Assembly: GCF_003052515.2 (NCBI RefSeq)
Contig: NZ_QARE02000005.1
Coordinates: forward strand, 248,001-312,000
From: Pseudomonas sp. RIT409
GTDB taxonomy: Bacteria; Pseudomonadota; Gammaproteobacteria; Pseudomonadales; Pseudomonadaceae
Direction of reading: 5' to 3'
Length of the DNA: 64,000 nucleotides
The notes below the pieces were generated by a model. That model saw only the letters and a list, made by a program, of their open reading frames with translations. It searched no databases and was not told the DNA's origin. The stretch's first letter is position 1. Every line of letters begins with the position of its first letter. Below, one piece after another: positions 1 to 64,000 of this stretch. Both the position numbers and the translations under genes were made by a program.

Positions 1-296
1 CGTACCAGCCGAGGAAACCCAGCGAGCACGAACATCAGCAATTGAGCGCCCATTTGGCTACGGTGACGATACAACTGTTGGTGGCCACGCATGGCCAACT
101 GCTGCAATGCGTCGACGAGGTGGCTGCTGTATCCGCGCTCGTGGGCCAGCGCCAGGTGCTGGCAGATCTGGCGATAATCTTCGGCGAAGCCTTTGCCTGC
201 TTCGCTCAGGTGACGACTGCGCTCCAACAGGGCCAGGCGCTCGGCAAAGCGTGCCCATCCAGCCTGATGGCGTCGTTCGAACTGGCGCTGTTTCAT
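1..296 (-). CDS. SpoIIM-like (stage II sporulation protein M family) membrane protein, 3' part cut by window edge
   Basis: Leftward reading frame with its ATG at 294-296 and no stop before base 1, so about 98 N-terminal residues are visible. The protein starts MKQRQFERRHQAGWARF and has the charged, helical N-terminus seen in Pseudomonas SpoIIM/DUF95-like proteins, ending as a hydrophobic segment (LLMFVLAGF) begins. Its ATG overlaps the TGA of the upstream RDD gene (ATGA, 293-296), which indicates translational coupling. SpoIIM-like and RDD genes are often paired in Gram-negative bacteria, usually with a MoxR/DUF58 cluster; their function there is unknown. The family assignment rests on the N-terminus and the context only. 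Confidence 0.75.
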   Translation of the reverse strand, partial: MKQRQFERRHQAGWARFAERLALLERSRHLSEAGKGFAEDYRQICQHLALAHERGYSSHLVDALQQLAMRGHQQLYRHRSQMGAQLLMFVLAGFPRLV

Positions 297-1030
297 GTCG
301 AGCCTGCCAGCCCGCGGGCGATGCCGTGCAACTGGTCGACAGCGTCTTGAGGGGTCGCCCCGACGGGCAATTGCAGGGAAGTCGCGAGAAGTGCTGCCAA
401 CTCCTGCGCTCGCGCGGGCGTCAGCGTGTGTTGGCGCTCGGCAAAGGCCAGCACCGCGCGCTGCTCATCGAGTGTCAGAGGCAGCGGGCAGGTCAGAGGG
501 GCGCCGTCCGGTACCTCAGGGCGAGGCACGGGCATCTCGCGGTAGATCACCAGGGTGCCCGCGGCCAGGTCTCCCAGCCGTTTGAACAGCGGATGTTGAA
601 GACAGACGAAGGCGCCCACGCTATAGCCGAACGGCAGCATGTCGATGAAGCGCAGCAGGTTGCGCAGCAGAGAGGCTGACCAGCCTACCGGCGTTCCATC
701 CTCATGCACCACCCGCAGCCCCATGATTTGCTTGCCAGGTGTGCGCCCCTGATGCAGTACTTCGAACAGGACCATGTACCACCAGTTGGTGAGGAACAGG
801 ACTATCGAGAAAAGGCCGACCCCGAACTCACCGAGGGCGTTGAGGACGAAGAACAGCGCGACCAGCAGCGCACCGCGTATGGCCAGGTCGATCGTGAACG
901 CCAGTGAACGGGACAGCAGGCCCGCTGGGCGCAGCAGCAAATCGATGCCTTCCGGTGTTTCCATGCGGATGCGGGTGTCCAATAGAGCAGGCGATGCGGC
1001 GTTCCTTTGCCAGGCTTGCGAGGGGGACAT
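293..1030 (-). CDS. RDD family integral membrane protein
   Basis: A 245-residue protein. The core (about residues 20-165) has the RDD features: an early LLRPAGLLSRSLAFTIDL stretch carrying the first Arg/Asp pair, hydrophobic segments around residues 50-85, the conserved EVLHQGRTPGKQIMGLRVV region and a final hydrophobic hairpin. The last 75 residues are soluble and charged. RDD proteins are membrane proteins of mostly unknown role, some linked to ion exchange. It is first in a leftward pair with the SpoIIM-like gene (4-bp overlap). The start is uncertain: a second Met (METPEGIDLLL, residue 23) begins where homologues' conserved sequence begins, and neither start has a strong ribosome-binding site. 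Confidence 0.85.
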   Translation of the reverse strand: MSPSQAWQRNAASPALLDTRIRMETPEGIDLLLRPAGLLSRSLAFTIDLAIRGALLVALFFVLNALGEFGVGLFSIVLFLTNWWYMVLFEVLHQGRTPGKQIMGLRVVHEDGTPVGWSASLLRNLLRFIDMLPFGYSVGAFVCLQHPLFKRLGDLAAGTLVIYREMPVPRPEVPDGAPLTCPLPLTLDEQRAVLAFAERQHTLTPARAQELAALLATSLQLPVGATPQDAVDQLHGIARGLAGST

Positions 1031-1213
1031 GGTCGGGTGAGGTACGCCTGAAAATAAAGTTTGATGCTAGCCATGGGATGAAAGCTAAGCAACCGGATGA
1101 TTCCGAACCGAGGTGTGGGAAACGTCTTCAAACACTTTCCTCAATCACTCGCGCAATCTGGGCTCCGGTTTCCATCTGGTAGACTGCGCGCGACTCAAGC
1201 TCAGGATCTGCCC

Positions 1214-2644
1214 GTGACTTCCAGCATCTTCTGGTACGACTACGAAACCACCGGTATCAATCCTCGCAATGATCGACCGCTTCAGGTTGCGGGCATTCGA
1301 ACGGATGACCAGCTCAACGAAATCGGTGAACCGATCAACCTCTATTGTCAGCCCAGTGATGACATCCTGCCTCACCCGGCAGCGTGTCTGGTCACAGGTA
1401 TCACGCCTGCGCGGCTGGCCGAAAAGGGCCTGTGCGAAGCGGATTTCATGACCCGCGTCCACGCCCAACTGGCGTTGCCTGGCACCTGCGGTGCGGGCTA
1501 CAACACCCTGCGTTTCGACGACGAGATGACGCGGTACAGCCTGTACCGAAACTTCTTCGACCCTTACGGTCGGGAATGGCAGGGGGGCAACAGCCGTTGG
1601 GATCTGATCGATGTTGTGCGCACGGCATATGCGTTGCGGCCTGAAGGCATTGTCTGGCCGGAAGAGGATGGGCGAGTGACGCTCAAGCTGGAGCGATTGA
1701 CGGCTGCCAATGGCATCGATCATGGGCAGGCTCACGATGCACTTTCCGATGTGCGTGCAACGATTGCATTGGCGCGCTTGATCCGGGAAAAACAACCCAA
1801 GCTGTACGATTATCTTTTTCAGCTTCGCAATAAACACAAGGTTCAAGAACAGATCCGTTTGCTGCAGCCGCTCGCTCATATATCCGGGCGCTTTTCGGCC
1901 GCGCGAAGTTATTTGAGCGTGGTTCTGCCGCTGGCGTGGCACCCCACCAACCGTAATGCGCTGATTGTCTGCGATCTGTTTCATGATCACAGCCCCTTAC
2001 TGGAAGAAGAGGCGCACACCCTGCGCCAGCGCTTATATACGCGCCGCGAAGATTTGCTCGAGGGTCAGTTGCCGATCCCGCTCAAACTTCTCCATATAAA
2101 CAAATGCCCGGTCGTCACACCGTTAAGCGTCTTACGTGAGGAGGATCGCCAGCGGCTTCAACTGGATATGGAGGTTTATAAGGCGCGCGCCCGCGATCTG
2201 AGCGAGGGTCAGATGATTTGGCAGGATAAGTTGCAGACGGTATACGCGGCCGAAGAATTTCCGGTCACGGAGGACCCGGAACAGCAGTTATATGATGGAT
2301 TTATTAACGACCGTGACCGCCGCCTTTGCGAACAGGTGCGTCTGGCTGAGCCGCACCAGTTGGCAACCGCTGCATGGCCTTTTGATGATCCACGTCTGCC
2401 GGAATTGCTGTTTCGCTACCGAGCTAGAAACTTCGCGGAAACCCTCAGTGAAGTTGAGCAGCAGCGCTGGTCGAGTTTTTGTCGCCAACGGTTGACCGAC
2501 CCTCAGGCTGGGGCGCCGAACACCTTGAAGGCTTTCACCAAGGCGCTGATAGGGCTTTCGCTTAAAGCGAAACCAGAGCAGTTGAAAGTCTTGGCGCAGT
2601 GGCAGGATTATTCGCTGCAGTTGCAGCAGCGTCTCGGGTTGTAA
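1214..2644 (+). CDS. sbcB: Exodeoxyribonuclease I (single-strand 3'-5' exonuclease)
   Basis: 476 residues from a GTG start at 1214, close to the 475 residues of E. coli SbcB. The frame stays open upstream to 1097, but the family's conserved N-terminus (SSIFWYDYETTGINPRNDRP) starts right after this GTG. The DEDD exonuclease core is visible: DYETTG (first acidic pair), a middle Asp in the RFDDEMTRY region, and HDALSDVRAT (His-Asp-Asp) near residue 180. The SH3-like and helical C-terminal domains follow. It degrades single-stranded DNA 3' to 5' in recombination and mismatch repair. It is convergent with mvaT, an arrangement I know from Pseudomonas (sbcB-mvaT-purU). Confidence 0.96.
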   Translation: MTSSIFWYDYETTGINPRNDRPLQVAGIRTDDQLNEIGEPINLYCQPSDDILPHPAACLVTGITPARLAEKGLCEADFMTRVHAQLALPGTCGAGYNTLRFDDEMTRYSLYRNFFDPYGREWQGGNSRWDLIDVVRTAYALRPEGIVWPEEDGRVTLKLERLTAANGIDHGQAHDALSDVRATIALARLIREKQPKLYDYLFQLRNKHKVQEQIRLLQPLAHISGRFSAARSYLSVVLPLAWHPTNRNALIVCDLFHDHSPLLEEEAHTLRQRLYTRREDLLEGQLPIPLKLLHINKCPVVTPLSVLREEDRQRLQLDMEVYKARARDLSEGQMIWQDKLQTVYAAEEFPVTEDPEQQLYDGFINDRDRRLCEQVRLAEPHQLATAAWPFDDPRLPELLFRYRARNFAETLSEVEQQRWSSFCRQRLTDPQAGAPNTLKAFTKALIGLSLKAKPEQLKVLAQWQDYSLQLQQRLGL

Positions 2645-2670
2645 GCCATCACCTTCGAAGTCGACGCAAT

Positions 2671-2700
2671 AAAAAACGCCAGCAATCGCTGGCGTTTTTT
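2671..2700. terminator. Bidirectional intrinsic terminator between sbcB and mvaT
   Basis: A near-perfect palindrome: an A-run, an 8-bp stem (ACGCCAGC/GCTGGCGT) with a 4-base loop, then a T-run. The A- and T-runs lie symmetrically, so it can stop transcription from both convergent genes. Confidence 0.9.
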
Positions 2701-2746
2701 CAGGTCGCATATCAATGTACAACCGCGCTTGCAACGCCTTGGCTAG

Positions 2747-3124
2747 TTAGCCCAGCAGTGTGGACCAGCTCTCTACCTCGTCACCGCCCCACTTGGCTTT
2801 CCACTCTTTGAGCGTCTTGTGGTTGCCGCCTTTGGTTTCGATGATTTCACCGTTGTGCGGGTTCTTGTATTGCTTGACCTTGCGCGCACGTTTGGTGCCG
2901 GTAGTTTTGACGGCGGCGCCACGCGGTGCCTTGACCTTGGCATCCGGGTCCAGCAGCGCAATGATGTCGCGCAGGGACTTTTGGTACTCGCCCATCAGTG
3001 AACGCAGCTTGCCTTCAAACTCAAGTTCTTTTTGCAGCTTGTCGTCTTGTTGCAGGTTTTGCAGGCGAGCCTGCAATTCTTTGATGGCTTCTTCCGTGGC
3101 GCGGTATTCGTTGATCAGAGACAT
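2747..3124 (-). CDS. mvaT: H-NS-like xenogeneic silencer MvaT
   Basis: 125 residues from MSLINEYRATEEAIKELQ; an upstream in-frame Met at 3166 would add a non-conserved 14-residue leader. Residues 1-60 form a coiled-coil oligomerisation region (heptad-like LQARLQNLQQDDKLQKELEFEGKL). A basic linker follows (about 62-85, with several Lys/Arg), then the C-terminal DNA-binding domain (HNGEIIETKGGNHKTLKEWKAKWG). In P. aeruginosa MvaT a linker Arg and a Gly-Asn pair form the AT-pincer that inserts in the minor groove; GGN at residues 99-101 is the matching site here. It silences AT-rich horizontally acquired DNA and affects virulence and biofilm genes. Pseudomonads usually carry several paralogues (MvaT/MvaU/TurA). 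Confidence 0.95.
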   Translation of the reverse strand: MSLINEYRATEEAIKELQARLQNLQQDDKLQKELEFEGKLRSLMGEYQKSLRDIIALLDPDAKVKAPRGAAVKTTGTKRARKVKQYKNPHNGEIIETKGGNHKTLKEWKAKWGGDEVESWSTLLG

Positions 3125-3466
3125 GAGGGCTACCTGTGTTGGGATGAGCAGGGTGTAATGACGCAATAATAGTCACAGTATTTGCGCAAGTAAACATTTA
3201 AGAAAAGTTTTATTCGTAGCATTTTGAAATAGCGCCAACATACCTAGCCCCCCAACTACGGTTTTTGGGCCGTGGGCATAAAAGTGGCGGGCAACAAGTT
3301 TTTTCCCGGCGGTGTTCGACACACCATTCTGGCGTCGAAACAGGGGGGCATTACCGCTGATCGGATCCTTTTCCAGGCGAAGGTGAAATCCGCGTGAACC
3401 GCATACTGCACGGGCGCCGACTTATCGTTAGAATAGCCGCCTTTGCGAAGTTCTGGAGTTCCCTCA
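3125..3466. other. Divergent mvaT/purU intergenic region (342 bp)
   Basis: The part next to mvaT (about 3140-3240) is clearly AT-richer than its surroundings, as expected for a promoter of a silencer that may bind its own region. The purU side has a plausible -10 (TAGAAT, 3429-3434) without a convincing -35. I see no coding potential and no riboswitch I recognise. Confidence 0.5.
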
Positions 3467-4318
3467 ATGCGCACTTTTCGTCTGGTGATCGCCTGCCCGG
3501 ACCGTGTTGGTATCGTTGCCAAAGTCAGTAACTTTCTGGCGTCGTACAACGGCTGGATCACGGAAGCCAGTCATCACTCTGACAACCTCAGTGGCTGGTT
3601 TTTCATGCGGCATGAAATCCGCGCCGATACCTTGCCTTTCGACCTTGAAGGCTTCCGCGCGGCGTTCGCACCCATCGCCGAAGAATTCTCCATGGACTGG
3701 CGCATCACCGACTCCGCTCAGAAGAAACGCGTGGTGCTCATGGCCAGCCGTGAATCGCACTGTCTCGCCGATTTGCTGCATCGTTGGCACAGCGATGAAC
3801 TGGACTGCGAAATTGCCTGCGTGATTTCCAACCACCAAGACCTGCGCAGCATGGTCGAGTGGCACGACATTCCTTACTACCACGTCCCGGTCGATCCGAA
3901 AGACAAGGAGCCGGCATTTGCCGAGGTTTCTCGGCTGGTCAAGCAACACCAGGCCGATGTCGTGGTACTGGCGCGCTACATGCAGATTCTGCCGCCTCAA
4001 CTGTGCCGGGAATATGCGCATCAAGTCATCAACATCCACCACAGTTTCCTGCCATCGTTCGTAGGGGCCAAGCCTTATCACCAGGCGTCGTTGCGCGGCG
4101 TCAAGCTGATCGGTGCGACCTGTCACTACGTGACCGAAGAGTTGGATGCCGGTCCGATCATCGAGCAGGACGTGGTGCGCGTCAGTCACCGCGATAGCAT
4201 CGAAAACATGGTGCGTTTCGGTCGTGACGTCGAGAAGATGGTGCTGGCACGCGGGTTGCGGGCGCATCTGGAGGACCGTGTCCTGGTGCATGACAACAAG
4301 ACCGTGGTCTTCGACTGA
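3467..4318 (+). CDS. purU: Formyltetrahydrofolate deformylase
   Basis: 283 residues. An N-terminal ACT domain (FRLVIACPDRVGIVAKVSNFLASYNG) precedes a formyltransferase-fold domain. The catalytic signature is visible: NIHHSFLPSFVGAKPYHQA (Asn and His of the active site) and TEELDAGPIIEQD (Asp). The start is the ATG just before MRTFRLVIACPD; eight upstream in-frame residues from 3443 are not family-like. PurU hydrolyses 10-formyl-THF to THF and formate, balancing the one-carbon pool and supplying formate to PurT, whose gene also lies in this window (23515-24696). Confidence 0.96.
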   Translation: MRTFRLVIACPDRVGIVAKVSNFLASYNGWITEASHHSDNLSGWFFMRHEIRADTLPFDLEGFRAAFAPIAEEFSMDWRITDSAQKKRVVLMASRESHCLADLLHRWHSDELDCEIACVISNHQDLRSMVEWHDIPYYHVPVDPKDKEPAFAEVSRLVKQHQADVVVLARYMQILPPQLCREYAHQVINIHHSFLPSFVGAKPYHQASLRGVKLIGATCHYVTEELDAGPIIEQDVVRVSHRDSIENMVRFGRDVEKMVLARGLRAHLEDRVLVHDNKTVVFD

Positions 4319-4479
4319 TTCCCTGCTCGTCTGGCGGTGTCTGACGCCGCCAGCTCGTCATGCGGCGCTTGATGCTGCGCCATACCTTTTGCCGAACGTA
4401 CGCTTTGAAACGGCTCGGGTCAGTGTGCGAGAGTGCGCATTCGCCTGTTCACCAATGCCGCCTCCGGAGGTCCGTTCCA

Positions 4480-4662
4480 ATGGCTAACCCACTCGATAAA
4501 GCCACGTCCAAAGCTCCGCCGACGTTGGGCGAGGGCTGCCTTGCGCGTTACGATCCCGACGCGTTGTCTGCTGAAGATGGCACTGAGTTCGAAGGCGCTG
4601 CGCAGCTGTGGAAGGAATTGACGTCCACCGAGGAAGAATCATCCAGCCCTGACCCGCAATAG
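4480..4662 (+). CDS. Small acidic hypothetical protein (60 aa)
   Basis: A 60-residue protein, MANPLDKATSKAPPTLG at the start and an acidic Ser/Asp-rich end (TSTEEESSSPDPQ). A strong GGAGG sits 9 bases before the ATG (4466-4470), the main reason to believe it. It has no signal peptide, membrane segment or family I recognise. Its last 24 bases overlap the 3' end of the convergent membrane protein gene, so the two transcripts would be complementary there. It is probably real; function unknown. Confidence 0.6.
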   Translation: MANPLDKATSKAPPTLGEGCLARYDPDALSAEDGTEFEGAAQLWKELTSTEEESSSPDPQ

Positions 4663-5634
4663 CTTCATCAGCAGCGGCTTGCCGACCAGCAGCAGAAAGA
4701 CCGGGCCGCCCGCAACCAGATAGAAGTAATAGGTCACGATCCGCCAAATCAGAATCGCCGCGGCTGCGGTTGATTTCCCCACCATCGGAGCCAGCAACGC
4801 AGCCGACGTCAGCTCTGCAGCCCCTGCGCCGCCGGGCGACAGGCTGAACTGGCCTGCGCTCAGCGACAGCATTTGCACCAGAAACGTCCAGGCCCAATCG
4901 ATGTCGACCCCAAGTCCTCGCAAGGCCAGGTACATCACGCTGTAGCGCAGCCCCCAATGCACGCAGGTCAATGCAAACACCTTGAGCAAAATGCGATGAG
5001 GCATTTTCCAGGTTTCAGCCAAGGCGTCGCGGAAATGCAGGAGTTTGCGCGCCCAGCGAATTCGCGTGGTGTTCTTGCGCCGCAAACGGGTTAACAGCTT
5101 GCCATTGAACAAGATGATTCGGCGGTGAAAACGGGCGAAACCCGCACAGGCGCATAAGCCAGCTCCGATCAACAGCGCGCTGGCGATGAGCATCCACTCC
5201 AGGTTTTCACTGAGCTGATGGAAGACCGCGTAAATCAGGATCCCGATCAGGGCGAGCAGGAAAAACACCAGATCATTGAGTTGATCGGTGGCGAACGCGG
5301 CGGTGCTTTTTGCCGAGCCGATTCCGCAGCGAGAGAGCAACGCGACCAGGGTCAGTGGAGCGCCACTGCCTCCGGGCGTCGCGCTGTACGCAAACTCCGT
5401 GGCCATGACGATACCCAGGCTTTTGCGCATGCCGACCCCCGCAGCACTTTCCCCCAGCAGCAAGCGCAGGCGCATGGTGTTCGCGCACCATCCTACGAGC
5501 ACCATGCCAAACATTGCGCCCAGCAAGGCCAGAGGGAAATTGCGCAGCCGATGAAACACTTCAGTGCCGCCCATGAAAAATGGGATCAGTAGCGCGACCA
5601 GCAGGATGGCGCCGAGCCAGGTGAGGCGTTTCAC
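4639..5634 (-). CDS. YbhN/UPF0104 family (lysylphosphatidylglycerol synthase TM-region-like) inner membrane protein
   Basis: 331 residues with about eight hydrophobic segments, including one at the N-terminus (LTWLGAILLVALLIPFF). The family signature is visible: EFAYSATPGGSGAPLTLVALL (about residues 95-115), LNDLVFF, and a late SLSPGGAGAAELTSAALLAPMVG. This is the flippase-like membrane part of LPG synthases without the soluble aminoacyl-transferase domain, so it most likely handles lipids or lipid-linked substrates; the substrate is unknown. It ends inside the convergent small gene. Confidence 0.88.
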   Translation of the reverse strand: MKRLTWLGAILLVALLIPFFMGGTEVFHRLRNFPLALLGAMFGMVLVGWCANTMRLRLLLGESAAGVGMRKSLGIVMATEFAYSATPGGSGAPLTLVALLSRCGIGSAKSTAAFATDQLNDLVFFLLALIGILIYAVFHQLSENLEWMLIASALLIGAGLCACAGFARFHRRIILFNGKLLTRLRRKNTTRIRWARKLLHFRDALAETWKMPHRILLKVFALTCVHWGLRYSVMYLALRGLGVDIDWAWTFLVQMLSLSAGQFSLSPGGAGAAELTSAALLAPMVGKSTAAAAILIWRIVTYYFYLVAGGPVFLLLVGKPLLMKLLRVRAG

Positions 5635-5922
5635 GCGAACAATCCGCTATTGAGCGAGAGGGCGGGGGCGGTGGTCAGAAGGTCATTGCGGGTCGACACG
5701 ATGGAAAGGGCTCTCGGTGGATGGGTTCAAAATGGCTTGCGTCGTGAATTGACCCTGTTTGGCGACAGGTGTTCGTCTGTCCGCAACGGTGAGGTCGCGC
5801 TGGCCGCGTTAAGCTAGAGTGAAGGGGCTGACTCAGCTTGGCAATGCTCGATGCAGGCAGGGGCGAGTGGTTTCCCCCCTGCCTTTGAATGAAAAATGCC
5901 CCATTGAACCAAAGGTAAAGAC

Positions 5923-7413
5923 ATGGCGGATTCACAACAGATGCTGATAGGTGCCGGACCGGATGGCCAGCCGGTCGGCCAGACGCTCAGGCTGGGCAAC
6001 CGCCACGGCCTGGTCGCAGGCGCAACGGGCACAGGTAAGACAGTCACCCTGCAACGCTTGGCCGAGTTATTCAGTGATGCCGGGGTAGCCGTGTTCGCCG
6101 CCGACATCAAAGGCGATCTGTGCGGGCTCGGGGCTGCGGGCAATCCCCAGGGCAAGGTCGCTGAACGCATTGCCGGGATGCCTTGGTTGCACTACACCCC
6201 CCAAGCCTATCCTGTGACGCTTTGGGATGTTTATGGCCAGTCCGGCCATCCCTTGCGGACAACGTTGTCGGAAATGGGGCCCTTGCTCCTCGGAAGTCTG
6301 CTCGAGCTCACCGACAGTCAACAATCGGCGCTGTACGCCGCCTTCAAGGTGGCCGATCGCGAGGGTTTGCTGCTACTCGACATCAAGGACCTGAAGGCGC
6401 TGCTCAATTATCTGCGCGACCATCCCCAGGCGTTGGGCGAAGACAGTGCCCTGATGACCACTGGCTCCAGCCAAGCGCTATTGCGACGTCTGGCCGTTCT
6501 GGAGCAGCAGGGCGCGGAGGCTTTGTTCGGTGAACCAGCCCTGCAATTGGAGGACATCCTGCAACCGGCGAGCGATGGGCGGGGGCGGATTCATCTGCTC
6601 GATGCCAGCCGGCTGGTGCATGAGGCGCCGAAGGTCTATGCGACCTTTCTGCTCTGGTTGCTGGCGGAACTCTTCGAGCAATTGCCCGAGCGTGGCGACG
6701 CGGACAAACCGTTGCTGGCGCTGTTCTTCGATGAGGCCCATCTGTTGTTCGCGGATACTCCCAAAGCGTTACAGGATCGCCTCGAGCAGGTGGTCCGCCT
6801 GGTGCGTTCCAAAGGCGTTGGCGTGTATTTCGTCACCCAGTCGCCTAGCGATCTACCCGATAACGTGTTGGCGCAGCTTGGCTTGCGCATTCAGCATGGC
6901 CTGCGGGCGTTTACCAGCAAAGAGCAGAAGTCACTCAAAGCGGTGGCGGACGGTTTTCGGCCCAATCCAGCCTTTGATGCGCTGACCGTGTTGACCGAAC
7001 TGGGCATCGGTGAGGCGCTGGTGGGCACGCTCCAGGACAAGGGCACGCCCGAAATGGTCAGGCGTGTGCTGGTGGCACCGCCGCAATCCCGAATCGGACC
7101 GCTGACGGTCAATGAGCGGTCGGCACTGCTCGCTCAGTCTCCGCTGGCGGGGCGTTATGACAAGGCGGTTGACCGTGAGTCTGCCTATGAGATGCTTCTC
7201 GCCCGTAAAGGCGCAGCACCCGAGGGCGCTGAAGAATCTGCCGCTGCAGAAAAAAACGAAGGCGGTCTTGCGGACCTCGCGGGCGGCTTTCTCGGCAGCC
7301 TGGCGGGGCAGGCAGTCAAAAGTGCGGTGCGCCAGGCGGCCAACCAGATCGGCCGGGAGTTGGTGCGTGGCTTGATGGGGTCACTGCTGGGCAACGGCAA
7401 AAAGCGACGTTGA
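5923..7413 (+). CDS. HerA-like helicase/ATPase, DUF853 (YjgR) family
   Basis: 496 residues. Walker A is GATGTGKT (residues 33-40) and Walker B is LLALFFDEAHLLF (about 265-277). A sensor-like YFVTQSPSDLPDNVLAQLGLRIQHGLRAF block follows, typical of the HerA/FtsK-like clade called DUF853. The C-terminus is a small Gly/Ala-rich amphipathic tail (GGLADLAGGFLGSLAGQAVKSAVRQ) and a basic end (GNGKKRR). E. coli YjgR is the obvious relative; its physiological role is not established. It stands alone and ends in a bidirectional terminator. Confidence 0.9.
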   Translation: MADSQQMLIGAGPDGQPVGQTLRLGNRHGLVAGATGTGKTVTLQRLAELFSDAGVAVFAADIKGDLCGLGAAGNPQGKVAERIAGMPWLHYTPQAYPVTLWDVYGQSGHPLRTTLSEMGPLLLGSLLELTDSQQSALYAAFKVADREGLLLLDIKDLKALLNYLRDHPQALGEDSALMTTGSSQALLRRLAVLEQQGAEALFGEPALQLEDILQPASDGRGRIHLLDASRLVHEAPKVYATFLLWLLAELFEQLPERGDADKPLLALFFDEAHLLFADTPKALQDRLEQVVRLVRSKGVGVYFVTQSPSDLPDNVLAQLGLRIQHGLRAFTSKEQKSLKAVADGFRPNPAFDALTVLTELGIGEALVGTLQDKGTPEMVRRVLVAPPQSRIGPLTVNERSALLAQSPLAGRYDKAVDRESAYEMLLARKGAAPEGAEESAAAEKNEGGLADLAGGFLGSLAGQAVKSAVRQAANQIGRELVRGLMGSLLGNGKKRR

Positions 7414-7433
7414 GCGCTGGAGCCTCCAAAACG

Positions 7434-7462
7434 AAAATGCCCACGGGTCAGGTGGGCATTTT
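7434..7462. terminator. Bidirectional terminator between the DUF853 gene and pit
   Basis: An 11-bp perfect inverted repeat (AAAATGCCCAC/GTGGGCATTTT) with a 7-base loop, between two convergent genes; A- and T-tracts flank it symmetrically. Confidence 0.88.
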
Positions 7463-7483
7463 CATTTCAATCGAATTGCCGAG

Positions 7484-8956
7484 TCACACAAGCGCCTTGG
7501 ACGCCAGCCAGAACAGGGCGGCGGAGAGGGCGACCGTGGCCGGCAGCGTCAGCACCCAGGCCAGCAGGATGTTGCGAACGGTGCCGCCTTGCAAGCCGCT
7601 CTTGTTGGCAACCATCGTGCCTGCTACACCCGAGGACAGGATGTGGGTGGTGGAGACCGGCAGACTGAACACGTTGGCCAGTGCGATGGCGCTGGCAGTA
7701 GTGATCTGCGCCGACATACCTTGTGCGTAGGTCATCCCCTGCTTGCCGATTTTTTCGCCGATGGTCAGGACCACGCGCTTCCAGCCGACCATGGTGCCGA
7801 TACCCAACGCCAGTGCCACGGCCAGAATCACCCAGAACGGGGCGTATTCGGTGGTAGCGGTCAGGTCTTTGCGCAGTTTTTCCAGGTCGGATTTTTCACG
7901 GGCGTCCAGCGCCGGCAGTTTCCCGACCTTGCGTGCCGTGTCGTCCAGGCACAGCAGGTAGCGGCGAACTTCGATCCGGTGTTCGGCAGACAGGCTGTGA
8001 TAGTCGGTGACGCCTTTCAGGTTGTTCAGCAGCGCGTCGATGGTAGGTTCGGTCTGCTCTGGATTGCAGCTGAAGTGCTCTGGCAGATCGCCGGTTGTCG
8101 ATTTACCCAACGCCAGATACTCGCCCAGCGTCGCATTGTTGCGCTGATAGAACTGGCTCAGGTGCAGCGTGGCATCACGGGTGCGCTCGATCTGGTAGGT
8201 GGTCGAACTCAGGTCCAGCACGAATTGCGCCGGCACGATACCGATCAATACCAGCATGATCAGACCAATGCCTTTCTGACCATCATTGGAACCATGAACA
8301 AAGCTGACGGCCATTGCCGAAATCACCAGCACCAGGCGATTCCAGAACGGAGGATGCTTCTTGTCTTTGGTATTGCGGCGCTGTTCCGGCGTGTTGTGCA
8401 TCTTGGACAGCGGGCGCCACGTCTTCAACGCAATCAACGCGAGTGCCGCGACAATGAAGCCCATCAGCGGGGAAAAGACCAGCGAGGCGCCGATGTCGAT
8501 TGCCTTCTGCCAGTTAACGCCTTCGCCCAGCGGGATGTGGTTGATCAGCGCGTTGGCCAGACCTACCCCCAAAATCGAACCGATCAGCGTATGAGAGCTG
8601 GAGGCGGGTATGCCGAAGTACCAGGTGCCCAGGTTCCAGGTGATTGCCGCGGCCAGCAGCGAAAACACCATGGCCAGCCCATGACCGGTATTGACGTTGA
8701 TCAGCAGTTCGACCGGTAGCAAATGGACGATGGCGTACGCAACGCCGACACCGCCGAGCAGTACCCCGAGAAAATTGAAGACACCCGAAAAGAATACGGC
8801 CAGGTGAGGGGGCATCGCCTTGGTGTAAATGACTGTCGCCACCGCGTTGGCGGTGTCATGAAAGCCGTTGATGAACTCGAAAGTGAGGACAAACGCCAGG
8901 GCGAGCAGCAAGCTCACAATCACCCAAGCATCCAGTCCGCTGAATAAATCGATCAT
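7484..8956 (-). CDS. pit: Low-affinity inorganic phosphate transporter, PiT family
   Basis: 490 residues, near the 499 of E. coli PitA. The PHO4/PiT signature appears twice in inverted topology: GFHDTANAVATVIYTKAMPP near residue 31 and FVHGSNDGQKGIGLIM near residue 220. There are about ten membrane segments, and a long polar loop (about residues 255-370) interrupts the C-terminal half, as in proteobacterial PitA. It imports metal-phosphate with protons at the inner membrane. It appears monocistronic, with no pho box that I could identify. Confidence 0.94.
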   Translation of the reverse strand: MIDLFSGLDAWVIVSLLLALAFVLTFEFINGFHDTANAVATVIYTKAMPPHLAVFFSGVFNFLGVLLGGVGVAYAIVHLLPVELLINVNTGHGLAMVFSLLAAAITWNLGTWYFGIPASSSHTLIGSILGVGLANALINHIPLGEGVNWQKAIDIGASLVFSPLMGFIVAALALIALKTWRPLSKMHNTPEQRRNTKDKKHPPFWNRLVLVISAMAVSFVHGSNDGQKGIGLIMLVLIGIVPAQFVLDLSSTTYQIERTRDATLHLSQFYQRNNATLGEYLALGKSTTGDLPEHFSCNPEQTEPTIDALLNNLKGVTDYHSLSAEHRIEVRRYLLCLDDTARKVGKLPALDAREKSDLEKLRKDLTATTEYAPFWVILAVALALGIGTMVGWKRVVLTIGEKIGKQGMTYAQGMSAQITTASAIALANVFSLPVSTTHILSSGVAGTMVANKSGLQGGTVRNILLAWVLTLPATVALSAALFWLASKALV

Positions 8957-9114
8957 GGAAGGTTTTCTGACCCGGTATTAAGGGGGCGGGATTATGACAG
9001 AAAAAAAACTAATCGATAGGCAAGCCGCCCATTGGTAGCAACCTGCAACGAAAATTTCTGCCGGTGCGCCCCATTGACTTCTTGCGAAGGAAGCCCGCAG
9101 GTCACCTGCCGACG

Positions 9115-9147
9115 CCTGTAGGACCGGCGTGAACCGACCGCTCGAAG
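9115..9147. repeat. Degenerate REP-like element
   Basis: CCTGTAGGACCGGCGTGAACC and following bases resemble the Pseudomonas intergenic REP family that begins CTGTAGGA(G/C)CCGGC. It has decayed and forms only a poor hairpin. It lies just after the stop of the 65-residue gene, a typical REP position. Confidence 0.45.
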
Positions 9148-9149
9148 GA

Positions 9150-9347
9150 TCAGCGTTCTTCCTTGAGCTCTTCTTCCATCTTCTGCAGTTCTTGTTTGAA
9201 TGCCTGATCGAGCAGGCTGGCGCGTTTGCGCCAAGGCTTGCGTTCCGGCTCTGGTTGAGCGGCGTAGGTGGTGATTTCACCACCGTAAACTTCCTTGTAG
9301 CGTTGTTCCTGGCGCTCTAGTTCTGCGCGCAGTTCATCTTTGGTCAC
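9150..9347 (-). CDS. Small charged hypothetical protein (65 aa)
   Basis: 65 residues from a GTG start ([20 protein letters not shown]) preceded by an AGGT-type ribosome-binding site; the frame stays open upstream, but that part looks random. The protein is rich in Glu/Lys/Arg/Gln and mostly helical or coiled-coil in character, with a C-terminus [11 protein letters not shown]. No signal peptide. I recognise it only as a type of conserved short Pseudomonas protein, without a function. It runs in the same direction as pit, upstream of it. Confidence 0.7.
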
Positions 9348-9921
9348 GTTATTACCTGCAGGTGCGAGTTGTTCTGGTGATAACGCAGGTGGCAGAAGTG
9401 GCACACGCTTCGGACTTATCGCTCCAAAAGCAACGGGTATGCGATAAGTCTCTGGCGAATGTATTTGAACACTAATGTCACATGCGGCTACGCCCACCAG
9501 ATCGGCAAACTGTCGTAGCCCCATTCAGTTTTTTGCCAGAAGGCTGGCGGATTGACCAAGCTTCTGGCCTGTCTATCGCCGGGCATGGCACTCGGGTAGT
9601 GCATGCGGCACGTCGATTGGATCCATCGCGAATAGAAAACTTCAAGATGGCACACGCGCCTTGGCGTTATAGCACGTCAACGAGGGGTACTATCTCGAAG
9701 AAGAACACGGGAGTCAACTGTGCCGAGCCATCCAATTTAACTTGCACGGATAAATACTGTTTTTTTGTACGAAGGTTCCGAAGTTGAAAGAACGCAAATC
9801 GTGACAGAACTTTAATATTCGAAATCTGAAGTGCAGAGACAAAAAACTGGCGACGTAATTCCACGTCGATTTGCATAGGGATAAGGGCAGCGCCCAAACG
9901 TTCGCCTTTCATCTGCGAGAG

Positions 9922-9954
9922 ACAAAAACGGCCTTGCTACGCGCAAGGCCGTTG
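9922..9954 (-). terminator. Orphan leftward intrinsic terminator-like hairpin
   Basis: Stem ACGGCCTTG/CAAGGCCGT (9928-9936 and 9944-9952) with a 7-base loop. Read on the minus strand the stem is followed by a short T-run (complement of 9924-9928). No annotated gene is transcribed leftward into it. Confidence 0.5.
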
Positions 9955-10047
9955 CCTGGGACTTCTCAGTGGGTACCTGACCAGTATTTCCAAGAAGCCA
10001 CATGGTGGCGTGTGAAAGGTATAAGCAACCGCGCGATGGGTCAATTG

Positions 10048-10078
10048 CGATTATCGGCCAGTAGTTCGATAATCGCCC
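10048..10078. promoter_or_regulatory. PcaR operator pair upstream of pcaR
   Basis: CGATTATCG (10048-10056) and GTTCGATAATCGCCC (10064-10078). The second differs at one or two bases from the 15-bp PcaR site GTTCGATAATCGCAC published for P. putida pcaIJ. The two cores are 19 bp apart, the same spacing as in the pcaI upstream region, supporting PcaR autoregulation. Confidence 0.8.
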
Positions 10079-10153
10079 AAACCAGCCTTGCTCGTACTGC
10101 GAAAAGAAGCGAGAGTGGCGCCATAGAAGGCCTGCGCGGCCACGACGAACGGT

Positions 10154-11002
10154 ATGACGATGAACGATGAACTGCGTAATTCTTTTTCTTCGCTGGCTCC
10201 GCCCATCGTAGCCTCGCCGGCCAAGCGGATTCAGGCCATGACAGGTGATCCGGATTTCATGACCTCTCTGGCCCGCGGATTGGCCGTCATCCAGGCGTTC
10301 CAAGAGCGCAAACGCCACCTGACGATCGCTCAGATCAGCCACCGCACGGAGATCCCGCGGGCCGCGGTGCGCCGATGCCTGCATACCCTGATCAAGCTGG
10401 GGTATGCCACCACGGATGGACGCACTTATTCGCTACTGCCTAAGGTGTTGACCTTGGGGCACGCGTACTTGTCTTCGACGCCGTTGGCAGTTTCGTCCCA
10501 GCCGTACCTGGATCGCATGAGCAATCAGCTCCACGAGGCCTGCAACATGGCCACGCTGGAAGGCGATGACATTCTCTACATCGCGCGCTCGGCGACGACC
10601 CAGCGGCTCATTTCCGTTGACCTTGCGGTGGGCGGGCGTCTACCGGCCTATTGCACCTCGATGGGGCGAATTCTGTTGGCGGCGCTGGATGATGTTTCTT
10701 TGAAGGAATACCTGGACCACGTCGACCTCCAACCCAAGACCAGCCGCACGTTGCGGACGCCCGAAGCGCTGCTCGAATGCTTGCAACAAGTGCGGCAGCA
10801 GGGCTGGTGCATCGTCGATCAAGAGTTGGAGCAAGGGCTGCGGTCGATCGCGGTTCCGGTTTACGACGCATCGGGGCAGGTGCTTGCCGCACTCAATGTC
10901 AGCACCAGCGCCGGACGGGTGACGCGCAACGAGCTCGAGCAGAAGTTCCTGCCGATCATGCTCGATGCCAGCCGCGACCTGAGCACTCAACTCTTTACTT
11001 GA
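10154..11002 (+). CDS. pcaR: IclR-family regulator of the beta-ketoadipate pathway, PcaR
   Basis: 282 residues. The N-terminal winged helix-turn-helix (about residues 36-95: SLARGLAVIQAFQ...LTIAQISHRTEIPRAAVRRCLHTLIKLGY) is IclR type, followed by the IclR effector-binding domain (about 110-280, with YLDRMSNQLHEACNMATLEGDDILYIAR and LPAYCTSMGRILLAAL). It sits directly before pcaIJF and has PcaR-like operators on both sides, which makes PcaR far more likely than CatR-like or PobR paralogues. The family activates pca genes in response to beta-ketoadipate. An alternative ATG lies two codons downstream. Confidence 0.93.
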   Translation: MTMNDELRNSFSSLAPPIVASPAKRIQAMTGDPDFMTSLARGLAVIQAFQERKRHLTIAQISHRTEIPRAAVRRCLHTLIKLGYATTDGRTYSLLPKVLTLGHAYLSSTPLAVSSQPYLDRMSNQLHEACNMATLEGDDILYIARSATTQRLISVDLAVGGRLPAYCTSMGRILLAALDDVSLKEYLDHVDLQPKTSRTLRTPEALLECLQQVRQQGWCIVDQELEQGLRSIAVPVYDASGQVLAALNVSTSAGRVTRNELEQKFLPIMLDASRDLSTQLFT

Positions 11003-11040
11003 GTCGATCCGCTCTAGTGGATGAGTCAACACGCAGTAAT

Positions 11041-11078
11041 CGTTCGATTATCGAACGGATAGTCGATTATCGAATTGT
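11041..11078. promoter_or_regulatory. PcaR operator pair upstream of pcaI
   Basis: CGTTCGATTATCGAACG (11041-11057) is a perfect palindrome, and a second TCGATTATCGA core begins at 11063, 19 bp after the first (11044). Same core and spacing as in front of pcaR. It lies 90-130 bp before the pcaI start, where an activator overlapping the promoter would bind. Confidence 0.82.
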
Positions 11079-11168
11079 TCGGCCGTCTTCCCAGGCATAA
11101 CCTGAATCACATTCCGGCGACGGTTCCCCCCGCCGCTCATCCATCGCGATGTGATACTGGAGAGCCCC

Positions 11169-12026
11169 ATGGCTGAGATTCTTTCCCTGCACGATGCTGT
11201 GAAGCGATGTGTCAACGACGGTGACACCGTTGCACTTGAAGGCTTTACCCATCTGATTCCGACGGCCGCAGGCCATGAAATCATCCGTCAAAGAAAGAAA
11301 GACCTGACGCTGGTCAGGATGACCCCCGACTTGATCTACGACCAATTGATTGGCGCGGGCTGCGCGAAGAAGCTGATCTTCTCGTGGGGAGGGAATCCGG
11401 GCGTGGGTTCGCTGCATCGCTTGCGTGACGCCGTAGAGAAGCAATGGCCGCAGCCCATTGAGATCGAGGAACACAGCCACGCGGACCTCGCCAATGCATA
11501 CGTCGCCGGCGCCTCGGGGTTGCCTTTTGCAGTGCTGCGCGCCTATGCCGGGTCCGATTTGCCCAAGGTGAATCCGCTGATCAAGTCCGTGACGTGCCCC
11601 TTCACTGGCGAAGTGCTCGCCGCCGTACCGTCCGTTCGCCCCGACGTAACCGTAATTCATGCTCAGAAAGCCGATCGCAAGGGCAACGTGCTGCTGTGGG
11701 GCATTCTGGGGGTCCAGAAAGAGGCGGCACTCTCCGCCAGGCGTTGCATCGTGACCGTCGAAGAGATCGTCGATTGTCTCGATGCGCCTATGAACGCCTG
11801 TGTATTGCCGACCTGGGCGCTGAGCGCGGTTTGCGTGGTACCCGGGGGGGCGCATCCTTCTTACGCCCATGGCTATTACGAGCGCGACAATCGCTTTTAT
11901 CAAGAATGGGACCCCATCGCGCGGGACCGCGAGGCCTTCGGCGCCTGGATCGACGAGTACATTCATGGCACCCGTGATTTCACTGAATTCCAGAGCAAGC
12001 TGGCCCGCGCTTCGGAGGCGAAATGA
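11169..12026 (+). CDS. pcaI: 3-oxoadipate CoA-transferase subunit A
   Basis: 285 residues from the ATG at 11169 (MAEILSLHDAVKRCVNDGDTV); an in-frame upstream ATG at 11151 lacks family similarity. It is a class I CoA-transferase alpha subunit: GDTVALEGFTHLIPTAAGHEIIRQ near the start and FSWGGNPGVGSLHRLRD in the CoA-binding region. The length matches the longer CatI/PcaI form (about 285) rather than the short 231-residue P. putida PcaI. With PcaJ it transfers CoA from succinyl-CoA to beta-ketoadipate. Its stop overlaps pcaJ (ATGA). Confidence 0.93.
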   Translation: MAEILSLHDAVKRCVNDGDTVALEGFTHLIPTAAGHEIIRQRKKDLTLVRMTPDLIYDQLIGAGCAKKLIFSWGGNPGVGSLHRLRDAVEKQWPQPIEIEEHSHADLANAYVAGASGLPFAVLRAYAGSDLPKVNPLIKSVTCPFTGEVLAAVPSVRPDVTVIHAQKADRKGNVLLWGILGVQKEAALSARRCIVTVEEIVDCLDAPMNACVLPTWALSAVCVVPGGAHPSYAHGYYERDNRFYQEWDPIARDREAFGAWIDEYIHGTRDFTEFQSKLARASEAK

Positions 12027-12805
12027 TGACTTACACCACCAGTGAAATGATGACCGTGGCTGCAGCGCGCCGCCTGAGAAACGGGGCGGTCTGCTTCGTC
12101 GGTATCGGGTTACCTTCCAAAGCCGCCAACCTCGCGCGACTGACCTCGTCACCCGACGTCGTCTTGATCTATGAATCGGGCCCGATTGGCGCCAAGCCAG
12201 ACGTACTGCCGCTGTCGATTGGCGACGGCGAACTGGCTGAAACCGCGGATACCGTGGTGTCGACCAGTGAAATCTTCAGGTACTGGCTGCAAGGCGGTCG
12301 GGTCGATGTCGGCTTTTTGGGGGCCGCCCAGGTCGATCGCTTCGGCAATATCAATACCACCGTGGTAGGCGACTACCACCAGCCCAAAGTGCGGCTGCCG
12401 GGAGCAGGGGGGGCGCCGGAGATTGCCGGGTCGGCCAAAGAGGTTCTGATCATTTTGAAGCAATCGCCTCGCACCTTCGTCAGCACACTGGACTTCGTCA
12501 CTTCCGTTGGCCATGGCGAAGGCGGCGATTCGCGCAAGCGCCTGGGGCTGCCGGGGGCCGGGCCGGTCGGGATCATCACCGACTTGTGCATCATGGAGCC
12601 GGAGCCGGGCACCCATGAGTTCGTCGTCACCACGCTGCACCCAGGCGTCACGCGCGAGCAAGTGATTGAAGCCACTGGCTGGGAAGTGCGGTTCGCCGAG
12701 CAGGTCTCGATGTCCGAAGCCCCCAGTGAATATGAACTGTCTGCCTTGCGTGACCTGGAAGCGCGAACCGCTGCCGCTCACGGCCAGGCCCCGGGAGAAG
12801 CGTGA
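12023..12805 (+). CDS. pcaJ: 3-oxoadipate CoA-transferase subunit B
   Basis: 260 residues, class I CoA-transferase beta subunit. The catalytic glutamate is in VVLIYESGPIGAKP (Glu51), and GGRVDVGFLGAAQVDRFGNINTT is the conserved second motif. Starts with two Met codons (ATGATG) overlapping the pcaI stop, and its own TGA overlaps the pcaF ATG, so pcaI, pcaJ and pcaF are translationally coupled. It forms the active transferase with PcaI. Confidence 0.94.
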   Translation: MMTYTTSEMMTVAAARRLRNGAVCFVGIGLPSKAANLARLTSSPDVVLIYESGPIGAKPDVLPLSIGDGELAETADTVVSTSEIFRYWLQGGRVDVGFLGAAQVDRFGNINTTVVGDYHQPKVRLPGAGGAPEIAGSAKEVLIILKQSPRTFVSTLDFVTSVGHGEGGDSRKRLGLPGAGPVGIITDLCIMEPEPGTHEFVVTTLHPGVTREQVIEATGWEVRFAEQVSMSEAPSEYELSALRDLEARTAAAHGQAPGEA

Positions 12806-14004
12806 TGCGTGAAGTGTTCATCTGCGACGCGATTCGCACCCCCATTGGCCGCTTCGGCGGCGCATTGGCCACTGTGCGCGCCGACGACTTGGCCGCGTTG
12901 CCGATCAAGGCGCTGATGGCGCGCAACCCCTCGGTGAACTGGAAGGAAGTCGACGAGGTGTTTCTTGGCTGCGCCAACCAGTCCGGCGAGGACAATCGCA
13001 ATGTGGCCCGCATGGCGCTGCTATTGGCGGGCCTGCCGGAGACCGTTCCGGGCGTGACGCTGAATCGCCTGTGCGCCTCCGGGCTGGACGCGGTCGGCAC
13101 AGCGTTTCGCGCCATCGCCTGCGGCGAGATGGACCTGGCGATTGCCGGAGGCGTGGAGTCGATGTCCCGTGCGCCGTTTGTGATGGGCAAGGCGGAAGCT
13201 GCATTCGGTCGTGGTCAGAAACTGGAAGACACCACCTTGGGCTGGCGTTTCGTCAACCCGCTGATGGAGAAGCAGTACGGCGTCGAAACCATGCCGCAGA
13301 CGGGTGACAACGTCGCCGAAGATTTCAACGTCTCCCGTGAAGATCAGGACGCGTTCGCGTTGCGCAGCCAACAGCGTACGGCGGCGGCTCAAGCGAACGG
13401 TTACTTCGCCGAAGAGATCGTGCCGGTGCGCATCGCCCATAAAAAAGGCGAAGTGTTGGTTGATAAGGACGAACACCCCCGCGCCGATACCAGTCTAGAG
13501 GCACTGAGCAAGCTCAAACCGGTCAACGGGGCGGGTAAAACCGTCACCGCAGGCAACGCCGCAGGGCTGAACGATGGCGCGGTAGCGTTGATTCTGGCGT
13601 CGGCAGAAGCGGTCAAAAAACACGGCCTGACGCCGCGCGCCCGAGTTCTGGGGATGGCAAGCGCCGGTGTCGAGCCTCGTGTGATGGGCATAGGCCCCGT
13701 CCCGGCGGTTCGCAGATTGGTCGAACGCCTGGGGCTGGCGGTAGAGGATTTCGACGTCATCGAGCTCAACGAAGCATTCGCCAGCCAGGGCCTGGCCGTC
13801 CTGCGGGCCTTGGGCATCGCCGACGATTCGCCCAGGGTCAACCCGAACGGCGGCGCCATTTCGCTGGGGCACCCGCTGGGGATGAGCGGAGCGCGCCTGG
13901 TGCTGACGGCCTTGCACCACTTGGAAAATACCGGCGGCAGCAAAGGCTTGGTCACCCTGTGCGTCGGTGTAGGGCAGGGCCTTGCCCTGGCGATCGAGCG
14001 GTAA
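12805..14004 (+). CDS. pcaF: 3-oxoadipyl-CoA thiolase
   Basis: 399 residues from ATG 12805 (a GTG one codon earlier is also possible). Thiolase catalytic residues are all present: Cys90 in LNRLCASGLDAVG, the NEAFASQ motif, His in GGAISLGHPLGMSGAR, and the second Cys in CVGVGQG near the end. Cleaves beta-ketoadipyl-CoA to succinyl-CoA and acetyl-CoA, the last step of the pathway. The tight coupling to pcaIJ separates it from fatty-acid thiolases (FadA) and PaaJ-type paralogues. Confidence 0.95.
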   Translation: MREVFICDAIRTPIGRFGGALATVRADDLAALPIKALMARNPSVNWKEVDEVFLGCANQSGEDNRNVARMALLLAGLPETVPGVTLNRLCASGLDAVGTAFRAIACGEMDLAIAGGVESMSRAPFVMGKAEAAFGRGQKLEDTTLGWRFVNPLMEKQYGVETMPQTGDNVAEDFNVSREDQDAFALRSQQRTAAAQANGYFAEEIVPVRIAHKKGEVLVDKDEHPRADTSLEALSKLKPVNGAGKTVTAGNAAGLNDGAVALILASAEAVKKHGLTPRARVLGMASAGVEPRVMGIGPVPAVRRLVERLGLAVEDFDVIELNEAFASQGLAVLRALGIADDSPRVNPNGGAISLGHPLGMSGARLVLTALHHLENTGGSKGLVTLCVGVGQGLALAIER

Positions 14005-14087
14005 ACGACCGGCGCCTGCCAGCCGCCCGAGCCCATGGTCGCCTCCACGAAAAGGCAACTCGTGGCTTGGGCGGTTGTCCTTGTGAT

Positions 14088-14130
14088 GTCTAAGTGTTAC
14101 TGCTTAAGTCTAAGTGTTTCAGGTTATGTC
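14088..14130. repeat. 20-bp-spaced direct repeats before pcaT
   Basis: GTCTAAGTGTT occurs at 14088-14098 and again at 14108-14118, and a third GTC..AG similarity starts at 14128, all at exact 20-bp steps (two helical turns). No PcaR-like core is present. Possibly a site for another regulator or the result of a small duplication. Confidence 0.45.
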
Positions 14131-14180
14131 GTAGACTCACCCTTCTTGCTGGTCTTTATAAAAATATTGGGGAAACAATA

Positions 14181-15470
14181 ATGACAACGACTCACTACAC
14201 CGGAGAAGAAAGGAGCAAACGGATTTTCGCGATTGTAGGTGCCTCCTCAGGCAACCTGGTGGAATGGTTCGACTTCTATGTCTATGCCTTCTGTGCCATC
14301 TATTTCGCGCCCGCTTTCTTCCCGTCCGATGACCCAACGGTGCAACTGCTCAACACCGCCGGGGTATTCGCTGCGGGCTTTTTGATGCGTCCTATCGGGG
14401 GCTGGCTGTTTGGGCGGGTCGCCGACAAGCATGGCCGCAAGAACTCCATGATGATCTCGGTATTGATGATGTGTGGCGGCTCGCTGGTCATCGCCTGCTT
14501 GCCGACCTATGCCGCGATCGGCGCCTGGGCACCGTTCCTGTTACTCGTCGCGCGCCTGTTTCAGGGCTTGTCGGTGGGAGGGGAATACGGCACGACGGCC
14601 ACCTACATGAGTGAAGTCGCCTTGCGGGGGCAGCGCGGTTTCTTTGCTTCGTTTCAGTATGTGACCCTGATTGGCGGCCAATTGCTGGCGGTGCTGACTG
14701 TGGTCATCCTGCAGCAATTTCTCAATGCCGATGAATTGAAAGCCTACGGTTGGCGGATTCCTTTCGTGGTGGGCGCCATCGCGGCGGTCATCTCGTTGTT
14801 GCTGCGTCGGTCGCTGAAAGAAACCACCACCGCCGAGGTTCGTCAGGACAAGGACGCCGGTAGCATCGGCGCTTTGTTTCGCAACCACACGGGTGCGTTC
14901 ATCACGGTACTGGGGTACACCGCGGGCGGCTCGCTGATTTTCTATACATTCACCACCTACATGCAGAAGTACCTGGTGAACACCGTGCACATGGACGCCA
15001 AGACCGCCAGCTTCATCATGACCGGCGCACTCTTTCTGTACATGTGCATGCAGCCGGTGTTCGGCGCGCTGGCGGACAAGATCGGGCGCCGCGCCTCGAT
15101 GCTATGGTTTGCCGGTCTGGGGACGCTGTGCACCTTTCCGATCCTGCTGACCCTCAAAACCACCACCAGCCCGCTTGTCGCCTTCTTGCTGATCACTTTG
15201 GCACTGGCCATCGTCAGCTTCTACACCTCGATCAGCGGCCTGGTGAAAGCTGAAATGTTCCCGGTTCATGTCCGCGCCTTGGGTGTGGGCCTTGCCTATG
15301 CCGTGGCCAACGCCATCTTCGGCGGTTCTGCGGAGTTCGTTGCCCTGAGCTTCAAGAACATGGGGTCAGAGAACACCTTCTATTGGTATGTCACGGCGAT
15401 GATGGCGATTGCCTTTCTCTTCAGCCTGCGCCTGCCGAAAAAGCCGGAATACCTGCACGAAGACCACTGA
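14181..15470 (+). CDS. pcaT: MFS (MHS family) dicarboxylate/beta-ketoadipate transporter, PcaT-like
   Basis: 429 residues from ATG 14181, with GGGGAA seven bases before it. About twelve membrane segments; MHS-family signatures include [14 protein letters not shown] near the start, [21 protein letters not shown] in the loop 2-3 region and [22 protein letters not shown]. It sits in the pca cluster between pcaF and pcaD, where Pseudomonas has pcaT, the carrier tied to beta-ketoadipate uptake. It is clearly paralogous to the KgtP-like transporter at 56428-57747 (shared [12 protein letters not shown] and GTLCT.PIL blocks), so 2-oxoglutarate is also possible as substrate. Confidence 0.85.
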
Positions 15471-15483
15471 TCCACGTTCGTCT

Positions 15484-15507
15484 CGCGCGCCCGCGAACGG
15501 GCGCGCG
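15484..15507. other. Perfect GC-rich hairpin between pcaT and pcaD
   Basis: CGCGCGCCCG-CGAA-CGGGCGCGCG: a 10-bp perfect stem with a tetraloop and no following T-run. It sits at the point where homologous clusters carry pcaB. It could stabilise the upstream mRNA or act as a weak attenuator. Confidence 0.6.
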
Positions 15508-15563
15508 TGCTCCATACTGTGGAGCTGAAGTTCTCGCAAAGTGCTCAGTCCAAGGGAGTTGTC

Positions 15564-16352
15564 ATGGCATTCGTAAAATTGCAAGACGGCGAATTGCATT
15601 ATCAGATTCAAGGCCCTGCAAGCGCGCCAGTGTTGGTGCTGTCCCATTCGCTCGGCACCGATCTGCATATGTGGGATGCGCAGGTGGCTTCGCTCAGCAA
15701 ATCGTTCCGCGTGGTGCGGTACGACACCCGGGGCCATGGCGAATCTCTCGTCACTCAAGGCCCTTACACCATCGAACAGTTGGGTCGCGACGTGTTGACG
15801 TTGCTCGACACATTGAAGATCGAGAAGGCTCATTTCTGCGGATTGTCGATGGGGGGACTGATTGGCCAATGGTTGGGTGTTCATGCCAATGAGCGTCTGC
15901 ACAAACTGATCCTGTGCAACACCGCCGCGAAGATCGGTGGCCCGGATATCTGGGGGCCCCGTATCGAGATGGTAGAGAAGGGGGGCGAACAGGCGATGAA
16001 GGCGCTAGGCGCCGGTGCCGTTGAGCGCTGGTTTACGCCGGACTTCGCGCGTGAGCATGCGGACCGGGTGGCGCCTCTGCTTGACGTACTCGCCGCGACG
16101 TCGCCCCTGGGTTATGCCGCATGCTGCGCGGCGGTGCGCGATGCGGATTTTCGCAAGCAGGTGACCTCCATCACCGCCCCGACCTTGATCGTGTGCGGCA
16201 GCCATGACTCGGTGGCCACCGTCGCGGATGGGCACTATTTGCAGAACCACATACAGGGTTCGCAATTGTCCGATTTCTATGCTGCACACCTTTCCAGCGT
16301 CGAGTTGGGTGAAGTCTTCACCTTGCGCGTGACGGAGTTCTTGCTGAGCTGA
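15564..16352 (+). CDS. pcaD: 3-oxoadipate enol-lactonase
   Basis: 262 residues, alpha/beta hydrolase. The nucleophile elbow is GLSMGG (Ser95), with the oxyanion-hole region LSHSLGTDLHMWD near residue 27, the acid in VCGSHDSVATV and the His in YAAHLSSVE. Start ATG 15564 after AAGGGAG; the upstream extension to 15507 is not conserved. It hydrolyses beta-ketoadipate enol-lactone to beta-ketoadipate, the step where the catechol and protocatechuate branches meet. The usual neighbours pcaB and pcaC are absent on both sides, and it ends at a bidirectional terminator. Confidence 0.93.
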   Translation: MAFVKLQDGELHYQIQGPASAPVLVLSHSLGTDLHMWDAQVASLSKSFRVVRYDTRGHGESLVTQGPYTIEQLGRDVLTLLDTLKIEKAHFCGLSMGGLIGQWLGVHANERLHKLILCNTAAKIGGPDIWGPRIEMVEKGGEQAMKALGAGAVERWFTPDFAREHADRVAPLLDVLAATSPLGYAACCAAVRDADFRKQVTSITAPTLIVCGSHDSVATVADGHYLQNHIQGSQLSDFYAAHLSSVELGEVFTLRVTEFLLS

Positions 16353-16434
16353 GAGGGTGAGGGATCGGTGGTGCTGCAGCCTACGTCAGCTGCAGTGTCG
16401 TCAAGGCACGAAGGATTGAGCGCCAACGAGGGAC

Positions 16435-16462
16435 AAAAAAACCACCTTTCGGTGGTTTTTTT
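16435..16462. terminator. Bidirectional terminator between pcaD and the efflux operon
   Basis: A perfect 12-bp inverted repeat (A7-CCACC / GGTGG-T7) with loop TTTC, serving both convergent operons. Confidence 0.93.
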
Positions 16463-16473
16463 AGGCCTTCAGG

Positions 16474-17940
16474 TCAGAACATCCGCATGGGCGGTACGTC
16501 ACCCGAGGTGGGCTTTCGCTCCCCGGTCGGTGTCCGCTCATACCAGCCGCCACCCAGGGCGCGGTAGAGATTGACCTCGCTGCTCAGTTGCGACAGACGA
16601 TCGGTGATCAGGGATTGCTGCGCGCTGAACAACTGACGCTGGGCGTCGAGGAAGGTCAGGTTGCTGTCGATACCGATCCGATAGCGGCGCTCTGCCAACC
16701 GGTAGTAATCCTGGTTGGCATTGACGAAGTCAGACTGGGCTTTCAACTGATCGGTGAAGGTCTTGCGCGCCGCCAGGCCGTCGGAGACTTCCTGGAAGGC
16801 GGTTTGAATCGCCTTCTCATAGTTGGCGACGCCGATGTCCTTCTGGATCTTCGAATAATCCAGGCTGGCACGCAGGCTGCCCGCATTGAAGATCGGCAGG
16901 TTGATCTGCGGCTGGAACAGCCAGGTGCCCGAACCGCCCTTGAACAGCCCGCTCAAGTCACTGCTCGCCGTGCCTGCGCTGGCGGTCAGGCTGATGCTCG
17001 GGAAGAACGCTGCCCGCGCTGCACCAATGTTGGCATTGGCCGCTTTCAGGCTGTGTTCGGCCTGGAGGATATCCGGACGACGTTGCAGCAGTTCCGACGG
17101 TAGCCCTGCGGGCATTTCGTTGAGCATGTCAGCGCTCAACGGTTGCGGTGCAGGCAGGTTGGCCGGCAGCCCGGTGCCTAGCAACAGCACCAGGTTGTTT
17201 TCGTCCTGAGCGACCAGGCGCTGATACTGCGCCAGCTTGACGCGGGCGCTTTCGACGGACGTACGCGACTGTGCCAGATCCAGCGCCGACGCCACGCCGA
17301 CTTCGCTGCTGCGTGAAGTGAGACGGAAGCTTTCTTCGAAAGCACCGAGGGTGTCCTGGGTCAGCTTCAGCAGTTCCTTGTCGGCTTGCCAGGTCAGGTA
17401 GGCATTGGCCACGTTGGCCACCAGACTGATCTGCGTGCTGCGGCGGGCTTCTTCGCTGGCGAAGTAGGTTTCCAGCGCTTGCTCACTCAGGCTGCGCACC
17501 CGGCCGAACAGGTCCAGCTCATAGGCGCTGACACCCAGGCCAACCGAATACTGGCTGGTGATCCCCGCTTGGCCTGTCTGCGACAGGTCGCCCGGAACCC
17601 GCTGACGGGTGCCGGACGCGTCGGCCGCCACGGCCGGGAACAGGTCCGCACGCTGGATGCGGTACTGCGCCCGGTAAGCGTCGATGTTCAGCGCCGCGAC
17701 ACGCAGGTCGCGGTTGTTGCTCAGGGCGGTCTGGATCAGTTGCTGCAGCGCCGGGTCATGGAAAAACTGACGCCAGCCTTGTTCGGCCGCAGCCTGATTG
17801 GCCGCTTCGGCCGGCGAGTACGCCGGGCCTTGCGGGTATTGCGCAGCTACCGGTGCCGCGGGTTGCTGGTAATCAGGGATCAACGAGCAGCCGCTCAAGA
17901 CGATCGCGGTCACTGCCAGAGAGATCAGGGACTTGCTCAT
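16474..17940 (-). CDS. ttgC: Outer membrane channel of RND efflux system, OprM/TtgC family lipoprotein
   Basis: 488 residues. The N-terminus is a lipoprotein signal with lipobox LSGC (Cys18 acylated), followed by two OEP repeats (about residues 60-260 and 280-465) with TolC-like features such as [31 protein letters not shown] and [36 protein letters not shown]. It forms the trimeric exit duct of the tripartite pump. Its ATG overlaps the pump gene's stop by 4 bp, so it belongs to the adaptor-pump-channel operon read leftward. Confidence 0.95.
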
Positions 17941-20900
17941 TGGCCAGCCTCATCGTGTGGGATGTGTTTCTGTTTGCTCTTGAACAAACCGGAGATCGAT
18001 ACGAAGAACAACGGTACCCAGAAGATCGCCAGAATGGTCGCGGTAATCATACCGCCGATCACGCCTGTACCGATCGAATGCTGGCTGCCCGAGCCCGCGC
18101 CGCTGGAAATGGTCAGGGGTACGACACCGAGAATGAATGCCATCGAAGTCATCACGATCGGGCGCAGACGCATGCGACAGGCTTCCACCGCCGCGTCGAG
18201 CAGCGATTTGCCCTGTTCATGCAATTCCTTGGCGAACTCGACGATCAGAATGGCGTTCTTCGCTGCCAGGCCCACCGTTACCAACAGGCCCACCTGGAAG
18301 AACACGTCGTTGGACAGCCCGCGCAGGCTGGTCGCCATCAACGCACCGATGACCCCCAGTGGTACCACGAGCAGAACGGCAATCGGAATCGACCAGCTTT
18401 CATACAGTGCCGCAAGGCAGAGGAAAACCACCAGCACCGATATCGCGTACAACGCCGGCGCTTGCGAGCCGGACAGGCGTTCTTCGAACGACAGCCCCGT
18501 CCACGAGTAACCGATGCCCTGCGGCAATTGCTGCGCCAGGCGCTCGATCTCGGCCATGGCTTGGCCGGTACTGTAGCCCGGTGCCGGCGTACCGAGAATT
18601 TCCTCAGCTGGAACGCCGTTGTAGCGCGACAGTTTTGGCGAACCGTAGATCCACTCGCCGCTGGCGAAGGCATCGAACGGAACCATGGTGCCGCTGGCGT
18701 TACGCACGTACCATTTTTTCAAGTCTTCAGGGCTCATACGGGACTTCGGCGTCCCCATGATGTACACCTTCTTCACTCGACCGCGGTCGATGAAGTCATT
18801 GACGTAGTTACCGCCCATCGCGACCGATAGCGTGGTGTTGATGTCCGACTGGGTCACGCCGAGGGCGCGGGCTTTCTCGTCATCGATCAGCAGTTGGTAC
18901 TGCGGTTCGTCTGTCAGTCCGTTCGGACGCACCCCCGCCAGGATCTTGCTTTGCGACGCCAGACCAAGCAGTTGGTTACGCGCCTGCATCAGCTTTTCAT
19001 GGCCAACGCCCCCTTGGTCCTGCAGATAGAGGTCGAAACCGGTGGCGTTACCCAGCTCCAGTACCGCGGGTGGAACGACGGCGAAGGACATCGCGTCACG
19101 GAAGCCGAAGAAGTGCGCCTGTGCACGCTTGGCGACTTCGAACACGCTGTTGGACGAATCCCGTTCTTCCCATGATTTGAGCATGACGAAGCCCAGGCCC
19201 GAGCTCTGACCACGACCGGCGAAGTTGAAGCCGTTGACGGTGAACACCGAGTTCACGCCTGGATCGGTCAGCAGGTACTCGCGCATCTTGTCCAGCGTCT
19301 GCTGGGTTCGCTCGGCGGTGGAACCCGGTGGGGTCTGCACCTGGGCGAAAATCACGCCCTGGTCTTCTTCGGGGAGGAACGCCGTCGGGATGCGTGTGAA
19401 CATCCAGATCATGCCTGCGAAGATCAACAGATAAGCGAGGAACGCGGGGAATTTGTGGCGGATCACATGGCCGACGCCCCGCTCGTAGCTCTGGACGCTG
19501 CGGTCGAACGTTCGGTTGAACCAGCCAAAGAACCCTTTGCGCGGCTGGCCGTGTTTCTCGGGGTCGATTGGCTTGAGCATGGTGGCGCAAAGCGCCGGTG
19601 TGAACACCAGAGCAACCAGTACCGAGAGCGCCATGGCCGAGACGACGGTGATCGAGAACTGGCGATAGATCACACCGGTGGAACCGCCGAAGAACGCCAT
19701 GGGCAGCAACACCGCCGACAGCACCATGGCGATACCGACCAGCGCGCCCTGGATCTGCTCCATCGATTTGCGCGTGGCTTCACGGGGCGACAAGTGCTCC
19801 TCGGCCATGACCCGCTCGACGTTCTCCACCACGACGATGGCGTCGTCCACCAACAAGCCGATGGCCAGCACCATGCCGAACATGGTGAGGGTGTTTATGG
19901 TAAAACCGGCGGCCGCGAGGATGCCGAACGTACCCAGCAATACTACGGGCACGGTCATCGTGGTGATGACGGTAGCGCGGAAGTTTTGCAGGAACAGGTA
20001 CATCACCAGGAACACCAGGACGATCGCTTCGCCCAGGGTGTGCACGACGCCGTTGATCGATTCTTTTACCACCGGGGTGGTGTCATAGGGATAAACGACC
20101 TTCATCCCTGGCGGGAAGAAAGGCTCGAGGCGATCCATGGTGGCGCGGATGGCTTTAGAGGTGTCCAGCGCGTTCGCACCGGTCGCCAGCTTGATCGCCA
20201 GGCCCGAGGCCGGCTTGCCGTTGAACTGCGCGTCGACGCTGTAGTTCTCGCCGCCCAGACCGATGGTTGCCACGTCTTTGAGGCGAACCTGCGAGCCGTC
20301 CTGGTTGACCTTGAGCAGGATGTTGCCGAACTGCTCGGCGGTCTGCAGGCGCGTCTTGCCGATGATCGTCGCATTGAGCTGCTGGCCCTTGACCGCAGGC
20401 AGGCCGCCGATCTGACCCGAGGAGACCTGAACGTTCTGCGCGGTGATCGCCGATTTCACATCCACAGGGGTCAACTGGTAGTTGTTCAGCTTGTCCGGAT
20501 CAAGCCAGATCCGCATCGCGTACTGCGAACCGAACACCTGGAAGTCCCCGACACCCGGGGTCCGCGCAATCTGGTCCTGAATATTGGAAACGATGTAGTT
20601 GGACAAGTCTTCCTTGGCCATGCTGCCGTCTTCGGAGACCAGACCGATCACCAGGAGGAAGTTTTTCACCGCCTTGGTCACCCGCAAGCCCTGTTGCTGC
20701 ACCTCTTGAGGCAGAAGCGGGGTTGCGAGGTTGAGCTTGTTCTGCACCTGCACTTGCGCAATATCGGGGTTGGTCCCCTGGTTGAACGTCACCGTGATGG
20801 TCATGCTGCCATCAGAGTTACTCTCCGAAGAGATATAGCGCAGATTGTCGATGCCGTTCATCTGCTGCTCGATCACCTGAACCACGGTGTCCTGCACGGT

Positions 20901-21065
20901 CTGTGCGGACGCGCCAGGGTAGGTCACCTGAATGGCGATGGCGGGCGGCGCGATGGCGGGGTACTGGTTGATCGGCAGATTGAGGATCGAAAGAGCCCCA
21001 ACCAGCATGATCACGAGGGCGATGACCCACGCGAAAATCGGTCGGTCGATGAAAAACTTCGACAT
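17937..21065 (-). CDS. ttgB: RND multidrug efflux pump, MexB/TtgB (HAE1) family
   Basis: 1042 residues, the usual length for AcrB/MexB. N-terminus [20 protein letters not shown]; the proton-relay Asp pair is in [23 protein letters not shown] (about residues 407-408); transmembrane segments cluster near residues 10-30, 340-560 and 870-1030, with two large periplasmic loops. The motif [34 protein letters not shown] is HAE1 type. It exports hydrophobic drugs, solvents and plant compounds using the proton gradient. Second gene of the three-gene operon; 3 bp separate it from the adaptor gene. Confidence 0.96.
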
Positions 21066-21068
21066 GAA

Positions 21069-22208
21069 TCAGTTACTCCCTTGCGCAGGGGCCGGCGCGG
21101 CTGCCTTGACGTTGGTCGCTTCGGCGACCTTCACTTGCGCGCCCGGTTTGACGTATTGCAGGCCTTCGGTGATGACGCGATCACCCGGGTTCAAGCCCTT
21201 CTCGACGACCCAGTCGGTGCCGCTGGTGCGGTTGGCGACCAGCGTGCGCTGCTCGACCTTGTTGTCCTGATTGACCACCAGTGCGGTCGGGGTACCTTTG
21301 AGGTCGCGGGTCACGCCCTGTTGCGGCACCAGGATCGCCTGCTCGTTGACACCGGCCTGCAGGCGGGCGTGTACGAACATGCCGGGCAGCAAAGTGTGGT
21401 TCGGGTTGGGGAACACGGCGCGCAGGGTGACAGACCCTGTGGTCTGGTCGACGGACACCTCGGAGAATTCCAGCTTGCCGTCTACCGGATACTGGCTGTT
21501 GTCCTCCAGGGTCAACTTGACCTTGGCGGCGTTTTCACCGGCCTTTTGCAGCTTGCCGCTTTCCAGTTCGCGGCGCAGGCGCAGCATCTCGGTCGAGGAC
21601 TGGATGACGTCCACATAGATCGGATCGAGTTGCTGGATGGTGGCCATCGCGTCGGCCTGACCATTGCTGACCAGCGCACCTTCGGTGACCAGTGAGCGAC
21701 CGATGCGGCCGGAAATCGGCGCGTACACCTTGGTGTAGCGCAGATTGATCTCAGCCGTCTGCACGGCGGCCTGAGCTTCGCGCGCGTTGCCCACGGCGGT
21801 GTCGTACTCCTGACGACTGACGGCCTGTTCGTTGATCAATTGCTTGTACCGCCCAGCCAGCGAACTGGTCGCATCATAGGTGGCCTTGGCGCTGTTGAGG
21901 TTCGCCTCATAGATGGCAGGGTCGATCTGATACAGCTGTTGACCGGCCTTGACGTCGGTGCCCTCAGTGAACAGCCGCTTGAGAATGATGCCGTTGACCT
22001 GAGGGCGCACTTCAGCCACCCGATAGGCGGTGGTGCGGCCTGGCAAGTCCGAGATCAGGGTGTAAGGTTGGGGCTGGATGGTCACGACGCCGACCTGAGG
22101 AGGCGGAGGAGTCGCCGCCGTGGCTTCTTCCTTTTTACTGCATCCACTGAGCAGCGATGCCAGAGCGGCGGCAGTGACCAGTACGGTAACAGCTGGCTTG
22201 AATTGCAT
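21069..22208 (-). CDS. ttgA: RND periplasmic adaptor lipoprotein, MexA/TtgA family
   Basis: 379 residues from ATG 22208; a Met ten codons upstream would interrupt the signal peptide. Lipobox LLSGC puts the acylated Cys at residue 23. Lipoyl/barrel-sandwich halves (VRPQVNGIILKRLFTEGTDVKAGQQLYQIDP and VYAPISGRIGRSLVTEGALVSNG) flank an alpha-hairpin (about 95-165), followed by the beta-barrel and membrane-proximal domains. It bridges pump and channel. First gene of the leftward operon, directly downstream of the TtgR-type operator. Confidence 0.95.
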   Translation of the reverse strand: MQFKPAVTVLVTAAALASLLSGCSKKEEATAATPPPPQVGVVTIQPQPYTLISDLPGRTTAYRVAEVRPQVNGIILKRLFTEGTDVKAGQQLYQIDPAIYEANLNSAKATYDATSSLAGRYKQLINEQAVSRQEYDTAVGNAREAQAAVQTAEINLRYTKVYAPISGRIGRSLVTEGALVSNGQADAMATIQQLDPIYVDVIQSSTEMLRLRRELESGKLQKAGENAAKVKLTLEDNSQYPVDGKLEFSEVSVDQTTGSVTLRAVFPNPNHTLLPGMFVHARLQAGVNEQAILVPQQGVTRDLKGTPTALVVNQDNKVEQRTLVANRTSGTDWVVEKGLNPGDRVITEGLQYVKPGAQVKVAEATNVKAAAPAPAQGSN

Positions 22209-22291
22209 GAAGATCCTCGGGTCAGGAGCAGGGCTCATGAAAAGTGGAAAGGGTATGGATGCTTTTCCGGCTGGATAAGTAGCAAGCTAAT

Positions 22292-22322
22292 GAATATACT
22301 TACGTTCACGGCTGTTTGTAAA
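22292..22322. promoter_or_regulatory. TtgR/PmeR-type operator between efflux operon and repressor gene
   Basis: The 31 bp from GAATATACTTACG to TGTTTGTAAA correspond, on the opposite strand, almost base for base to my memory of the P. putida TtgR operator (TTTACAAACA...GTAAGTATATTC). It lies 84 bp before ttgA and 139 bp before ttgR, where it can overlap both promoters. Confidence 0.8.
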
Positions 22323-22460
22323 CACCTGTAACCGCGACGTATGATCGCGTTTCGGGAATCGATCGCTCGCACGGGACAAGGCATTACAAAGGCCGCCCGC
22401 TACGCTGTTCGGGCCTGCGGACCGCAGCGCCTGACGCATCTTCATTGAGGTTTTACTGCC

Positions 22461-23108
22461 ATGGTTCGTCGCACCAAAGAAGAAGCTCAGGAAACGCGCA
22501 GGCAGATTCTGGAAGCGGCCGAACAGGCGTTTCTCGAGCGGGGTGTCGCCCGTACCACGCTGGCGGACATAGCGACCTTGGCGGGCGTAACCCGCGGGGC
22601 CATCTACTGGCACTTTAGCAACAAGGCCGATCTGGTGCAGGCGATGCTCGACAGCTTGCATGAGCCGCTGGAAGCGATGGCGCGCGCCAGTGAAAGCGCG
22701 GACGAAATAGACCCGCTCGGCTGGACGCGTAAACTTTTGATTCATTTGTTTCAACAAGTTGCTACGGACCCGAGAACCCGCCGCATCAATGAAATTCTCT
22801 ATCATAAATTCGAATTCACCGATGAAATGTGCGACATGCGCCGCCAGCGCCAATTCGTCTGGCTCGATGCCAATGAGCGTATCGCCCTGGCCTTGAGCAA
22901 CGCCTCGCGACAGGGGCAGTTGCCTGCCGACCTGAACCCGCGGCGAGCGGCGATCTGTCTGCATGCTTATATACACGGCATTCTGGGCCAGTGGTTACTG
23001 GTGCCCGAAAGCTTCTCGTTGCACGAGGAGGCTGAACGCCTGGTCGATACCGTTCTGGACATGCTCCGTTTCAGCCCCGCTTTGAGAGACCCGACCGCGC
23101 GCCGGTGA
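22461..23108 (+). CDS. ttgR: TetR-family repressor of the efflux operon, TtgR/PmeR type
   Basis: 215 residues. The N-terminal TetR HTH is clear: [58 protein letters not shown]. The rest is the TtgR/AcrR-like ligand-binding domain. It is divergent from the adaptor gene with the matching operator between. By family it binds flavonoids, antibiotics and solvents, which release it from DNA. MexR (MarR type) does this job in P. aeruginosa; TtgR/PmeR does it in P. putida and P. syringae, another sign of the lineage. Confidence 0.94.
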
Positions 23109-23514
23109 GCGCCTCCTCTCACGGGTGCAGCCACTCTTTCAAAGGATCGGCTGCGCCGTCCCGAGTGACCGACTATAACTGTGTGGTGCCTGACCTGCAT
23201 CTATATAGCGAAGCGTTGCTGTTGAACAGTCGGTTTACCTAGCCTTTACGCAAATCCCGAGCCGTGTTCAGCCACCCGACAGGCGAGGCCGAGGTTCTCT
23301 GCCAATGTGGCGGGTGCCGTTTCGCCCGTTCGCCTGCTTCGGGCATGGCGCCCGTGCGACCCGTCGGGTGCGAGAAAAGGGGGCGTGCTGGTGTCAGGTC
23401 GTCAGCCGTCCGTCCCCCTCCATGCTGGCTTCATGGTAAATTGCGCGCCTTTCTCCCCTGCGGTTGCTCGCCTGTGGCGGGCTGCCCTCGATATCTGCTC
23501 CACGAGGACCTGAG
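23109..23514 (+). other. 406-bp ttgR-purT intergenic region with a possible structured leader
   Basis: No convincing gene. It has nested inverted repeats: CACCCGAC (23273-23280) pairs with GTCGGGTG (23363-23370), and directly inside AGGCGA (23281-23286) pairs with a TCGCCT around 23329-23335, with further GC-rich hairpins in the loop. This could be a structured 5' leader of purT. The purT ribosome-binding site is GAGG, about 8 bases before its ATG. Confidence 0.4.
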
Positions 23515-24696
23515 ATGACCCAAATCGGAACTCCATTGTCGCCGACCGCGACCCGCGTTTTGCTCTGCGGTTGCGGCGAGCTTGGCAAGGAAGTGGTGAT
23601 CGAACTGCAACGTCTGGGCGTTGAAGTCATCGCCGTCGACCGCTATGCCAACGCGCCAGCCATGCAGGTCGCACACCGCAGCCATGTGATCAACATGCTC
23701 GATGGGGCAGCGCTGCGCGCGGTGATCGAGGCCGAAAAGCCGCACTACATCGTGCCGGAAATCGAGGCGATCGCCACCGCGACCCTCGTGGAGCTGGAGT
23801 CCGAAGGTTTCACCGTCATCCCAACGGCGCGCGCCGCTCAGTTGACCATGAACCGCGAAGGCATTCGCCGCCTGGCCGCCGAAACGCTGGACTTGCCGAC
23901 GTCGCCCTATCATTTCGCCGACACCTTCGAAGACTACCGTAAAGCGGTCGAAGATCTGGGCTTTCCCTGCTTCGTCAAGCCTGTGATGAGTTCGTCAGGC
24001 AAGGGGCAAAGCCTTCTGAAAACGGAAGCGGATGTCCAAAAGGCCTGGGATTACGCCCAAGAGGGCGGGCGAGCGGGCAAAGGCCGGGTGATCATCGAAG
24101 GCGCCATCGATTTCGATTACGAGATCACGCTGCTGACGGTGCGTCACAAAGGGGGAACTACATTCTGTGCGCCGATCGGTCACCGTCAGGAAAAGGGCGA
24201 CTATCAGGAGTCCTGGCAGCCGCAGGCCATGAGCCCCGCGGCGCTGGCAGAGGCCGAGCGCGTGGCCAAGGCGGTGACCGGCGAGTTGGGAGGGAGCGGT
24301 CTTTTCGGCGTCGAGCTCTTCATCAAGGGCGATCAAGTGTGGTTCAGCGAAGTGTCGCCTCGTCCACATGACACCGGTCTGGTGACCCTCATCTCTCAAG
24401 ACCTGTCGCAGTTCGCCTTGCATGCCCGCGCCATCCTCGGGCTGCCGATTCCATCCATTCGACAGTTCGGCCCTTCGGCTTCGGCGGTGATTCTGGTCGA
24501 GGGTCAATCGACCCAGACGGCTTTCGCCAACCTTGAAGAAGCCCTCAAGGAACCCGACACCGCGCTGCGGCTTTTCGGCAAGCCTGAAGTCAATGGCCAG
24601 CGCCGCATGGGTGTGGCCTTGGCGCGGGATGAGTCCATCGACGCCGCTCGTCGCAAGGCAACACGCGCCTCGATGGCTGTGAAAGTGCAGGTATAA
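23515..24696 (+). CDS. purT: Formate-dependent phosphoribosylglycinamide formyltransferase (GAR transformylase 2)
   Basis: 393 residues, ATP-grasp fold. N-terminal [33 protein letters not shown] binds [43 protein letters not shown] is the ATP-grasp loop; [30 protein letters not shown] supplies the metal ligands. The start at 23515 ([17 protein letters not shown]) matches family N-termini; upstream extension to 23464 does not. It uses ATP and formate to formylate GAR in purine synthesis, formate being supplied by PurU (also in this window). Monocistronic, ending in an intrinsic terminator. Confidence 0.96.
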
Positions 24697-24711
24697 GCTT
24701 CACGGCTGATG

Positions 24712-24739
24712 AAAACGGCGCCTCTCAGGCGCCGTTTTT
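24712..24739. terminator. Bidirectional terminator between purT and the MHS transporter gene
   Basis: AAAACGGCGCC-TCTCA-GGCGCCGTTTTT hairpin: a perfect stem with A and T tracts between convergent genes. Confidence 0.93.
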
Positions 24740-24786
24740 CGTGGGCATTCGCGTGTCCGAGCGTGACCCGGCCACGCGAGCGCGTG

Positions 24787-26106
24787 TCAGGCGATCTTAT
24801 CGAGATCGGCGTGCCGGGTTTCTTTCAGGCAGAGCACGGCGATCAGGCTCAGCAACGCAGCGGCAGAGACGTATCCGCCGACCCAACTCAAGCCGCCCAT
24901 CTCCACCAGTTGCTGAGCGAAGAAGGGTGCCACCGAGGCACCCACGATGCCTCCGATGTTATAGGCCGCTGATGCGCCCGTATAACGTACGCGTGTTGGA
25001 AACAACTCAGGCAGCATCGCCCCCATCGGGGCAAAGGTGACGCCCATCAGGAACAGCTCGATGGACAGGAACAGCGTCACGGCCCAGGTCGTGCCATGGG
25101 TCAGCAGTGGCTGCATCAGGAAACCCGAGAGGACCGCCAGCACGCCGCCGATAATCAGCACCGGCTTGCGTCCGAAGCGATCGCTGGCCCAGGCGGACAG
25201 CGGCGTCGCCAGCGCCATGAACAGCACGGCAAAGCACAGCATGGCAAGGAAGGATTCGCGGCTGTAGCCCAGGCTCTTGACCCCGTAACTGAGCGAGAAC
25301 ACCGTCGAGATGTAGAACAGCGCGTAGCACACCACCATCGAAGCCGCGCCCAGCAGTACCGGTGCCCAGTAATGCGAGAACAGTTCTGCGATCGGCATCT
25401 TCACCTGCTCGTGACGCGCAATGGCCTTTGCGAAGATCGGCGTCTCTTCCAGCTTGAGACGCACGTACAGACCGATTACCACCAGCACTGCGCTGAGAAG
25501 AAACGGAATTCGCCAGCCCCAGGTGCGGAATTGTTCGTCGTTCAGCGTCATGGCCAGCGTGAGAAACAGGCCGTTGGCCGCCAGGAAACCGATCGAAGGG
25601 CCCAGTTGCGGAAACATGCCAAACCAGGCGCGTTTGCCTTTGGGGGCGTTTTCGGTAGCCAGTAACGCTGCGCCACCCCACTCACCCCCAAGCCCCAGGC
25701 CCTGGCCGAAACGCAGCACGCACAGCAAGATCGGCGCCCACGATCCAATGGCGTCATAACCGGGCAACACGCCGATCAAAGTGGTGCAAATGCCCATCAG
25801 CAGCAAAGACGCCACCAGTGTCGATTTGCGACCAATGCGGTCGCCGAAGTGGCCGAACAGCAGCGAGCCCAGCGGGCGAGCGAGAAACGCGATACCGAAC
25901 GTCAGAAACGCCGACAGCATCTGCGCCGTGCTGGAGGTCTGTGGAAAGAACACCGGTCCGATCACCAGCGCGGCGGCCGTGGCATAAACGTAGAAGTCGT
26001 AGAACTCGATGGCGGTGCCGATGAAGCTGGCTGTGGCGACGCGCGCGGCGGAGTTGGCCGGCCGCGCACTCTCATCGCTGGACGGATAGGTGGAGGTACT
26101 GGTCAT
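24787..26106 (-). CDS. MFS transporter, metabolite:H+ symporter (MHS) family
   Basis: 439 residues from ATG 26106, preceded by AGGGA at good distance; an in-frame ATG at 26127 is a weaker option. About twelve membrane segments with MHS motifs: FIGTAIEFYDFYVYATAAALV, RPLGSLLFGHFGDRIGRKSTLV and LRFGQGLGLGGEWGGAALLATENAP. The GEWGGA variant groups it with ShiA/YhjE-like carriers rather than with KgtP (GEYGT). Substrate unknown; sugar acids, shikimate-like compounds or small carboxylates are plausible. No catabolic genes adjoin it. Confidence 0.88.
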   Translation of the reverse strand: MTSTSTYPSSDESARPANSAARVATASFIGTAIEFYDFYVYATAAALVIGPVFFPQTSSTAQMLSAFLTFGIAFLARPLGSLLFGHFGDRIGRKSTLVASLLLMGICTTLIGVLPGYDAIGSWAPILLCVLRFGQGLGLGGEWGGAALLATENAPKGKRAWFGMFPQLGPSIGFLAANGLFLTLAMTLNDEQFRTWGWRIPFLLSAVLVVIGLYVRLKLEETPIFAKAIARHEQVKMPIAELFSHYWAPVLLGAASMVVCYALFYISTVFSLSYGVKSLGYSRESFLAMLCFAVLFMALATPLSAWASDRFGRKPVLIIGGVLAVLSGFLMQPLLTHGTTWAVTLFLSIELFLMGVTFAPMGAMLPELFPTRVRYTGASAAYNIGGIVGASVAPFFAQQLVEMGGLSWVGGYVSAAALLSLIAVLCLKETRHADLDKIA

Positions 26107-26405
26107 GCGAGTATCCCTGGCAGTCATGTCGCCTGTCAGCAGGCAGAGAAGGGGCCTGCGCGCTGGGGGCGATCATCATTAATTATTGTTGGGTACAGCG
26201 CTGAACAGACTAGCCCGGATGCGGGAGGGGCGATTGCTCGGGATGGGAGCGTGCGCCAGAGGCGTCGCGTGAAGACGTCAGGCTGAGTGACTGGCCGACT
26301 TACGCCTGGTGCGGGTAGCACGCGGGTCGGCGGGGCTGGGTAAGCGGTTCGATTATAGGAAGGGCATCTGCGTGGAAACAAGTGTTTCAAAGTGCTGGAT
26401 GCGCT

Positions 26406-27644
26406 TCAGATCACGTCTTTGGTCCGGCTGTTCTGCCACATCAGTACGCGGGTGACGCGGTTGTCCTCGGTTTCGAGGGTTTCCAGGCGGTACGGGCCGA
26501 TCTTCAAGCACACCGAGCTGTCAGGAATCGTTTCCAGCGCTTCGGTGATCAGGCCGTTGAGGGTTTTCGGGCCGTCAGCGGGCAGGTGCCAGCCCAGGCT
26601 CTTGTTCAGGTCTCGAATCGAGGCTGCGCCCTCGACCACCAGGCGCCCATCGGGCTGCGGGTGGATGTGCGGATTGTCCAGGGTCTGCTCGCTTTCGAAT
26701 TCGCCGACAATCTCCTCCAGAATGTCTTCGAGACTGACGATGCCCTGAACTTCACCGTATTCGTCCACCACCACGCCCATGCGTCGCTGTTGCTTGTGGA
26801 AGTTCAACAGTTGCAGCTGCAACGGTGTGCTCTCCGGGACGAAATAAGGTTCGTAGCAGGCAGCGATCAACGCTTCCTTGGTCAATTGTCCCCGTGGCAG
26901 GAGATGGCTGATCATCCGGGTGTTGAGCACGCCTTCGACCTGATTGATGTCGTTGTGGTAGACGGGCAAACGGGTATGCCGCGAGATGATCAGCTTGTCG
27001 GTGATTTCTTCGATCGTCTCATCGAGATTGATGCCGTCCACTTCGCTGCGTGGAACCAGGATGTCGTTGACCGTCATGCTGTCCAGCGCATGAATGCCGG
27101 ACAGAACACGGGAGCGGCCGAACTGGCTTTCGTTGTCCTGATAGACCACCGTGCCCATGTCGTCGTCATCGGCGGCCGTATCGGGGCGGCGCTTGGAAAG
27201 GAAAGGGCGCAGTACCAGTTTGGCGAGGTTCTTGTACAGCCACGTGAGGGGGCGCAGCACGTGCATCGGGATGCGCAGAACGTTGTTACCCAACAGAAGA
27301 ATCGCCTCGGGACGCCGGGCGGCGAGTTTGCGGGGAATGAATTCGGTGACGATCACCAGCAGACTGGCGACGAGGATCCAGGCGAGTAGCGGGCCATGGA
27401 CATACCACTGACCGATCGCCAGCACCGTTGCCAGAACGGTGATGAGGGTTTTAAGCAGGGTGTTGCCCAACACCAGGCTGTTGAAGTTAAAGGCGAGAAC
27501 CGGCTTGGGCGGCTCGGTCGAGCGAGGATTGATGCGGGCCGCGCGCAGGTTGTGATGAGCCGCTTCGACGGCGCTGAACAGCGCTGACCACAGAGTGAGC
27601 AGAGCAAGCAGCGCGAGCAACGTGCCGGTGGGCAGGTTTTCCAT
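26406..27644 (-). CDS. HlyC/CorC-type (CNNM/DUF21) membrane protein with CBS pair
   Basis: 412 residues. The N-terminal DUF21 domain has about three or four membrane segments (residues 8-150, including FSAVEAAHHNLRAARI and SLVLGNTLLKTLITVLATVLAIG). A CBS pair follows (about 195-320: MTVNDILVPRSEVDGINLDETIEEI..., RMGVVVDEYGEVQGIVSLEDILEEIVGEF), then a CorC_HlyC C-terminal domain. The family is linked to magnesium/cobalt efflux and ion homeostasis. It is followed 10 bp upstream by the CcsA-like gene in the same direction, forming a likely two-gene operon. Confidence 0.9.
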   Translation of the reverse strand: MENLPTGTLLALLALLTLWSALFSAVEAAHHNLRAARINPRSTEPPKPVLAFNFNSLVLGNTLLKTLITVLATVLAIGQWYVHGPLLAWILVASLLVIVTEFIPRKLAARRPEAILLLGNNVLRIPMHVLRPLTWLYKNLAKLVLRPFLSKRRPDTAADDDDMGTVVYQDNESQFGRSRVLSGIHALDSMTVNDILVPRSEVDGINLDETIEEITDKLIISRHTRLPVYHNDINQVEGVLNTRMISHLLPRGQLTKEALIAACYEPYFVPESTPLQLQLLNFHKQQRRMGVVVDEYGEVQGIVSLEDILEEIVGEFESEQTLDNPHIHPQPDGRLVVEGAASIRDLNKSLGWHLPADGPKTLNGLITEALETIPDSSVCLKIGPYRLETLETEDNRVTRVLMWQNSRTKDVI

Positions 27645-27654
27645 GGTCGGCCTG

Positions 27655-28467
27655 TCAGATATGCAAGATGTATTCGCGGACCAGTTTGCTGCCGAAATAG
27701 GCCAGCATCAGCAGCAGGAAGCCGCCGAGCGTCCAGCGGATTGCTTTGTGACCCCGCCAGCCCAGACGCGTGCGGCCCCATAGCAGGACGCTGAATACGA
27801 TCCAGGCGAGGATCGACAGCAGCGTCTTGTGCACAAGATGTTGTGCGAAAAGGTTCTCGACGAACAGCCACCCGGAGATCAGCGACATCGACAACAGCGT
27901 CCAGCCCGCCCACAAGAACCCGAACAGCAGGCTTTCCATGGTTTGCAGGGGCGGGAAGCTACGGATCAGCCCGGAGGGGTGCTTGTTCTTGAGCTGGCGG
28001 TCTTGCACCAGCAGCAGCAGTGCCTGAAACACCGCGATGGTGAACATGCCGTAAGCCAGGATCGACAGCAGGATATGGCCGATAAGGCCCTGCTCGCCGA
28101 CGATCGGCTGCAGCGTACCGGCAGGCGCGAACTGTGCCATCAGGGTGGTCAGCAGGCCCAATGGGAAGAGCAGTACGAGGAGAATTTCCACAGGGATGCG
28201 GATGCACGCCAGCATGGTGACGATGATCACCGCCACTGCGATCAGGCTCGCCGCGCTGAAGAAATCCAGCCCCAGGCCGATCGGCCGTACTAGCTGGCTG
28301 AACAGCGCACTGGCCTGGCAAGCGACCGCCAGCGTCCCGATCAGGCACAAAAGCCACTTGTCGGCCTTCCTGCCCTGGCGCAGACGAATACCTTGATAAA
28401 GAGTCGCAGCGGCATAGAGGACGGCGGCGGCGAGGCTGAACGGCAGACTGGGTGACAAGGGGAACAT
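27655..28467 (-). CDS. CcsA/YpjD-like inner membrane protein (cytochrome c assembly family)
   Basis: 270 residues from ATG 28467; a longer frame to 28524 adds a non-hydrophobic leader. About eight membrane helices (LAAAVLYAAATLYQ at the start). The family pattern includes GHILLSILAYGMFTIAVFQALLLLVQDRQLK and the late LWAGWTLLSMSLISGWLFVEN...HKTLLSILAWIVFSVLLWGRTRLGWRGHKAIRW, with several His residues that resemble heme ligands of CcsA. In Pseudomonas this gene typically lies divergent from ffh; its role is not established, though annotation as cytochrome c assembly protein is common. Confidence 0.88.
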   Translation of the reverse strand: MFPLSPSLPFSLAAAVLYAAATLYQGIRLRQGRKADKWLLCLIGTLAVACQASALFSQLVRPIGLGLDFFSAASLIAVAVIIVTMLACIRIPVEILLVLLFPLGLLTTLMAQFAPAGTLQPIVGEQGLIGHILLSILAYGMFTIAVFQALLLLVQDRQLKNKHPSGLIRSFPPLQTMESLLFGFLWAGWTLLSMSLISGWLFVENLFAQHLVHKTLLSILAWIVFSVLLWGRTRLGWRGHKAIRWTLGGFLLLMLAYFGSKLVREYILHI

Positions 28468-28574
28468 AGATCCTGATGGGCGGGCCCGAAAGCCGCTGAG
28501 TGTGGCATAGAATCGGCGTAGCACGAAAGACCACGCAAGCCGACGTCATGGTGTCCGCGCGTCGGACTCTCCGC

Positions 28575-28580
28575 TATAAT
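28575..28580 (+). promoter_or_regulatory. Candidate -10 (TATAAT) for ffh
   Basis: A perfect TATAAT 126 bp before the ffh start in an otherwise GC-rich divergent region; the expected -35 position holds no good match, so the promoter call rests on the -10 alone. Confidence 0.4.
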
Positions 28581-28706
28581 CCGCGACCTGCTCACGCCAA
28601 CGCCTTGTCGAGCGCTGTTCCTTCCTTATATAAGCATCGCATCGAGCGGTGGCCGGAGAACAGGGCCGCACCCACTGGGGTTCGCCGCGAACTCAAAGGA
28701 TCACGC

Positions 28707-30086
28707 ATGTTTGAAAATCTGACAGAACGTCTTTCACAGACGCTGCGCCAGGTCACCGGCAAAGCCAAGCTGACCGAAGACAACATCAAGGACACGCTGC
28801 GTGAAGTGCGTATGGCACTGCTCGAAGCCGACGTTGCCTTGCCGGTCGTCAAAGACTTCGTCAATCGCATCAAGGAGCGAGCGGTCGGCACCGAAGTCTC
28901 CCGCAGCCTGACGCCGGGTCAGGCGTTCGTGAAAATCGTCCAGGCCGAACTGGAAGAGATGATGGGCGCTGCCAACGAGGAGCTTTCGCTCAACGTGGCG
29001 CCGCCGGCCGTGGTGCTGATGGCGGGTCTGCAGGGGGCGGGCAAGACCACCACCGCGGGCAAGCTGGCGAAGTTCCTTAAGGAGCGCAAGAAGAAAAGCG
29101 TGATGGTGGTGTCGGCAGACGTGTACCGCCCTGCCGCGATCAAGCAACTGGAAACCCTGGCCAACGACATCGGCGTGACCTTCTTCCCGTCCGACATCAG
29201 CCAGAAGCCAGTGGCCATTGCCGAAGCGGCCATCAAGGAAGCCAGGCTCAAGTTCATCGATGTCGTGATCCTCGACACCGCCGGTCGCTTGCACGTCGAC
29301 GCCGAGATGATGAGCGAGATCCAGGCCCTTCACGCAGCGGTCAAGCCCGCCGAAACGCTGTTCGTGGTCGACGCCATGACCGGTCAGGACGCCGCCAATA
29401 CGGCGAAAGCGTTCGGCGACGCGTTGCCGCTGACAGGCGTGATTCTGACCAAGGTCGACGGTGATGCCCGTGGCGGCGCCGCGCTTTCCGTTCGTGCCAT
29501 CACTGGCAAACCGATCAAGTTCATCGGTATGGGCGAGAAAAGCGAGGCACTCGAGCCTTTCCACCCGGACCGAATCGCCTCGCGCATTCTGGGCATGGGC
29601 GACGTCCTCAGCCTGATCGAGCAGGCCGAGCAGACCCTCGACAAGGAAAAGGCCGACAAGCTCGCCAAGAAACTGAAGAAAGGGAAGGGCTTTGACCTCG
29701 AAGACTTCCGCGACCAGTTGCAGCAGATGAAGAACATGGGTGGCCTGGGTGGCCTGATGGATAAGTTGCCGAGCATTGGCGGCGTCAATCTGTCGCAAAT
29801 GGGCAACGCGCAGAACGCTGCAGAAAAACAGTTCAAACAGATGGAAGCCATCATCAACTCGATGACCCCGGCTGAACGCCGCGATCCCGACCTGATCAGC
29901 GGTTCGCGCAAGCGCCGCATCGCAATGGGTTCCGGCACGCAGGTGCAGGACATCGGACGTCTGATCAAACAGCACAAGCAGATGCAGAAGATGATGAAGA
30001 AATTCTCCACCAAGGGTGGCATGGCGAAAATGATGCGCGGACTGGGCGGGATGATGCCCGGTGGCGGTGGCATGCCTCGCCTTTGA
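28707..30086 (+). CDS. ffh: Signal recognition particle protein Ffh
   Basis: 459 residues. N domain (1-90), GTPase G domain with P-loop GLQGAGKTT (107-115), DTAGRLHVD and TKVDGDARGG, then a Met-rich M domain (about 330-459, e.g. QMKNMGGLGGLM and MKKFSTKGGMAKMMRGLGGMMPGGGG) that binds 4.5S RNA and signal sequences. Start ATG 28707 behind AAAGGA; the frame is open upstream to 28500 but that part overlaps the promoter region. Targets inner membrane proteins to SecYEG with FtsY. Confidence 0.97.
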   Translation: MFENLTERLSQTLRQVTGKAKLTEDNIKDTLREVRMALLEADVALPVVKDFVNRIKERAVGTEVSRSLTPGQAFVKIVQAELEEMMGAANEELSLNVAPPAVVLMAGLQGAGKTTTAGKLAKFLKERKKKSVMVVSADVYRPAAIKQLETLANDIGVTFFPSDISQKPVAIAEAAIKEARLKFIDVVILDTAGRLHVDAEMMSEIQALHAAVKPAETLFVVDAMTGQDAANTAKAFGDALPLTGVILTKVDGDARGGAALSVRAITGKPIKFIGMGEKSEALEPFHPDRIASRILGMGDVLSLIEQAEQTLDKEKADKLAKKLKKGKGFDLEDFRDQLQQMKNMGGLGGLMDKLPSIGGVNLSQMGNAQNAAEKQFKQMEAIINSMTPAERRDPDLISGSRKRRIAMGSGTQVQDIGRLIKQHKQMQKMMKKFSTKGGMAKMMRGLGGMMPGGGGMPRL

Positions 30087-30231
30087 TCGGCTTGGGCGCG
30101 TACCGTTCGTCCGTGCCCGCTTCTTTGGGATCGCCTCCCTCAGGTCTGCCCACGCAGGCATACAGGCCGTCGAAACGATGGCTCCTATCACGGATGTGGA
30201 TGGCTCAGGGCCTTGCGCCGGAAAAAGTCAT

Positions 30232-30259
30232 TTGCAAACGTCCGGATATTCCTTAGAAT
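30232..30259 (+). promoter_or_regulatory. Candidate sigma-70 promoter of the rpsP operon
   Basis: TTGCAA (30232-30237), 16 bp, TAGAAT (30254-30259), about 74 bp before rpsP, with a GC-rich discriminator behind it as in ribosomal-protein promoters. Confidence 0.55.
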
Positions 30260-30332
30260 ATGCGGCCTTTCGGGCACCCCGTGCCCGTTCGTGCACTTTA
30301 GATTTGCAGCACACTAACAGGAACTTTGTTCA

Positions 30333-30584
30333 ATGCTAACAATCCGTCTGGCCCTTGGCGGCTCCAAGAAGCGCCCGTTCTACCACCTGACTGTGACCGA
30401 CAGCCGTAACCCACGCGACGGTTCGCACAAAGAGCAAATCGGTTTCTTCAACCCGGTCGCCCGTGGTCAGGAAATCCGTCTGTCCGTGAACCAAGAGCGT
30501 GCCAACTACTGGCTGAGCGTTGGTGCACAACCTTCTGAGCGCGTTGCTCAGCTGTTGAAGGAAGCTGCGAAGGCTGCGGCCTGA
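30333..30584 (+). CDS. rpsP: 30S ribosomal protein S16
   Basis: 83 residues, the standard size. [30 protein letters not shown] is the S16 signature, and KEQIGFFNP is conserved. First gene of rpsP-rimM-trmD-rplS, the conserved proteobacterial order; rimM follows after 5 bp. It binds 16S rRNA in 30S assembly. Confidence 0.98.
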
Positions 30585-30589
30585 GCGAT

Positions 30590-31126
30590 ATGAGCGCGAC
30601 GCCAGCATCTGCCGACGATCTGATCGTCATCGGCAAGATCTATTCGGTACATGGCGTGCGTGGAGAAGTGAAGGTGTATTCCTTTACCGATCCGACTGAA
30701 AACCTGTTGAAGTACAAAACCTGGACGCTCAAGCGCGAAGGGAGTGTGAAACAGGTTGAGCTGGTCAGCGGGCGCGGGAGCGACAAGTTCCTGGTCGCGA
30801 AGCTCAAGGGTCTGGATGATCGCGAAGAAGCCCGTCTTCTCGCCGGTTACGAGATCTGCGTGCCAAGCCACCTGCTACCGGGGCTGGACGACGGCGAGTA
30901 CTACTGGTACCAGCTTGTCGGCCTCAAGGTCATCGACCATCTTGGGCAACTGCTCGGGAAAATCGATCACCTCCTGGAAACCGGTTCGAACGATGTCATG
31001 GTGGTCAAGCCCTGCGCAGGCAGTCTGGATGATCGTGAACGCCTGTTGCCCTATACGGAGCAATGCGTGTTGGCAGTCGATCTGGTTGCAGGCGAGATGA
31101 AGGTGGATTGGGACGCGGATTTCTGA
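30590..31126 (+). CDS. rimM: 16S rRNA processing / 30S maturation factor RimM
   Basis: 178 residues. The N-terminal RimM domain starts at IVIGKIYSVHGVRGEVKVYSFTDP, and the C-terminal PRC-barrel (about 98-175) carries EYYWYQLVGLKVID and DVMVVKP.....ERLLPYTEQCVLAVDL. It binds S19 and helps 16S 3'-domain maturation. It lies between rpsP and trmD with short gaps (5 and 3 bp), so it is cotranscribed. Confidence 0.97.
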   Translation: MSATPASADDLIVIGKIYSVHGVRGEVKVYSFTDPTENLLKYKTWTLKREGSVKQVELVSGRGSDKFLVAKLKGLDDREEARLLAGYEICVPSHLLPGLDDGEYYWYQLVGLKVIDHLGQLLGKIDHLLETGSNDVMVVKPCAGSLDDRERLLPYTEQCVLAVDLVAGEMKVDWDADF

Positions 31127-31129
31127 GCA

Positions 31130-31882
31130 ATGGCCAGCCTGCGCATAGAAGTCATCACGCTGTTTCCCGAGATGTTTTCCGCCATCAGCGACTACGGCAT
31201 TACCAGTCGTGCGGTAAAACAGGAGCTTTTGCAGCTGACCTGTTGGAATCCGCGGGACTACACCACGGATCGGCATCACACGGTGGACGATCGCCCCTTC
31301 GGCGGTGGTCCGGGCATGGTGATGAAGATCAAGCCTCTGGAAGACGCTCTGGTTCATGCCAGGCAGGCAGCAGGGGATGCGGCGAAGGTGATTTACCTGT
31401 CGCCACAAGGCCGCAAGCTGGAACAAGATGCGGTACGCGAGCTGGCAAAGGAAGAAGCACTGATTCTGATTGCCGGTCGTTATGAAGGCATTGACGAGCG
31501 CTTTATTGAGGCTCATGTCGATGAAGAGTGGTCGATAGGGGATTACGTGTTGTCTGGCGGCGAGCTGCCGGCCATGGTCCTGATCGATGCGGTTACACGG
31601 CTGCTGCCCGGAGCTTTAGGGCATGCGGACTCCGCGGAGGAAGATTCCTTCACGGATGGTCTGCTCGATTGCCCGCACTACACCCGACCTGAGGTGTATG
31701 CGGATCAGCGTGTACCCGACGTATTGCTCAGTGGCAATCACGCACATATCCGGCGTTGGCGTTTGCAGCAGTCCCTTGGTAGGACCTACGAACGACGAGC
31801 CGATCTTCTGGAAAGGCGCTCGCTTTCTGGAGAAGAGAACAAGCTGCTGGCGGAATACCTCCGTGAGCGGGACGATAGTTAA
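31130..31882 (+). CDS. trmD: tRNA (guanine37-N1)-methyltransferase
   Basis: 250 residues. SPOUT fold with the knot region [57 protein letters not shown], which binds S-adenosylmethionine in TrmD. N-terminal [12 protein letters not shown] and [13 protein letters not shown] are also conserved. Methylates G37 of tRNAs reading CNN and some UNN/GNN codons, preventing frameshifts; essential. Starts 3 bp after rimM. Confidence 0.98.
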
Positions 31883-31925
31883 CGTATCGATGGTAGATCC
31901 GACTGATTTACCTTAGGAGCACAAC

Positions 31926-32276
31926 ATGACGAACAAAATCATTCTGGCCCTCGAAGCAGAGCAGATGAGCAAAGAAATCCCTCCTTTTGCCCCGGGCGAC
32001 ACCATCGTCGTTCAGGTGAAGGTAAAGGAAGGTGACCGTTCCCGTCTGCAGGCGTTCGAAGGCGTTGTCATCGCCAAGCGCAACCGCGGCATCAACAGTG
32101 CTTTCACTGTTCGCAAGATCTCCAACGGTGTTGGCGTTGAGCGTACTTTCCAGACCTACAGCCCGACCATCGACAGCATGGCGGTCAAGCGTCGCGGTGA
32201 CGTCCGTAAAGCCAAGCTGTACTACCTGCGCGACCTGTCGGGTAAAGCAGCACGCATCAAAGAAAAACTGTCTTGA
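31926..32276 (+). CDS. rplS: 50S ribosomal protein L19
   Basis: 116 residues. Conserved [37 protein letters not shown] and [17 protein letters not shown]. Preceded by TAGGAG and followed by a strong terminator, closing the rpsP operon. L19 sits at the 30S-50S interface. Confidence 0.98.
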
Positions 32277-32300
32277 TTCCAGTTCTTCGGTGCAGAAAGG

Positions 32301-32324
32301 AGCAGCCTTCGGGCTGCTTTTTTT
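32301..32324 (+). terminator. Rho-independent terminator of the rpsP-rplS operon
   Basis: AGCAGCC-TTCG-GGCTGCT stem with a stable UUCG loop and a run of seven T. Confidence 0.93.
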
Positions 32325-32450
32325 ATGGCCGGCGAAAAGTGACAGTTGGCGCAGAGGGGGTTCGCCAAAATCGTTCGGCTCGACAATTTTGTCATGCGGG
32401 GGTGGATGTGAAAAACTGCTCCACGTTTTCGTTCGCTCAAGTCTGACTCC

Positions 32451-33347
32451 ATGCCTGCCCTAGACCACCCCATGATCGACCGTTTCCTCGATGCCCTGTG
32501 GCTAGAAAAGGGTCTCTCGGACAATACCCGCGACTCGTACCGCAGTGACCTGGCGTTATTCAACGGTTGGTTGCAGGAGCGAGGTGTCGATGTGATGGAG
32601 GTGGGGCGGGAGGTGATCTTCGATCACTTGGCCTGGCGTGTGGATAACGGCTACAAGGCGCGTTCGTCCGCACGTTTCCTTTCCGGGGTGCGAGGGTTTT
32701 ACCGCTATCTGCTGCGTGAGAAGCTCATTTCGGTGGACCCGACACTGCAAGTGGACATGCCGCAACTTGGTAAGCCGTTGCCCAAATCCTTGTCCGAAGC
32801 CGATGTCGAGGCGTTGCTCGCGGCCCCCGATTTGAGCGAGGCCATCGGTCAACGCGACCGGGCAATGCTGGAGGTGCTCTATGCCTGTGGCCTGCGTGTG
32901 ACCGAGTTGGTCAGTCTGACGCTCGAGCAGGTCAACCTGCGCCAGGGCGTCCTGCGCATCATGGGCAAGGGCAGCAAGGAGCGCCTGGTGCCTATGGGGG
33001 AAGAGGCCATCGTCTGGGTCGAGCGGTATTTGCGTGACGCCCGTCAGGAGTTGCTCGGCGGTCGTCCCAGCGATGTGCTGTTCCCCAGCATGCGGGGTGA
33101 ACAGATGACCCGGCAAACGTTCTGGCATCGCATCAAGCTGCAGGCCAAGGTGGCCGGCATCGGCAAAAGCCTCTCCCCGCACACGCTGCGCCACGCGTTC
33201 GCCACTCATTTGCTGAACCACGGGGCAGACCTTCGTGTGGTGCAGATGCTGCTCGGCCACAGTGACCTGTCGACGACACAGATCTACACCCATATTGCCC
33301 GCGCAAGACTGCAGGAACTGCACGCCAGGCATCACCCTCGCGGGTAG
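32451..33347 (+). CDS. xerD: Tyrosine recombinase XerD
   Basis: 298 residues, the same as E. coli XerD. N-terminal SAM-like DNA-binding domain (about 1-95), then the catalytic domain with Arg in YACGLRVTELVSL, Lys in GKGSKERLVP, HTLRHAFATH (His-Arg), His in LGHSDLSTTQ and the nucleophile Tyr in IYTHI. Works with XerC at dif to resolve chromosome dimers. xerD-dsbC-hom-thrC is the usual Pseudomonas order. Confidence 0.97.
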   Translation: MPALDHPMIDRFLDALWLEKGLSDNTRDSYRSDLALFNGWLQERGVDVMEVGREVIFDHLAWRVDNGYKARSSARFLSGVRGFYRYLLREKLISVDPTLQVDMPQLGKPLPKSLSEADVEALLAAPDLSEAIGQRDRAMLEVLYACGLRVTELVSLTLEQVNLRQGVLRIMGKGSKERLVPMGEEAIVWVERYLRDARQELLGGRPSDVLFPSMRGEQMTRQTFWHRIKLQAKVAGIGKSLSPHTLRHAFATHLLNHGADLRVVQMLLGHSDLSTTQIYTHIARARLQELHARHHPRG

Positions 33348-33513
33348 TGGACAGCAGGAATTTGCGACGAGTCTTACGTCAGTCAGCGTCGGCCTCTTGA
33401 GCCTAATGTGATAGGCTTTGCCGGTTTCGCAGATTGGCACTTCGAAAAGGATGTGACGGCTCCGTATCCACCTTTTCGGGCCTGCCCAACTGCCCACCGC
33501 TCGAGGAGTTTTC

Positions 33514-34254
33514 ATGCGCGTGACTCGTTTTATCGGTGCTGCTGTCGTAGCGCTGGCCAGTACTTTCAGCCTGTTCGCCCACGCCGATGAAGCGTCCGAC
33601 AAGGCCATCCGCAAGACGCTGGAATCGCTGAACCTGGAAATTCCGGTGGAGAGCATCTCCAGCAGCCCGCTCAATGGGCTGTATGAAGTCAACCTGAAGG
33701 GCGGTCGAGTGCTCTACGCCAGCGCCGACGGGCAATTCGTCATGCAGGGTAACCTTTACCAGATCCAGGGCGGAAAACCCGTCAACCTCACTGAAAAGGT
33801 CGAGCGCCTGGCGATCTCGAAGACCATCAACGGTATCCCCACCGCGGAAATGGTGGTCTATCCGGCAGTTGGCGAGACCAAGTCACACATTACCGTGTTC
33901 ACCGACACCACATGCCCGTATTGCCACAAGCTGCATGGTGAGGTGCCTGAGTTGAACAAGCGCGGGATCGAAGTCCGCTACGTGGCGTTCCCTCGCCAGG
34001 GCCTGGGTTCGCCCGGCGACGAGCAACTGCAGGCTGTCTGGTGCTCCAAGGATCGTCGCGACGCGATGAACCGCATGGTCGACGGCAAGAACATCAGTGC
34101 GCCCAAGTGCGATAACCCGGTGACCCGCCAGTTCGAGATCGGTCAGTCCATCGGGGTCAACGGTACGCCCGCCATCGTGCTGGCAGATGGTCAGGTGATT
34201 CCGGGTTATCAACCTGCCCCGCAAGTGGCCAAGCTGGCGTTGAGCGCCAAGTAA
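33514..34254 (+). CDS. dsbC: Periplasmic thiol:disulfide isomerase DsbC
   Basis: 246 residues. Signal peptide (MRVTRFIGAAVVALASTFSLFAHA, cleavage after AHA), N-terminal dimerisation domain (about 25-85), then a thioredoxin fold with active site CPYC (134-137) in FTDTTCPYCHKLH. A second Cys pair follows (WCSKDRR, APKCDNP), as in DsbC, and a cis-Pro in NGTPAIV. Rearranges wrong disulfides in periplasmic proteins and is kept reduced by DsbD. Confidence 0.96.
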   Translation: MRVTRFIGAAVVALASTFSLFAHADEASDKAIRKTLESLNLEIPVESISSSPLNGLYEVNLKGGRVLYASADGQFVMQGNLYQIQGGKPVNLTEKVERLAISKTINGIPTAEMVVYPAVGETKSHITVFTDTTCPYCHKLHGEVPELNKRGIEVRYVAFPRQGLGSPGDEQLQAVWCSKDRRDAMNRMVDGKNISAPKCDNPVTRQFEIGQSIGVNGTPAIVLADGQVIPGYQPAPQVAKLALSAK

Positions 34255-34330
34255 TTCAACAGCGAGCCGCACTGTGATGCGGCTGTTACCACGGTCGGCC
34301 TCGCGCCGGTCGTTTTACGGGGAGTTCATA

Positions 34331-35635
34331 GTGAAACCGGTCAAAGTAGGCATCTGTGGGCTGGGTACTGTCGGTGGCGGTACCTTCAATGTGCTAAAGC
34401 GTAACGCCGAGGAGATCGCCCGTCGTGCCGGGCGTGGAATCGAAGTCGCGCAAATTGCCATGCGTTCGCCAAACCCCCATTGCCAGATTACCGGTACCCC
34501 GACCACCACCGATGTTTTCGAAGTGGCCAGCAATCCTGACATCGACATCGTTATCGAGCTGATCGGCGGCTACACCGTCGCGCGCGAGCTGGTGCTAAAA
34601 GCCATAGAAAATGGCAAGCACGTGGTCACTGCCAACAAGGCGCTGATCGCGGTGCACGGTAATGAAATCTTCGCCCGAGCGCGGGAGAAAGGCGTGATCG
34701 TCGCCTTCGAAGCGGCCGTGGCGGGGGGCATTCCGGTAATCAAGGCGATTCGGGAAGGCCTGGCGGCCAACCGCATCAACTGGTTGGCAGGTATCATCAA
34801 CGGCACAGGCAATTTCATCCTGACCGAAATGCGCGAAAAGGGTCGGACGTTTCCTGACGTGCTCGCCGAAGCGCAGGCGCTAGGTTATGCCGAAGCCGAT
34901 CCGACGTTCGACGTGGAAGGCATCGATGCGGCCCACAAGCTGACGATTCTGGCGTCCATCGCGTTCGGCATTCCACTGCAGTTCGACAAGGCCTACACCG
35001 AAGGCATCACCCAACTGACCACTGCCGATGTCAATTACGCCGAAGCGTTGGGCTACCGCATCAAGCATCTGGGCGTGGCACGCAGCACTCCGGCGGGCAT
35101 CGAGTTGCGGGTCCACCCGACGCTGATCCCGTCCGATCGCCTGATCGCCAACGTCAATGGCGTCATGAACGCCGTCATGGTCAATGGCGACGCCGCCGGT
35201 TCGACGCTGTTCTACGGTGCCGGCGCTGGCATGGAGCCCACGGCCTCATCCGTGGTCGCCGACCTGGTGGATGTGGTGCGTGCCCTGACCACTGACCCGG
35301 AGAATCGCGTGCCGCACTTGGCGTTCCAGCCTGATTCGCTGTCGGCCCATCCGATCCTGCCGATCCAGGAGTGCGAAAGCGCTTACTACTTGCGCATTCA
35401 AGCCAAGGATCACCCAGGCGTCCTGGCACAAGTGGCGAGCATCTTGTCCGAGCGCGGGATCAACATCGAGTCGATCATGCAGAAGGAAGTCGAAGAGCAA
35501 GATGGGCTGGTGCCGATGATTCTGCTCACCCACCGCGTGGTCGAGCAGCGCATCAACGATGCCATTCAGGCGCTCGAGGCCCTGGAAGGCGTTGCGGGTC
35601 CGGTCGTTCGCATCCGTGTCGAGCATCTGAACTGA
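34331..35635 (+). CDS. hom: Homoserine dehydrogenase
   Basis: 434 residues from GTG 34331 behind GGGGAGTTC; this start gives the family N-terminus KPVKVGICGLGTVGGGTF (NAD(P) Rossmann motif). The catalytic domain has AGIINGTGNFILTEM and FDVEGIDAAHKLTILASIAFG. A C-terminal ACT domain (about 350-434, YYLRIQAKDHPGVLAQVASILSERGINIESIMQKE) should give feedback control by threonine. Converts aspartate semialdehyde to homoserine. Confidence 0.97.
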   Translation: MKPVKVGICGLGTVGGGTFNVLKRNAEEIARRAGRGIEVAQIAMRSPNPHCQITGTPTTTDVFEVASNPDIDIVIELIGGYTVARELVLKAIENGKHVVTANKALIAVHGNEIFARAREKGVIVAFEAAVAGGIPVIKAIREGLAANRINWLAGIINGTGNFILTEMREKGRTFPDVLAEAQALGYAEADPTFDVEGIDAAHKLTILASIAFGIPLQFDKAYTEGITQLTTADVNYAEALGYRIKHLGVARSTPAGIELRVHPTLIPSDRLIANVNGVMNAVMVNGDAAGSTLFYGAGAGMEPTASSVVADLVDVVRALTTDPENRVPHLAFQPDSLSAHPILPIQECESAYYLRIQAKDHPGVLAQVASILSERGINIESIMQKEVEEQDGLVPMILLTHRVVEQRINDAIQALEALEGVAGPVVRIRVEHLN

Positions 35636-35650
35636 CAGCAGCGACACGCT

Positions 35651-35769
35651 TTAAGCTAAAAGCTGCACGAAAGAGCAAAATCACATCGCGGCGAGCTTCG
35701 AACCGCGAGCTGGAAGGCAAAGGCAAACCGCTTTTGCTTGCAGCTTGCAACTTGCAGCTTGCGGCTCGA
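35651..35769. repeat. Intergenic repeat element between hom and thrC
   Basis: The right part is a heptanucleotide array, (T/A)GCTTGC, AGCTTGC, AACTTGC, AGCTTGC at 35735-35762, then GGCTCG. The left end (TAAGCTAAAAGCTGCA, from 35652) is loosely complementary to it, and the middle has AGCTTCGAACCGCGAGCT (partial palindrome). AGCTTGCA-rich elements of this type are familiar in Pseudomonas intergenic DNA. It fills the hom-thrC gap and keeps the frame open across the gap, which falsely extends thrC upstream. Confidence 0.65.
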
Positions 35770-35784
35770 ACCGAAGGTTTGTTT

Positions 35785-37194
35785 ATGCGTTATATCAGTA
35801 CCCGCGGCCGCGCACCGGCCCTGAATTTCGAAGACGTCCTGCTCGCTGGGCTGGCCAGCGATGGCGGTCTGTACGTCCCTGAAAATCTCCCACGATTCAC
35901 CCAGGAAGAGATCGCGTCCTGGGCGGGCCTGCCTTACCACGAGCTGGCGTTCCGCGTCATGCGTCCGTTCGTGGCGGGCAGCATCCCGGATGCCGATTTC
36001 AAGAAAATCCTGGAAGAAACCTATGGCGTGTTCGCACACGCTGCCGTGGCGCCGCTGCGCCAGCTCAACGGCAACGAATGGGTACTGGAGCTGTTCCACG
36101 GCCCGACCTTGGCGTTCAAGGACTTTGCCCTGCAATTGCTGGGACGGTTGCTGGATTACGTGCTGGAAAAACGCGGCGAGCGCGTGGTGATCATCGGCGC
36201 GACGTCCGGCGACACCGGTTCTGCTGCCATCGAAGGCTGCCGCCGTTGTGACAACGTCGACATTTTCATCCTGCACCCGAACAACCGGGTTTCCGACGTT
36301 CAGCGTCGTCAAATGACGACGATCTTCGGTGACAACATTCACAACATCGCCATCGAAGGCAACTTCGACGATTGCCAGGAAATGGTGAAGAACAGTTTCG
36401 CCGACCAGAGCTTCCTCAAAGGCACGCGTCTGGTTGCCGTGAACTCGATCAACTGGGCGCGGATCATGGCCCAGATCGTTTACTACTTCCACGCCGCGCT
36501 GCAATTGGGCGGCCCGGCGCGTTCAGTGGCTTTCTCGGTACCGACCGGCAACTTCGGCGATATTTTTGCCGGTTATCTGGCGCGCAACATGGGGCTGCCG
36601 ATCAGCCAACTGATCGTCGCCACCAACCGCAATGACATCCTGCACCGCTTCATGAGCGGCAACCAGTACGTCAAGGAAACCCTTCATGCCACGTTGTCGC
36701 CGTCCATGGACATCATGGTGTCATCGAATTTCGAGCGTTTGTTGTTCGACATGCACGGTCGCAACGGCGCAGCGCTCGCCGAGTTGATGGACAGCTTCAA
36801 ACAGGGCGGCGGCTTCAGTGTCGCTGAAGATCGTTGGACCGAAGCCCGTAAACTGTTCGACTCGCTGGCGGTGAGCGACGAGCAGACCTGTGAAACCATC
36901 GCTGAAGTCTTTGCCAGCACCGGTGAGGTGCTCGACCCGCATACGGCGATCGGCGTCAAGGCGGCGCGCGACTGCCGTCGCAGCCTCGACACCCCGATGG
37001 TGATTCTGGGCACGGCGCACCCGGTCAAGTTCCCGGAAGCGGTGCAGAAAGCAGGCGTGGGAAAAGCACTGGCACTGCCTGCACATTTGTCTGATTTGTT
37101 TGAGCGCAATGAGCGCTGCACGGTGCTCCCGAATGATCTGAAAGCCATGCAGGCCTTCGTCAGTCAGCACGGTAATCGTGGCAAGCCGCTCTAG
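35785..37194 (+). CDS. thrC: Threonine synthase
   Basis: 469 residues from ATG 35785 (MRYISTRGRAPALNFEDVLLAGLASDGGLYVP). The PLP lysine is Lys112 in FHGPTLAFKDFALQLLG; the phosphate-binding loop is GATSGDTGSAAIEG. The length matches the long, E. coli-like class. It converts O-phosphohomoserine to threonine. The start is set by homology; the open frame upstream comes from the repeat element. Confidence 0.97.
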   Translation: MRYISTRGRAPALNFEDVLLAGLASDGGLYVPENLPRFTQEEIASWAGLPYHELAFRVMRPFVAGSIPDADFKKILEETYGVFAHAAVAPLRQLNGNEWVLELFHGPTLAFKDFALQLLGRLLDYVLEKRGERVVIIGATSGDTGSAAIEGCRRCDNVDIFILHPNNRVSDVQRRQMTTIFGDNIHNIAIEGNFDDCQEMVKNSFADQSFLKGTRLVAVNSINWARIMAQIVYYFHAALQLGGPARSVAFSVPTGNFGDIFAGYLARNMGLPISQLIVATNRNDILHRFMSGNQYVKETLHATLSPSMDIMVSSNFERLLFDMHGRNGAALAELMDSFKQGGGFSVAEDRWTEARKLFDSLAVSDEQTCETIAEVFASTGEVLDPHTAIGVKAARDCRRSLDTPMVILGTAHPVKFPEAVQKAGVGKALALPAHLSDLFERNERCTVLPNDLKAMQAFVSQHGNRGKPL

Positions 37195-37216
37195 CGGTAT
37201 CGCCGTGTAACAACTT

Positions 37217-37247
37217 AAGGCCCGCTCACCCGCGGGCCTTCTCGTTT
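37217..37247 (+). terminator. Terminator downstream of thrC
   Basis: AAGGCCCGC-N6-GCGGGCCTT stem (37217-37225 / 37232-37240), followed by CTCGTTT; the T-run is imperfect. Confidence 0.75.
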
Positions 37248-37308
37248 CTGCATGCCAAACTTGCGAGCATTTCTGAGCTTCGTAAACAACTCACTGGCGG
37301 TAGAACAC

Positions 37309-39462
37309 ATGAACATGGACACGCAAGGAATGCCCGTCCAGCCCCGAATCACTCTGTTTATCCTATTGACGCTGCTCCTGATCGGCAGTTGGAGTCCACC
37401 GGGCCAGAGCGCGGAGACATTGCCCTTTGTCCTCGGGGCGCCTTTCAAAGTCGAGGAAAGACTTCACCTCAACGCCGAGGAACGTCGTTGGCTGGATGAT
37501 CGCGCCGTGCTCAACGTCGGCATCCCCATCGCCGATTACGAACCGATCAACATCACCACGGACCAGAATCGCTATCAGGGCATCAGCGCAGATTACCTGA
37601 GCCTGATCAGCGCCAAGCTTTCCATCCCCATAAAGATCACGGGGTTTTCCCGCCGTGAAGAAGAGCTTGCCGCGTTGATGGCGGGCAAGGTCGATCTGCT
37701 CGCAAGAGCCAGCGGTTCCGAGGGCGGGAAATCCGATTTGATCTTTTCACAGGTTTACATGCCTGATCGCTCGGTGGTGGTCGGTCGCTCCGCTGATTCG
37801 CCCCTGGAGACGCCGCTCAAGAGCAAACGCATCGCGGTGCTGAACGGCTATGTGGATGAGGCCGCCTTGAACAGGGCTTATCCGGACAGCCTCATCGTGC
37901 TGGCACCGACACTGCACAGCGGTATGGAAGCCCTCGCTCAAGGTGACGTGGACGCCTTTGTCGGCAATGAGGTGATTGTCCGGGCGTACCTCGCGCTGCG
38001 CCCGTACCTGAAGCTGAGTGTTCAATTTGAGAGCGCACTGGCCCCTTCTGGTTTGTCCTTCGCTTTGCGAGGCGACGACATCCGGCTCAAATCGTTGGTC
38101 GATCGCGCGCTCGACGATCTCGACGAATCGGTCGGCCGGGAGATCCAGCGACGCTGGACAGCCGGGCTGGGCGATGATGTCGTGAATCAGCGCATCCGCT
38201 TGAGCCCTCAGGAGCAGCGATGGGTGCGCAGGCATCCCCAAGTCACCGTGGCGTCCACTCAGCTCCCGCCGTATATCTATCAGGATGAGAAGGGACGCTG
38301 GGTGGGCCTGAACATCGATCTGCTCGAGCGGATTTCCCGCATGACCGGCCTCATATTTCGGCATGACGTCATGCCGTCCACCCAGGCCGCACTCGAGGCG
38401 CTGAGCGCTGGCAAGGCCGATATGAACACCACCCTCGCTGAGACGGCCGAGCGCCGGATGCAACTGAATTTCAGCTATGCCTATGGGGGCAACAACTGGG
38501 TCTACGTCGTGCGGGCGAATCGGCAGTCGCCCACGACCCTAGGCGACCTCTCGGGAAAAGTGCTGGCTATGCCGAGGCGTCATGCCCTGGTGGACTTTCT
38601 GCAACGCGATCATCCGGATATCCGGTTGAAGCTTGTCGCGACCTATGCGGATGCGCAGCGGCTCGTCGAAACCGGAGACGCTCAAGCGACCATTCAGAAC
38701 GAGGCGGGTGCCTGGGCCTCTGTGACCAGGCCGCTCAAGGTCGGCCGAAGCGTCGAAGGATTGTGGTCGCCGGATCGCTTCGTCGTGAGCAAGACACAGC
38801 CGGAACTGCTAAGCATCCTGAACAAAGCGCTCGATGAGTTTCCGGTCGCAGAAATGCGAGCGATACGAATGAAATGGCTGGGAAGCCTTCATCCCCCTCC
38901 ACCCATCTGGTCACGCCCCCCCGTTTGGCTCTACGGCGTGTTAGCCCTTGTAGGGGTGTCGTGGCTGGTGTCGTTGTTCTGGCGTGCGCGTATCAGGGTG
39001 CTTGAAGCTCAATGCAGGCGGGCAGAAGAGCAGCTCAATGATCATCATCTGTTTCTCTGCACGTTGCTCGACGCTTTGCCCGATGCAGTCTACGTCCGCG
39101 ATTTGCAGGGGCGATTGGTGACCTGCAATCGGGGCTACGAAGAGTGGCTCGGCATCAGCTTCGAGCAGTTGCATGGCCGGCGTTTGACGGATATCGACTT
39201 GCTGCCTCGCAAAACTGCGGAGGCGGTGCATGCCACTTACATGGATATTCTGAGCACCGGGGAGCCGGTCCGAGGGCGGGCGCCTCTGACGCTCGTAGAG
39301 CCTGAAGTGGACGTCTTTCAGTGGGTCGCTCCGTTTTATCGTGCCAACGGTGAGCTGCAGGGGGTAGTGGGCGGCTGGGCCGAGCTACCACCCCATGGCC
39401 ATGTTGAGCGGGAGCGGGCCGGCATCCCACGGACAGCGGTATCCGTGGGGCCATCAGGATGA
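37309..39462 (+). pseudogene. BvgS/EvgS-like sensor lacking its kinase (two VFT domains, TM, PAS)
   Basis: 717 residues from ATG 37309 (a Met at 37315 is equally possible). A signal/membrane segment (ITLFILLTLLLIGSW) is followed by two periplasmic solute-binding-like (Venus flytrap) domains, about 55-280 and 290-530, the second starting RLSPQEQRWVRRHPQVTV, a pattern typical of BvgS family sensors. Then a membrane helix (WLYGVLALVGVSWLVSLFW, about 545-565) and a PAS domain (about 590-690: LLDALPDAVYVRDLQGRLVTCN). After VVGGWAEL, where family members run into the HisKA domain, the frame goes on for about 25 unrelated residues and stops. No kinase, receiver or HPt sequence follows in any frame I checked. 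BvgS-type proteins are about 1,100-1,250 residues. Best read as a 3'-truncated remnant; a signalling role without a kinase cannot be excluded. Confidence 0.8.
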
Positions 39463-39603
39463 ATTCCATCTGTCACATTCGACGGGCATGCTCCCAGGGA
39501 GGCAGACCTACAGATCGATGCAGCTCTGGAAAGAAACTTTCCACTTCCGACCGTGGTCACTGATGAGCACCTTTTGCATTCAAATGATTGAGTGGTGAAT
39601 CCA

Positions 39604-39900
39604 ATGGAAAATATCAGCTTGTTGCTCAGCGAAGCCTTGGCGCCTTATCAGGCGATTCTGGGGGCTGTCGGGGTCAAGGGCGAGCGTCTGGTGACGTTGA
39701 AAGATGCAACCGGTGCAACCGTCATCGAGCGGATCTATTCCGCTGCGCAGTTGTGTGACAAACGCCAGTTGACCGATGTGGTCGATGGGCTGCGTCGGGA
39801 CTTGATGGTGGCCGAAGGGCGTATCGAGCCTTGCGTCATCGCGGCCATGCGTAATGCGACACAGGTCACTCATTTCACCGCCGGTCAGACTTTCATCTAA
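39604..39900 (+). CDS. Small DUF3509-like hypothetical protein (98 aa)
   Basis: 98 residues, MENISLLLSEALAPYQAILG... with a pattern (RLVTLKDATGATVIERIYSAAQLCDKRQLTDVVDGLRRDLMVAEG) that I associate with the Pseudomonas-specific DUF3509 family; function unknown. No signal peptide. Upstream in-frame MVNP at 39592 is a weaker start. A terminator follows at 40013-40050. It begins 141 bp after the truncated sensor, so it lies right at the likely deletion junction. Confidence 0.75.
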   Translation: MENISLLLSEALAPYQAILGAVGVKGERLVTLKDATGATVIERIYSAAQLCDKRQLTDVVDGLRRDLMVAEGRIEPCVIAAMRNATQVTHFTAGQTFI

Positions 39901-40012
39901 GGGACGTGGAACCTTATCGATTGATCGGGCTCCTATCCAGTACGGCAGGCGCAGGCATTGTGCTCCGGTGTTCGTGTAGCCTGCCGTACGGGTCCAGATT
40001 GGACCGCGGTTG

Positions 40013-40050
40013 ACCCCGAGTAGTCTCCCCGCTGCTCGGGGTTTCTTTTT
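40013..40050 (+). terminator. Terminator downstream of the DUF3509-like gene
   Basis: ACCCCGAG (40013-40020) pairs with CTCGGGGT (40035-40042), followed by TTCTTTTT. Confidence 0.8.
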
Positions 40051-40062
40051 GCCTGGCGTTTT

Positions 40063-40956
40063 TCAGTTTTGCGCTTCGTCGAAAAACGTCTGGGCATCGC
40101 GCAGGTATTCCTCCTTCTTGACCATCCACTCGGCGTAAAACCCGATGAGTCGGGTGGTCCGCAGAACGCGCATTTCACGGTTGATCACCTCCATGGCCGC
40201 ACGGCCCCTATCGGTCTTCGAGCAGCCGATGTGCGCAAACTGATATTTGGGCGCGTTCTTGATCGGAAAAAACTCCAGATCTTCGAGCGGGATGCCTTGT
40301 TGTTGAGCGTGATAGCGCACCTCTGGCCAGTAGCTGATGATGGCCTGAAAACGATCCATGCGTTCCATTTGCAGCATGCTGCCTACTGCCGCATTGCCAT
40401 AGTGCAGGATCAGGCTGTCCGTTGCCGGCGTGGCGCGCAAGATCTTGTCGATGGTCGGGCCATAGCTGCGCTCGGCCACTATCCCGACTTTGACGGTTTT
40501 GCTTGCCAGCAGGGTGGCGAGGTCCAGATGGCCGTCCTCGGTCAGGAAGGGGGCGAATCGGGCGTGATTGCTCTTTTCGATGGTCACGCCGTTGCCGGGG
40601 GTGGCATAAGTCGGGATCGAAAACAGAATGGTTTTTTCGCGTTCTGCAGTCCATAGCAAGGTGGGATCACAGGCGAACACGTCCGGGTCCTGAAGCATTT
40701 GCGTACCCCGTGCGCGATTCACATGCATGATCTGGTGGTTGTACTCAGGCATGCGGGCGATCAACTCAGGCATCAACCTGTCAATTGCACCCTGGCCGGT
40801 CTGAGGGCCGGCGAAAATGGTCAGGGGCGGAAAGTCGCGCAACAGCCAGATAAGCGTCTCTTTGGCGTGTGCGGTGCCGGGCATCATGCTCAGCGATAAG
40901 CTCACGAACAGGGCCAATGGCCCGCTGATGTGAAGGCGCAGGGTGCGAGTGAGCAT
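40063..40956 (-). CDS. Periplasmic solute-binding-like protein (TIGR02285-like)
   Basis: 297 residues from ATG 40956, chosen because a clean signal peptide follows directly (MLTRTLRLHISGPLALFVSLSLSMMPGTAHA, cleavage after AHA). The frame extends to 41055, which would place 33 extra residues before the signal. The mature part resembles the bacterial family-3 binding-protein fold: ETLIWLLRDFPPLTIFAGPQTGQGAIDRLMPELI, HVNRARGTQMLQDPDVFACDPTLLWTAEREKTILFSIP, FQAIISYWPEV. This pattern fits the uncharacterised TIGR02285 group of stand-alone periplasmic proteins often annotated as amino-acid ABC substrate-binding. No permease or ATPase genes are nearby. Confidence 0.8.
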   Translation of the reverse strand: MLTRTLRLHISGPLALFVSLSLSMMPGTAHAKETLIWLLRDFPPLTIFAGPQTGQGAIDRLMPELIARMPEYNHQIMHVNRARGTQMLQDPDVFACDPTLLWTAEREKTILFSIPTYATPGNGVTIEKSNHARFAPFLTEDGHLDLATLLASKTVKVGIVAERSYGPTIDKILRATPATDSLILHYGNAAVGSMLQMERMDRFQAIISYWPEVRYHAQQQGIPLEDLEFFPIKNAPKYQFAHIGCSKTDRGRAAMEVINREMRVLRTTRLIGFYAEWMVKKEEYLRDAQTFFDEAQN

Positions 40957-41252
40957 CCGTCGATGTAAATCCCGAAAAAGCTGGTTGGCGCTCAGACGTG
41001 CGCTGCCGCACCCGGTAGGGTCTGAGAGTGAAACGGCCCGCTGTGAAAACTTCATCCTGAAGGGTCTCGTACCAAGGTATCGGCGTGGTCGTCCATTTAT
41101 TTAACACTCGCCACCTCGGATTGATTAAAGCACCGCGTTGCCGGTTCGGCACAGTGGAAGGGTCCTTCAACCGATCGGTCATCGCCTCGGGTCGTTGAAT
41201 GCCCCTGCATCGGGTAGACTTGGCGCCTTCCCCTGTCTCTAGAAGCCCTTTC

Positions 41253-41795
41253 ATGGCCCAGCCGTCAACGACCTACAAATTCGAATTGAACCTCACCGAC
41301 CTGGATCGTGGGGTGTATGAAACCGTCAAGCAGACCATCGCTCGCCACCCCTCCGAGACCGAAGAGCGTATGGCCGTGCGCTTACTCGCTTATGCGCTCT
41401 GGTACAACGAGCACCTGTCGTTCGGCCGGGGATTATCCGACGTGGATGAACCTGCGCTGTGGGAAAAAAGCCTGGATGATCGCGTTCTGCACTGGATCGA
41501 AGTCGGCCAGCCCGACGTCGATCGTCTGACCTGGTGTTCCCGTCGCACGGAACGTACCAGTCTGCTGGCCTACGGCAGCCTGCGGGTCTGGGAGGGCAAG
41601 GTGGTGCCTGCCGCTCAGGCGCTGAAAAACGTGAACATCGCAGCCGTTCCCCAAGACGTGCTGGAGACGCTCGCCCACGAAATGCCACGGGTGATCAAGT
41701 GGGACGTCATGATCAGCGAAGGCACGGTGTTCGTGACGGACGACCGTGGTCAGCATGAAGTGCAGTTGCAATGGCTGGCAGGGGAGCGCGGCTGA
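41253..41795 (+). CDS. yaeQ: YaeQ family protein
   Basis: 180 residues, matching the usual YaeQ length (about 181). Conserved YKFELNLTDLDRGVYETVKQTIARHPSETEERMAVRLLAYALWYNEHLSFGRGLSDVDEPALW and the late WDVMISEGTVFVTDDRG. Fold is PD-(D/E)XK-like; E. coli YaeQ has been linked to RfaH compensation, but no enzymatic role is set. Start ATG 41253 fits family N-termini. Its stop lies 58 bp before recJ. Confidence 0.94.
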   Translation: MAQPSTTYKFELNLTDLDRGVYETVKQTIARHPSETEERMAVRLLAYALWYNEHLSFGRGLSDVDEPALWEKSLDDRVLHWIEVGQPDVDRLTWCSRRTERTSLLAYGSLRVWEGKVVPAAQALKNVNIAAVPQDVLETLAHEMPRVIKWDVMISEGTVFVTDDRGQHEVQLQWLAGERG

Positions 41796-41853
41796 TCCCC
41801 GCCGTCACGCCCTGCTCAACACGCGTCAACCCATGACCATCAGCGGAAACCGC

Positions 41854-43569
41854 ATGCGCATCGAATCACGTCAGTTGCCCGACACCCTGCCATTCCTCGG
41901 CGATCTGCCCCCTTTGCTGACCCGTTTGTACGCCGCTCGCGGCGTGCTCTCGCAGGACGAGCTCGACAAAGGGCTGGCGCGGCTGATCCCTTACCAGCAA
42001 CTCAAAGGCATCGATGCGGCTGTGGACTTGCTGGTCGACGCCCTGGAGCGACGCCAGCGTATTCTCATCGTGGGCGACTTCGATGCCGACGGTGCGACTG
42101 CCAGCACGGTCGGCGTGCTGGGGCTGCGTTTGCTCGGCGCGGCGCATGTCGACTACCTGGTACCGAACCGCTTCGAATACGGCTATGGATTGACCCCGGA
42201 AATCGTCGACGTTGCCCTGACGCGGGAACCCGGCCTGCTGATGACCGTGGACAACGGGATTTCCAGCGTCGAGGGCGTGGCGGCCGCCAAGGCCGCGGGG
42301 TTGCGGGTATTGATCACCGATCACCATTTGCCAGGCCATGAATTGCCCGCGGCCGATGCCATCGTCAACCCCAACCAGCCGGGCTGTACCTTCCCGAGCA
42401 AGGCGTTGGCCGGGGTGGGCGTGATGTTCTATGTGCTGATGGCCCTGCGGGCGCGCTTGCGCGACTTGGGTTGGTTTGCAACCCATGGCCGAGCGCAGCC
42501 GAATTTGGGCGAACTGCTGGACTTGGTGGCACTGGGAAGTGTGGCCGACGTCGTGCCGCTGGATGCGAACAACCGTATTCTGGTGCACCAGGGGTTGATG
42601 CGTATTCGCGCCGGGCGTGCCAGGCCGGGGTTGCGAGCCATTCTCGAAGTGGCCCGTCGTGACCCATCGCGCATCACCTCCACCGACCTGGGGTTCATCC
42701 TCGGTCCTCGGCTCAACGCAGCAGGTCGTCTGGATGACATGAGCCTTGGCATCGAATGCCTGCTGTGCGAAGACGAAGCCCAGGCGCGGGAAATGGCTGT
42801 GCAGTTGGACGCGCTCAATCAGGACCGCAAATCCATCGAGCAAGGTATGCAGCGCGAGGCGCTGGCGCAGTTGAAAGACCTGCCGGTGGAGTCGATGCCG
42901 TTCGGTCTGTGCCTGTACGAGGCCGAATGGCATCAGGGCGTGATCGGGATCCTGGCCTCGCGGCTGAAAGAGCGATACCACCGTCCAACCATCGCCTTCG
43001 CCAGCGCGGGAGAAGGGATGTTGAAGGGCTCGGCCCGCTCGGTGCCCGGTTTTCACATTCGCGATGCGCTGGACGCCGTTGCGGCCAAGCATCCTGAGTT
43101 GATCAGCAAGTTCGGCGGCCATGCCATGGCGGCGGGTCTATCCTTGCCCGCCGACCATTTTGAGGCGTTCGCCGAAGCCTTCGATGCGCAAGTGCGACAG
43201 CAGTTGACCGAGGAAGATTTGACGGGGCGCTTGTTGTCCGATGGCACGCTGGCCGTTGAAGAGTTTCATCTGGAGCTTGCGCGTGCGCTGCGCAACGCCG
43301 GGCCCTGGGGGCAACATTTCCCCGAGCCGCTTTTCCATGGGGTGTTTCAATTGGTCGAGCAGCGGGTGGTGGGCGAACGGCACTTGAAGATGGTGCTCAA
43401 GACCGAATGCGGCACCGTCAAGCTCGACGGCATTGCCTTCAGCGTGGACCGCGACGTCTGGCCAAACCCCGGGGTGCGTTGGGTGGAACTGGCCTACAGG
43501 CTCGATCTCAACGAATTCCGTGGAAATGAAACGGTTCAGCTGATGGTCGCGCACATCTCGCCACGTTGA
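41854..43569 (+). CDS. recJ: Single-strand-DNA-specific exonuclease RecJ
   Basis: 571 residues from ATG 41854 (MRIESRQLPDTLPFLGDLPPLLTRLYAARGV); ATG 41833 is in frame but lacks homology. DHH-family motifs: ILIVGDFDADGATAS (DxD), TVDNGISSVEG, VLITDHHLPG (DHH), and GSVADVVPL; the DHHA1 domain includes GFILGPRLNAAGRLDDM and KFGGHAMAAG. A 5'-3' exonuclease in RecF recombination and mismatch repair. The yaeQ-recJ pair is common in Pseudomonas. Confidence 0.96.
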   Translation: MRIESRQLPDTLPFLGDLPPLLTRLYAARGVLSQDELDKGLARLIPYQQLKGIDAAVDLLVDALERRQRILIVGDFDADGATASTVGVLGLRLLGAAHVDYLVPNRFEYGYGLTPEIVDVALTREPGLLMTVDNGISSVEGVAAAKAAGLRVLITDHHLPGHELPAADAIVNPNQPGCTFPSKALAGVGVMFYVLMALRARLRDLGWFATHGRAQPNLGELLDLVALGSVADVVPLDANNRILVHQGLMRIRAGRARPGLRAILEVARRDPSRITSTDLGFILGPRLNAAGRLDDMSLGIECLLCEDEAQAREMAVQLDALNQDRKSIEQGMQREALAQLKDLPVESMPFGLCLYEAEWHQGVIGILASRLKERYHRPTIAFASAGEGMLKGSARSVPGFHIRDALDAVAAKHPELISKFGGHAMAAGLSLPADHFEAFAEAFDAQVRQQLTEEDLTGRLLSDGTLAVEEFHLELARALRNAGPWGQHFPEPLFHGVFQLVEQRVVGERHLKMVLKTECGTVKLDGIAFSVDRDVWPNPGVRWVELAYRLDLNEFRGNETVQLMVAHISPR

Positions 43570-43674
43570 GCGCACCAATGCTGGATAGCAGGAACCGCCC
43601 TCTCTTTCAGGTTGTCGACTAGGCTCTAGGGTCTCATCCTCGGGACCTTCCAACGCCATCTGAAAGAGGTGCAC

Positions 43675-44781
43675 ATGAGCCTGCTGCTTGAACCCATCAC
43701 CTTTCGCCAATTGACGCTGCGTAATCGCATCGTGGTTTCGCCGATGTGCCAATACAGCTGTGCCGATGGTCTGGCCAATGACTGGCATCTCGTCCATCTG
43801 GGCAGCCGGGCCGTGGGTGGCGCAGGGTTGATCTTCACTGAAGCTGCCGCCGTGACCCGCGACGGCCGTATCACTCCGGAAGACCTCGGCATATGGTCCG
43901 ACGACCAGATTGCGCCATTGCAGCGCATAACGCGTTTCATCAATGCCCAAGGCGCGGTGGCCGGTATTCAACTGGCCCATGCGGGACGCAAGGCGAGCAC
44001 TTGGCGTCCCTGGCTGGGCAAGCAGGGCAGTATCCCTGCCGATCAGGGGGGCTGGACGCCATGGGGGCCGTCGAGCATCGCTTTCGATCCTCAGCACACG
44101 CCGCCCACGCCGCTTGACGAAGCGCAGATCAAAAGCGTCATCCAGGCCTTCGTCGACGCTGCCAAGCGTGCGCTGACCGCAGGTTTTTCGGTGGTGGAGA
44201 TTCACGCTGCGCACGGTTACTTGTTGCACCAGTTTCTCTCGCCGCTCAGCAATCAACGTCGCGATCAATACGGAGGCTCGTTCGAGAACCGCATCCGTCT
44301 GACGCTGGAGGTCACCGAAGCCGTGCGTCAGGTATGGCCGGACGAATTGCCATTGTTCGTGCGCGTATCGGCCACCGATTGGGTGGAGGATGGCTGGAAT
44401 CCGGACGAAACCGTCGAACTGGCCAAGCGGCTCAAGGTGCTGGGCGCGGACCTGGTGGATGTGTCCTCGGGCGGCACGGCGGCCAATGCGGAAATCCCCG
44501 TCGGGCCGGGGTATCAGACCGAATTCGCCGGGCGTGTTCGCCAGGAGTCGGGAATCGCCACCGGGACCGTGGGCATGATCACCGAACCGTATCAGGCCGA
44601 CACCATTCTGCGTACCGGTCAGGCCGACCTGATTTTGCTGGCTCGCGAACTGTTGCGCGATCCGTACTGGCCCCTGCATGCCGATGACGATCTGGGAGGC
44701 CGTCAGGCGGTATGGCCGGCTCAGTATCAGCGCGCCACTCACCGCGATCAGCCGATTCACGAATCGGACCTGCGCGACTGA
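43675..44781 (+). CDS. Old Yellow Enzyme family ene-reductase / xenobiotic reductase
   Basis: 368 residues, FMN-dependent TIM barrel of the YqjM/XenA (thermophilic-like) subclass: PMCQYSCADGLANDWHLVHLGSRAVGGAGLIFTEA carries the class Cys and the N-terminal FMN loop, IHAAHGYLLHQFLSPLSNQRRDQYGGSFENR holds the catalytic His pair region and Tyr, and ARELLRDPYWP ends the barrel. Reduces activated C=C bonds or nitro compounds with NADPH. Start ATG 43675 behind GAGG. Natural substrate unknown. Follows recJ by about 100 bp; whether they share a transcript is unclear. Confidence 0.9.
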   Translation: MSLLLEPITFRQLTLRNRIVVSPMCQYSCADGLANDWHLVHLGSRAVGGAGLIFTEAAAVTRDGRITPEDLGIWSDDQIAPLQRITRFINAQGAVAGIQLAHAGRKASTWRPWLGKQGSIPADQGGWTPWGPSSIAFDPQHTPPTPLDEAQIKSVIQAFVDAAKRALTAGFSVVEIHAAHGYLLHQFLSPLSNQRRDQYGGSFENRIRLTLEVTEAVRQVWPDELPLFVRVSATDWVEDGWNPDETVELAKRLKVLGADLVDVSSGGTAANAEIPVGPGYQTEFAGRVRQESGIATGTVGMITEPYQADTILRTGQADLILLARELLRDPYWPLHADDDLGGRQAVWPAQYQRATHRDQPIHESDLRD

Positions 44782-44844
44782 AGAGCGCCCTCGTCGAGTC
44801 CCGTCTACGCTTGCCTGCAGACCAATAAGAATGGGAGCAGCAAG

Positions 44845-45708
44845 ATGGCAGTCGTTTCATTCGGCAACGCATGCAAAACGCTGGTACTGACGGTGGTGGC
44901 CTGCATGTGGGTCACCCAGGCAACGGCGGCAGGGGATGAGGCACAGGAAGCCTCTGCCGCCAGAGCCTTGTTGGACAAGGCTGTCGCACATTATCGGCAA
45001 GTGGGCGACAAGGCCTTGGCCGAGTTCAGCCGACAGGGGGAATATGTCGATGGTGAGCGCTACGTATTCGTCACCGACACCCACGGTGTGATGCTGGCCA
45101 GCGGCGGACCTTCCGTGGCGTTAATCGGGCGCGACGTTTCCTCAGTGCTCGATCCAGACCTTCAAAGAGCCTTCAAACACGTCCTGCAGACCCCCGAAAG
45201 TGCGGGTGTCCAGCAGGCTGAGTATCGTTGGCAAAACTGGCGCGATGGCAAGGTCGAGCGCAAGCGCGTGTATTTCCAGCGAGTGGGGGAGCGGATCCTG
45301 GCGGTGGGGTATTACTTGCCGCGCGCCGCCCCTGAACAGGCCAGAGCATTGCTCGACAAGGCCGCACAGGCGCTGGAGCAGGATCAGAACGGCACGCTTG
45401 AGGCGATCAATGATCTCAAGGGTGGATTCTTGCAGGACGACCTGTACGTATTTGTCGTCAACACCACGACTAAACGTTATGTCGCACACGGCACCAACCT
45501 GCGGCTGGTCAACACTGATTTCAGCAAGGTGAAAGACCCCGAAGGCAAGCCGGTCGGATTGCCGATGCTGGAAATGATCAAGAAGCAGCCTCAGGGCGAC
45601 TATGAGTATCGTTGGCGCAACCCGGTCACTGGGAAGGTCGAGCACAAACACGCTTACATGCGCAAAGTCGGGGATCTGCTCGTTGCTGTGGGGTATTACA
45701 GCGGTTGA
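44845..45708 (+). CDS. Exported protein with two Cache domains and no output domain
   Basis: 287 residues. Signal peptide (CKTLVLTVVACMWVTQATA, cleavage near AAG). The rest consists of two tandem Cache (single-Cache type) units, about 40-155 and 165-287. They align with each other: ARALLDKA...RYVFVTDTHGVMLASG..AEYRWQNWRDGKVERKRVYFQRVGERILAVGYY, and ARALLDKAAQALE...YVFVVNTTTKRYVAHG...DYEYRWRNPVTGKVEHKHAYMRKVGDLLVAVGYY. Cache domains bind small ligands, usually as the sensor part of kinases or chemoreceptors; this one is free in the periplasm without a kinase, GGDEF or MCP part, so it may be a ligand carrier for a membrane sensor. Confidence 0.85.
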   Translation: MAVVSFGNACKTLVLTVVACMWVTQATAAGDEAQEASAARALLDKAVAHYRQVGDKALAEFSRQGEYVDGERYVFVTDTHGVMLASGGPSVALIGRDVSSVLDPDLQRAFKHVLQTPESAGVQQAEYRWQNWRDGKVERKRVYFQRVGERILAVGYYLPRAAPEQARALLDKAAQALEQDQNGTLEAINDLKGGFLQDDLYVFVVNTTTKRYVAHGTNLRLVNTDFSKVKDPEGKPVGLPMLEMIKKQPQGDYEYRWRNPVTGKVEHKHAYMRKVGDLLVAVGYYSG

Positions 45709-45787
45709 AAAGCGCACTGGACATGCCTTCCGTTGCGGCCCGTGCGAGGGTGCCTGTTTGCTCGCTCCCTTCTGCGCCAACCGGGCG

Positions 45788-47293
45788 TCACCGATCCTTG
45801 TCGGCGCGCCCCCTCAACAGGTGATTCGGCATCCCCAGAGCCGCTGCCAGGCCCAGCACCGAAACCCCGGCGCTGGCCAACAACAGATGCTGGAACGTCA
45901 TCGCCAGTTGCCCTTGCAGCGCCGCCAGCGCGGGGCCACTCGCGGCATGCAGACTGTCCATCAACACATTGCCTGAACCGCCCTCGCCGAGGGCGCCGCC
46001 GTCGACCTCGGCCAGCCCCGTTCCGGCCAGCATCACCAGCAACAGCGCCGACATGCTGGCCACGCCTACCGCCCCGCCCAATGAACGAAACAGGTTGGTG
46101 GTGCTGGTGGCCACGCCCATGTCCTTGATGTCCACCGAGTTTTGAGTGCCTACCAGGGAGGTGGGAAATTGCAGCCCGCACGCGATGCCGGTGAGGACCA
46201 TGAACAGGCCGGTCAGGACCACCGACTGCGCAGGTGTGAAGGCGATGCCGAGGATGGCGATCGGCATCAACAGCGCGCCGGTCAGAATGATGGGTTTGTA
46301 ACGCCCGGTGTGGGATGTGCGCCGCCCGCCGAAGTAAGCGCCCATGGGCATGCCGATCGCCAGTGGCATCAGATGCAGTGCGGCACTGTCAGCGCCGCCG
46401 CCGGTGACCGTCTGGAAGCGCAGCGGCAGCAGAACGATCAGCGAAATGGCCTGGAAGCTGGTGAAGAAAATCGTGCACCAGCACAACACGGCGCTGCGGT
46501 TGGCGAATAGGTGCATCGGCAGCAGCGGCTCACGGGCCTGACGTTCGTAGAGCGTAAACGCTGCCAGCGCCAGCAAGGCGATCCCCAGTTGCAGCTGAAC
46601 ATGCCCATCGCGCCAACTGTGGCCTTGACCGATTTCCGTGATGCCGAGCAACAGGGCCGTCAGGCCGATGATCATCAGCACCGTCCCCAGGTAGTCAATG
46701 ATCGGTTTGCGCTGTGGAACGGGAAGGCCGATGAGTGTCCGACGAGCCACCCACCAGGCCACCAGGCCCAACGGCAGGTTGATGATGAATACCCAGCGCC
46801 ATGACAGGTATTCCGTCATGAACCCCCCGAGGACCGGCCCCGCCACGCTGGCGGCGGCGTACATGCTGCTGAAGTAGCCTTGGTAGCGGCCACGCTCGCG
46901 GGGCGGAACGATGTCGCCGATGATCGCCTGACTCACGGAAACCATCCCGCCTGCACCGATACCTTGCAGAACGCGCGCGAGCACCAATTGCTCCATGCTC
47001 TGGGCCATGGCGCAGAAAAGCGATGCGAGCGTGAACGTGCCCAACCCGAACAGCATCAGCCGACGACGCCCGTACAAGTCGCCGAGTTTGCCGTAAATGG
47101 GGACAGCGACGGTCAGGGCCACCATGTAGGCCGAAATGACCCAGGCAAGCAGATCGAAATCCTGGAATTGAGCGGAGATGGCCGGAATGGAAACGGCCAC
47201 GATGGTCTGGTCCAGCGCGCTGAGGAAAACGGCCATCATCAGCGCAAACAGAATGCTGCGAATATCCGGGCGGGTTTGATTGAGGCTGGTCAC
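45788..47293 (-). CDS. DHA2-family (EmrB/QacA) multidrug MFS efflux pump
   Basis: 501 residues, fourteen predicted membrane segments. Motifs: ALDQTIVAVSIPAISAQF (motif D-like), GKLGDLYGRRRLMLFG (motif A), LVLARVLQGIGAGGMVSVSQAIIGDIVPPRERGRYQGYF (motifs B and C region) and SVAGPVLGGFMTEYLSWRWVFIINLPLG. Proton-driven drug or metabolite exporter. No EmrA-like adaptor gene adjoins it, so it may work alone at the inner membrane. Regulator not obvious. Confidence 0.92.
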   Translation of the reverse strand: MTSLNQTRPDIRSILFALMMAVFLSALDQTIVAVSIPAISAQFQDFDLLAWVISAYMVALTVAVPIYGKLGDLYGRRRLMLFGLGTFTLASLFCAMAQSMEQLVLARVLQGIGAGGMVSVSQAIIGDIVPPRERGRYQGYFSSMYAAASVAGPVLGGFMTEYLSWRWVFIINLPLGLVAWWVARRTLIGLPVPQRKPIIDYLGTVLMIIGLTALLLGITEIGQGHSWRDGHVQLQLGIALLALAAFTLYERQAREPLLPMHLFANRSAVLCWCTIFFTSFQAISLIVLLPLRFQTVTGGGADSAALHLMPLAIGMPMGAYFGGRRTSHTGRYKPIILTGALLMPIAILGIAFTPAQSVVLTGLFMVLTGIACGLQFPTSLVGTQNSVDIKDMGVATSTTNLFRSLGGAVGVASMSALLLVMLAGTGLAEVDGGALGEGGSGNVLMDSLHAASGPALAALQGQLAMTFQHLLLASAGVSVLGLAAALGMPNHLLRGRADKDR

Positions 47294-47409
47294 GAACAGG
47301 GACTCGATCTGGCAGGTTGACCCGCCCAGGCTCGGCGGGAAAAGTCTGCTCAGTCTAGTCCGTTAGCTAGCTAATCGATAGCCGCCTTCGGTTGAAACCG
47401 GTGTGGCAA

Positions 47410-47586
47410 TCAGCGCAACGCGCTGAAGCTGGCCTCTGTCGGCATACAGTGACCGAACGTGCACACGACCACGCCCCGTGGCGTCTGCCGCATCTGCTCG
47501 ATCCTGTAGGCCCCGGCTGCATAGATGCTCAGCACTGTAGCAACCGCAACCACATACACCATCTGTCTTCTTATTGTGGTTCTCAC
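47410..47586 (-). CDS. Small single-span membrane protein (58 aa)
   Basis: 58 residues from a GTG at 47586 preceded by GAGG with an 8-base gap. VRTTIRRQMVYVVAVATVLSIYAAGAYRIEQMRQ gives a positive N-terminus and one membrane helix (about 10-27); the tail has two Cys (VVVCTFGHCM) six apart. A longer frame from ATG 47652 exists without ribosome-binding site. I do not recognise a family. It lies between the DHA2 pump gene and the LysR gene, same direction. Confidence 0.5.
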   Translation of the reverse strand: MRTTIRRQMVYVVAVATVLSIYAAGAYRIEQMRQTPRGVVVCTFGHCMPTEASFSALR

Positions 47587-47730
47587 GACGTGTACCTCGA
47601 TCCGCGTACAAAAATCGTTTTTTTGTCGGATAAGGTGAGTGTAGGCCCTCATACGTGATGATGGCGCTGCGCCGGGTATTGAATGTTTTTATCGCATTGG
47701 CCGGGGTGGCGACGGTATGACGATGGAACT

Positions 47731-48612
47731 TTAACGTTGTCCCGCTTCGGCTCGAAGCCAATCCAGTAAAGCCTGGATCCCTGGCGTCCCCTGTGTGCGG
47801 TCTGGATAGACGAAGTAGTAGCCGGCGCCGGTCTTCAATCGCTCGTCAAAGGGGGTGACCAGACGGCCGGCCCGAAGATCCTCGCCAATGAGCGACCAGT
47901 CGCCGATCGCGATCCCCGATCCTTGGGAGGCAACAGTCATGGCCAGGTCCATGGTATCGAAGTGTTGGCCCTTGCCGACATTGCCCAACTGCACGCCTGC
48001 CGCTTTCAGCCACTGGGTCCAGTCCTGTTCGTCGAGCGTGGGGTGCAACAGCATGTGCCGCTCCAGGTCCGTGATCTGCGTCAGAGGTTCGGGACCATTC
48101 AGCAACGCGGGCGCACACACCGGGGTGAGCTCTTCGTCGAGCAAGCGATGCACCTGCATCGAGTCACCGGGATGCGCCCCGTAGACCACCGCCGCATCGA
48201 AGCGCTCGCGACGGAAGTCCACGCCATGGGCAATGGTGGTCGTCAGTTCCACTGGCACGTCTGGCCGTTCCTTTTGCCACGTCATCAGGCGGGGCAGCAA
48301 CCACCGGGTAATGCACGTCGGCGCTTTCAGTTGTAACGCCTGCTGGCGAGTGCCCACATGGTCGACGGCATCCTCGATCAAGCCGAATACCTGCTCGATG
48401 CGCGGAAATAATTCACGTCCCTGGGCGGTCAGGCTCAAACCTCGGGCCTGACGATGGAACAGGGGATAGCCCAAATGGCTTTCCAGCCCTGCGATCTGGC
48501 GGCTCACGGCACCCTGTGTGATGTGCAGTGTCTCCGCCGCTCGGGTGAAATTGCAGCATCGCGCAACCACCAAAAAGGTGTGAAGGGCGGGAAGGGGTGG
48601 CAAGCGTTTCAT
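47731..48612 (-). CDS. LysR-family regulator (GcvA-like), likely regulator of the aruI-like operon
   Basis: 293 residues from ATG 48612 (MKRLPPLPALHTFLVVARCCNFTRAAETLHITQGAVSRQIAGLESHLGYPLFHRQ). The N-terminal winged HTH is typical LysR; the effector domain (about 95-290) begins LKAPTCITRWLLPRLMTWQKERPDVPVEL, the GcvA/AmpR-type subgroup. It is divergent from the decarboxylase gene with 159 bp between, the classic LysR arrangement, so those two genes are its likely targets. Confidence 0.92.
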   Translation of the reverse strand: MKRLPPLPALHTFLVVARCCNFTRAAETLHITQGAVSRQIAGLESHLGYPLFHRQARGLSLTAQGRELFPRIEQVFGLIEDAVDHVGTRQQALQLKAPTCITRWLLPRLMTWQKERPDVPVELTTTIAHGVDFRRERFDAAVVYGAHPGDSMQVHRLLDEELTPVCAPALLNGPEPLTQITDLERHMLLHPTLDEQDWTQWLKAAGVQLGNVGKGQHFDTMDLAMTVASQGSGIAIGDWSLIGEDLRAGRLVTPFDERLKTGAGYYFVYPDRTQGTPGIQALLDWLRAEAGQR

Positions 48613-48771
48613 GGATGACTGAAGCCATGATCTGAAAACATGGCTAAGCATGACATTTTTTGCGTTGTCACCGATACCGGGCCACGGTTCCAATGGGGCT
48701 CGCCGCCTGCTCCGGGCAACCGTGCGTGGGCGGCTTCAGGCGATCTCAAGAACGAGCAAAGGTCCAGACAA

Positions 48772-50409
48772 ATGGCAACGTGTGGCGAAGTGTTGGTCAA
48801 GCTTCTCGAAGGGTATGGGGTGGAGCGGGTATTCGGGATCCCGGGCGTGCACACCGTCGAGCTGTACCGGGGGCTGGCCAGGTCGTCGATCCGTCATATC
48901 ACCCCACGCCATGAGCAAGGCGCCGGTTTCATGGCCGACGGCTATGCGCGCACCCGTGGCAAACCCGGAGTGTGCTTCATCATCACCGGCCCTGGGATGA
49001 CCAACATCGCCACTGCCATGGGCCAGGCGTACGCCGACTCGATTCCCATGCTGGTGATCTCCAGTGTTCAGGCCCGCAGTCAACTGGGTGGGGGGCGCGG
49101 CAAGTTGCACGAACTTCCGGCGCAAGGCGCAATGATGGCGGGCGTTGCGGCGTTCTCTCACACATTGATGTCCGCCGCCGAACTGCCCGCGGTTCTCGCC
49201 CGTGCTTTCGCCGTATTTCAGGCGGGCCGCCCGCGACCGGTGCACATCGAAATCCCCCTGGACGTCATGGTCGAGAACGCCGACGCCCTGCTGGGCAGCG
49301 AGCCGGTGTCTATCTGCCGCGCGGGCCCGGACCCTGTAGCAATCAAGCGCATGGCCGCCTTCCTCGCTCAGGCCAAGCGCCCGTTGATTCTCGCCGGCGG
49401 TGGTGCCATCGATGCGGCCCCGGCATTGACGCAGTTGGCCGAGGCCCTGGAGGCGCCGGTTGCGCTGACGATCAATGCCAAGGGCATCCTGGCTGCCGAC
49501 CATCCACTGCTGATCGGCTCCACGCAATCGTTGGATCCCGCACGCGCAATCATTGAAGCGGCCGATGTGGTCCTTGCCGTCGGCACGGAGCTGGCCGAGA
49601 CCGACTATGACATCACCTTTCAAGGCCACTTCCAGATTCCCGGCACGCTGCTGCGCATCGATATCGACCCCGATCAGACCGTGCGCAATTTCCCGCCGCA
49701 GGTCGCGTTGGTCTCCGACGCGCGGACCGCGGTCGAGGCGCTGCTGAACGCCCTGGCCAATGAAACACGGGCCGAGCGCAATGCTGACTGGGGCCAAGCG
49801 CGTGCCGTGCAATTGAAGGCAACGCTGAACGCCACCTGGGATGAGGCGACGCGTGGCCAAACCTTGTTTCTGCGCACTGTGCTCGATGCGTTGCCCGATG
49901 TGGTCATCGTCGGCGACTCCACCCAGCCGGTCTACACCGGCAATCTGACGCTGGACTTGGATAAGCCCCGTCGTTGGTTCAATTCGTCCACTGGCTACGG
50001 CACGCTCGGCTATGCCTTGCCAGCAGCGGTGGGTGCGTGGCTGGGGCGCGACGACGCCCATGAGCGCGGTCCGGTGGCCTGTCTGATCGGCGACGGGGGG
50101 TTGCAGTTCACCCTGTCGGAGCTGGCCAGCGCGGTCGAAGCACGTACGCCCATCATCGTCTTGCTGTGGAATAACCAGGGCTACGAGGAAATCAAGAAGT
50201 ACATGGTCAATCGGGCGATCGAGCCGGTCGGCGTGGATATTTACACCCCTGATTTCATCGGAGTCGCCAAGGCGCTGGGCTGTGCAGCGCAGACCGTCAG
50301 CGGCGTCGAGCCTTTGAAGGCCGCGTTGAGTGCAGCGGCGGCGCACACAGGGCCCACGGTGATTGAAATCGACCAACGCCTGTGGATGGAAGGATTGAAC
50401 GCATCATGA
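48772..50409 (+). CDS. aruI: ThDP-dependent 5-guanidino-2-oxopentanoate decarboxylase-like (AruI)
   Basis: 545 residues from MATCGEVLVKLLEGYGVERVFGIPGVHTVELYRGL. ThDP enzyme architecture: PYR domain with the catalytic Glu in TPRHEQGAGFMADGYARTRG, central domain, and PP domain with GDGGLQFTLSELASAVEARTPIIVLLWNNQGYEEIKKY (GDG...NN cofactor motif). The VHTVELYRGL, VQARSQLGGGRGKLHELPAQ and EIKKYMVNRAIEPVGVDIYTPDF patterns are those I know from P. aeruginosa AruI, which decarboxylates 2-ketoarginine to 4-guanidinobutyraldehyde. Acetolactate synthase or benzoylformate decarboxylase are alternatives I consider less likely. The partner aruH is not in the window. Stop overlaps the dehydrogenase ATG (ATGA). 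Confidence 0.85.
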   Translation: MATCGEVLVKLLEGYGVERVFGIPGVHTVELYRGLARSSIRHITPRHEQGAGFMADGYARTRGKPGVCFIITGPGMTNIATAMGQAYADSIPMLVISSVQARSQLGGGRGKLHELPAQGAMMAGVAAFSHTLMSAAELPAVLARAFAVFQAGRPRPVHIEIPLDVMVENADALLGSEPVSICRAGPDPVAIKRMAAFLAQAKRPLILAGGGAIDAAPALTQLAEALEAPVALTINAKGILAADHPLLIGSTQSLDPARAIIEAADVVLAVGTELAETDYDITFQGHFQIPGTLLRIDIDPDQTVRNFPPQVALVSDARTAVEALLNALANETRAERNADWGQARAVQLKATLNATWDEATRGQTLFLRTVLDALPDVVIVGDSTQPVYTGNLTLDLDKPRRWFNSSTGYGTLGYALPAAVGAWLGRDDAHERGPVACLIGDGGLQFTLSELASAVEARTPIIVLLWNNQGYEEIKKYMVNRAIEPVGVDIYTPDFIGVAKALGCAAQTVSGVEPLKAALSAAAAHTGPTVIEIDQRLWMEGLNAS

Positions 50410-51866
50410 ATGAAGCCGCAGATAGGCATCCGGTTTTGCAGGGGCTCTACCTCAACGGTCAATGGCGGGAGGGTAAAGAACGTCTGGCGGTCATTAACCC
50501 GTCGACGGAAGCGCCTTTGGCAATCGTCACCGGGGGAGATGCGCAGTCAGTGGACGATGCCGTGCAGGCCGCCCGTTCGGCGTTCGACGCCTGGTCGAGG
50601 ACGACGGGCGCCTTCAGGGCGGTGATTTTGCGTCGGATCGCCGCCGGTGTCGCTGAGCGGCGCGGGCGCTTGATGAGCCTTCAGTCCACCAATAATGGTA
50701 AGCCCGGTTTCGAGGCCGCCATGGACGTGGATGACGTCATTGCGACGTTCAACTATTACGCGGACCTGGCCGAGGCGGCAGACGTGCAGCAAAACCGCGA
50801 GGTGGCGCTGCCGACCGAGGCGTTTGCAGCCCGTCTGCGCCGGGAGCCGTGCGGCGTGGTGGGGCTGATCGTGCCGTGGAACTTCCCCATGGTGACCACC
50901 GCCTGGAAGCTCGCGCCTGCCTTGGCCGCCGGTTGCTGCGTGGTGCTCAAACCCTCGGAAATCACCCCGCTGGCGGAGCTTGAGCTCGCCCGGATCATTG
51001 CTGCGAGCGGCCTGCCGGACGGCGTGTTCAACCTCGTCTGCGGTACGGGGCTGGCCGTCGGCGCACCGATGGCAGGACACCCGGGCATTGCCAAGGTGTC
51101 GTTCACGGGCAGCAATGCGGTTGGCGTGCAAGTCATGCAGCGCGCGGCGGAAACGGTGAAGGGCGTGAGCCTCGAACTGGGCGGCAAATCGTCGCTGCTG
51201 GTGATGGCAGATGCTGATCTGGATCTGGCGGTTGAGCTGGCCAGTGGCGGCGGGTACTTCAACGCCGGGCAGATGTGCTCGGCGACCAGCCGTGTGTTGG
51301 TGGCTGAAGAACGCCTAGAGCCGTTTCTCCAACGCCTCGTCGCCAAAGCGCAGTCGATCAGGGTGGGCAGCCCCGAAGAGGACGGTGTCGAGATGGGGCC
51401 GCTGGTCAATCAAGCGCAGTATCGCCGCGTTGTCGATCACATTGAGACCGCAAAGGCCGACGGCGCGCGGTTGTTGTGTGGCGGACAGCGTCCGGCCAGC
51501 CAGCCTCGGGGGTACTTCCTGGAGCCGGCAGTGTTCACGCAAGTGCCGCTGAACTGTGCCCTGTGGCGCGAAGAAATCTTCGGCCCTGTGCTGTGCGTGC
51601 GCGGGTTCAGCTCCGAGGCCGAAGCCATCGCACTGGCCAATGACAGCCCGTTTGGCCTGGTTGCCAGCGTGGTCAGCAGCGACAGTAGGACGGCGGACCG
51701 GGTTGCCGACGCCTTGCAGGCGGGCACGGTATGGATCAATTCACCCCAGGTGATCTTCCCCCAGACGTCTTGGGGCGGTTTCAAGCAGAGCAGCCTGGGT
51801 CGTGAGTTGGGCCCTTGGGGCATGCAAGCGTTCCAGGAAATCAAGCACGTGGTACGAGCGACTTGA
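50406..51866 (+). CDS. NAD-dependent aldehyde dehydrogenase, likely 4-guanidinobutyraldehyde dehydrogenase
   Basis: 486 residues. ALDH superfamily with PWNFPMVTTAWKLAPALAAGCCVVLKPSEITPL (Asn and cofactor lysine), FTGSNAVG, the general base Glu in VSLELGGKSS and the nucleophile Cys in FNAGQMCSATSR. Close to betaine-aldehyde dehydrogenase-type enzymes. Its ATG overlaps the aruI stop, so the two proteins are made together; oxidation of the decarboxylase product to 4-guanidinobutyrate is the natural inference. In P. aeruginosa this job is done by KauB encoded elsewhere, so the fused layout is a variation. Confidence 0.88.
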   Translation: MNEAADRHPVLQGLYLNGQWREGKERLAVINPSTEAPLAIVTGGDAQSVDDAVQAARSAFDAWSRTTGAFRAVILRRIAAGVAERRGRLMSLQSTNNGKPGFEAAMDVDDVIATFNYYADLAEAADVQQNREVALPTEAFAARLRREPCGVVGLIVPWNFPMVTTAWKLAPALAAGCCVVLKPSEITPLAELELARIIAASGLPDGVFNLVCGTGLAVGAPMAGHPGIAKVSFTGSNAVGVQVMQRAAETVKGVSLELGGKSSLLVMADADLDLAVELASGGGYFNAGQMCSATSRVLVAEERLEPFLQRLVAKAQSIRVGSPEEDGVEMGPLVNQAQYRRVVDHIETAKADGARLLCGGQRPASQPRGYFLEPAVFTQVPLNCALWREEIFGPVLCVRGFSSEAEAIALANDSPFGLVASVVSSDSRTADRVADALQAGTVWINSPQVIFPQTSWGGFKQSSLGRELGPWGMQAFQEIKHVVRAT

Positions 51867-52820
51867 TCACAGCGTCTTGCGCAGGCGCGCCAAGTCCCTT
51901 AGCGGTGGTGCGCCGAACAATCGACTGTATTCGCGGCTGAATTGGGACGGGCTTTCATAGCCGACCCGGTAGCCCGCCGCGGAAGCTTCAAGGCCCTCGG
52001 CCAGCATCAGGCGCCGCGCTTCCTGCAAACGCAGCTGTTTCTGGTACTGCAGGGGGCTCATGGCGGTCACTGCCTTGAACCGATGGTGCAGAGTGGACAC
52101 GCTGAGGTTCACTTCACGCGCCAGCTCTTCGATCCGCAACGGTTGCTGGAAATGGTGGTTCAACCACTTGATCGCCCGGGTCACGCGATGGGTCTGACAG
52201 TTGGAAATCGCGATTTCATACAGCCGATAGCCTTCGCTGCCCCGTAGCAACCGGTAAAGAATCTCGCGGGTGATCAGCGGCGCCAGCATGGGGATGTCTT
52301 TCGGGGTATCGAGCAGGCGAATCAGCCGGATCACCGCGTCCAGCAATTGTGCATCGATACGCTCGACATACATCCCGCGACCGCTGGGTCGGGTCGGTAC
52401 GCTCATCGGCCCGGCCTCGGCAATCAGCGCATTGATGTCGGCCGGATCGATGTCCAGGCGCATGGCCAGGTGCGGTTCTTCTGGCGAGGCATACACCACC
52501 TTGCCGCTGATCGGCAGCGCCACGGAGACCACCAGGTAGTTGAGCGGATCGTAGGTGAACACTTCTCCGCCGAGGGTCACGTCCTTACGTCCCTGAGCCA
52601 TGATGCACAGCGCCGGTTGCACCAGGCCGGGGACGGATTGCTGAGGCTGGTCATGGCGAACCATGAACAGCGACTTGACCACAGTTTGAAAGCTACCGTC
52701 GGTTGGAGCATGGCGGCGGATGAGGTCTGCGAGTTCGGCGCGCTGCTGTTCCATCTGCGCGCTCAATCGAGGCAGGGGAGGGGTGACAGGCATCGCAGGC
52801 GCAACAGCGGTGGGCAGCAT
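51867..52820 (-). CDS. AraC-family regulator with AraC_N (type I) sensor domain
   Basis: 317 residues. The N-terminal AraC_N cupin-like domain (about 55-190, QQSVPGLVQPALCIMAQGRKDVTLGGEVFTYDPLNYLVVSVALPISGKV) and the C-terminal double HTH (about 215-310, LRIEELAREVNLSVSTLHHRFKAVTAMSPLQYQKQLRLQEARRLML...VGYESPSQFSREYSRLFG) are both complete. Related proteobacterial proteins often regulate nearby oxidoreductases. It ends head-on 1 bp from the dehydrogenase stop; its promoter region holds a long inverted repeat (52901-53046). Confidence 0.92.
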   Translation of the reverse strand: MLPTAVAPAMPVTPPLPRLSAQMEQQRAELADLIRRHAPTDGSFQTVVKSLFMVRHDQPQQSVPGLVQPALCIMAQGRKDVTLGGEVFTYDPLNYLVVSVALPISGKVVYASPEEPHLAMRLDIDPADINALIAEAGPMSVPTRPSGRGMYVERIDAQLLDAVIRLIRLLDTPKDIPMLAPLITREILYRLLRGSEGYRLYEIAISNCQTHRVTRAIKWLNHHFQQPLRIEELAREVNLSVSTLHHRFKAVTAMSPLQYQKQLRLQEARRLMLAEGLEASAAGYRVGYESPSQFSREYSRLFGAPPLRDLARLRKTL

Positions 52821-53150
52821 GGGAAGTCCTCACATGAAGCATTGATGCAGCACAGCTTATTTTTGTGCAATCGCCAGCGTTAGGCGGATCCTGTCGGATG
52901 ATTGCCTGATTCTGCTCCGGCTTCACCCTTCACGCGACGAAATGCCCGGCACAGCGGGGGCGATTGCTTGAAAGTCCCGTCGCCCTGTTGCCGATACTGA
53001 AGGCCCGGCCCCGTTTCTAACGACGGCCGCAGCAGAATCAGGCAATAACGGGGCAGTATTTGGCTAACTGCTATTGCGTTCTGGCACCTAATCTTCACTT
53101 CCAGCCGCAAAGACATTCTCCGTTGCGGTGGAGCTACAGGAGCACAGACC
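52821..53150. other. 330-bp divergent region with a 16-bp inverted repeat pair
   Basis: ATTGCCTGATTCTGCT (52901-52916) and its exact reverse complement AGCAGAATCAGGCAAT (53031-53046) enclose 114 bp without genes. The left copy is 81 bp from the AraC gene, the right copy 105 bp from the ABM-like gene. No target-site duplication flanks the pair. Confidence 0.7.
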
Positions 53151-53498
53151 ATGCACAATACTTCCGTCGTGAGCCACCTCATCTATGTGCGCGCCAGTGC
53201 AGGAAACAGCGCGCGATTGGGTGCACGTTTGAGCACATTGGTTGGCCCGTCCTCCAAAGCCTTTGGCTGTCTGCACTTCGCCTTGCAGAAATCACTGACT
53301 GAGGATGACCTATGGGTCATCCACGGCGGATGGGCCGATGAGTCGGCGATGAATGACTGGGTGGCCGCACCTGAACTGAAGGTGTTTGCCGAGCTGATGA
53401 GCGAGCGACTGGTCAAGAGCCTGGATTTCCAGACCTTCGCCAGCGTAGCGCCAACCAGGTCCGCTTGCGGATGGCCCACTGAGCGTTTGGCGGGCTGA
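53151..53498 (+). CDS. ABM (antibiotic biosynthesis monooxygenase)-fold small protein
   Basis: 115 residues. MHNTSVVSHLIYVRASAGNSARLGARLSTLVGPSSKAFGCLHFALQKSLTEDDLWVIHGGWADESAMNDWVAAPELKVFAELM matches the ABM dimeric alpha+beta-barrel pattern (EP/CLxF.L..S..D.....W.D..A...W). Members act as small quinol or heme monooxygenases. Divergent from the AraC gene and probably its target, given the shared inverted repeat. The last 20 residues are not typical. Confidence 0.75.
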   Translation: MHNTSVVSHLIYVRASAGNSARLGARLSTLVGPSSKAFGCLHFALQKSLTEDDLWVIHGGWADESAMNDWVAAPELKVFAELMSERLVKSLDFQTFASVAPTRSACGWPTERLAG

Positions 53499-53630
53499 AG
53501 TCCGACCGATAATGGCCCATTCTCCAGACCGCTGCGCCTGGCAGGAGGCGACGATGGCGCGAGCACGGGCAGAATGGAAGTCGAACGTTTAAGATGCCTG
53601 TCTCATTCTTTGAAGCAGGGTCTTTCCCCA

Positions 53631-53870
53631 ATGGCACGCAAAGCGTTTGCGCATTATGAAGCGGTTTCCGCTGCGATCCCCCGCGACGGCGGCTATGACG
53701 CCGCCATTGCCGTCAAAGCGCTCGGGGCTGGCGGCGCGCCGGTCTTTCATCGGGTGCTGGCCGATCAGACATTCACCACCGCGCTGGCTGCCGACCTGGC
53801 CGCTGTCGACGAACTGGAGCGCCTGATTGACGTTACATCCGAGGGCGAACTGATGTTCGCGCAGGATTGA
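53631..53870 (+). CDS. Small hypothetical protein (79 aa)
   Basis: 79 residues, MARKAFAHYEAVSAAIPRDGGYDAAIAVKALGAGGAPVFHRVLADQTFTTALAADLAAVDELERLIDV. The pattern looks like a genuine compact cytosolic protein, without signal or membrane segment. An upstream in-frame ATG at 53574 would add 19 residues without similarity to anything I know. I do not recognise the family. It is convergent with the flavin reductase gene (9-bp gap). Confidence 0.65.
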   Translation: MARKAFAHYEAVSAAIPRDGGYDAAIAVKALGAGGAPVFHRVLADQTFTTALAADLAAVDELERLIDVTSEGELMFAQD

Positions 53871-53879
53871 TAAGCTTGA

Positions 53880-54503
53880 TCACGCTTTGGGCCGGTACAT
53901 TTTGAACAGCGCCTCCGGCCCCACTTGGAAGTAATCGGCTGGGCCGCCTCCGCGCAAGATGGGCTCACCGGCTGCCGTGTCGTAGACCCCCTCCTTAAGC
54001 AACCGCTTGGCGATGTGAATCGCCACGACTTCTCCCAGAATCAACCAACTCGGCACCACCTCCTTGTCGGCCCGCTGCAGTTGGATGATCTGCGTCAGCT
54101 TGCATTCAAACGCGACGGGCGTTTCCTTGACACGCGGCACGGACACGATGCGCGACGGCTCGGCGGTGAGATTTGCCAGCTCGAATTCATTCACATCCGC
54201 GCTGACCGGTGCGCAACTGAGGTTCATCTGCTCGGCCAGCGGCCGCGTGGCTAGATTCCAGACAAATTCCCCGGTCTGCTCGATGTTGTTCAGGCTGTCT
54301 TTACGCCCGATGCTGCAGAAGCCGATGATCGGCGGCACATAATTGAACGCGTTGAAGAAACTGTAGGGCGCCAGATTGAGCTTGCCCTCAGCGTCGTGCG
54401 AGGAGATCCAACCAATGGGGCGGGGGCCAACGATGGCATTGAAGGGGTCGTGGGGCAAACCGTGCCCTTTCGAGGGTTCGTAGAAATGGATGTCGTCTGA
54501 CAT
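53880..54503 (-). CDS. Flavin reductase-like / FMN-binding split barrel protein
   Basis: 207 residues. FNAIVGPRPIGWISSHDAEGKLNLAPYSFFNAFNYVPPIIGFCSIGRKDSLNNIEQTGEFVWNLA is the DIM6/NTAB flavin-reductase-like signature, with the FMN-phosphate region APYSFFN. The family includes flavin reductases and FMN-binding proteins of unknown activity. Possibly linked to the ABM-fold protein, since small monooxygenases and flavin reductases are often found together, but this is inference. Confidence 0.88.
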   Translation of the reverse strand: MSDDIHFYEPSKGHGLPHDPFNAIVGPRPIGWISSHDAEGKLNLAPYSFFNAFNYVPPIIGFCSIGRKDSLNNIEQTGEFVWNLATRPLAEQMNLSCAPVSADVNEFELANLTAEPSRIVSVPRVKETPVAFECKLTQIIQLQRADKEVVPSWLILGEVVAIHIAKRLLKEGVYDTAAGEPILRGGGPADYFQVGPEALFKMYRPKA

Positions 54504-54620
54504 GGGCGTTTCCTGACGTGGGCGTAATCAGCCGTCGCGCAAGCAGCGGCTTTCGGAAGAGAGTGAGAGCCATAGTGCTTGGCATTATGGCCGGAAGCCA
54601 GGCGGCGGTAATCCAGCAAG

Positions 54621-54648
54621 CAAAAAAAAGCCCGGCATCAGCCGGGCG
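54621..54648 (-). terminator. Terminator of the first tandem-repeat protein gene
   Basis: On the minus strand GCCCGGC-TGAT-GCCGGGC followed by a long T-run (complement of 54622-54629). It lies 44 bp past the stop of the repeat gene. Confidence 0.92.
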
Positions 54649-54691
54649 ACAAAGGGAGTTTCGGGAGGTTGAACAACAATGAAACGGTCAA

Positions 54692-55171
54692 TCAGCCGAC
54701 GCGATTAGCGCCTACATGGTCGGCGCCGTCAGCGGCCAGGCGGTTGGCACCGACATGGTCGGAACCATCAGCGGCTTGACGATTGGCACCTACGCGGTCG
54801 GCACCGTCGGAGGCCAGGCGGTTGGCACCGACGTGGTCGGAACCGTCCGCAGCTTGACGATTGGCACCTACACGGTCAGCACCGTCGGAGGCCAGGCGAT
54901 TGGCACCGACGTGGTCGGAACCATCGGCTGCTTGACGATTGGCACCTACGCGGTCAGCACCGTCGGACGCCAGACGGTTGGCACCGACGTGGTCGGAACC
55001 ATCAGCGGCTTGGCGATAAGAACCTGTGTGCGATGCGTTGGTGTGGGACGAGCCACCCTCGGCGACCACATTGCCTTGAATAACAGAATGATTATCGGAA
55101 GTTGGCAGAGCGAACGCGCTCGATGCCAGGATCGACAGACTAAGACCAAAGATCAGATTCGAAGTTTTCAT
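54692..55171 (-). CDS. Exported tandem-repeat protein A (eight 13-residue repeats)
   Basis: 159 residues from ATG 55171, with GGAG 8 bases before it; a Met 12 codons upstream breaks the signal. Signal peptide MKTSNLIFGLSLSILASSAFA, then 30 residues (LPTSDNHSVIQGNVVAEGG...), then residues 53-156 are eight exact 13-residue repeats R-[QL]-A-[AS]-D-G-[SA]-D-[HR]-V-G-A-N. Two types alternate (RQAADGSDHVGAN and RLASDGADRVGAN), making a 26-residue higher-order unit, ending RVG. The repeats have no Cys or aromatics and a regular Asp-Gly-x-Asp pattern reminiscent of, but different from, calcium-binding RTX repeats. Function unknown. Its paralogue B lies 410 bp upstream in the same direction; each has its own terminator. 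Confidence 0.85.
   Translation of the reverse strand: MKTSNLIFGLSLSILASSAFALPTSDNHSVIQGNVVAEGGSSHTNASHTGSYRQAADGSDHVGANRLASDGADRVGANRQAADGSDHVGANRLASDGADRVGANRQAADGSDHVGANRLASDGADRVGANRQAADGSDHVGANRLAADGADHVGANRVG
54704..55015 (-). repeat. In-frame 39-bp tandem repeats (gene A)
   Basis: Eight 39-bp units, arranged as about four 78-bp double units because two sequence types alternate. Coding, without spacers, so not a CRISPR array. Confidence 0.9.
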
Positions 55172-55234
55172 GATGTTAGCTCCAGCAAAGTTCAATAAAT
55201 TTTTCAACTTGGGTATGGAGCTAAGTTTACGCGC

Positions 55235-55256
55235 GTAGGGATTAAGTAGAAGTTAA
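55235..55256 (-). promoter_or_regulatory. Candidate 11-bp direct repeat upstream of repeat gene A
   Basis: GTAGGGATTAA and GTAGAAGTTAA stand directly side by side (minus strand TTAACTTCTAC-TTAATCCCTAC, 8 of 11 identical). Adjacent 11-bp direct repeats are the usual binding pattern of OmpR/PhoB-type response regulators. The gene B upstream region has a similar ACTTC-TTAATC stretch (minus strand of 56114-56129). Confidence 0.45.
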
Positions 55257-55531
55257 CAAGATTGCTATCCACCATCGCCAAAAATGATAGTTGGCTGGAG
55301 CGCCCGGTTTTAAAGCGTTTCGAGGGGTTTTGAACCGAAATGGGGCATTTTTCTTGAATTTTGGTCAGATGGACGCTTGACAGAAATACACTATTGTGAT
55401 CCTCATTTCTCATCGCACCTTCTTCATTCGGCGCAATTCCGGAGAGGTCCGACCGGCCACTCGGGCAAGGGGAGCGTCGTAGGAAATGAGATGCGTTGAA
55501 AAGCAGGGCTTTCGACGCGCTTTGGCGCTAC

Positions 55532-55559
55532 AAAAAATTAAGCCCGGCGAATGCCGGGC
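55532..55559 (-). terminator. Terminator of the second tandem-repeat protein gene
   Basis: On the minus strand GCCCGGC-ATTC-GCCGGGC then TTAATTTTTT. The stem is the same as at gene A, so the duplication probably included the terminator. Confidence 0.9.
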
Positions 55560-55580
55560 CAAGAGGGAACAGGTGAATCT

Positions 55581-56045
55581 TTAACTGATGCGATTTGCGC
55601 CTACGCGATCTGCACCGTCGGCAGCGACTCGATTTGCACCAACATGGTCAGCGCCGTCTGCAGCCACACGGTTGGCACCTACTCGATCGGCGCCGTCGGA
55701 AGCCACACGATTGGCGCCTACACGGTCGGCACCGTCGGAAGCCACGCGGTTGGCGCCTACACGGTCAGCACCGTCAGAAGCCACGCGGTTGGCGCCTACA
55801 CGGTCAGCACCGTCAGAAGCCACGCGGTTGGCACCCACCCGGTCAGCGCCGTCGGAAGCGACGCGGTTGGCGCCCACACGGTCAGCACCATCAGAAGCCA
55901 GCCGACCGACGTTAGTGTGTGAAGAGCCATTTTCGGCAACAACCGGTGCATTAATCTGTTTGTGCCCTTCAACCGCAGGAAGTGCAAATGCGCTGCTTGC
56001 AAGAATCGAAAAAGCCAGGCCGAAGATCAGTTTGTTAGTTTTCAT
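55581..56045 (-). CDS. Exported tandem-repeat protein B (eight 13-residue repeats)
   Basis: 154 residues from ATG 56045 (GGAG 8 bases before). Signal peptide MKTNKLIFGLAFSILASSAFA is nearly identical to that of A; a 26-residue linker (LPAVEGHKQINAPVVAENGSSHTNVG) follows; residues 48-151 are eight 13-residue repeats, mostly RVASDGADRVGAN, with RL in the first and RVAADGAD(H/R)VGAN in the last two; it ends RIS. Exactly the repeat number of A, but homogeneous rather than alternating. Function unknown; export to the periplasm or beyond is the only safe statement. I have a recollection that Pseudomonas proteins of this style carry the database label phage infection protein; I could not verify it. 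Confidence 0.85.
   Translation of the reverse strand: MKTNKLIFGLAFSILASSAFALPAVEGHKQINAPVVAENGSSHTNVGRLASDGADRVGANRVASDGADRVGANRVASDGADRVGANRVASDGADRVGANRVASDGADRVGANRVASDGADRVGANRVAADGADHVGANRVAADGADRVGANRIS
55593..55904 (-). repeat. In-frame 39-bp tandem repeats (gene B)
   Basis: Eight units of 39 bp, highly similar to one another, in particular units 2-6, which points to recent unequal exchange or slippage. Confidence 0.92.
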
Positions 56046-56427
56046 GATAGTTGCTCCAGTTCGAATAAGTAGTGGGTCACTCGGTATGGAGTTAACTTTA
56101 CTCGGCTCAGAATGATTAAGAAGTCAATCGCATTGCTAGCGAACATTGCTGAAATTGATACTAGAAAAGCGTCAGCGTATTCAGCCACTTAGCGATCATC
56201 TCAGCGGAGCTGGCGTGATCGCCCTGGCAGGCTGACGGACGCGTATCTCCATCGTCCCCCTGTGCAGGAGGGCGATCGCCCCTGCCTAGACCCTGTGGAT
56301 CGGCGAGATAAGCATGTTGGACAGGTGTAGATGACGAGCGCAGCACGATTGGGCAATCGTACAGCTGCGCTCGATGAAACAGCAGAGCGGTGCCACCCAT
56401 GGATAGGGCGGCGGGGCAGGGATGCCG
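56046..56427. other. 382-bp region between repeat gene B and the KgtP-like gene
   Basis: The part next to gene B (56046-56160) is its leader/promoter. From 56160 to 56427 I see only frames without clear protein character. No terminator of the transporter gene that convinces me. Confidence 0.5.
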
Positions 56428-57747
56428 TCAGTCGGTCTCGATTCGCGAATGCTTGCGCGTGTCCTTCATGAAGACATACACCAGCAGCGAAACGGCGATA
56501 CAAACGGTCACGTACCAGTAGTAGCCCGTTTCCATGCCGACGCTTTTGAACCACAAGGCGATGTACTCAGCGGTGCCGCCGAAGATTGAAACAGTCAAAG
56601 CGTAGGGCAGGCCAACACCCAGTGCGCGGATCTCGGTGGGAAAGAGCTCGGCTTTGACGACCGCGTTGATCGAGGTGTAGCCGCTGACGATGATCAGGGC
56701 GGCCATGATCAGGAAGAACGCTCCCCACCACGTTTGGATGGTGTGCAGGGTGCTCAGGATGGGGACAGTGCACAGAGTGCCCAGCACGCCGAAGGCGATG
56801 AGGATCGGCCGACGGCCGACTTTGTCCGACAGCGCGCCGATAACTGGCTGCAGGCACATGAACAGAAACAGCGTTGCGGCGGAAATGGTCGTGGAATCGG
56901 AAATGCTCATCCCGACGGTATTGACCAAGTATTTCTGCATGTAAGTCGTGTAGGTGTAGAAGGCCAGCGTGCCTCCCATGGTCAGGCCGACCACCGTCGC
57001 CAGTTCCTTGGGGTGACGCATCAAGGTGCGCATCAGGCTCTCTTTCGATTTTTCCTTCTTGGCGAACGACTCGGTCTCTTCCATGCCGCGACGTAGAAAC
57101 AGCGCAACCACCGCACACAGTGCGCCAATGGCGAACGGGATACGCCAGCCCCATGCGTTCAGTTGTTCGGTCGAGAGCGTTTGCTGAAGAACGATCAATA
57201 CGCCCAGCGCGATCAACTGGCCCGAGATCAGCGTCACGTATTGAAAGCTGGAGTAGAAACCACGGCTTTCCTTGGTTGCCATTTCGCTCAGGTAAGTGGC
57301 CGAGGTGCCGTATTCGCCACCCACGGACAGTCCCTGCATCAGCCGCGCGAGGACCAGCAGGATCGGGGCGCCGACACCGATGGTTTCATAGCCTGGCGTC
57401 AGGGCGATGATCAGTGAGCCGAAGCACATCAGCAGTACCGACGCCATCAATGCGGCCTTGCGGCCTTTGCGGTCGGCGTACAAGCCCATCAGCCATCCCC
57501 CGATGGGGCGCATCAAAAAGCCCACGGCGAAGATGGCGGCGGTGTTGAGCAGTTGCGCGGTGGTATCGCCCTTGGGGAAGAAGACCTTGGCGAAGTAAAG
57601 GGAGAACGCCGCGTAGACGTACCAGTCGTACCACTCGACCATGTTACCGACCGAACCGCTGAAAATGGATTTCAGGCGGCTGCCGGTGGTTTTTTGAGGC
57701 GTGGACGTGGACGTGGATTCGGCGGATGCGGAATGAGGGACGGCCAT
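56428..57747 (-). CDS. kgtP: MHS-family 2-oxoglutarate (C5-dicarboxylate) permease, KgtP-like
   Basis: 439 residues, about twelve membrane helices. MHS motifs: [71 protein letters not shown], and the late INAVVKAELFPTEIRALGVGLPYALTVSIFGGTAEYIAL. In P. aeruginosa the homologue (PA5530) is a 2-oxoglutarate transporter whose expression needs the MifS/MifR two-component system and RpoN. Here the matching sensor-regulator genes lie directly upstream and a sigma-54 promoter stands before this gene, which strongly supports the same role. Confidence 0.9.
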   Translation of the reverse strand: MAVPHSASAESTSTSTPQKTTGSRLKSIFSGSVGNMVEWYDWYVYAAFSLYFAKVFFPKGDTTAQLLNTAAIFAVGFLMRPIGGWLMGLYADRKGRKAALMASVLLMCFGSLIIALTPGYETIGVGAPILLVLARLMQGLSVGGEYGTSATYLSEMATKESRGFYSSFQYVTLISGQLIALGVLIVLQQTLSTEQLNAWGWRIPFAIGALCAVVALFLRRGMEETESFAKKEKSKESLMRTLMRHPKELATVVGLTMGGTLAFYTYTTYMQKYLVNTVGMSISDSTTISAATLFLFMCLQPVIGALSDKVGRRPILIAFGVLGTLCTVPILSTLHTIQTWWGAFFLIMAALIIVSGYTSINAVVKAELFPTEIRALGVGLPYALTVSIFGGTAEYIALWFKSVGMETGYYWYVTVCIAVSLLVYVFMKDTRKHSRIETD

Positions 57748-57810
57748 AGGGTTACCTGCAAGTCATTGTTTTTAGAAGGCGCGCAGTGATGCGGTCTGAT
57801 GACTGTGATA

Positions 57811-57825
57811 GCAGGAGCTGTGCCA
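57811..57825 (-). promoter_or_regulatory. Sigma-54 (RpoN) promoter of the kgtP-like gene
   Basis: Minus-strand TGGCACAGCTCCTGC: perfect -24 TGGCAC and -12 (C)TGC with the required GG-N10-GC spacing. It lies 64 bp before the transporter ATG, reading toward it. Confidence 0.85.
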
Positions 57826-57870
57826 GGCCCCGAAAGGCCCGGTCTAGAAGGGCTGGCGCATTTTTGATGA

Positions 57871-57882
57871 GCGGAAATCCGC
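57871..57882. promoter_or_regulatory. Candidate activator (MifR-type) upstream site
   Basis: GCGGA-AA-TCCGC, a perfect palindrome about 75 bp upstream of the expected start of transcription, where enhancer sites of sigma-54 activators lie. A second, poorer GCGCGGAATGTCGCC at 57902-57916 might be its partner. Confidence 0.4.
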
Positions 57883-57948
57883 CGAGAGGAGGCCCTAGGA
57901 TGCGCGGAATGTCGCCGATGCAACAGGCTCCACCCTGTCATCCCGCGA

Positions 57949-59298
57949 TCATCGGGGACCCAGGCGACCGTCAGGTAAGAACTGTTCCCGCGTCAGACCA
58001 TGGCGCTGCATCTTTTCATTCAAGGTTCGCCGGGGCAGTTGCAGCTCGTTCAGCACGGCTTTGATGTCACCGCAGTGCCGGCTCAACGCAGCGCGCAGGC
58101 AATGGGCCTCGAACGCTTCCTGGCGGGCCACCAGCGATTGGCCTTCCGGAGCTTCGACCGAAGCTGGATTTTCCAGTCCCAGCACTTGCCTTTCGGCAGC
58201 ATTGGCCAGTTCGCGGACGTTGCCGGGCCAGTCGTGGCTGAGCAAGTGCCCCAACTGTGCACCGCTGAGCGTCGGTGGATTTCGGCCTAGACGCTCAGCG
58301 GCCTGGCGCGCGAAATGGCTGAACAGGAGGGGAATGTCTTCGCGCCGCTCGCGTAGGGGAGGGAGTCGCAATTCAGCGATGTTCAGCCGATACGCCAGAT
58401 CCTCGCGGAAGCGGCCCGCGCGAGCCTCGTCGAGCAGATCGGGTTTGGTCGCCGCGACGATGCGCAGGTCGACCTCAATGCTCTGGTTCGAGCCCAGCCG
58501 CTCCAGACGTCGCTCCTGAATGACCCGCAACAGTTTGGCTTGCTGGGCTAGCGGCATGCTTTCAATCTCGTCGAGAAACAAGGTGCCGCCATCGGCGTAT
58601 TCCAGTTTGCCGATCCGCTTGCCCTGCGCGCCGGTGAAGGCGCCGCTTTCGTGACCGAACAGCTCCGCTTCGAACAACGTCTCGGGAATGGCGGCGCAGT
58701 TGACGGCCACAAACGGTTTTTTAGCGCGAGGGCCGAAGTCGTGCAGACACCGCGCGACCATCTCCTTACCACTCCCGGTTTCACCACGAATCAACACATT
58801 GACGGGCAGCGGCGCCAGGTCCAGCACGTGGCGCCGCAGCGTCTGCATCATCGGCGATACGCCCTGCAGCGTGGCCTCAAGGCGAGTCCGTGTGTCCGCC
58901 TGCGCGTGCAACCGCTGATTTTCGAGCACCAGGGCTCTCTTTTCCAACGCGCGGCGCAGGCTGGCGAGCAGCGTTTCCGGGGTAAAGGGTTTTTCCAGGA
59001 AGTCATAGGCGCCGTCGCGCATGGCCTCGACCGCCATCGGCACATCGCCATGGCCCGTCAGCAGGATCACGGGCAGTTCGGGGTCACGCGCCTGAAGTTC
59101 AGCCAGCAGTTCCAGCCCATCCATGTCCGGCATGCGCACGTCGCTGAGCACCACGCCCGGAAAGTCAACCGGCAAGCGCTTGAGACACTCGTGCGCACGG
59201 CTGAAGAGCGTCACCTCGAAACCCGATAGCGACAGCCACTGTTCGATGGCTTCTCGAATAGGCGCTTCGTCATCGACCACGATCACTGAGTTCAGCAT
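57949..59298 (-). CDS. mifR: Sigma-54-dependent response regulator, DctD/MifR family
   Basis: 449 residues. Receiver domain with phospho-acceptor Asp53 in [13 protein letters not shown] and Lys in LEKPF; AAA+ domain with Walker A GETGSGKE (172-179), GAFTGA loop (219-224) that contacts sigma-54, and Walker [11 protein letters not shown]-terminal Fis-type HTH ([20 protein letters not shown]). Overlaps the kinase gene by 7 bp. The gene order kinase-regulator-transporter and the sigma-54 promoter in between point to 2-oxoglutarate uptake control (MifR) rather than C4-dicarboxylate control (DctD). Confidence 0.93.
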
Positions 59299-61049
59299 GG
59301 CAGTTCAGCCTCTGGTGCCTTGGGCAGGGAAAAAGAAAATGCGGCTCCATCGTTCACATTGGCAGCGATCAAGCGGCCGCCGGATTCGTGGACAATCGCA
59401 TACGACACCGCCAGCCCGAGTCCCAGGCCGTCGCCCACGGGTTTGGTGGTGAAGAATGGGTCAAAGACATTGCCCAGGTGTTCTCGGGCAATTCCGCCAC
59501 CGTTGTCCGAGACCGAAAGCTGCCACCGACCCTGCTCGTCAGTGATCCGGATCTGCAGGCGCTTGAGCGGTTTATCGCGCATGGCATCCAGCGCATTACG
59601 CAGCAGGTTGATCAACACCTGCTCAAGCCGGATCGCGTCGCCCTGCACCCAGGCGGGACGGGTCAGGTCCAATTCAATGTCCACCCGCTCATGGCGAATT
59701 CGGGCGTCCAGGAGCAGCAGTGCCTGATCCACCACGCTCGCCAGATCCAGCCGTTCGCGCAGGCCGCTGGGGCTTTTGCGGGCGAACGTCTTGAGGTGGC
59801 CCGTGAGGGCGGCCATGCGGGTGAGTTGCTGGTCGAGCAATGCGAGCGCTTTAGCGGCGTCCTCTACGCGCCCCTGATCGAGGAGCAGGCGCAAGGTTGC
59901 CAGTTGCATCCGCTGTGCGGTCAGCGGTTGATTGATTTCGTGCGCCAGCGCTGCCGACATCTGCCCTAGCGCGGCCAGCTTGGTCGACTGCACTAGGCCT
60001 TCCTGAGCAGTCTGCAGGTCGCGGGTCCGGGCTTCGACCAACCGCTCGAGCTCTTCGCGGCTGCGTTGACGAATCCTGGCCAGCCGCCAGCGCTGGTACA
60101 CGAACAGACCCGAGAAGACGAGGGTCAACCAGATGCCTGCCGCTGCCAGTGCAGCGTTGCGAAGGTCTTCGACCGCTGGCTGCGGTTTGCGCAACAGATG
60201 CAAGGTCCAGCCTTCCGGTTGCAAGGGCAGTGATTGCCAGAGGTAGTCGGCCGTGCCATCGGGCGCGGCAATGCGGCTCAATTCGCTGTGCTCGCCGAAG
60301 GTGCGCAGGGTTTCCCGATGCAACGCGCTCAGCGGCTGTTTATCGTATTGGCGGGTGGTGCGCAGCTCGAGCAGATCCGGATCCGACAGTGGCTGCAATA
60401 TGCGATAGCGCCAGGCGGGCTGGTTGGCGATGAAGACGATGCCTTTGGCGTCGCTGACCAGCAGCACATCATCCCCTTGAGCCCACGAGTGCTCCAGATC
60501 GGGGAATTCGAGCTTGACCACCATCGCTCCGATGAACTGCCCTGCATCGTCGCGAACGGCATTCGACAGGAAGTAGCCCGGTATCCCGCTGGTCACGCCC
60601 ACCGCATAGAAGCGCCCGACGCCGGTGGCTTTAGTCTGGGTGAAATACGGGCGAAAGCCGTAGTTGTGGCCAACGTAACTGCTGGGCAGTTTCCAATTAC
60701 TGGCGCCAATGGCCAGCCCGTTGCGGTCAAGCAATTCCAGGGTCGATGACCGGGCCGCGCCGTTGATCTGCTCCAGTTTCACATTCAGTGCCCGGGTCGT
60801 CTTGGCGTCGACCGGACCGCTCAACGCGGCCCGCAGTTCTGGGTCAAGCGCCAGCACGGCGGGCAGCGCGCGATAGCGTTCAATCAGGGTCTGCAGGGTG
60901 TTGGCGTAGAGCGAGAGCTGTCGCTGCGCCCGTGCTGCATCATCTTCCAGCGCATGGCGCTGCGCCTGCTGCATGGCCAGCATCGCCACGGCCACCGCAC
61001 CGGCGACGATCAACAGCACGTAGAGCAGGAGGCGAGCGAGACGGGGCAT
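59292..61049 (-). CDS. mifS: Sensor histidine kinase, DctB/MifS family
   Basis: 585 residues. Membrane helices at about 8-26 and 299-318 enclose a periplasmic double-Cache (PDC) sensor with SSYVGHNYGFRPYFTQTKATGVGRFYAVGVTSGIPGYFLS, the DctB-type ligand site. A short coiled coil leads to the H box (LAALGQMSAALAHEINQPLTAQRM, His370), N box (LINLLRNALDAM), G1 (DNGGGI) and G2 (GDGLGLGLAVSYAIV). It presumably senses extracellular 2-oxoglutarate or a related acid and phosphorylates MifR. First gene of the leftward kinase-regulator pair. Confidence 0.93.
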   Translation of the reverse strand: MPRLARLLLYVLLIVAGAVAVAMLAMQQAQRHALEDDAARAQRQLSLYANTLQTLIERYRALPAVLALDPELRAALSGPVDAKTTRALNVKLEQINGAARSSTLELLDRNGLAIGASNWKLPSSYVGHNYGFRPYFTQTKATGVGRFYAVGVTSGIPGYFLSNAVRDDAGQFIGAMVVKLEFPDLEHSWAQGDDVLLVSDAKGIVFIANQPAWRYRILQPLSDPDLLELRTTRQYDKQPLSALHRETLRTFGEHSELSRIAAPDGTADYLWQSLPLQPEGWTLHLLRKPQPAVEDLRNAALAAAGIWLTLVFSGLFVYQRWRLARIRQRSREELERLVEARTRDLQTAQEGLVQSTKLAALGQMSAALAHEINQPLTAQRMQLATLRLLLDQGRVEDAAKALALLDQQLTRMAALTGHLKTFARKSPSGLRERLDLASVVDQALLLLDARIRHERVDIELDLTRPAWVQGDAIRLEQVLINLLRNALDAMRDKPLKRLQIRITDEQGRWQLSVSDNGGGIAREHLGNVFDPFFTTKPVGDGLGLGLAVSYAIVHESGGRLIAANVNDGAAFSFSLPKAPEAELPC

Positions 61050-61218
61050 GGCGGATGGCCTGTTGACCTGACGGGCGTGTCAGCCGGTGGAGACGGCAGA
61101 TAAACACAATGCAGGCGATTTCATTCTGAGCGGCATTTGGATGGCTTGCCATTCGTGAAGATGAGTGCTCATGCCAGAAAAGCGCGCGCTCGAATGAAAT
61201 CGCACTGACCGTGCGGGC

Positions 61219-63519
61219 TTACTGCAGCGTGAACGTCGCCTCCTTCACGTCTTCGGAGTCCAGGCCGATCATGAGTTTGAAGTCGCCCGCCTCGGCAGCG
61301 TACTGCAGCGACGGATTGAAAAACTTCAGGTCGTCCTCGGTCAGGGTGAACGTCACGGCTTTCTCCTCACCCGGCTTGAGCATGATTTTCTGGAAGTTCT
61401 TCAGCTCTTTGACCGGGCGGCTCAACGACGCGGCGATGTCCCGCAGGTACAGCTGAACGGTGGTCTCACCCGCAACCTTGCCGATGTTCTTGACCTGGAC
61501 CGTCGCGGTCAGCTTGTCTTTGCGGGTCATCTTGTTGATGGACAGGACGATGTCCGAAACGCTGAATTGCGTGTAGCTCAGGCCATAACCGAAGGGGAAC
61601 AGCGGGCTGGTCGGCTCTTCGAAGTAATTCGACGTGTAATTGGAGTCGTTCACACGATAGGGGCGGCCAGTGTTCAGGTGGTTGTAATACGCAGGGACCT
61701 GACCGACCGAGCGAGGGAAGGTCATTGGCAGCTTGCCCGATGGGTTGTAATCACCGAACAGCACGTCGGCCAGTGCATTGCCGCCTTCGGTGCCCAGGAA
61801 CCAGCTTTCCACCATCGCGTCGGCCTGTTCGTTTTCTTCGACCAGCGCCAGCGGGCGACCATTCATCAAGACGATGACCAGCGGCTTGCCGGTGGCCTTC
61901 AGCGCTTTGAGGAGGTCACGCTGACGGCCCGGAATCACGAGGTCCACACGGCTGGCCGCCTCATGGGACATGTTGCGCGACTCGCCCACCACTGCGACGA
62001 CCACGTCCGATTGCTGCGCGACCTTGACGGCTTCGTCGATCATTTCCTGTTCGGGGCGTGGATCGATCGGGATCTGATCGTCCATCTTGTCGAGGTAGGT
62101 GATCGCTTCCTGGTTGTCAGTGACGTTGGAGCCTTTGGCGTAGAGGATCTTCGCTTTGTCTCCGACTGCATTGGCAAGGCCGTCATAGGCGCTGACCGTC
62201 TGGCGGGCAAGGCCGGCCGCCGACCAACTGCCCATCATGTCCAACGAGCTTTTCGCCAGCGGGCCGATGACGGCGATGGTGCCCTGCTTTTTCAACGGCA
62301 GGGTGTGATTCTCGTTCTTCAGCAGCACCACGCTGCGGCGCGCCACGTCTCGGGCCTCCGCGCGGTGCAGGCGATTCTCGGCGTTGCGGTCTGCGGGATC
62401 GTCGACCGCCGCGCCGATGCGCAGATAGGGGTTGGCGAACAGGCCCATTTCCCACTTGGCACCGAGTACTTCTCTTACGGCGTTGTCGACTTCCTTGACC
62501 GACACCTCGCCACTTTTCACCAGCGCAGGCAGCTCCTCGCCGTAGGCCTTGTCGTTCATGCTCAGGTCGACGCCGGCCTTGATCGCCAGCTTCGCGGCTT
62601 CACGGAAATCCTTGGCGACGCCATGGTCGATCAGTTCCTTGATCGCCCCGTGGTCGCTGACCGTCACACCCTTGAAGCCCCAATCCTTGCGCAGCACGTC
62701 TTGCAACAGCCAGGTATTGGAGGTGGAAGGAACGCCATTGATCGAGTTCAACGCCACCATGACGCCGCCTGCGCCGGCATCGATGGCGGCGCGGTAAGGA
62801 GGCAGGTAATCCTGTTGCATGCGCACCGGGCTCATGTCGACCGTGTTGTAGTCACGGCCGCCTTCAACGGCGCCATACAGTGCGAAATGCTTGACCGCGG
62901 CCATGATGCTGTTCGGGGCCTGGGTGCTGGTGCCCTGGAAGGCGCGGGTCATGGTCGCCGACAAGCGCGAGACCAGGTAGGTGTCTTCACCGAAGCCCTC
63001 GGAACTGCGGCCCCAGCGCGCATCACGGGTGATGTCGACCATGGGCGCGAAGGTCATGTCCACGCCATCGGCGGCGGCTTCGATGGCCGAGACGCGCCCG
63101 GTGCGGGTCACGGCATCCATGTCCCAGGTCGACGCAAGGCCCAGGCTGATCGGGAAAATGGTGCGTTGGCCGTGCACCACGTCATAGGCGAAGAACATCG
63201 GAATCTTCATGCGGCTGTTGGCGACAGCGGCATCTTGCATGGCGCGGTTGTCGGGCAACACGACGGAGTTGAACGTGCCGCCGATCTTGCCGGCCGCGAT
63301 CTCTTTGACAATGTCCGACTTGGGCATTTCCGGGCCGATGCTGATCAGACGCAATTGACCGATTTTTTCTTCAAGGGTCATTTGCTTCATCAAATGGGAA
63401 ATGAAGGCGTTCTTGGCTTGCAGCGTGGAGAGGTTACTGGCGGGTTTGGCGGCCGTTTCAGCCCAGACGGACTGGCTGGCCAGGCCGATGACGAGACTCA
63501 GTAAACACAGCTTATTCAT
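61219..63519 (-). CDS. bglX: Periplasmic beta-glucosidase, glycoside hydrolase family 3
   Basis: 766 residues from ATG 63519 (E. coli BglX 765). Signal peptide MNKLCLLSLVIGLASQSVWA. GH3 N-terminal barrel with the nucleophile Asp in WGFKGVTVSDHGAIKEL and substrate loop KHFALYGAVEGGRDYNTVDMS; second domain from about 400 (DVARRSVVLLKNENHTLPLKK, AVIGPLAKSSLDMMGSWS), and a C-terminal fibronectin-III-like domain (about 670-766). Releases glucose from beta-glucosides such as cellobiose or plant glucosides, or acts on periplasmic glucans. Monocistronic. Confidence 0.96.
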   Translation of the reverse strand: MNKLCLLSLVIGLASQSVWAETAAKPASNLSTLQAKNAFISHLMKQMTLEEKIGQLRLISIGPEMPKSDIVKEIAAGKIGGTFNSVVLPDNRAMQDAAVANSRMKIPMFFAYDVVHGQRTIFPISLGLASTWDMDAVTRTGRVSAIEAAADGVDMTFAPMVDITRDARWGRSSEGFGEDTYLVSRLSATMTRAFQGTSTQAPNSIMAAVKHFALYGAVEGGRDYNTVDMSPVRMQQDYLPPYRAAIDAGAGGVMVALNSINGVPSTSNTWLLQDVLRKDWGFKGVTVSDHGAIKELIDHGVAKDFREAAKLAIKAGVDLSMNDKAYGEELPALVKSGEVSVKEVDNAVREVLGAKWEMGLFANPYLRIGAAVDDPADRNAENRLHRAEARDVARRSVVLLKNENHTLPLKKQGTIAVIGPLAKSSLDMMGSWSAAGLARQTVSAYDGLANAVGDKAKILYAKGSNVTDNQEAITYLDKMDDQIPIDPRPEQEMIDEAVKVAQQSDVVVAVVGESRNMSHEAASRVDLVIPGRQRDLLKALKATGKPLVIVLMNGRPLALVEENEQADAMVESWFLGTEGGNALADVLFGDYNPSGKLPMTFPRSVGQVPAYYNHLNTGRPYRVNDSNYTSNYFEEPTSPLFPFGYGLSYTQFSVSDIVLSINKMTRKDKLTATVQVKNIGKVAGETTVQLYLRDIAASLSRPVKELKNFQKIMLKPGEEKAVTFTLTEDDLKFFNPSLQYAAEAGDFKLMIGLDSEDVKEATFTLQ

Positions 63520-63800
63520 GTAGGCGATTCTCAAGGCGTCGGTCGGCAACTCACGCGAAATACCGTGCGGCCTTTGTTTTTGGTAAGAAACCTTTGGTTT
63601 TTGTTGTCGTCAGGGCGTGCTAATCGCTGAACTCCCGGCGCGTTAGAGCATCAGTAACGCAGCGAGTTTTATCCGGCAACGGAGCGGCATGACAAAGCCT
63701 GACGACGTGATGGGCCAGGATTATGCCGAGGATCGCCCGATTTGGCTAAAGTCATGTCTGGCGAAGTGAACAAACAAGGACTTCAAGGGGCACGCAGGCC

Positions 63801-64000
63801 ATGCAAATAGAGCGTTACGGGCACATTCGGGGTAGTCGTTACAATTTGTCACTAGCGCTGCTGATGCTGCTGAGCACGTTATTGGCCGGTTGCGGCATCA
63901 ACAACATTCCCACCTACGACGAGCAGGTCAAGGCCGCTTGGGCTCAAGTGCAGAACCAATACCAGCGCCGCGCCGACCTGATTCCCAATCTGGTTGAAAC
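63801..64000 (+). CDS. lemA: LemA family lipoprotein, 5' part cut by window edge
   Basis: 66 residues are visible from ATG 63801. A lipoprotein signal (LSLALLMLLSTLLAGC, acylated Cys at residue 31) is followed by the LemA start GINNIPTYDEQVKAAWAQVQNQYQRRADLIPNLVET, in which the Ala-Trp-xx-Val...YQRRADLIPNLV pattern is strongly conserved. LemA proteins form a coiled-coil four-helix bundle and usually stand before TPM-domain (YgcG-like) genes. Role in the cell envelope not clear. Confidence 0.93.
   Translation, partial: MQIERYGHIRGSRYNLSLALLMLLSTLLAGCGINNIPTYDEQVKAAWAQVQNQYQRRADLIPNLVE

Follow-up and report, generated by a model that had tools for sequence, protein, structure and literature searches.

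Two-component sensors are commonly thought to exist for the sake of their histidine kinase core, and BvgS-type sensors are in general modelled as dimers. Because three of four periplasmic changes present in one protomer only abolished the activity of B. pertussis BvgS heterodimers, one deviant protomer can dominate a BvgS pair; the fourth change kept activity and partly restored the response (PMC4352136, in part). In the RetS-GacS pair, a sensor protein modulates a second kinase; phosphate uptake by RetS and the phosphatase activity of its transmitter account for part of this effect (PMC5992135, in part). For roc3 of P. aeruginosa, the kinase gene (rocS3) is thought to have been lost, and scars of it remain (PMC12051241, in part). 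What switches bacterial pseudo-receivers on or off was called a mystery in a 2025 perspective (PMC12632262, in part). Here we describe a locus beside thrC at which a BvgS-type sensor stands without its kinase.

The sensor gene and its deletion junction

The window, as we call the whole analysed stretch of 64,000 nt from Pseudomonas sp. RIT409 (contig NZ_QARE02000005.1, positions 248,001 to 312,000), encodes on its forward strand a kinase-less BvgS-type sensor of 717 amino acids at 37309–39462, as seen from the open reading frame, from Pfam and PDB matches and, for the start, from alignment with the P. bohemica locus L035. The reading frame ends with a TGA at 39460–39462 and has two possible ATG starts, of which 37309 is likelier than 37252 because the residues MNMDTQGMPVQ are common to P. 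bohemica there. The initial annotation had placed the end at 39603, which is 141 bases beyond the stop, at the base before the DUF3509 gene.

Pfam recognized SBP_bac_3 in two stretches of the 717 residues and PAS_4 at residues 587–687, and it found no kinase domain in this protein. The first Venus flytrap domain (VFT1) comprises residues ~46–290 (37444–38178; Pfam and PDB) and the second (VFT2), the sole flytrap remaining in the one-flytrap relatives, residues ~300–540 (38206–38928; Pfam, alignment and PDB), with boundaries set by eye in both cases. A putative membrane helix, read from the sequence as a hydrophobic stretch, and a helical linker follow at residues ~539–585 (38923–39063; alignment), and the PAS domain covers residues ~586–692 (39064–39384; Pfam PAS_4 and BvgS PAS 6zj8). 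The periplasmic part of BvgS (4q0c) matched residues 38–531 in the PDB sequence search with an E value of 1.2e-57; EvgS (9ilw) and, over residues 572–701, the PAS domain of BvgS (6zj8) were further matches. Two periplasmic SBP_bac_3 domains and a membrane helix followed by a cytoplasmic PAS domain, as expected of the BvgS/EvgS type, are therefore present (PAS_4, 6zj8; helix read from the alignment), and the histidine kinase core, receiver and Hpt domains of that type are missing.

Two flytraps, a membrane helix and a PAS domain with no internal stop, followed by about 25 unrelated residues, had been proposed from the sequence beforehand. This description held: all 717 codons are open, clear homology to relatives ends at ...GGW (residue 690), and the last ~25 residues before the stop (39385–39462) have no clear counterpart in the aligned relatives. 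No closer relative of the gene was found in 398 genomes of the genus, a scan of genome contigs, 115 relatives and 398 genomes of the family; the nearest relatives among the matches listed share 61% identity at the protein level and ~66%–67% at the DNA level (long matches).

The order of genes in the loci examined is dsbC-hom-thrC-sensor-(DUF3509)-SBP-yaeQ-recJ. We take the names dsbC, hom, thrC, yaeQ, recJ and dgt to be correct, a Pfam match supporting that of yaeQ only. The left landmark is thrC (35911–37194, forward strand; 427 residues used as probe; named from context), and the right landmark is the DUF3509 gene (39604–39900, forward strand; Pfam and locus comparison). In the spacer between sensor and DUF3509 (39463–39603), positions 39470–39498 and 39530–39603 match the DNA directly upstream of DUF3509 in P. 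bohemica (L066), and because of these matches we place the junction of the deletion between about 39385 and 39470. These ~85 bases stand where P. bohemica has ~3.8 kb of DNA; the histidine kinase, receiver and Hpt domains of the intact relatives are absent from this place, as are their two regulator genes.

When the P. bohemica sequences of these three domains were used as tblastn queries (E 1e-3), no match was obtained in 13 kb around the window gene. A frameshift that conceals a kinase was rejected on the same grounds, as the gap between the stop and DUF3509 is only 141 bases. A dedicated separate kinase, by which the initial annotation would have been refuted, was not seen in the stretches examined for the window and the kinase-less loci. 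An assembly or sequencing error is scarcely credible: the source assembly consists of 57 contigs, but both flanks of the junction are collinear with relatives, and the kinase-less state recurs in dozens of genomes, including G020 and G197, which consist of a single contig.

Some further features of the locus were noted. An inverted repeat resembling TGCCTGTCACATTCGGCAGGCA lies upstream of DUF3509 in six of eight relatives inspected and is degenerate in the window (~39465–39495; by eye). A secreted binding-protein-like gene of the TIGR02285 family is located on the reverse strand at 40063–41055. A gene of this family stays in most of the compared loci, with the kinase present or absent, and gave no match in L046, L048, L049 and L057. 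The only tRNA gene found in the window is that for tRNA-Sec (50584–50658).

Kinase loss beside thrC across Pseudomonas

In P. bohemica (L035, apparently the same contig as L066), a frame of 1239 residues with histidine kinase, receiver and Hpt domains lies between thrC and DUF3509. It is followed by the gene for a 417-residue REC-EAL regulator, whose best PDB match over residues 1–399 is RocR (3sy8, E 1e-68), and then, on the opposite strand, by the gene for a 219-residue LuxR-type regulator. By NCBIfam, the kinase is nearest to EvgS and the REC-EAL protein nearest to PvrR, both far below the curated cut-offs. The domain order of the intact kinases is two flytraps, membrane helix, PAS, histidine kinase, receiver and Hpt, and the intact locus beside thrC has the appearance of a BvgS-type, Roc-like phosphorelay. 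In one such locus (L067 of G234, 7565–8893), the REC-EAL regulator is broken between its receiver and EAL parts, and the locus is otherwise intact.

We compared 81 loci including the window, chosen by their similarity to the window protein and not as a random sample. L108 (G702) was dropped because its contig stops 81 bases after an interrupted PAS domain; an apparent mobile-element border lies at this contig end (~5966–6066), inside the PAS or where it ends. Among the 80 evaluable loci, 21 were intact, one was split by a transposase-like ORF, 28 were kinase-less with two flytraps and 30 kinase-less with one flytrap, so that the kinase was absent in 58 of 80. The initial annotation had suggested comparing relatives for a full kinase and response regulator, and the 21 intact loci provide both: matches to the REC-EAL regulator and to an adjoining LuxR-type regulator were found in 21/21, and neither a RocR-like REC-EAL regulator with a kinase nor a cognate LuxR-type regulator is present in the window. 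No whole histidine kinase match, as expected for a separate kinase gene, was found in the stretches examined near the kinase-less loci, the window included. L049 (G353) was rejected as such a case: a transposase-like ORF of 561 residues is inserted within the PAS or at its end (~6030–8700) and the kinase part lies beyond it, and this locus was counted as kinase-bearing.

Sampling of genomes gave a similar division. Orthologues with at least 342 bits were found in 41 of 71 genomes of the same genus and were, by frame length, intact in 17 and kinase-less in 24; the other 30 of the 71 showed no match at this threshold. When 398 genomes were scanned, the 150 with an orthologue listed comprised 71 frames of at least 1100 residues, one split frame and 78 kinase-less frames, 22 with two flytraps and 56 with one. 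If a kinase was never regained, it was lost six times on the hom+thrC tree and seven times on the sensor tree. The two trees come from quick searches, and 18 of 78 inner branches are weak in that of hom+thrC, so the number of losses could shift. Trees alone cannot separate loss from gain, and the direction was argued from domain remnants. A single ancestral loss, or the spread of one kinase-less gene, is unsupported by these six and seven losses. VFT2 is present in every form seen, and the one-flytrap forms consist of a hydrophobic N-terminus, VFT2, helix and PAS and lack VFT1. The latter may have been lost twice, because L118 stands apart from the other 29 one-flytrap loci on the hom+thrC tree. 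L050–L055, L141 and L142 showed no DUF3509 match; the helix and linker of their sensors share 37% identity, compared to 63%–72% for the flytraps.

The kinase-less proteins end near domain borders (all by eye). The window protein, the one-flytrap forms, L044, L048 and L050–L055 end right after the PAS; L038–L042, L109 and L112, as well as L043 and L046, L047 and L116, end within the coil that leads toward the kinase. The third group ends after the DHp hairpin and comprises L036 and L037 and the related 791-residue frames L045, L117, L120 and L124, which lack the ATPase domain. The phosphoacceptor His of the H-box is kept in all four of the latter and replaced by another residue in L036 and L037; phosphorylation of these four proteins in trans, by some other kinase, is conceivable. 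The regulators were mostly trimmed or lost: 31 of 59 kinase-less loci (L108 included) gave no regulator match, 24 a solitary receiver, three a LuxR-type regulator and one a whole REC-EAL protein.

Selection on the sensor and on the solitary receiver

Codon substitutions were analysed in four kinase-less sets. Each set was drawn from a single loss on the trees, so that all of its branches are younger than this loss; none of the sets includes the window. The set of seven termed 791/752 does not contain L048, which shares the loss of this set on both trees. In the control alignments, 0–3 in-frame stops were replaced by NNN. Omega was 0.11–0.16 for VFT1, 0.11–0.14 for VFT2-TM and 0.05–0.15 for PAS in the kinase-less sets and 0.12–0.13, 0.11–0.12 and 0.08–0.11, respectively, in the intact kinases, compared to 0.01–0.04 for hom; in the deeper sets synonymous sites approach saturation, which makes these values rough and leaves the contrast with 1 standing. 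With a purpose-written codon model, omega = 1 was rejected in 11/11 tests on the four kinase-less sets (LRT 134 to 1029), nine of nine on the three two-flytrap sets and two of two on the 12-locus one-flytrap set (PAS omega 0.107, VFT2 omega 0.128). We concluded that kinase-less sensors, as a class, have very probably been retained.

These values also bear on whether only ligand binding matters, so that the protein would be a membrane-tethered periplasmic binding protein for the uptake, buffering or concealment of a ligand, with a PAS domain that serves dimerisation only. The presence of VFT2 in all forms and the reduced architecture of the one-flytrap forms fit this idea. The PAS domain is, however, constrained much as in the intact kinases, which a mere tether would not need, and we consider this explanation improbable.

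For the branch leading to the window gene, which also spans time before the kinase loss, omega was 0.157 versus 0.111 elsewhere (LRT 2.8, not significant), and neutrality was rejected (LRT 117.6). The flytraps showed no significant relaxation (VFT1 0.115, VFT2-TM 0.144; neutrality rejected with LRT 54 and 62). The PAS had an omega of 0.293 versus 0.068 elsewhere (LRT 4.9; LRT 8.1 against neutrality), and in the alignment the linker between membrane and PAS deviates from residues that most relatives keep. Judged from these patterns, the sensor part of the window protein is constrained and its cytoplasmic part may be loosening.

The window copy could be suspected of being a relic, either recent or in decay, in which the kinase was lost lately or to no use, irrespective of the events in other clades. 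The fast PAS and the diverged linker speak for this, as do the failure to find a close relative with the same short protein and a tail without clear counterpart. The 717 codons have no stop or frameshift, however, the flytraps are not significantly relaxed, even if their branch covers time before the loss, and the PAS itself departs from neutrality; we regard a relic as unlikely. The initial annotation had left open whether the deletion is recent or the short protein kept. For the class, the second option is borne out by 58 of 80 loci without kinase, by omega values of 0.05–0.16 and by the rejection of neutrality in four sets. For the window copy alone either option may hold: the substitution pattern, which was to be checked in the sensor part, revealed constrained flytraps and a PAS that looks partly relaxed and is faster than in relatives.

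In addition to the sensor, we inspected the neighbouring receiver genes in 66 one-flytrap loci (30 from the locus set and 36 more). No kinase match was found in the stretches examined around them. A solitary receiver is encoded in 31 of the 66, 111–128 bases downstream on the same strand and with a length of 135 residues in 29/31; the other 35 loci, and also the window, gave no receiver match. From this absence in 35/66 loci it follows that the sensor does not need the receiver. The active site of a receiver relies on a metal-binding Asp, a Thr/Ser and a Lys in addition to the phosphorylated Asp. In the 31 one-flytrap receivers, P (21) or H (10) replaces the metal-binding Asp, Gly occupies the Thr/Ser position (31/31) and Thr or Ser the Lys position (30/31); Asp56 is kept in 27/31 and is Asn in four. 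The loss of the acidic residue, of Thr/Ser and of Lys that characterizes pseudo-receivers thus applies to 31/31, 31/31 and 30/31 of these neighbour genes, and the window has no such gene. Examples beside kinase-less sensors are found in L133, L065 and L138. Canonical residues are present in all 23 REC-EAL loci and in 8/8 receivers of the two-flytrap clade. The omega of the receiver was 0.151 in the 12-locus set versus 0.12–0.13 for the receiver of intact REC-EAL proteins, and conservation of the alpha5 stretch was 0.89 in the one-flytrap receivers versus 0.60 in REC-EAL proteins and 0.72 in the two-flytrap clade. In the one-flytrap group with receiver, we infer that neither protein is fit for normal phosphotransfer, yet both genes are kept.

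The main rival to a role in steering another kinase is signalling without any histidine kinase: the PAS would contact a non-phosphorylated partner, which would be the pseudo-receiver in one group and another protein elsewhere. It fits the pseudo-receiver group, where almost half of the loci (31/66) keep a receiver with altered phosphorylation pocket (omega 0.151 in 12 loci) and with a more conserved alpha5. The pseudo-receiver is, however, not a general partner, as it is absent from 35 of 66 one-flytrap loci and from the window; Asp56 is mostly kept, the receivers of the two-flytrap clade are canonical, and the alpha5 contrast may partly reflect a younger group. On balance, signalling of this kind is possible, if rather doubtful.

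A possible contact mechanism and its relation to known systems

The reading that we prefer builds on the comparison of loci, most of which lack the kinase half of the phosphorelay beside thrC, with regulators shortened or gone and with sensor and PAS maintained by purifying selection. The remaining protein would be a receptor without catalysis that still binds a periplasmic ligand and still dimerises via flytrap, membrane helix and PAS. Its action would depend on contact between proteins, and its most likely target would be another BvgS-type kinase, with which it would pair or which it would modulate. The window copy would be one such receptor, its loss being independent or common only to the sister G068. 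We assign a probability of about 0.42 to this whole mechanism for the window copy, in which we infer each of the contact steps.

The genome of the window contains a candidate partner. The search for other BvgS paralogues suggested by the initial annotation yielded one full-length protein, an intact BvgS-type kinase of 1214 residues, whose gene lies next to dgt and is accompanied by those for a LuxR-type regulator and a solitary receiver. By analogy with BvgS dimers, it is a possibility that the kinase-less receptor sets the state of such a kinase through pairing. The paralogue and the window sensor share 28% identity over the sensor, which makes heterodimers doubtful. A dgt-type kinase (E below 1e-200, a threshold fixed after inspection of the table; the position beside dgt was observed in the genome of the window and in G026 only) occurs, among the matches listed, in 77/78 kinase-less genomes, the lone exception G222 being 73% complete, and in 71/71 intact genomes. 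Since it is equally present in the intact genomes, we rejected this co-occurrence as a sign of partnership. The fast PAS and diverged linker of the window copy fit decay as well as a change of role, and in the two-flytrap-plus-receiver clade identity over the membrane helix and linker is only 37%; both points count against the contact mechanism. A separate truncation was seen in G026 (L147, reverse strand), where the ORF of the dgt-locus paralogue has 736 amino acids and ends right after the H-box (...MSHEIRTPMNAQ).

Whatever the partner, the headless sensors seen in dozens of Pseudomonas species probably serve some function in their own right. In six or seven natural deletions, the sensing half of a BvgS-type protein was preserved without its kinase about as strictly as with it. 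This provides a natural set for asking which roles flytraps and PAS have beyond kinase control, how they might steer other kinases and how pseudo-receivers work. That Pseudomonas repeatedly made a phosphate-free contact module, consisting of a kinase-less receptor and, in one group, a receiver with destroyed pocket, both under selection, is a conceivable but rather unlikely generalization.

Among the literature matches listed, with subscription papers mostly outside the scope, there was no description of kinase-less BvgS-type sensors that are kept at a locus. In the order of its tandem flytraps, membrane helix and PAS, the window protein agrees with BvgS and EvgS (4q0c, 9ilw, 6zj8); unlike these, it has no DHp, ATPase, receiver or Hpt domain, and the window holds no cognate regulator gene. 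Unlike RetS, the kinase-less sensors have no transmitter and at most a DHp hairpin. The receivers of the one-flytrap group have lost key active-site residues, by which bacterial pseudo-receivers are defined in the parts of PMC12632262 used here; unlike the known pseudo-receivers, their gene adjoins a sensor that is itself without kinase. The intact relatives resemble the Roc system of P. aeruginosa (RocS1-RocR-RocA1) in having a REC-EAL regulator that matches RocR and a LuxR-type regulator, and differ from it in gene order. The main text of PMC12051241 mentions neither thrC nor homoserine, and the eroded rocS3 that this source describes in part is the closest case in the literature. At roc3 the regulators were kept along with kinase fragments (H1 or Hpt), whereas at the thrC locus it is the sensor half that persists and the kinase that is lost.
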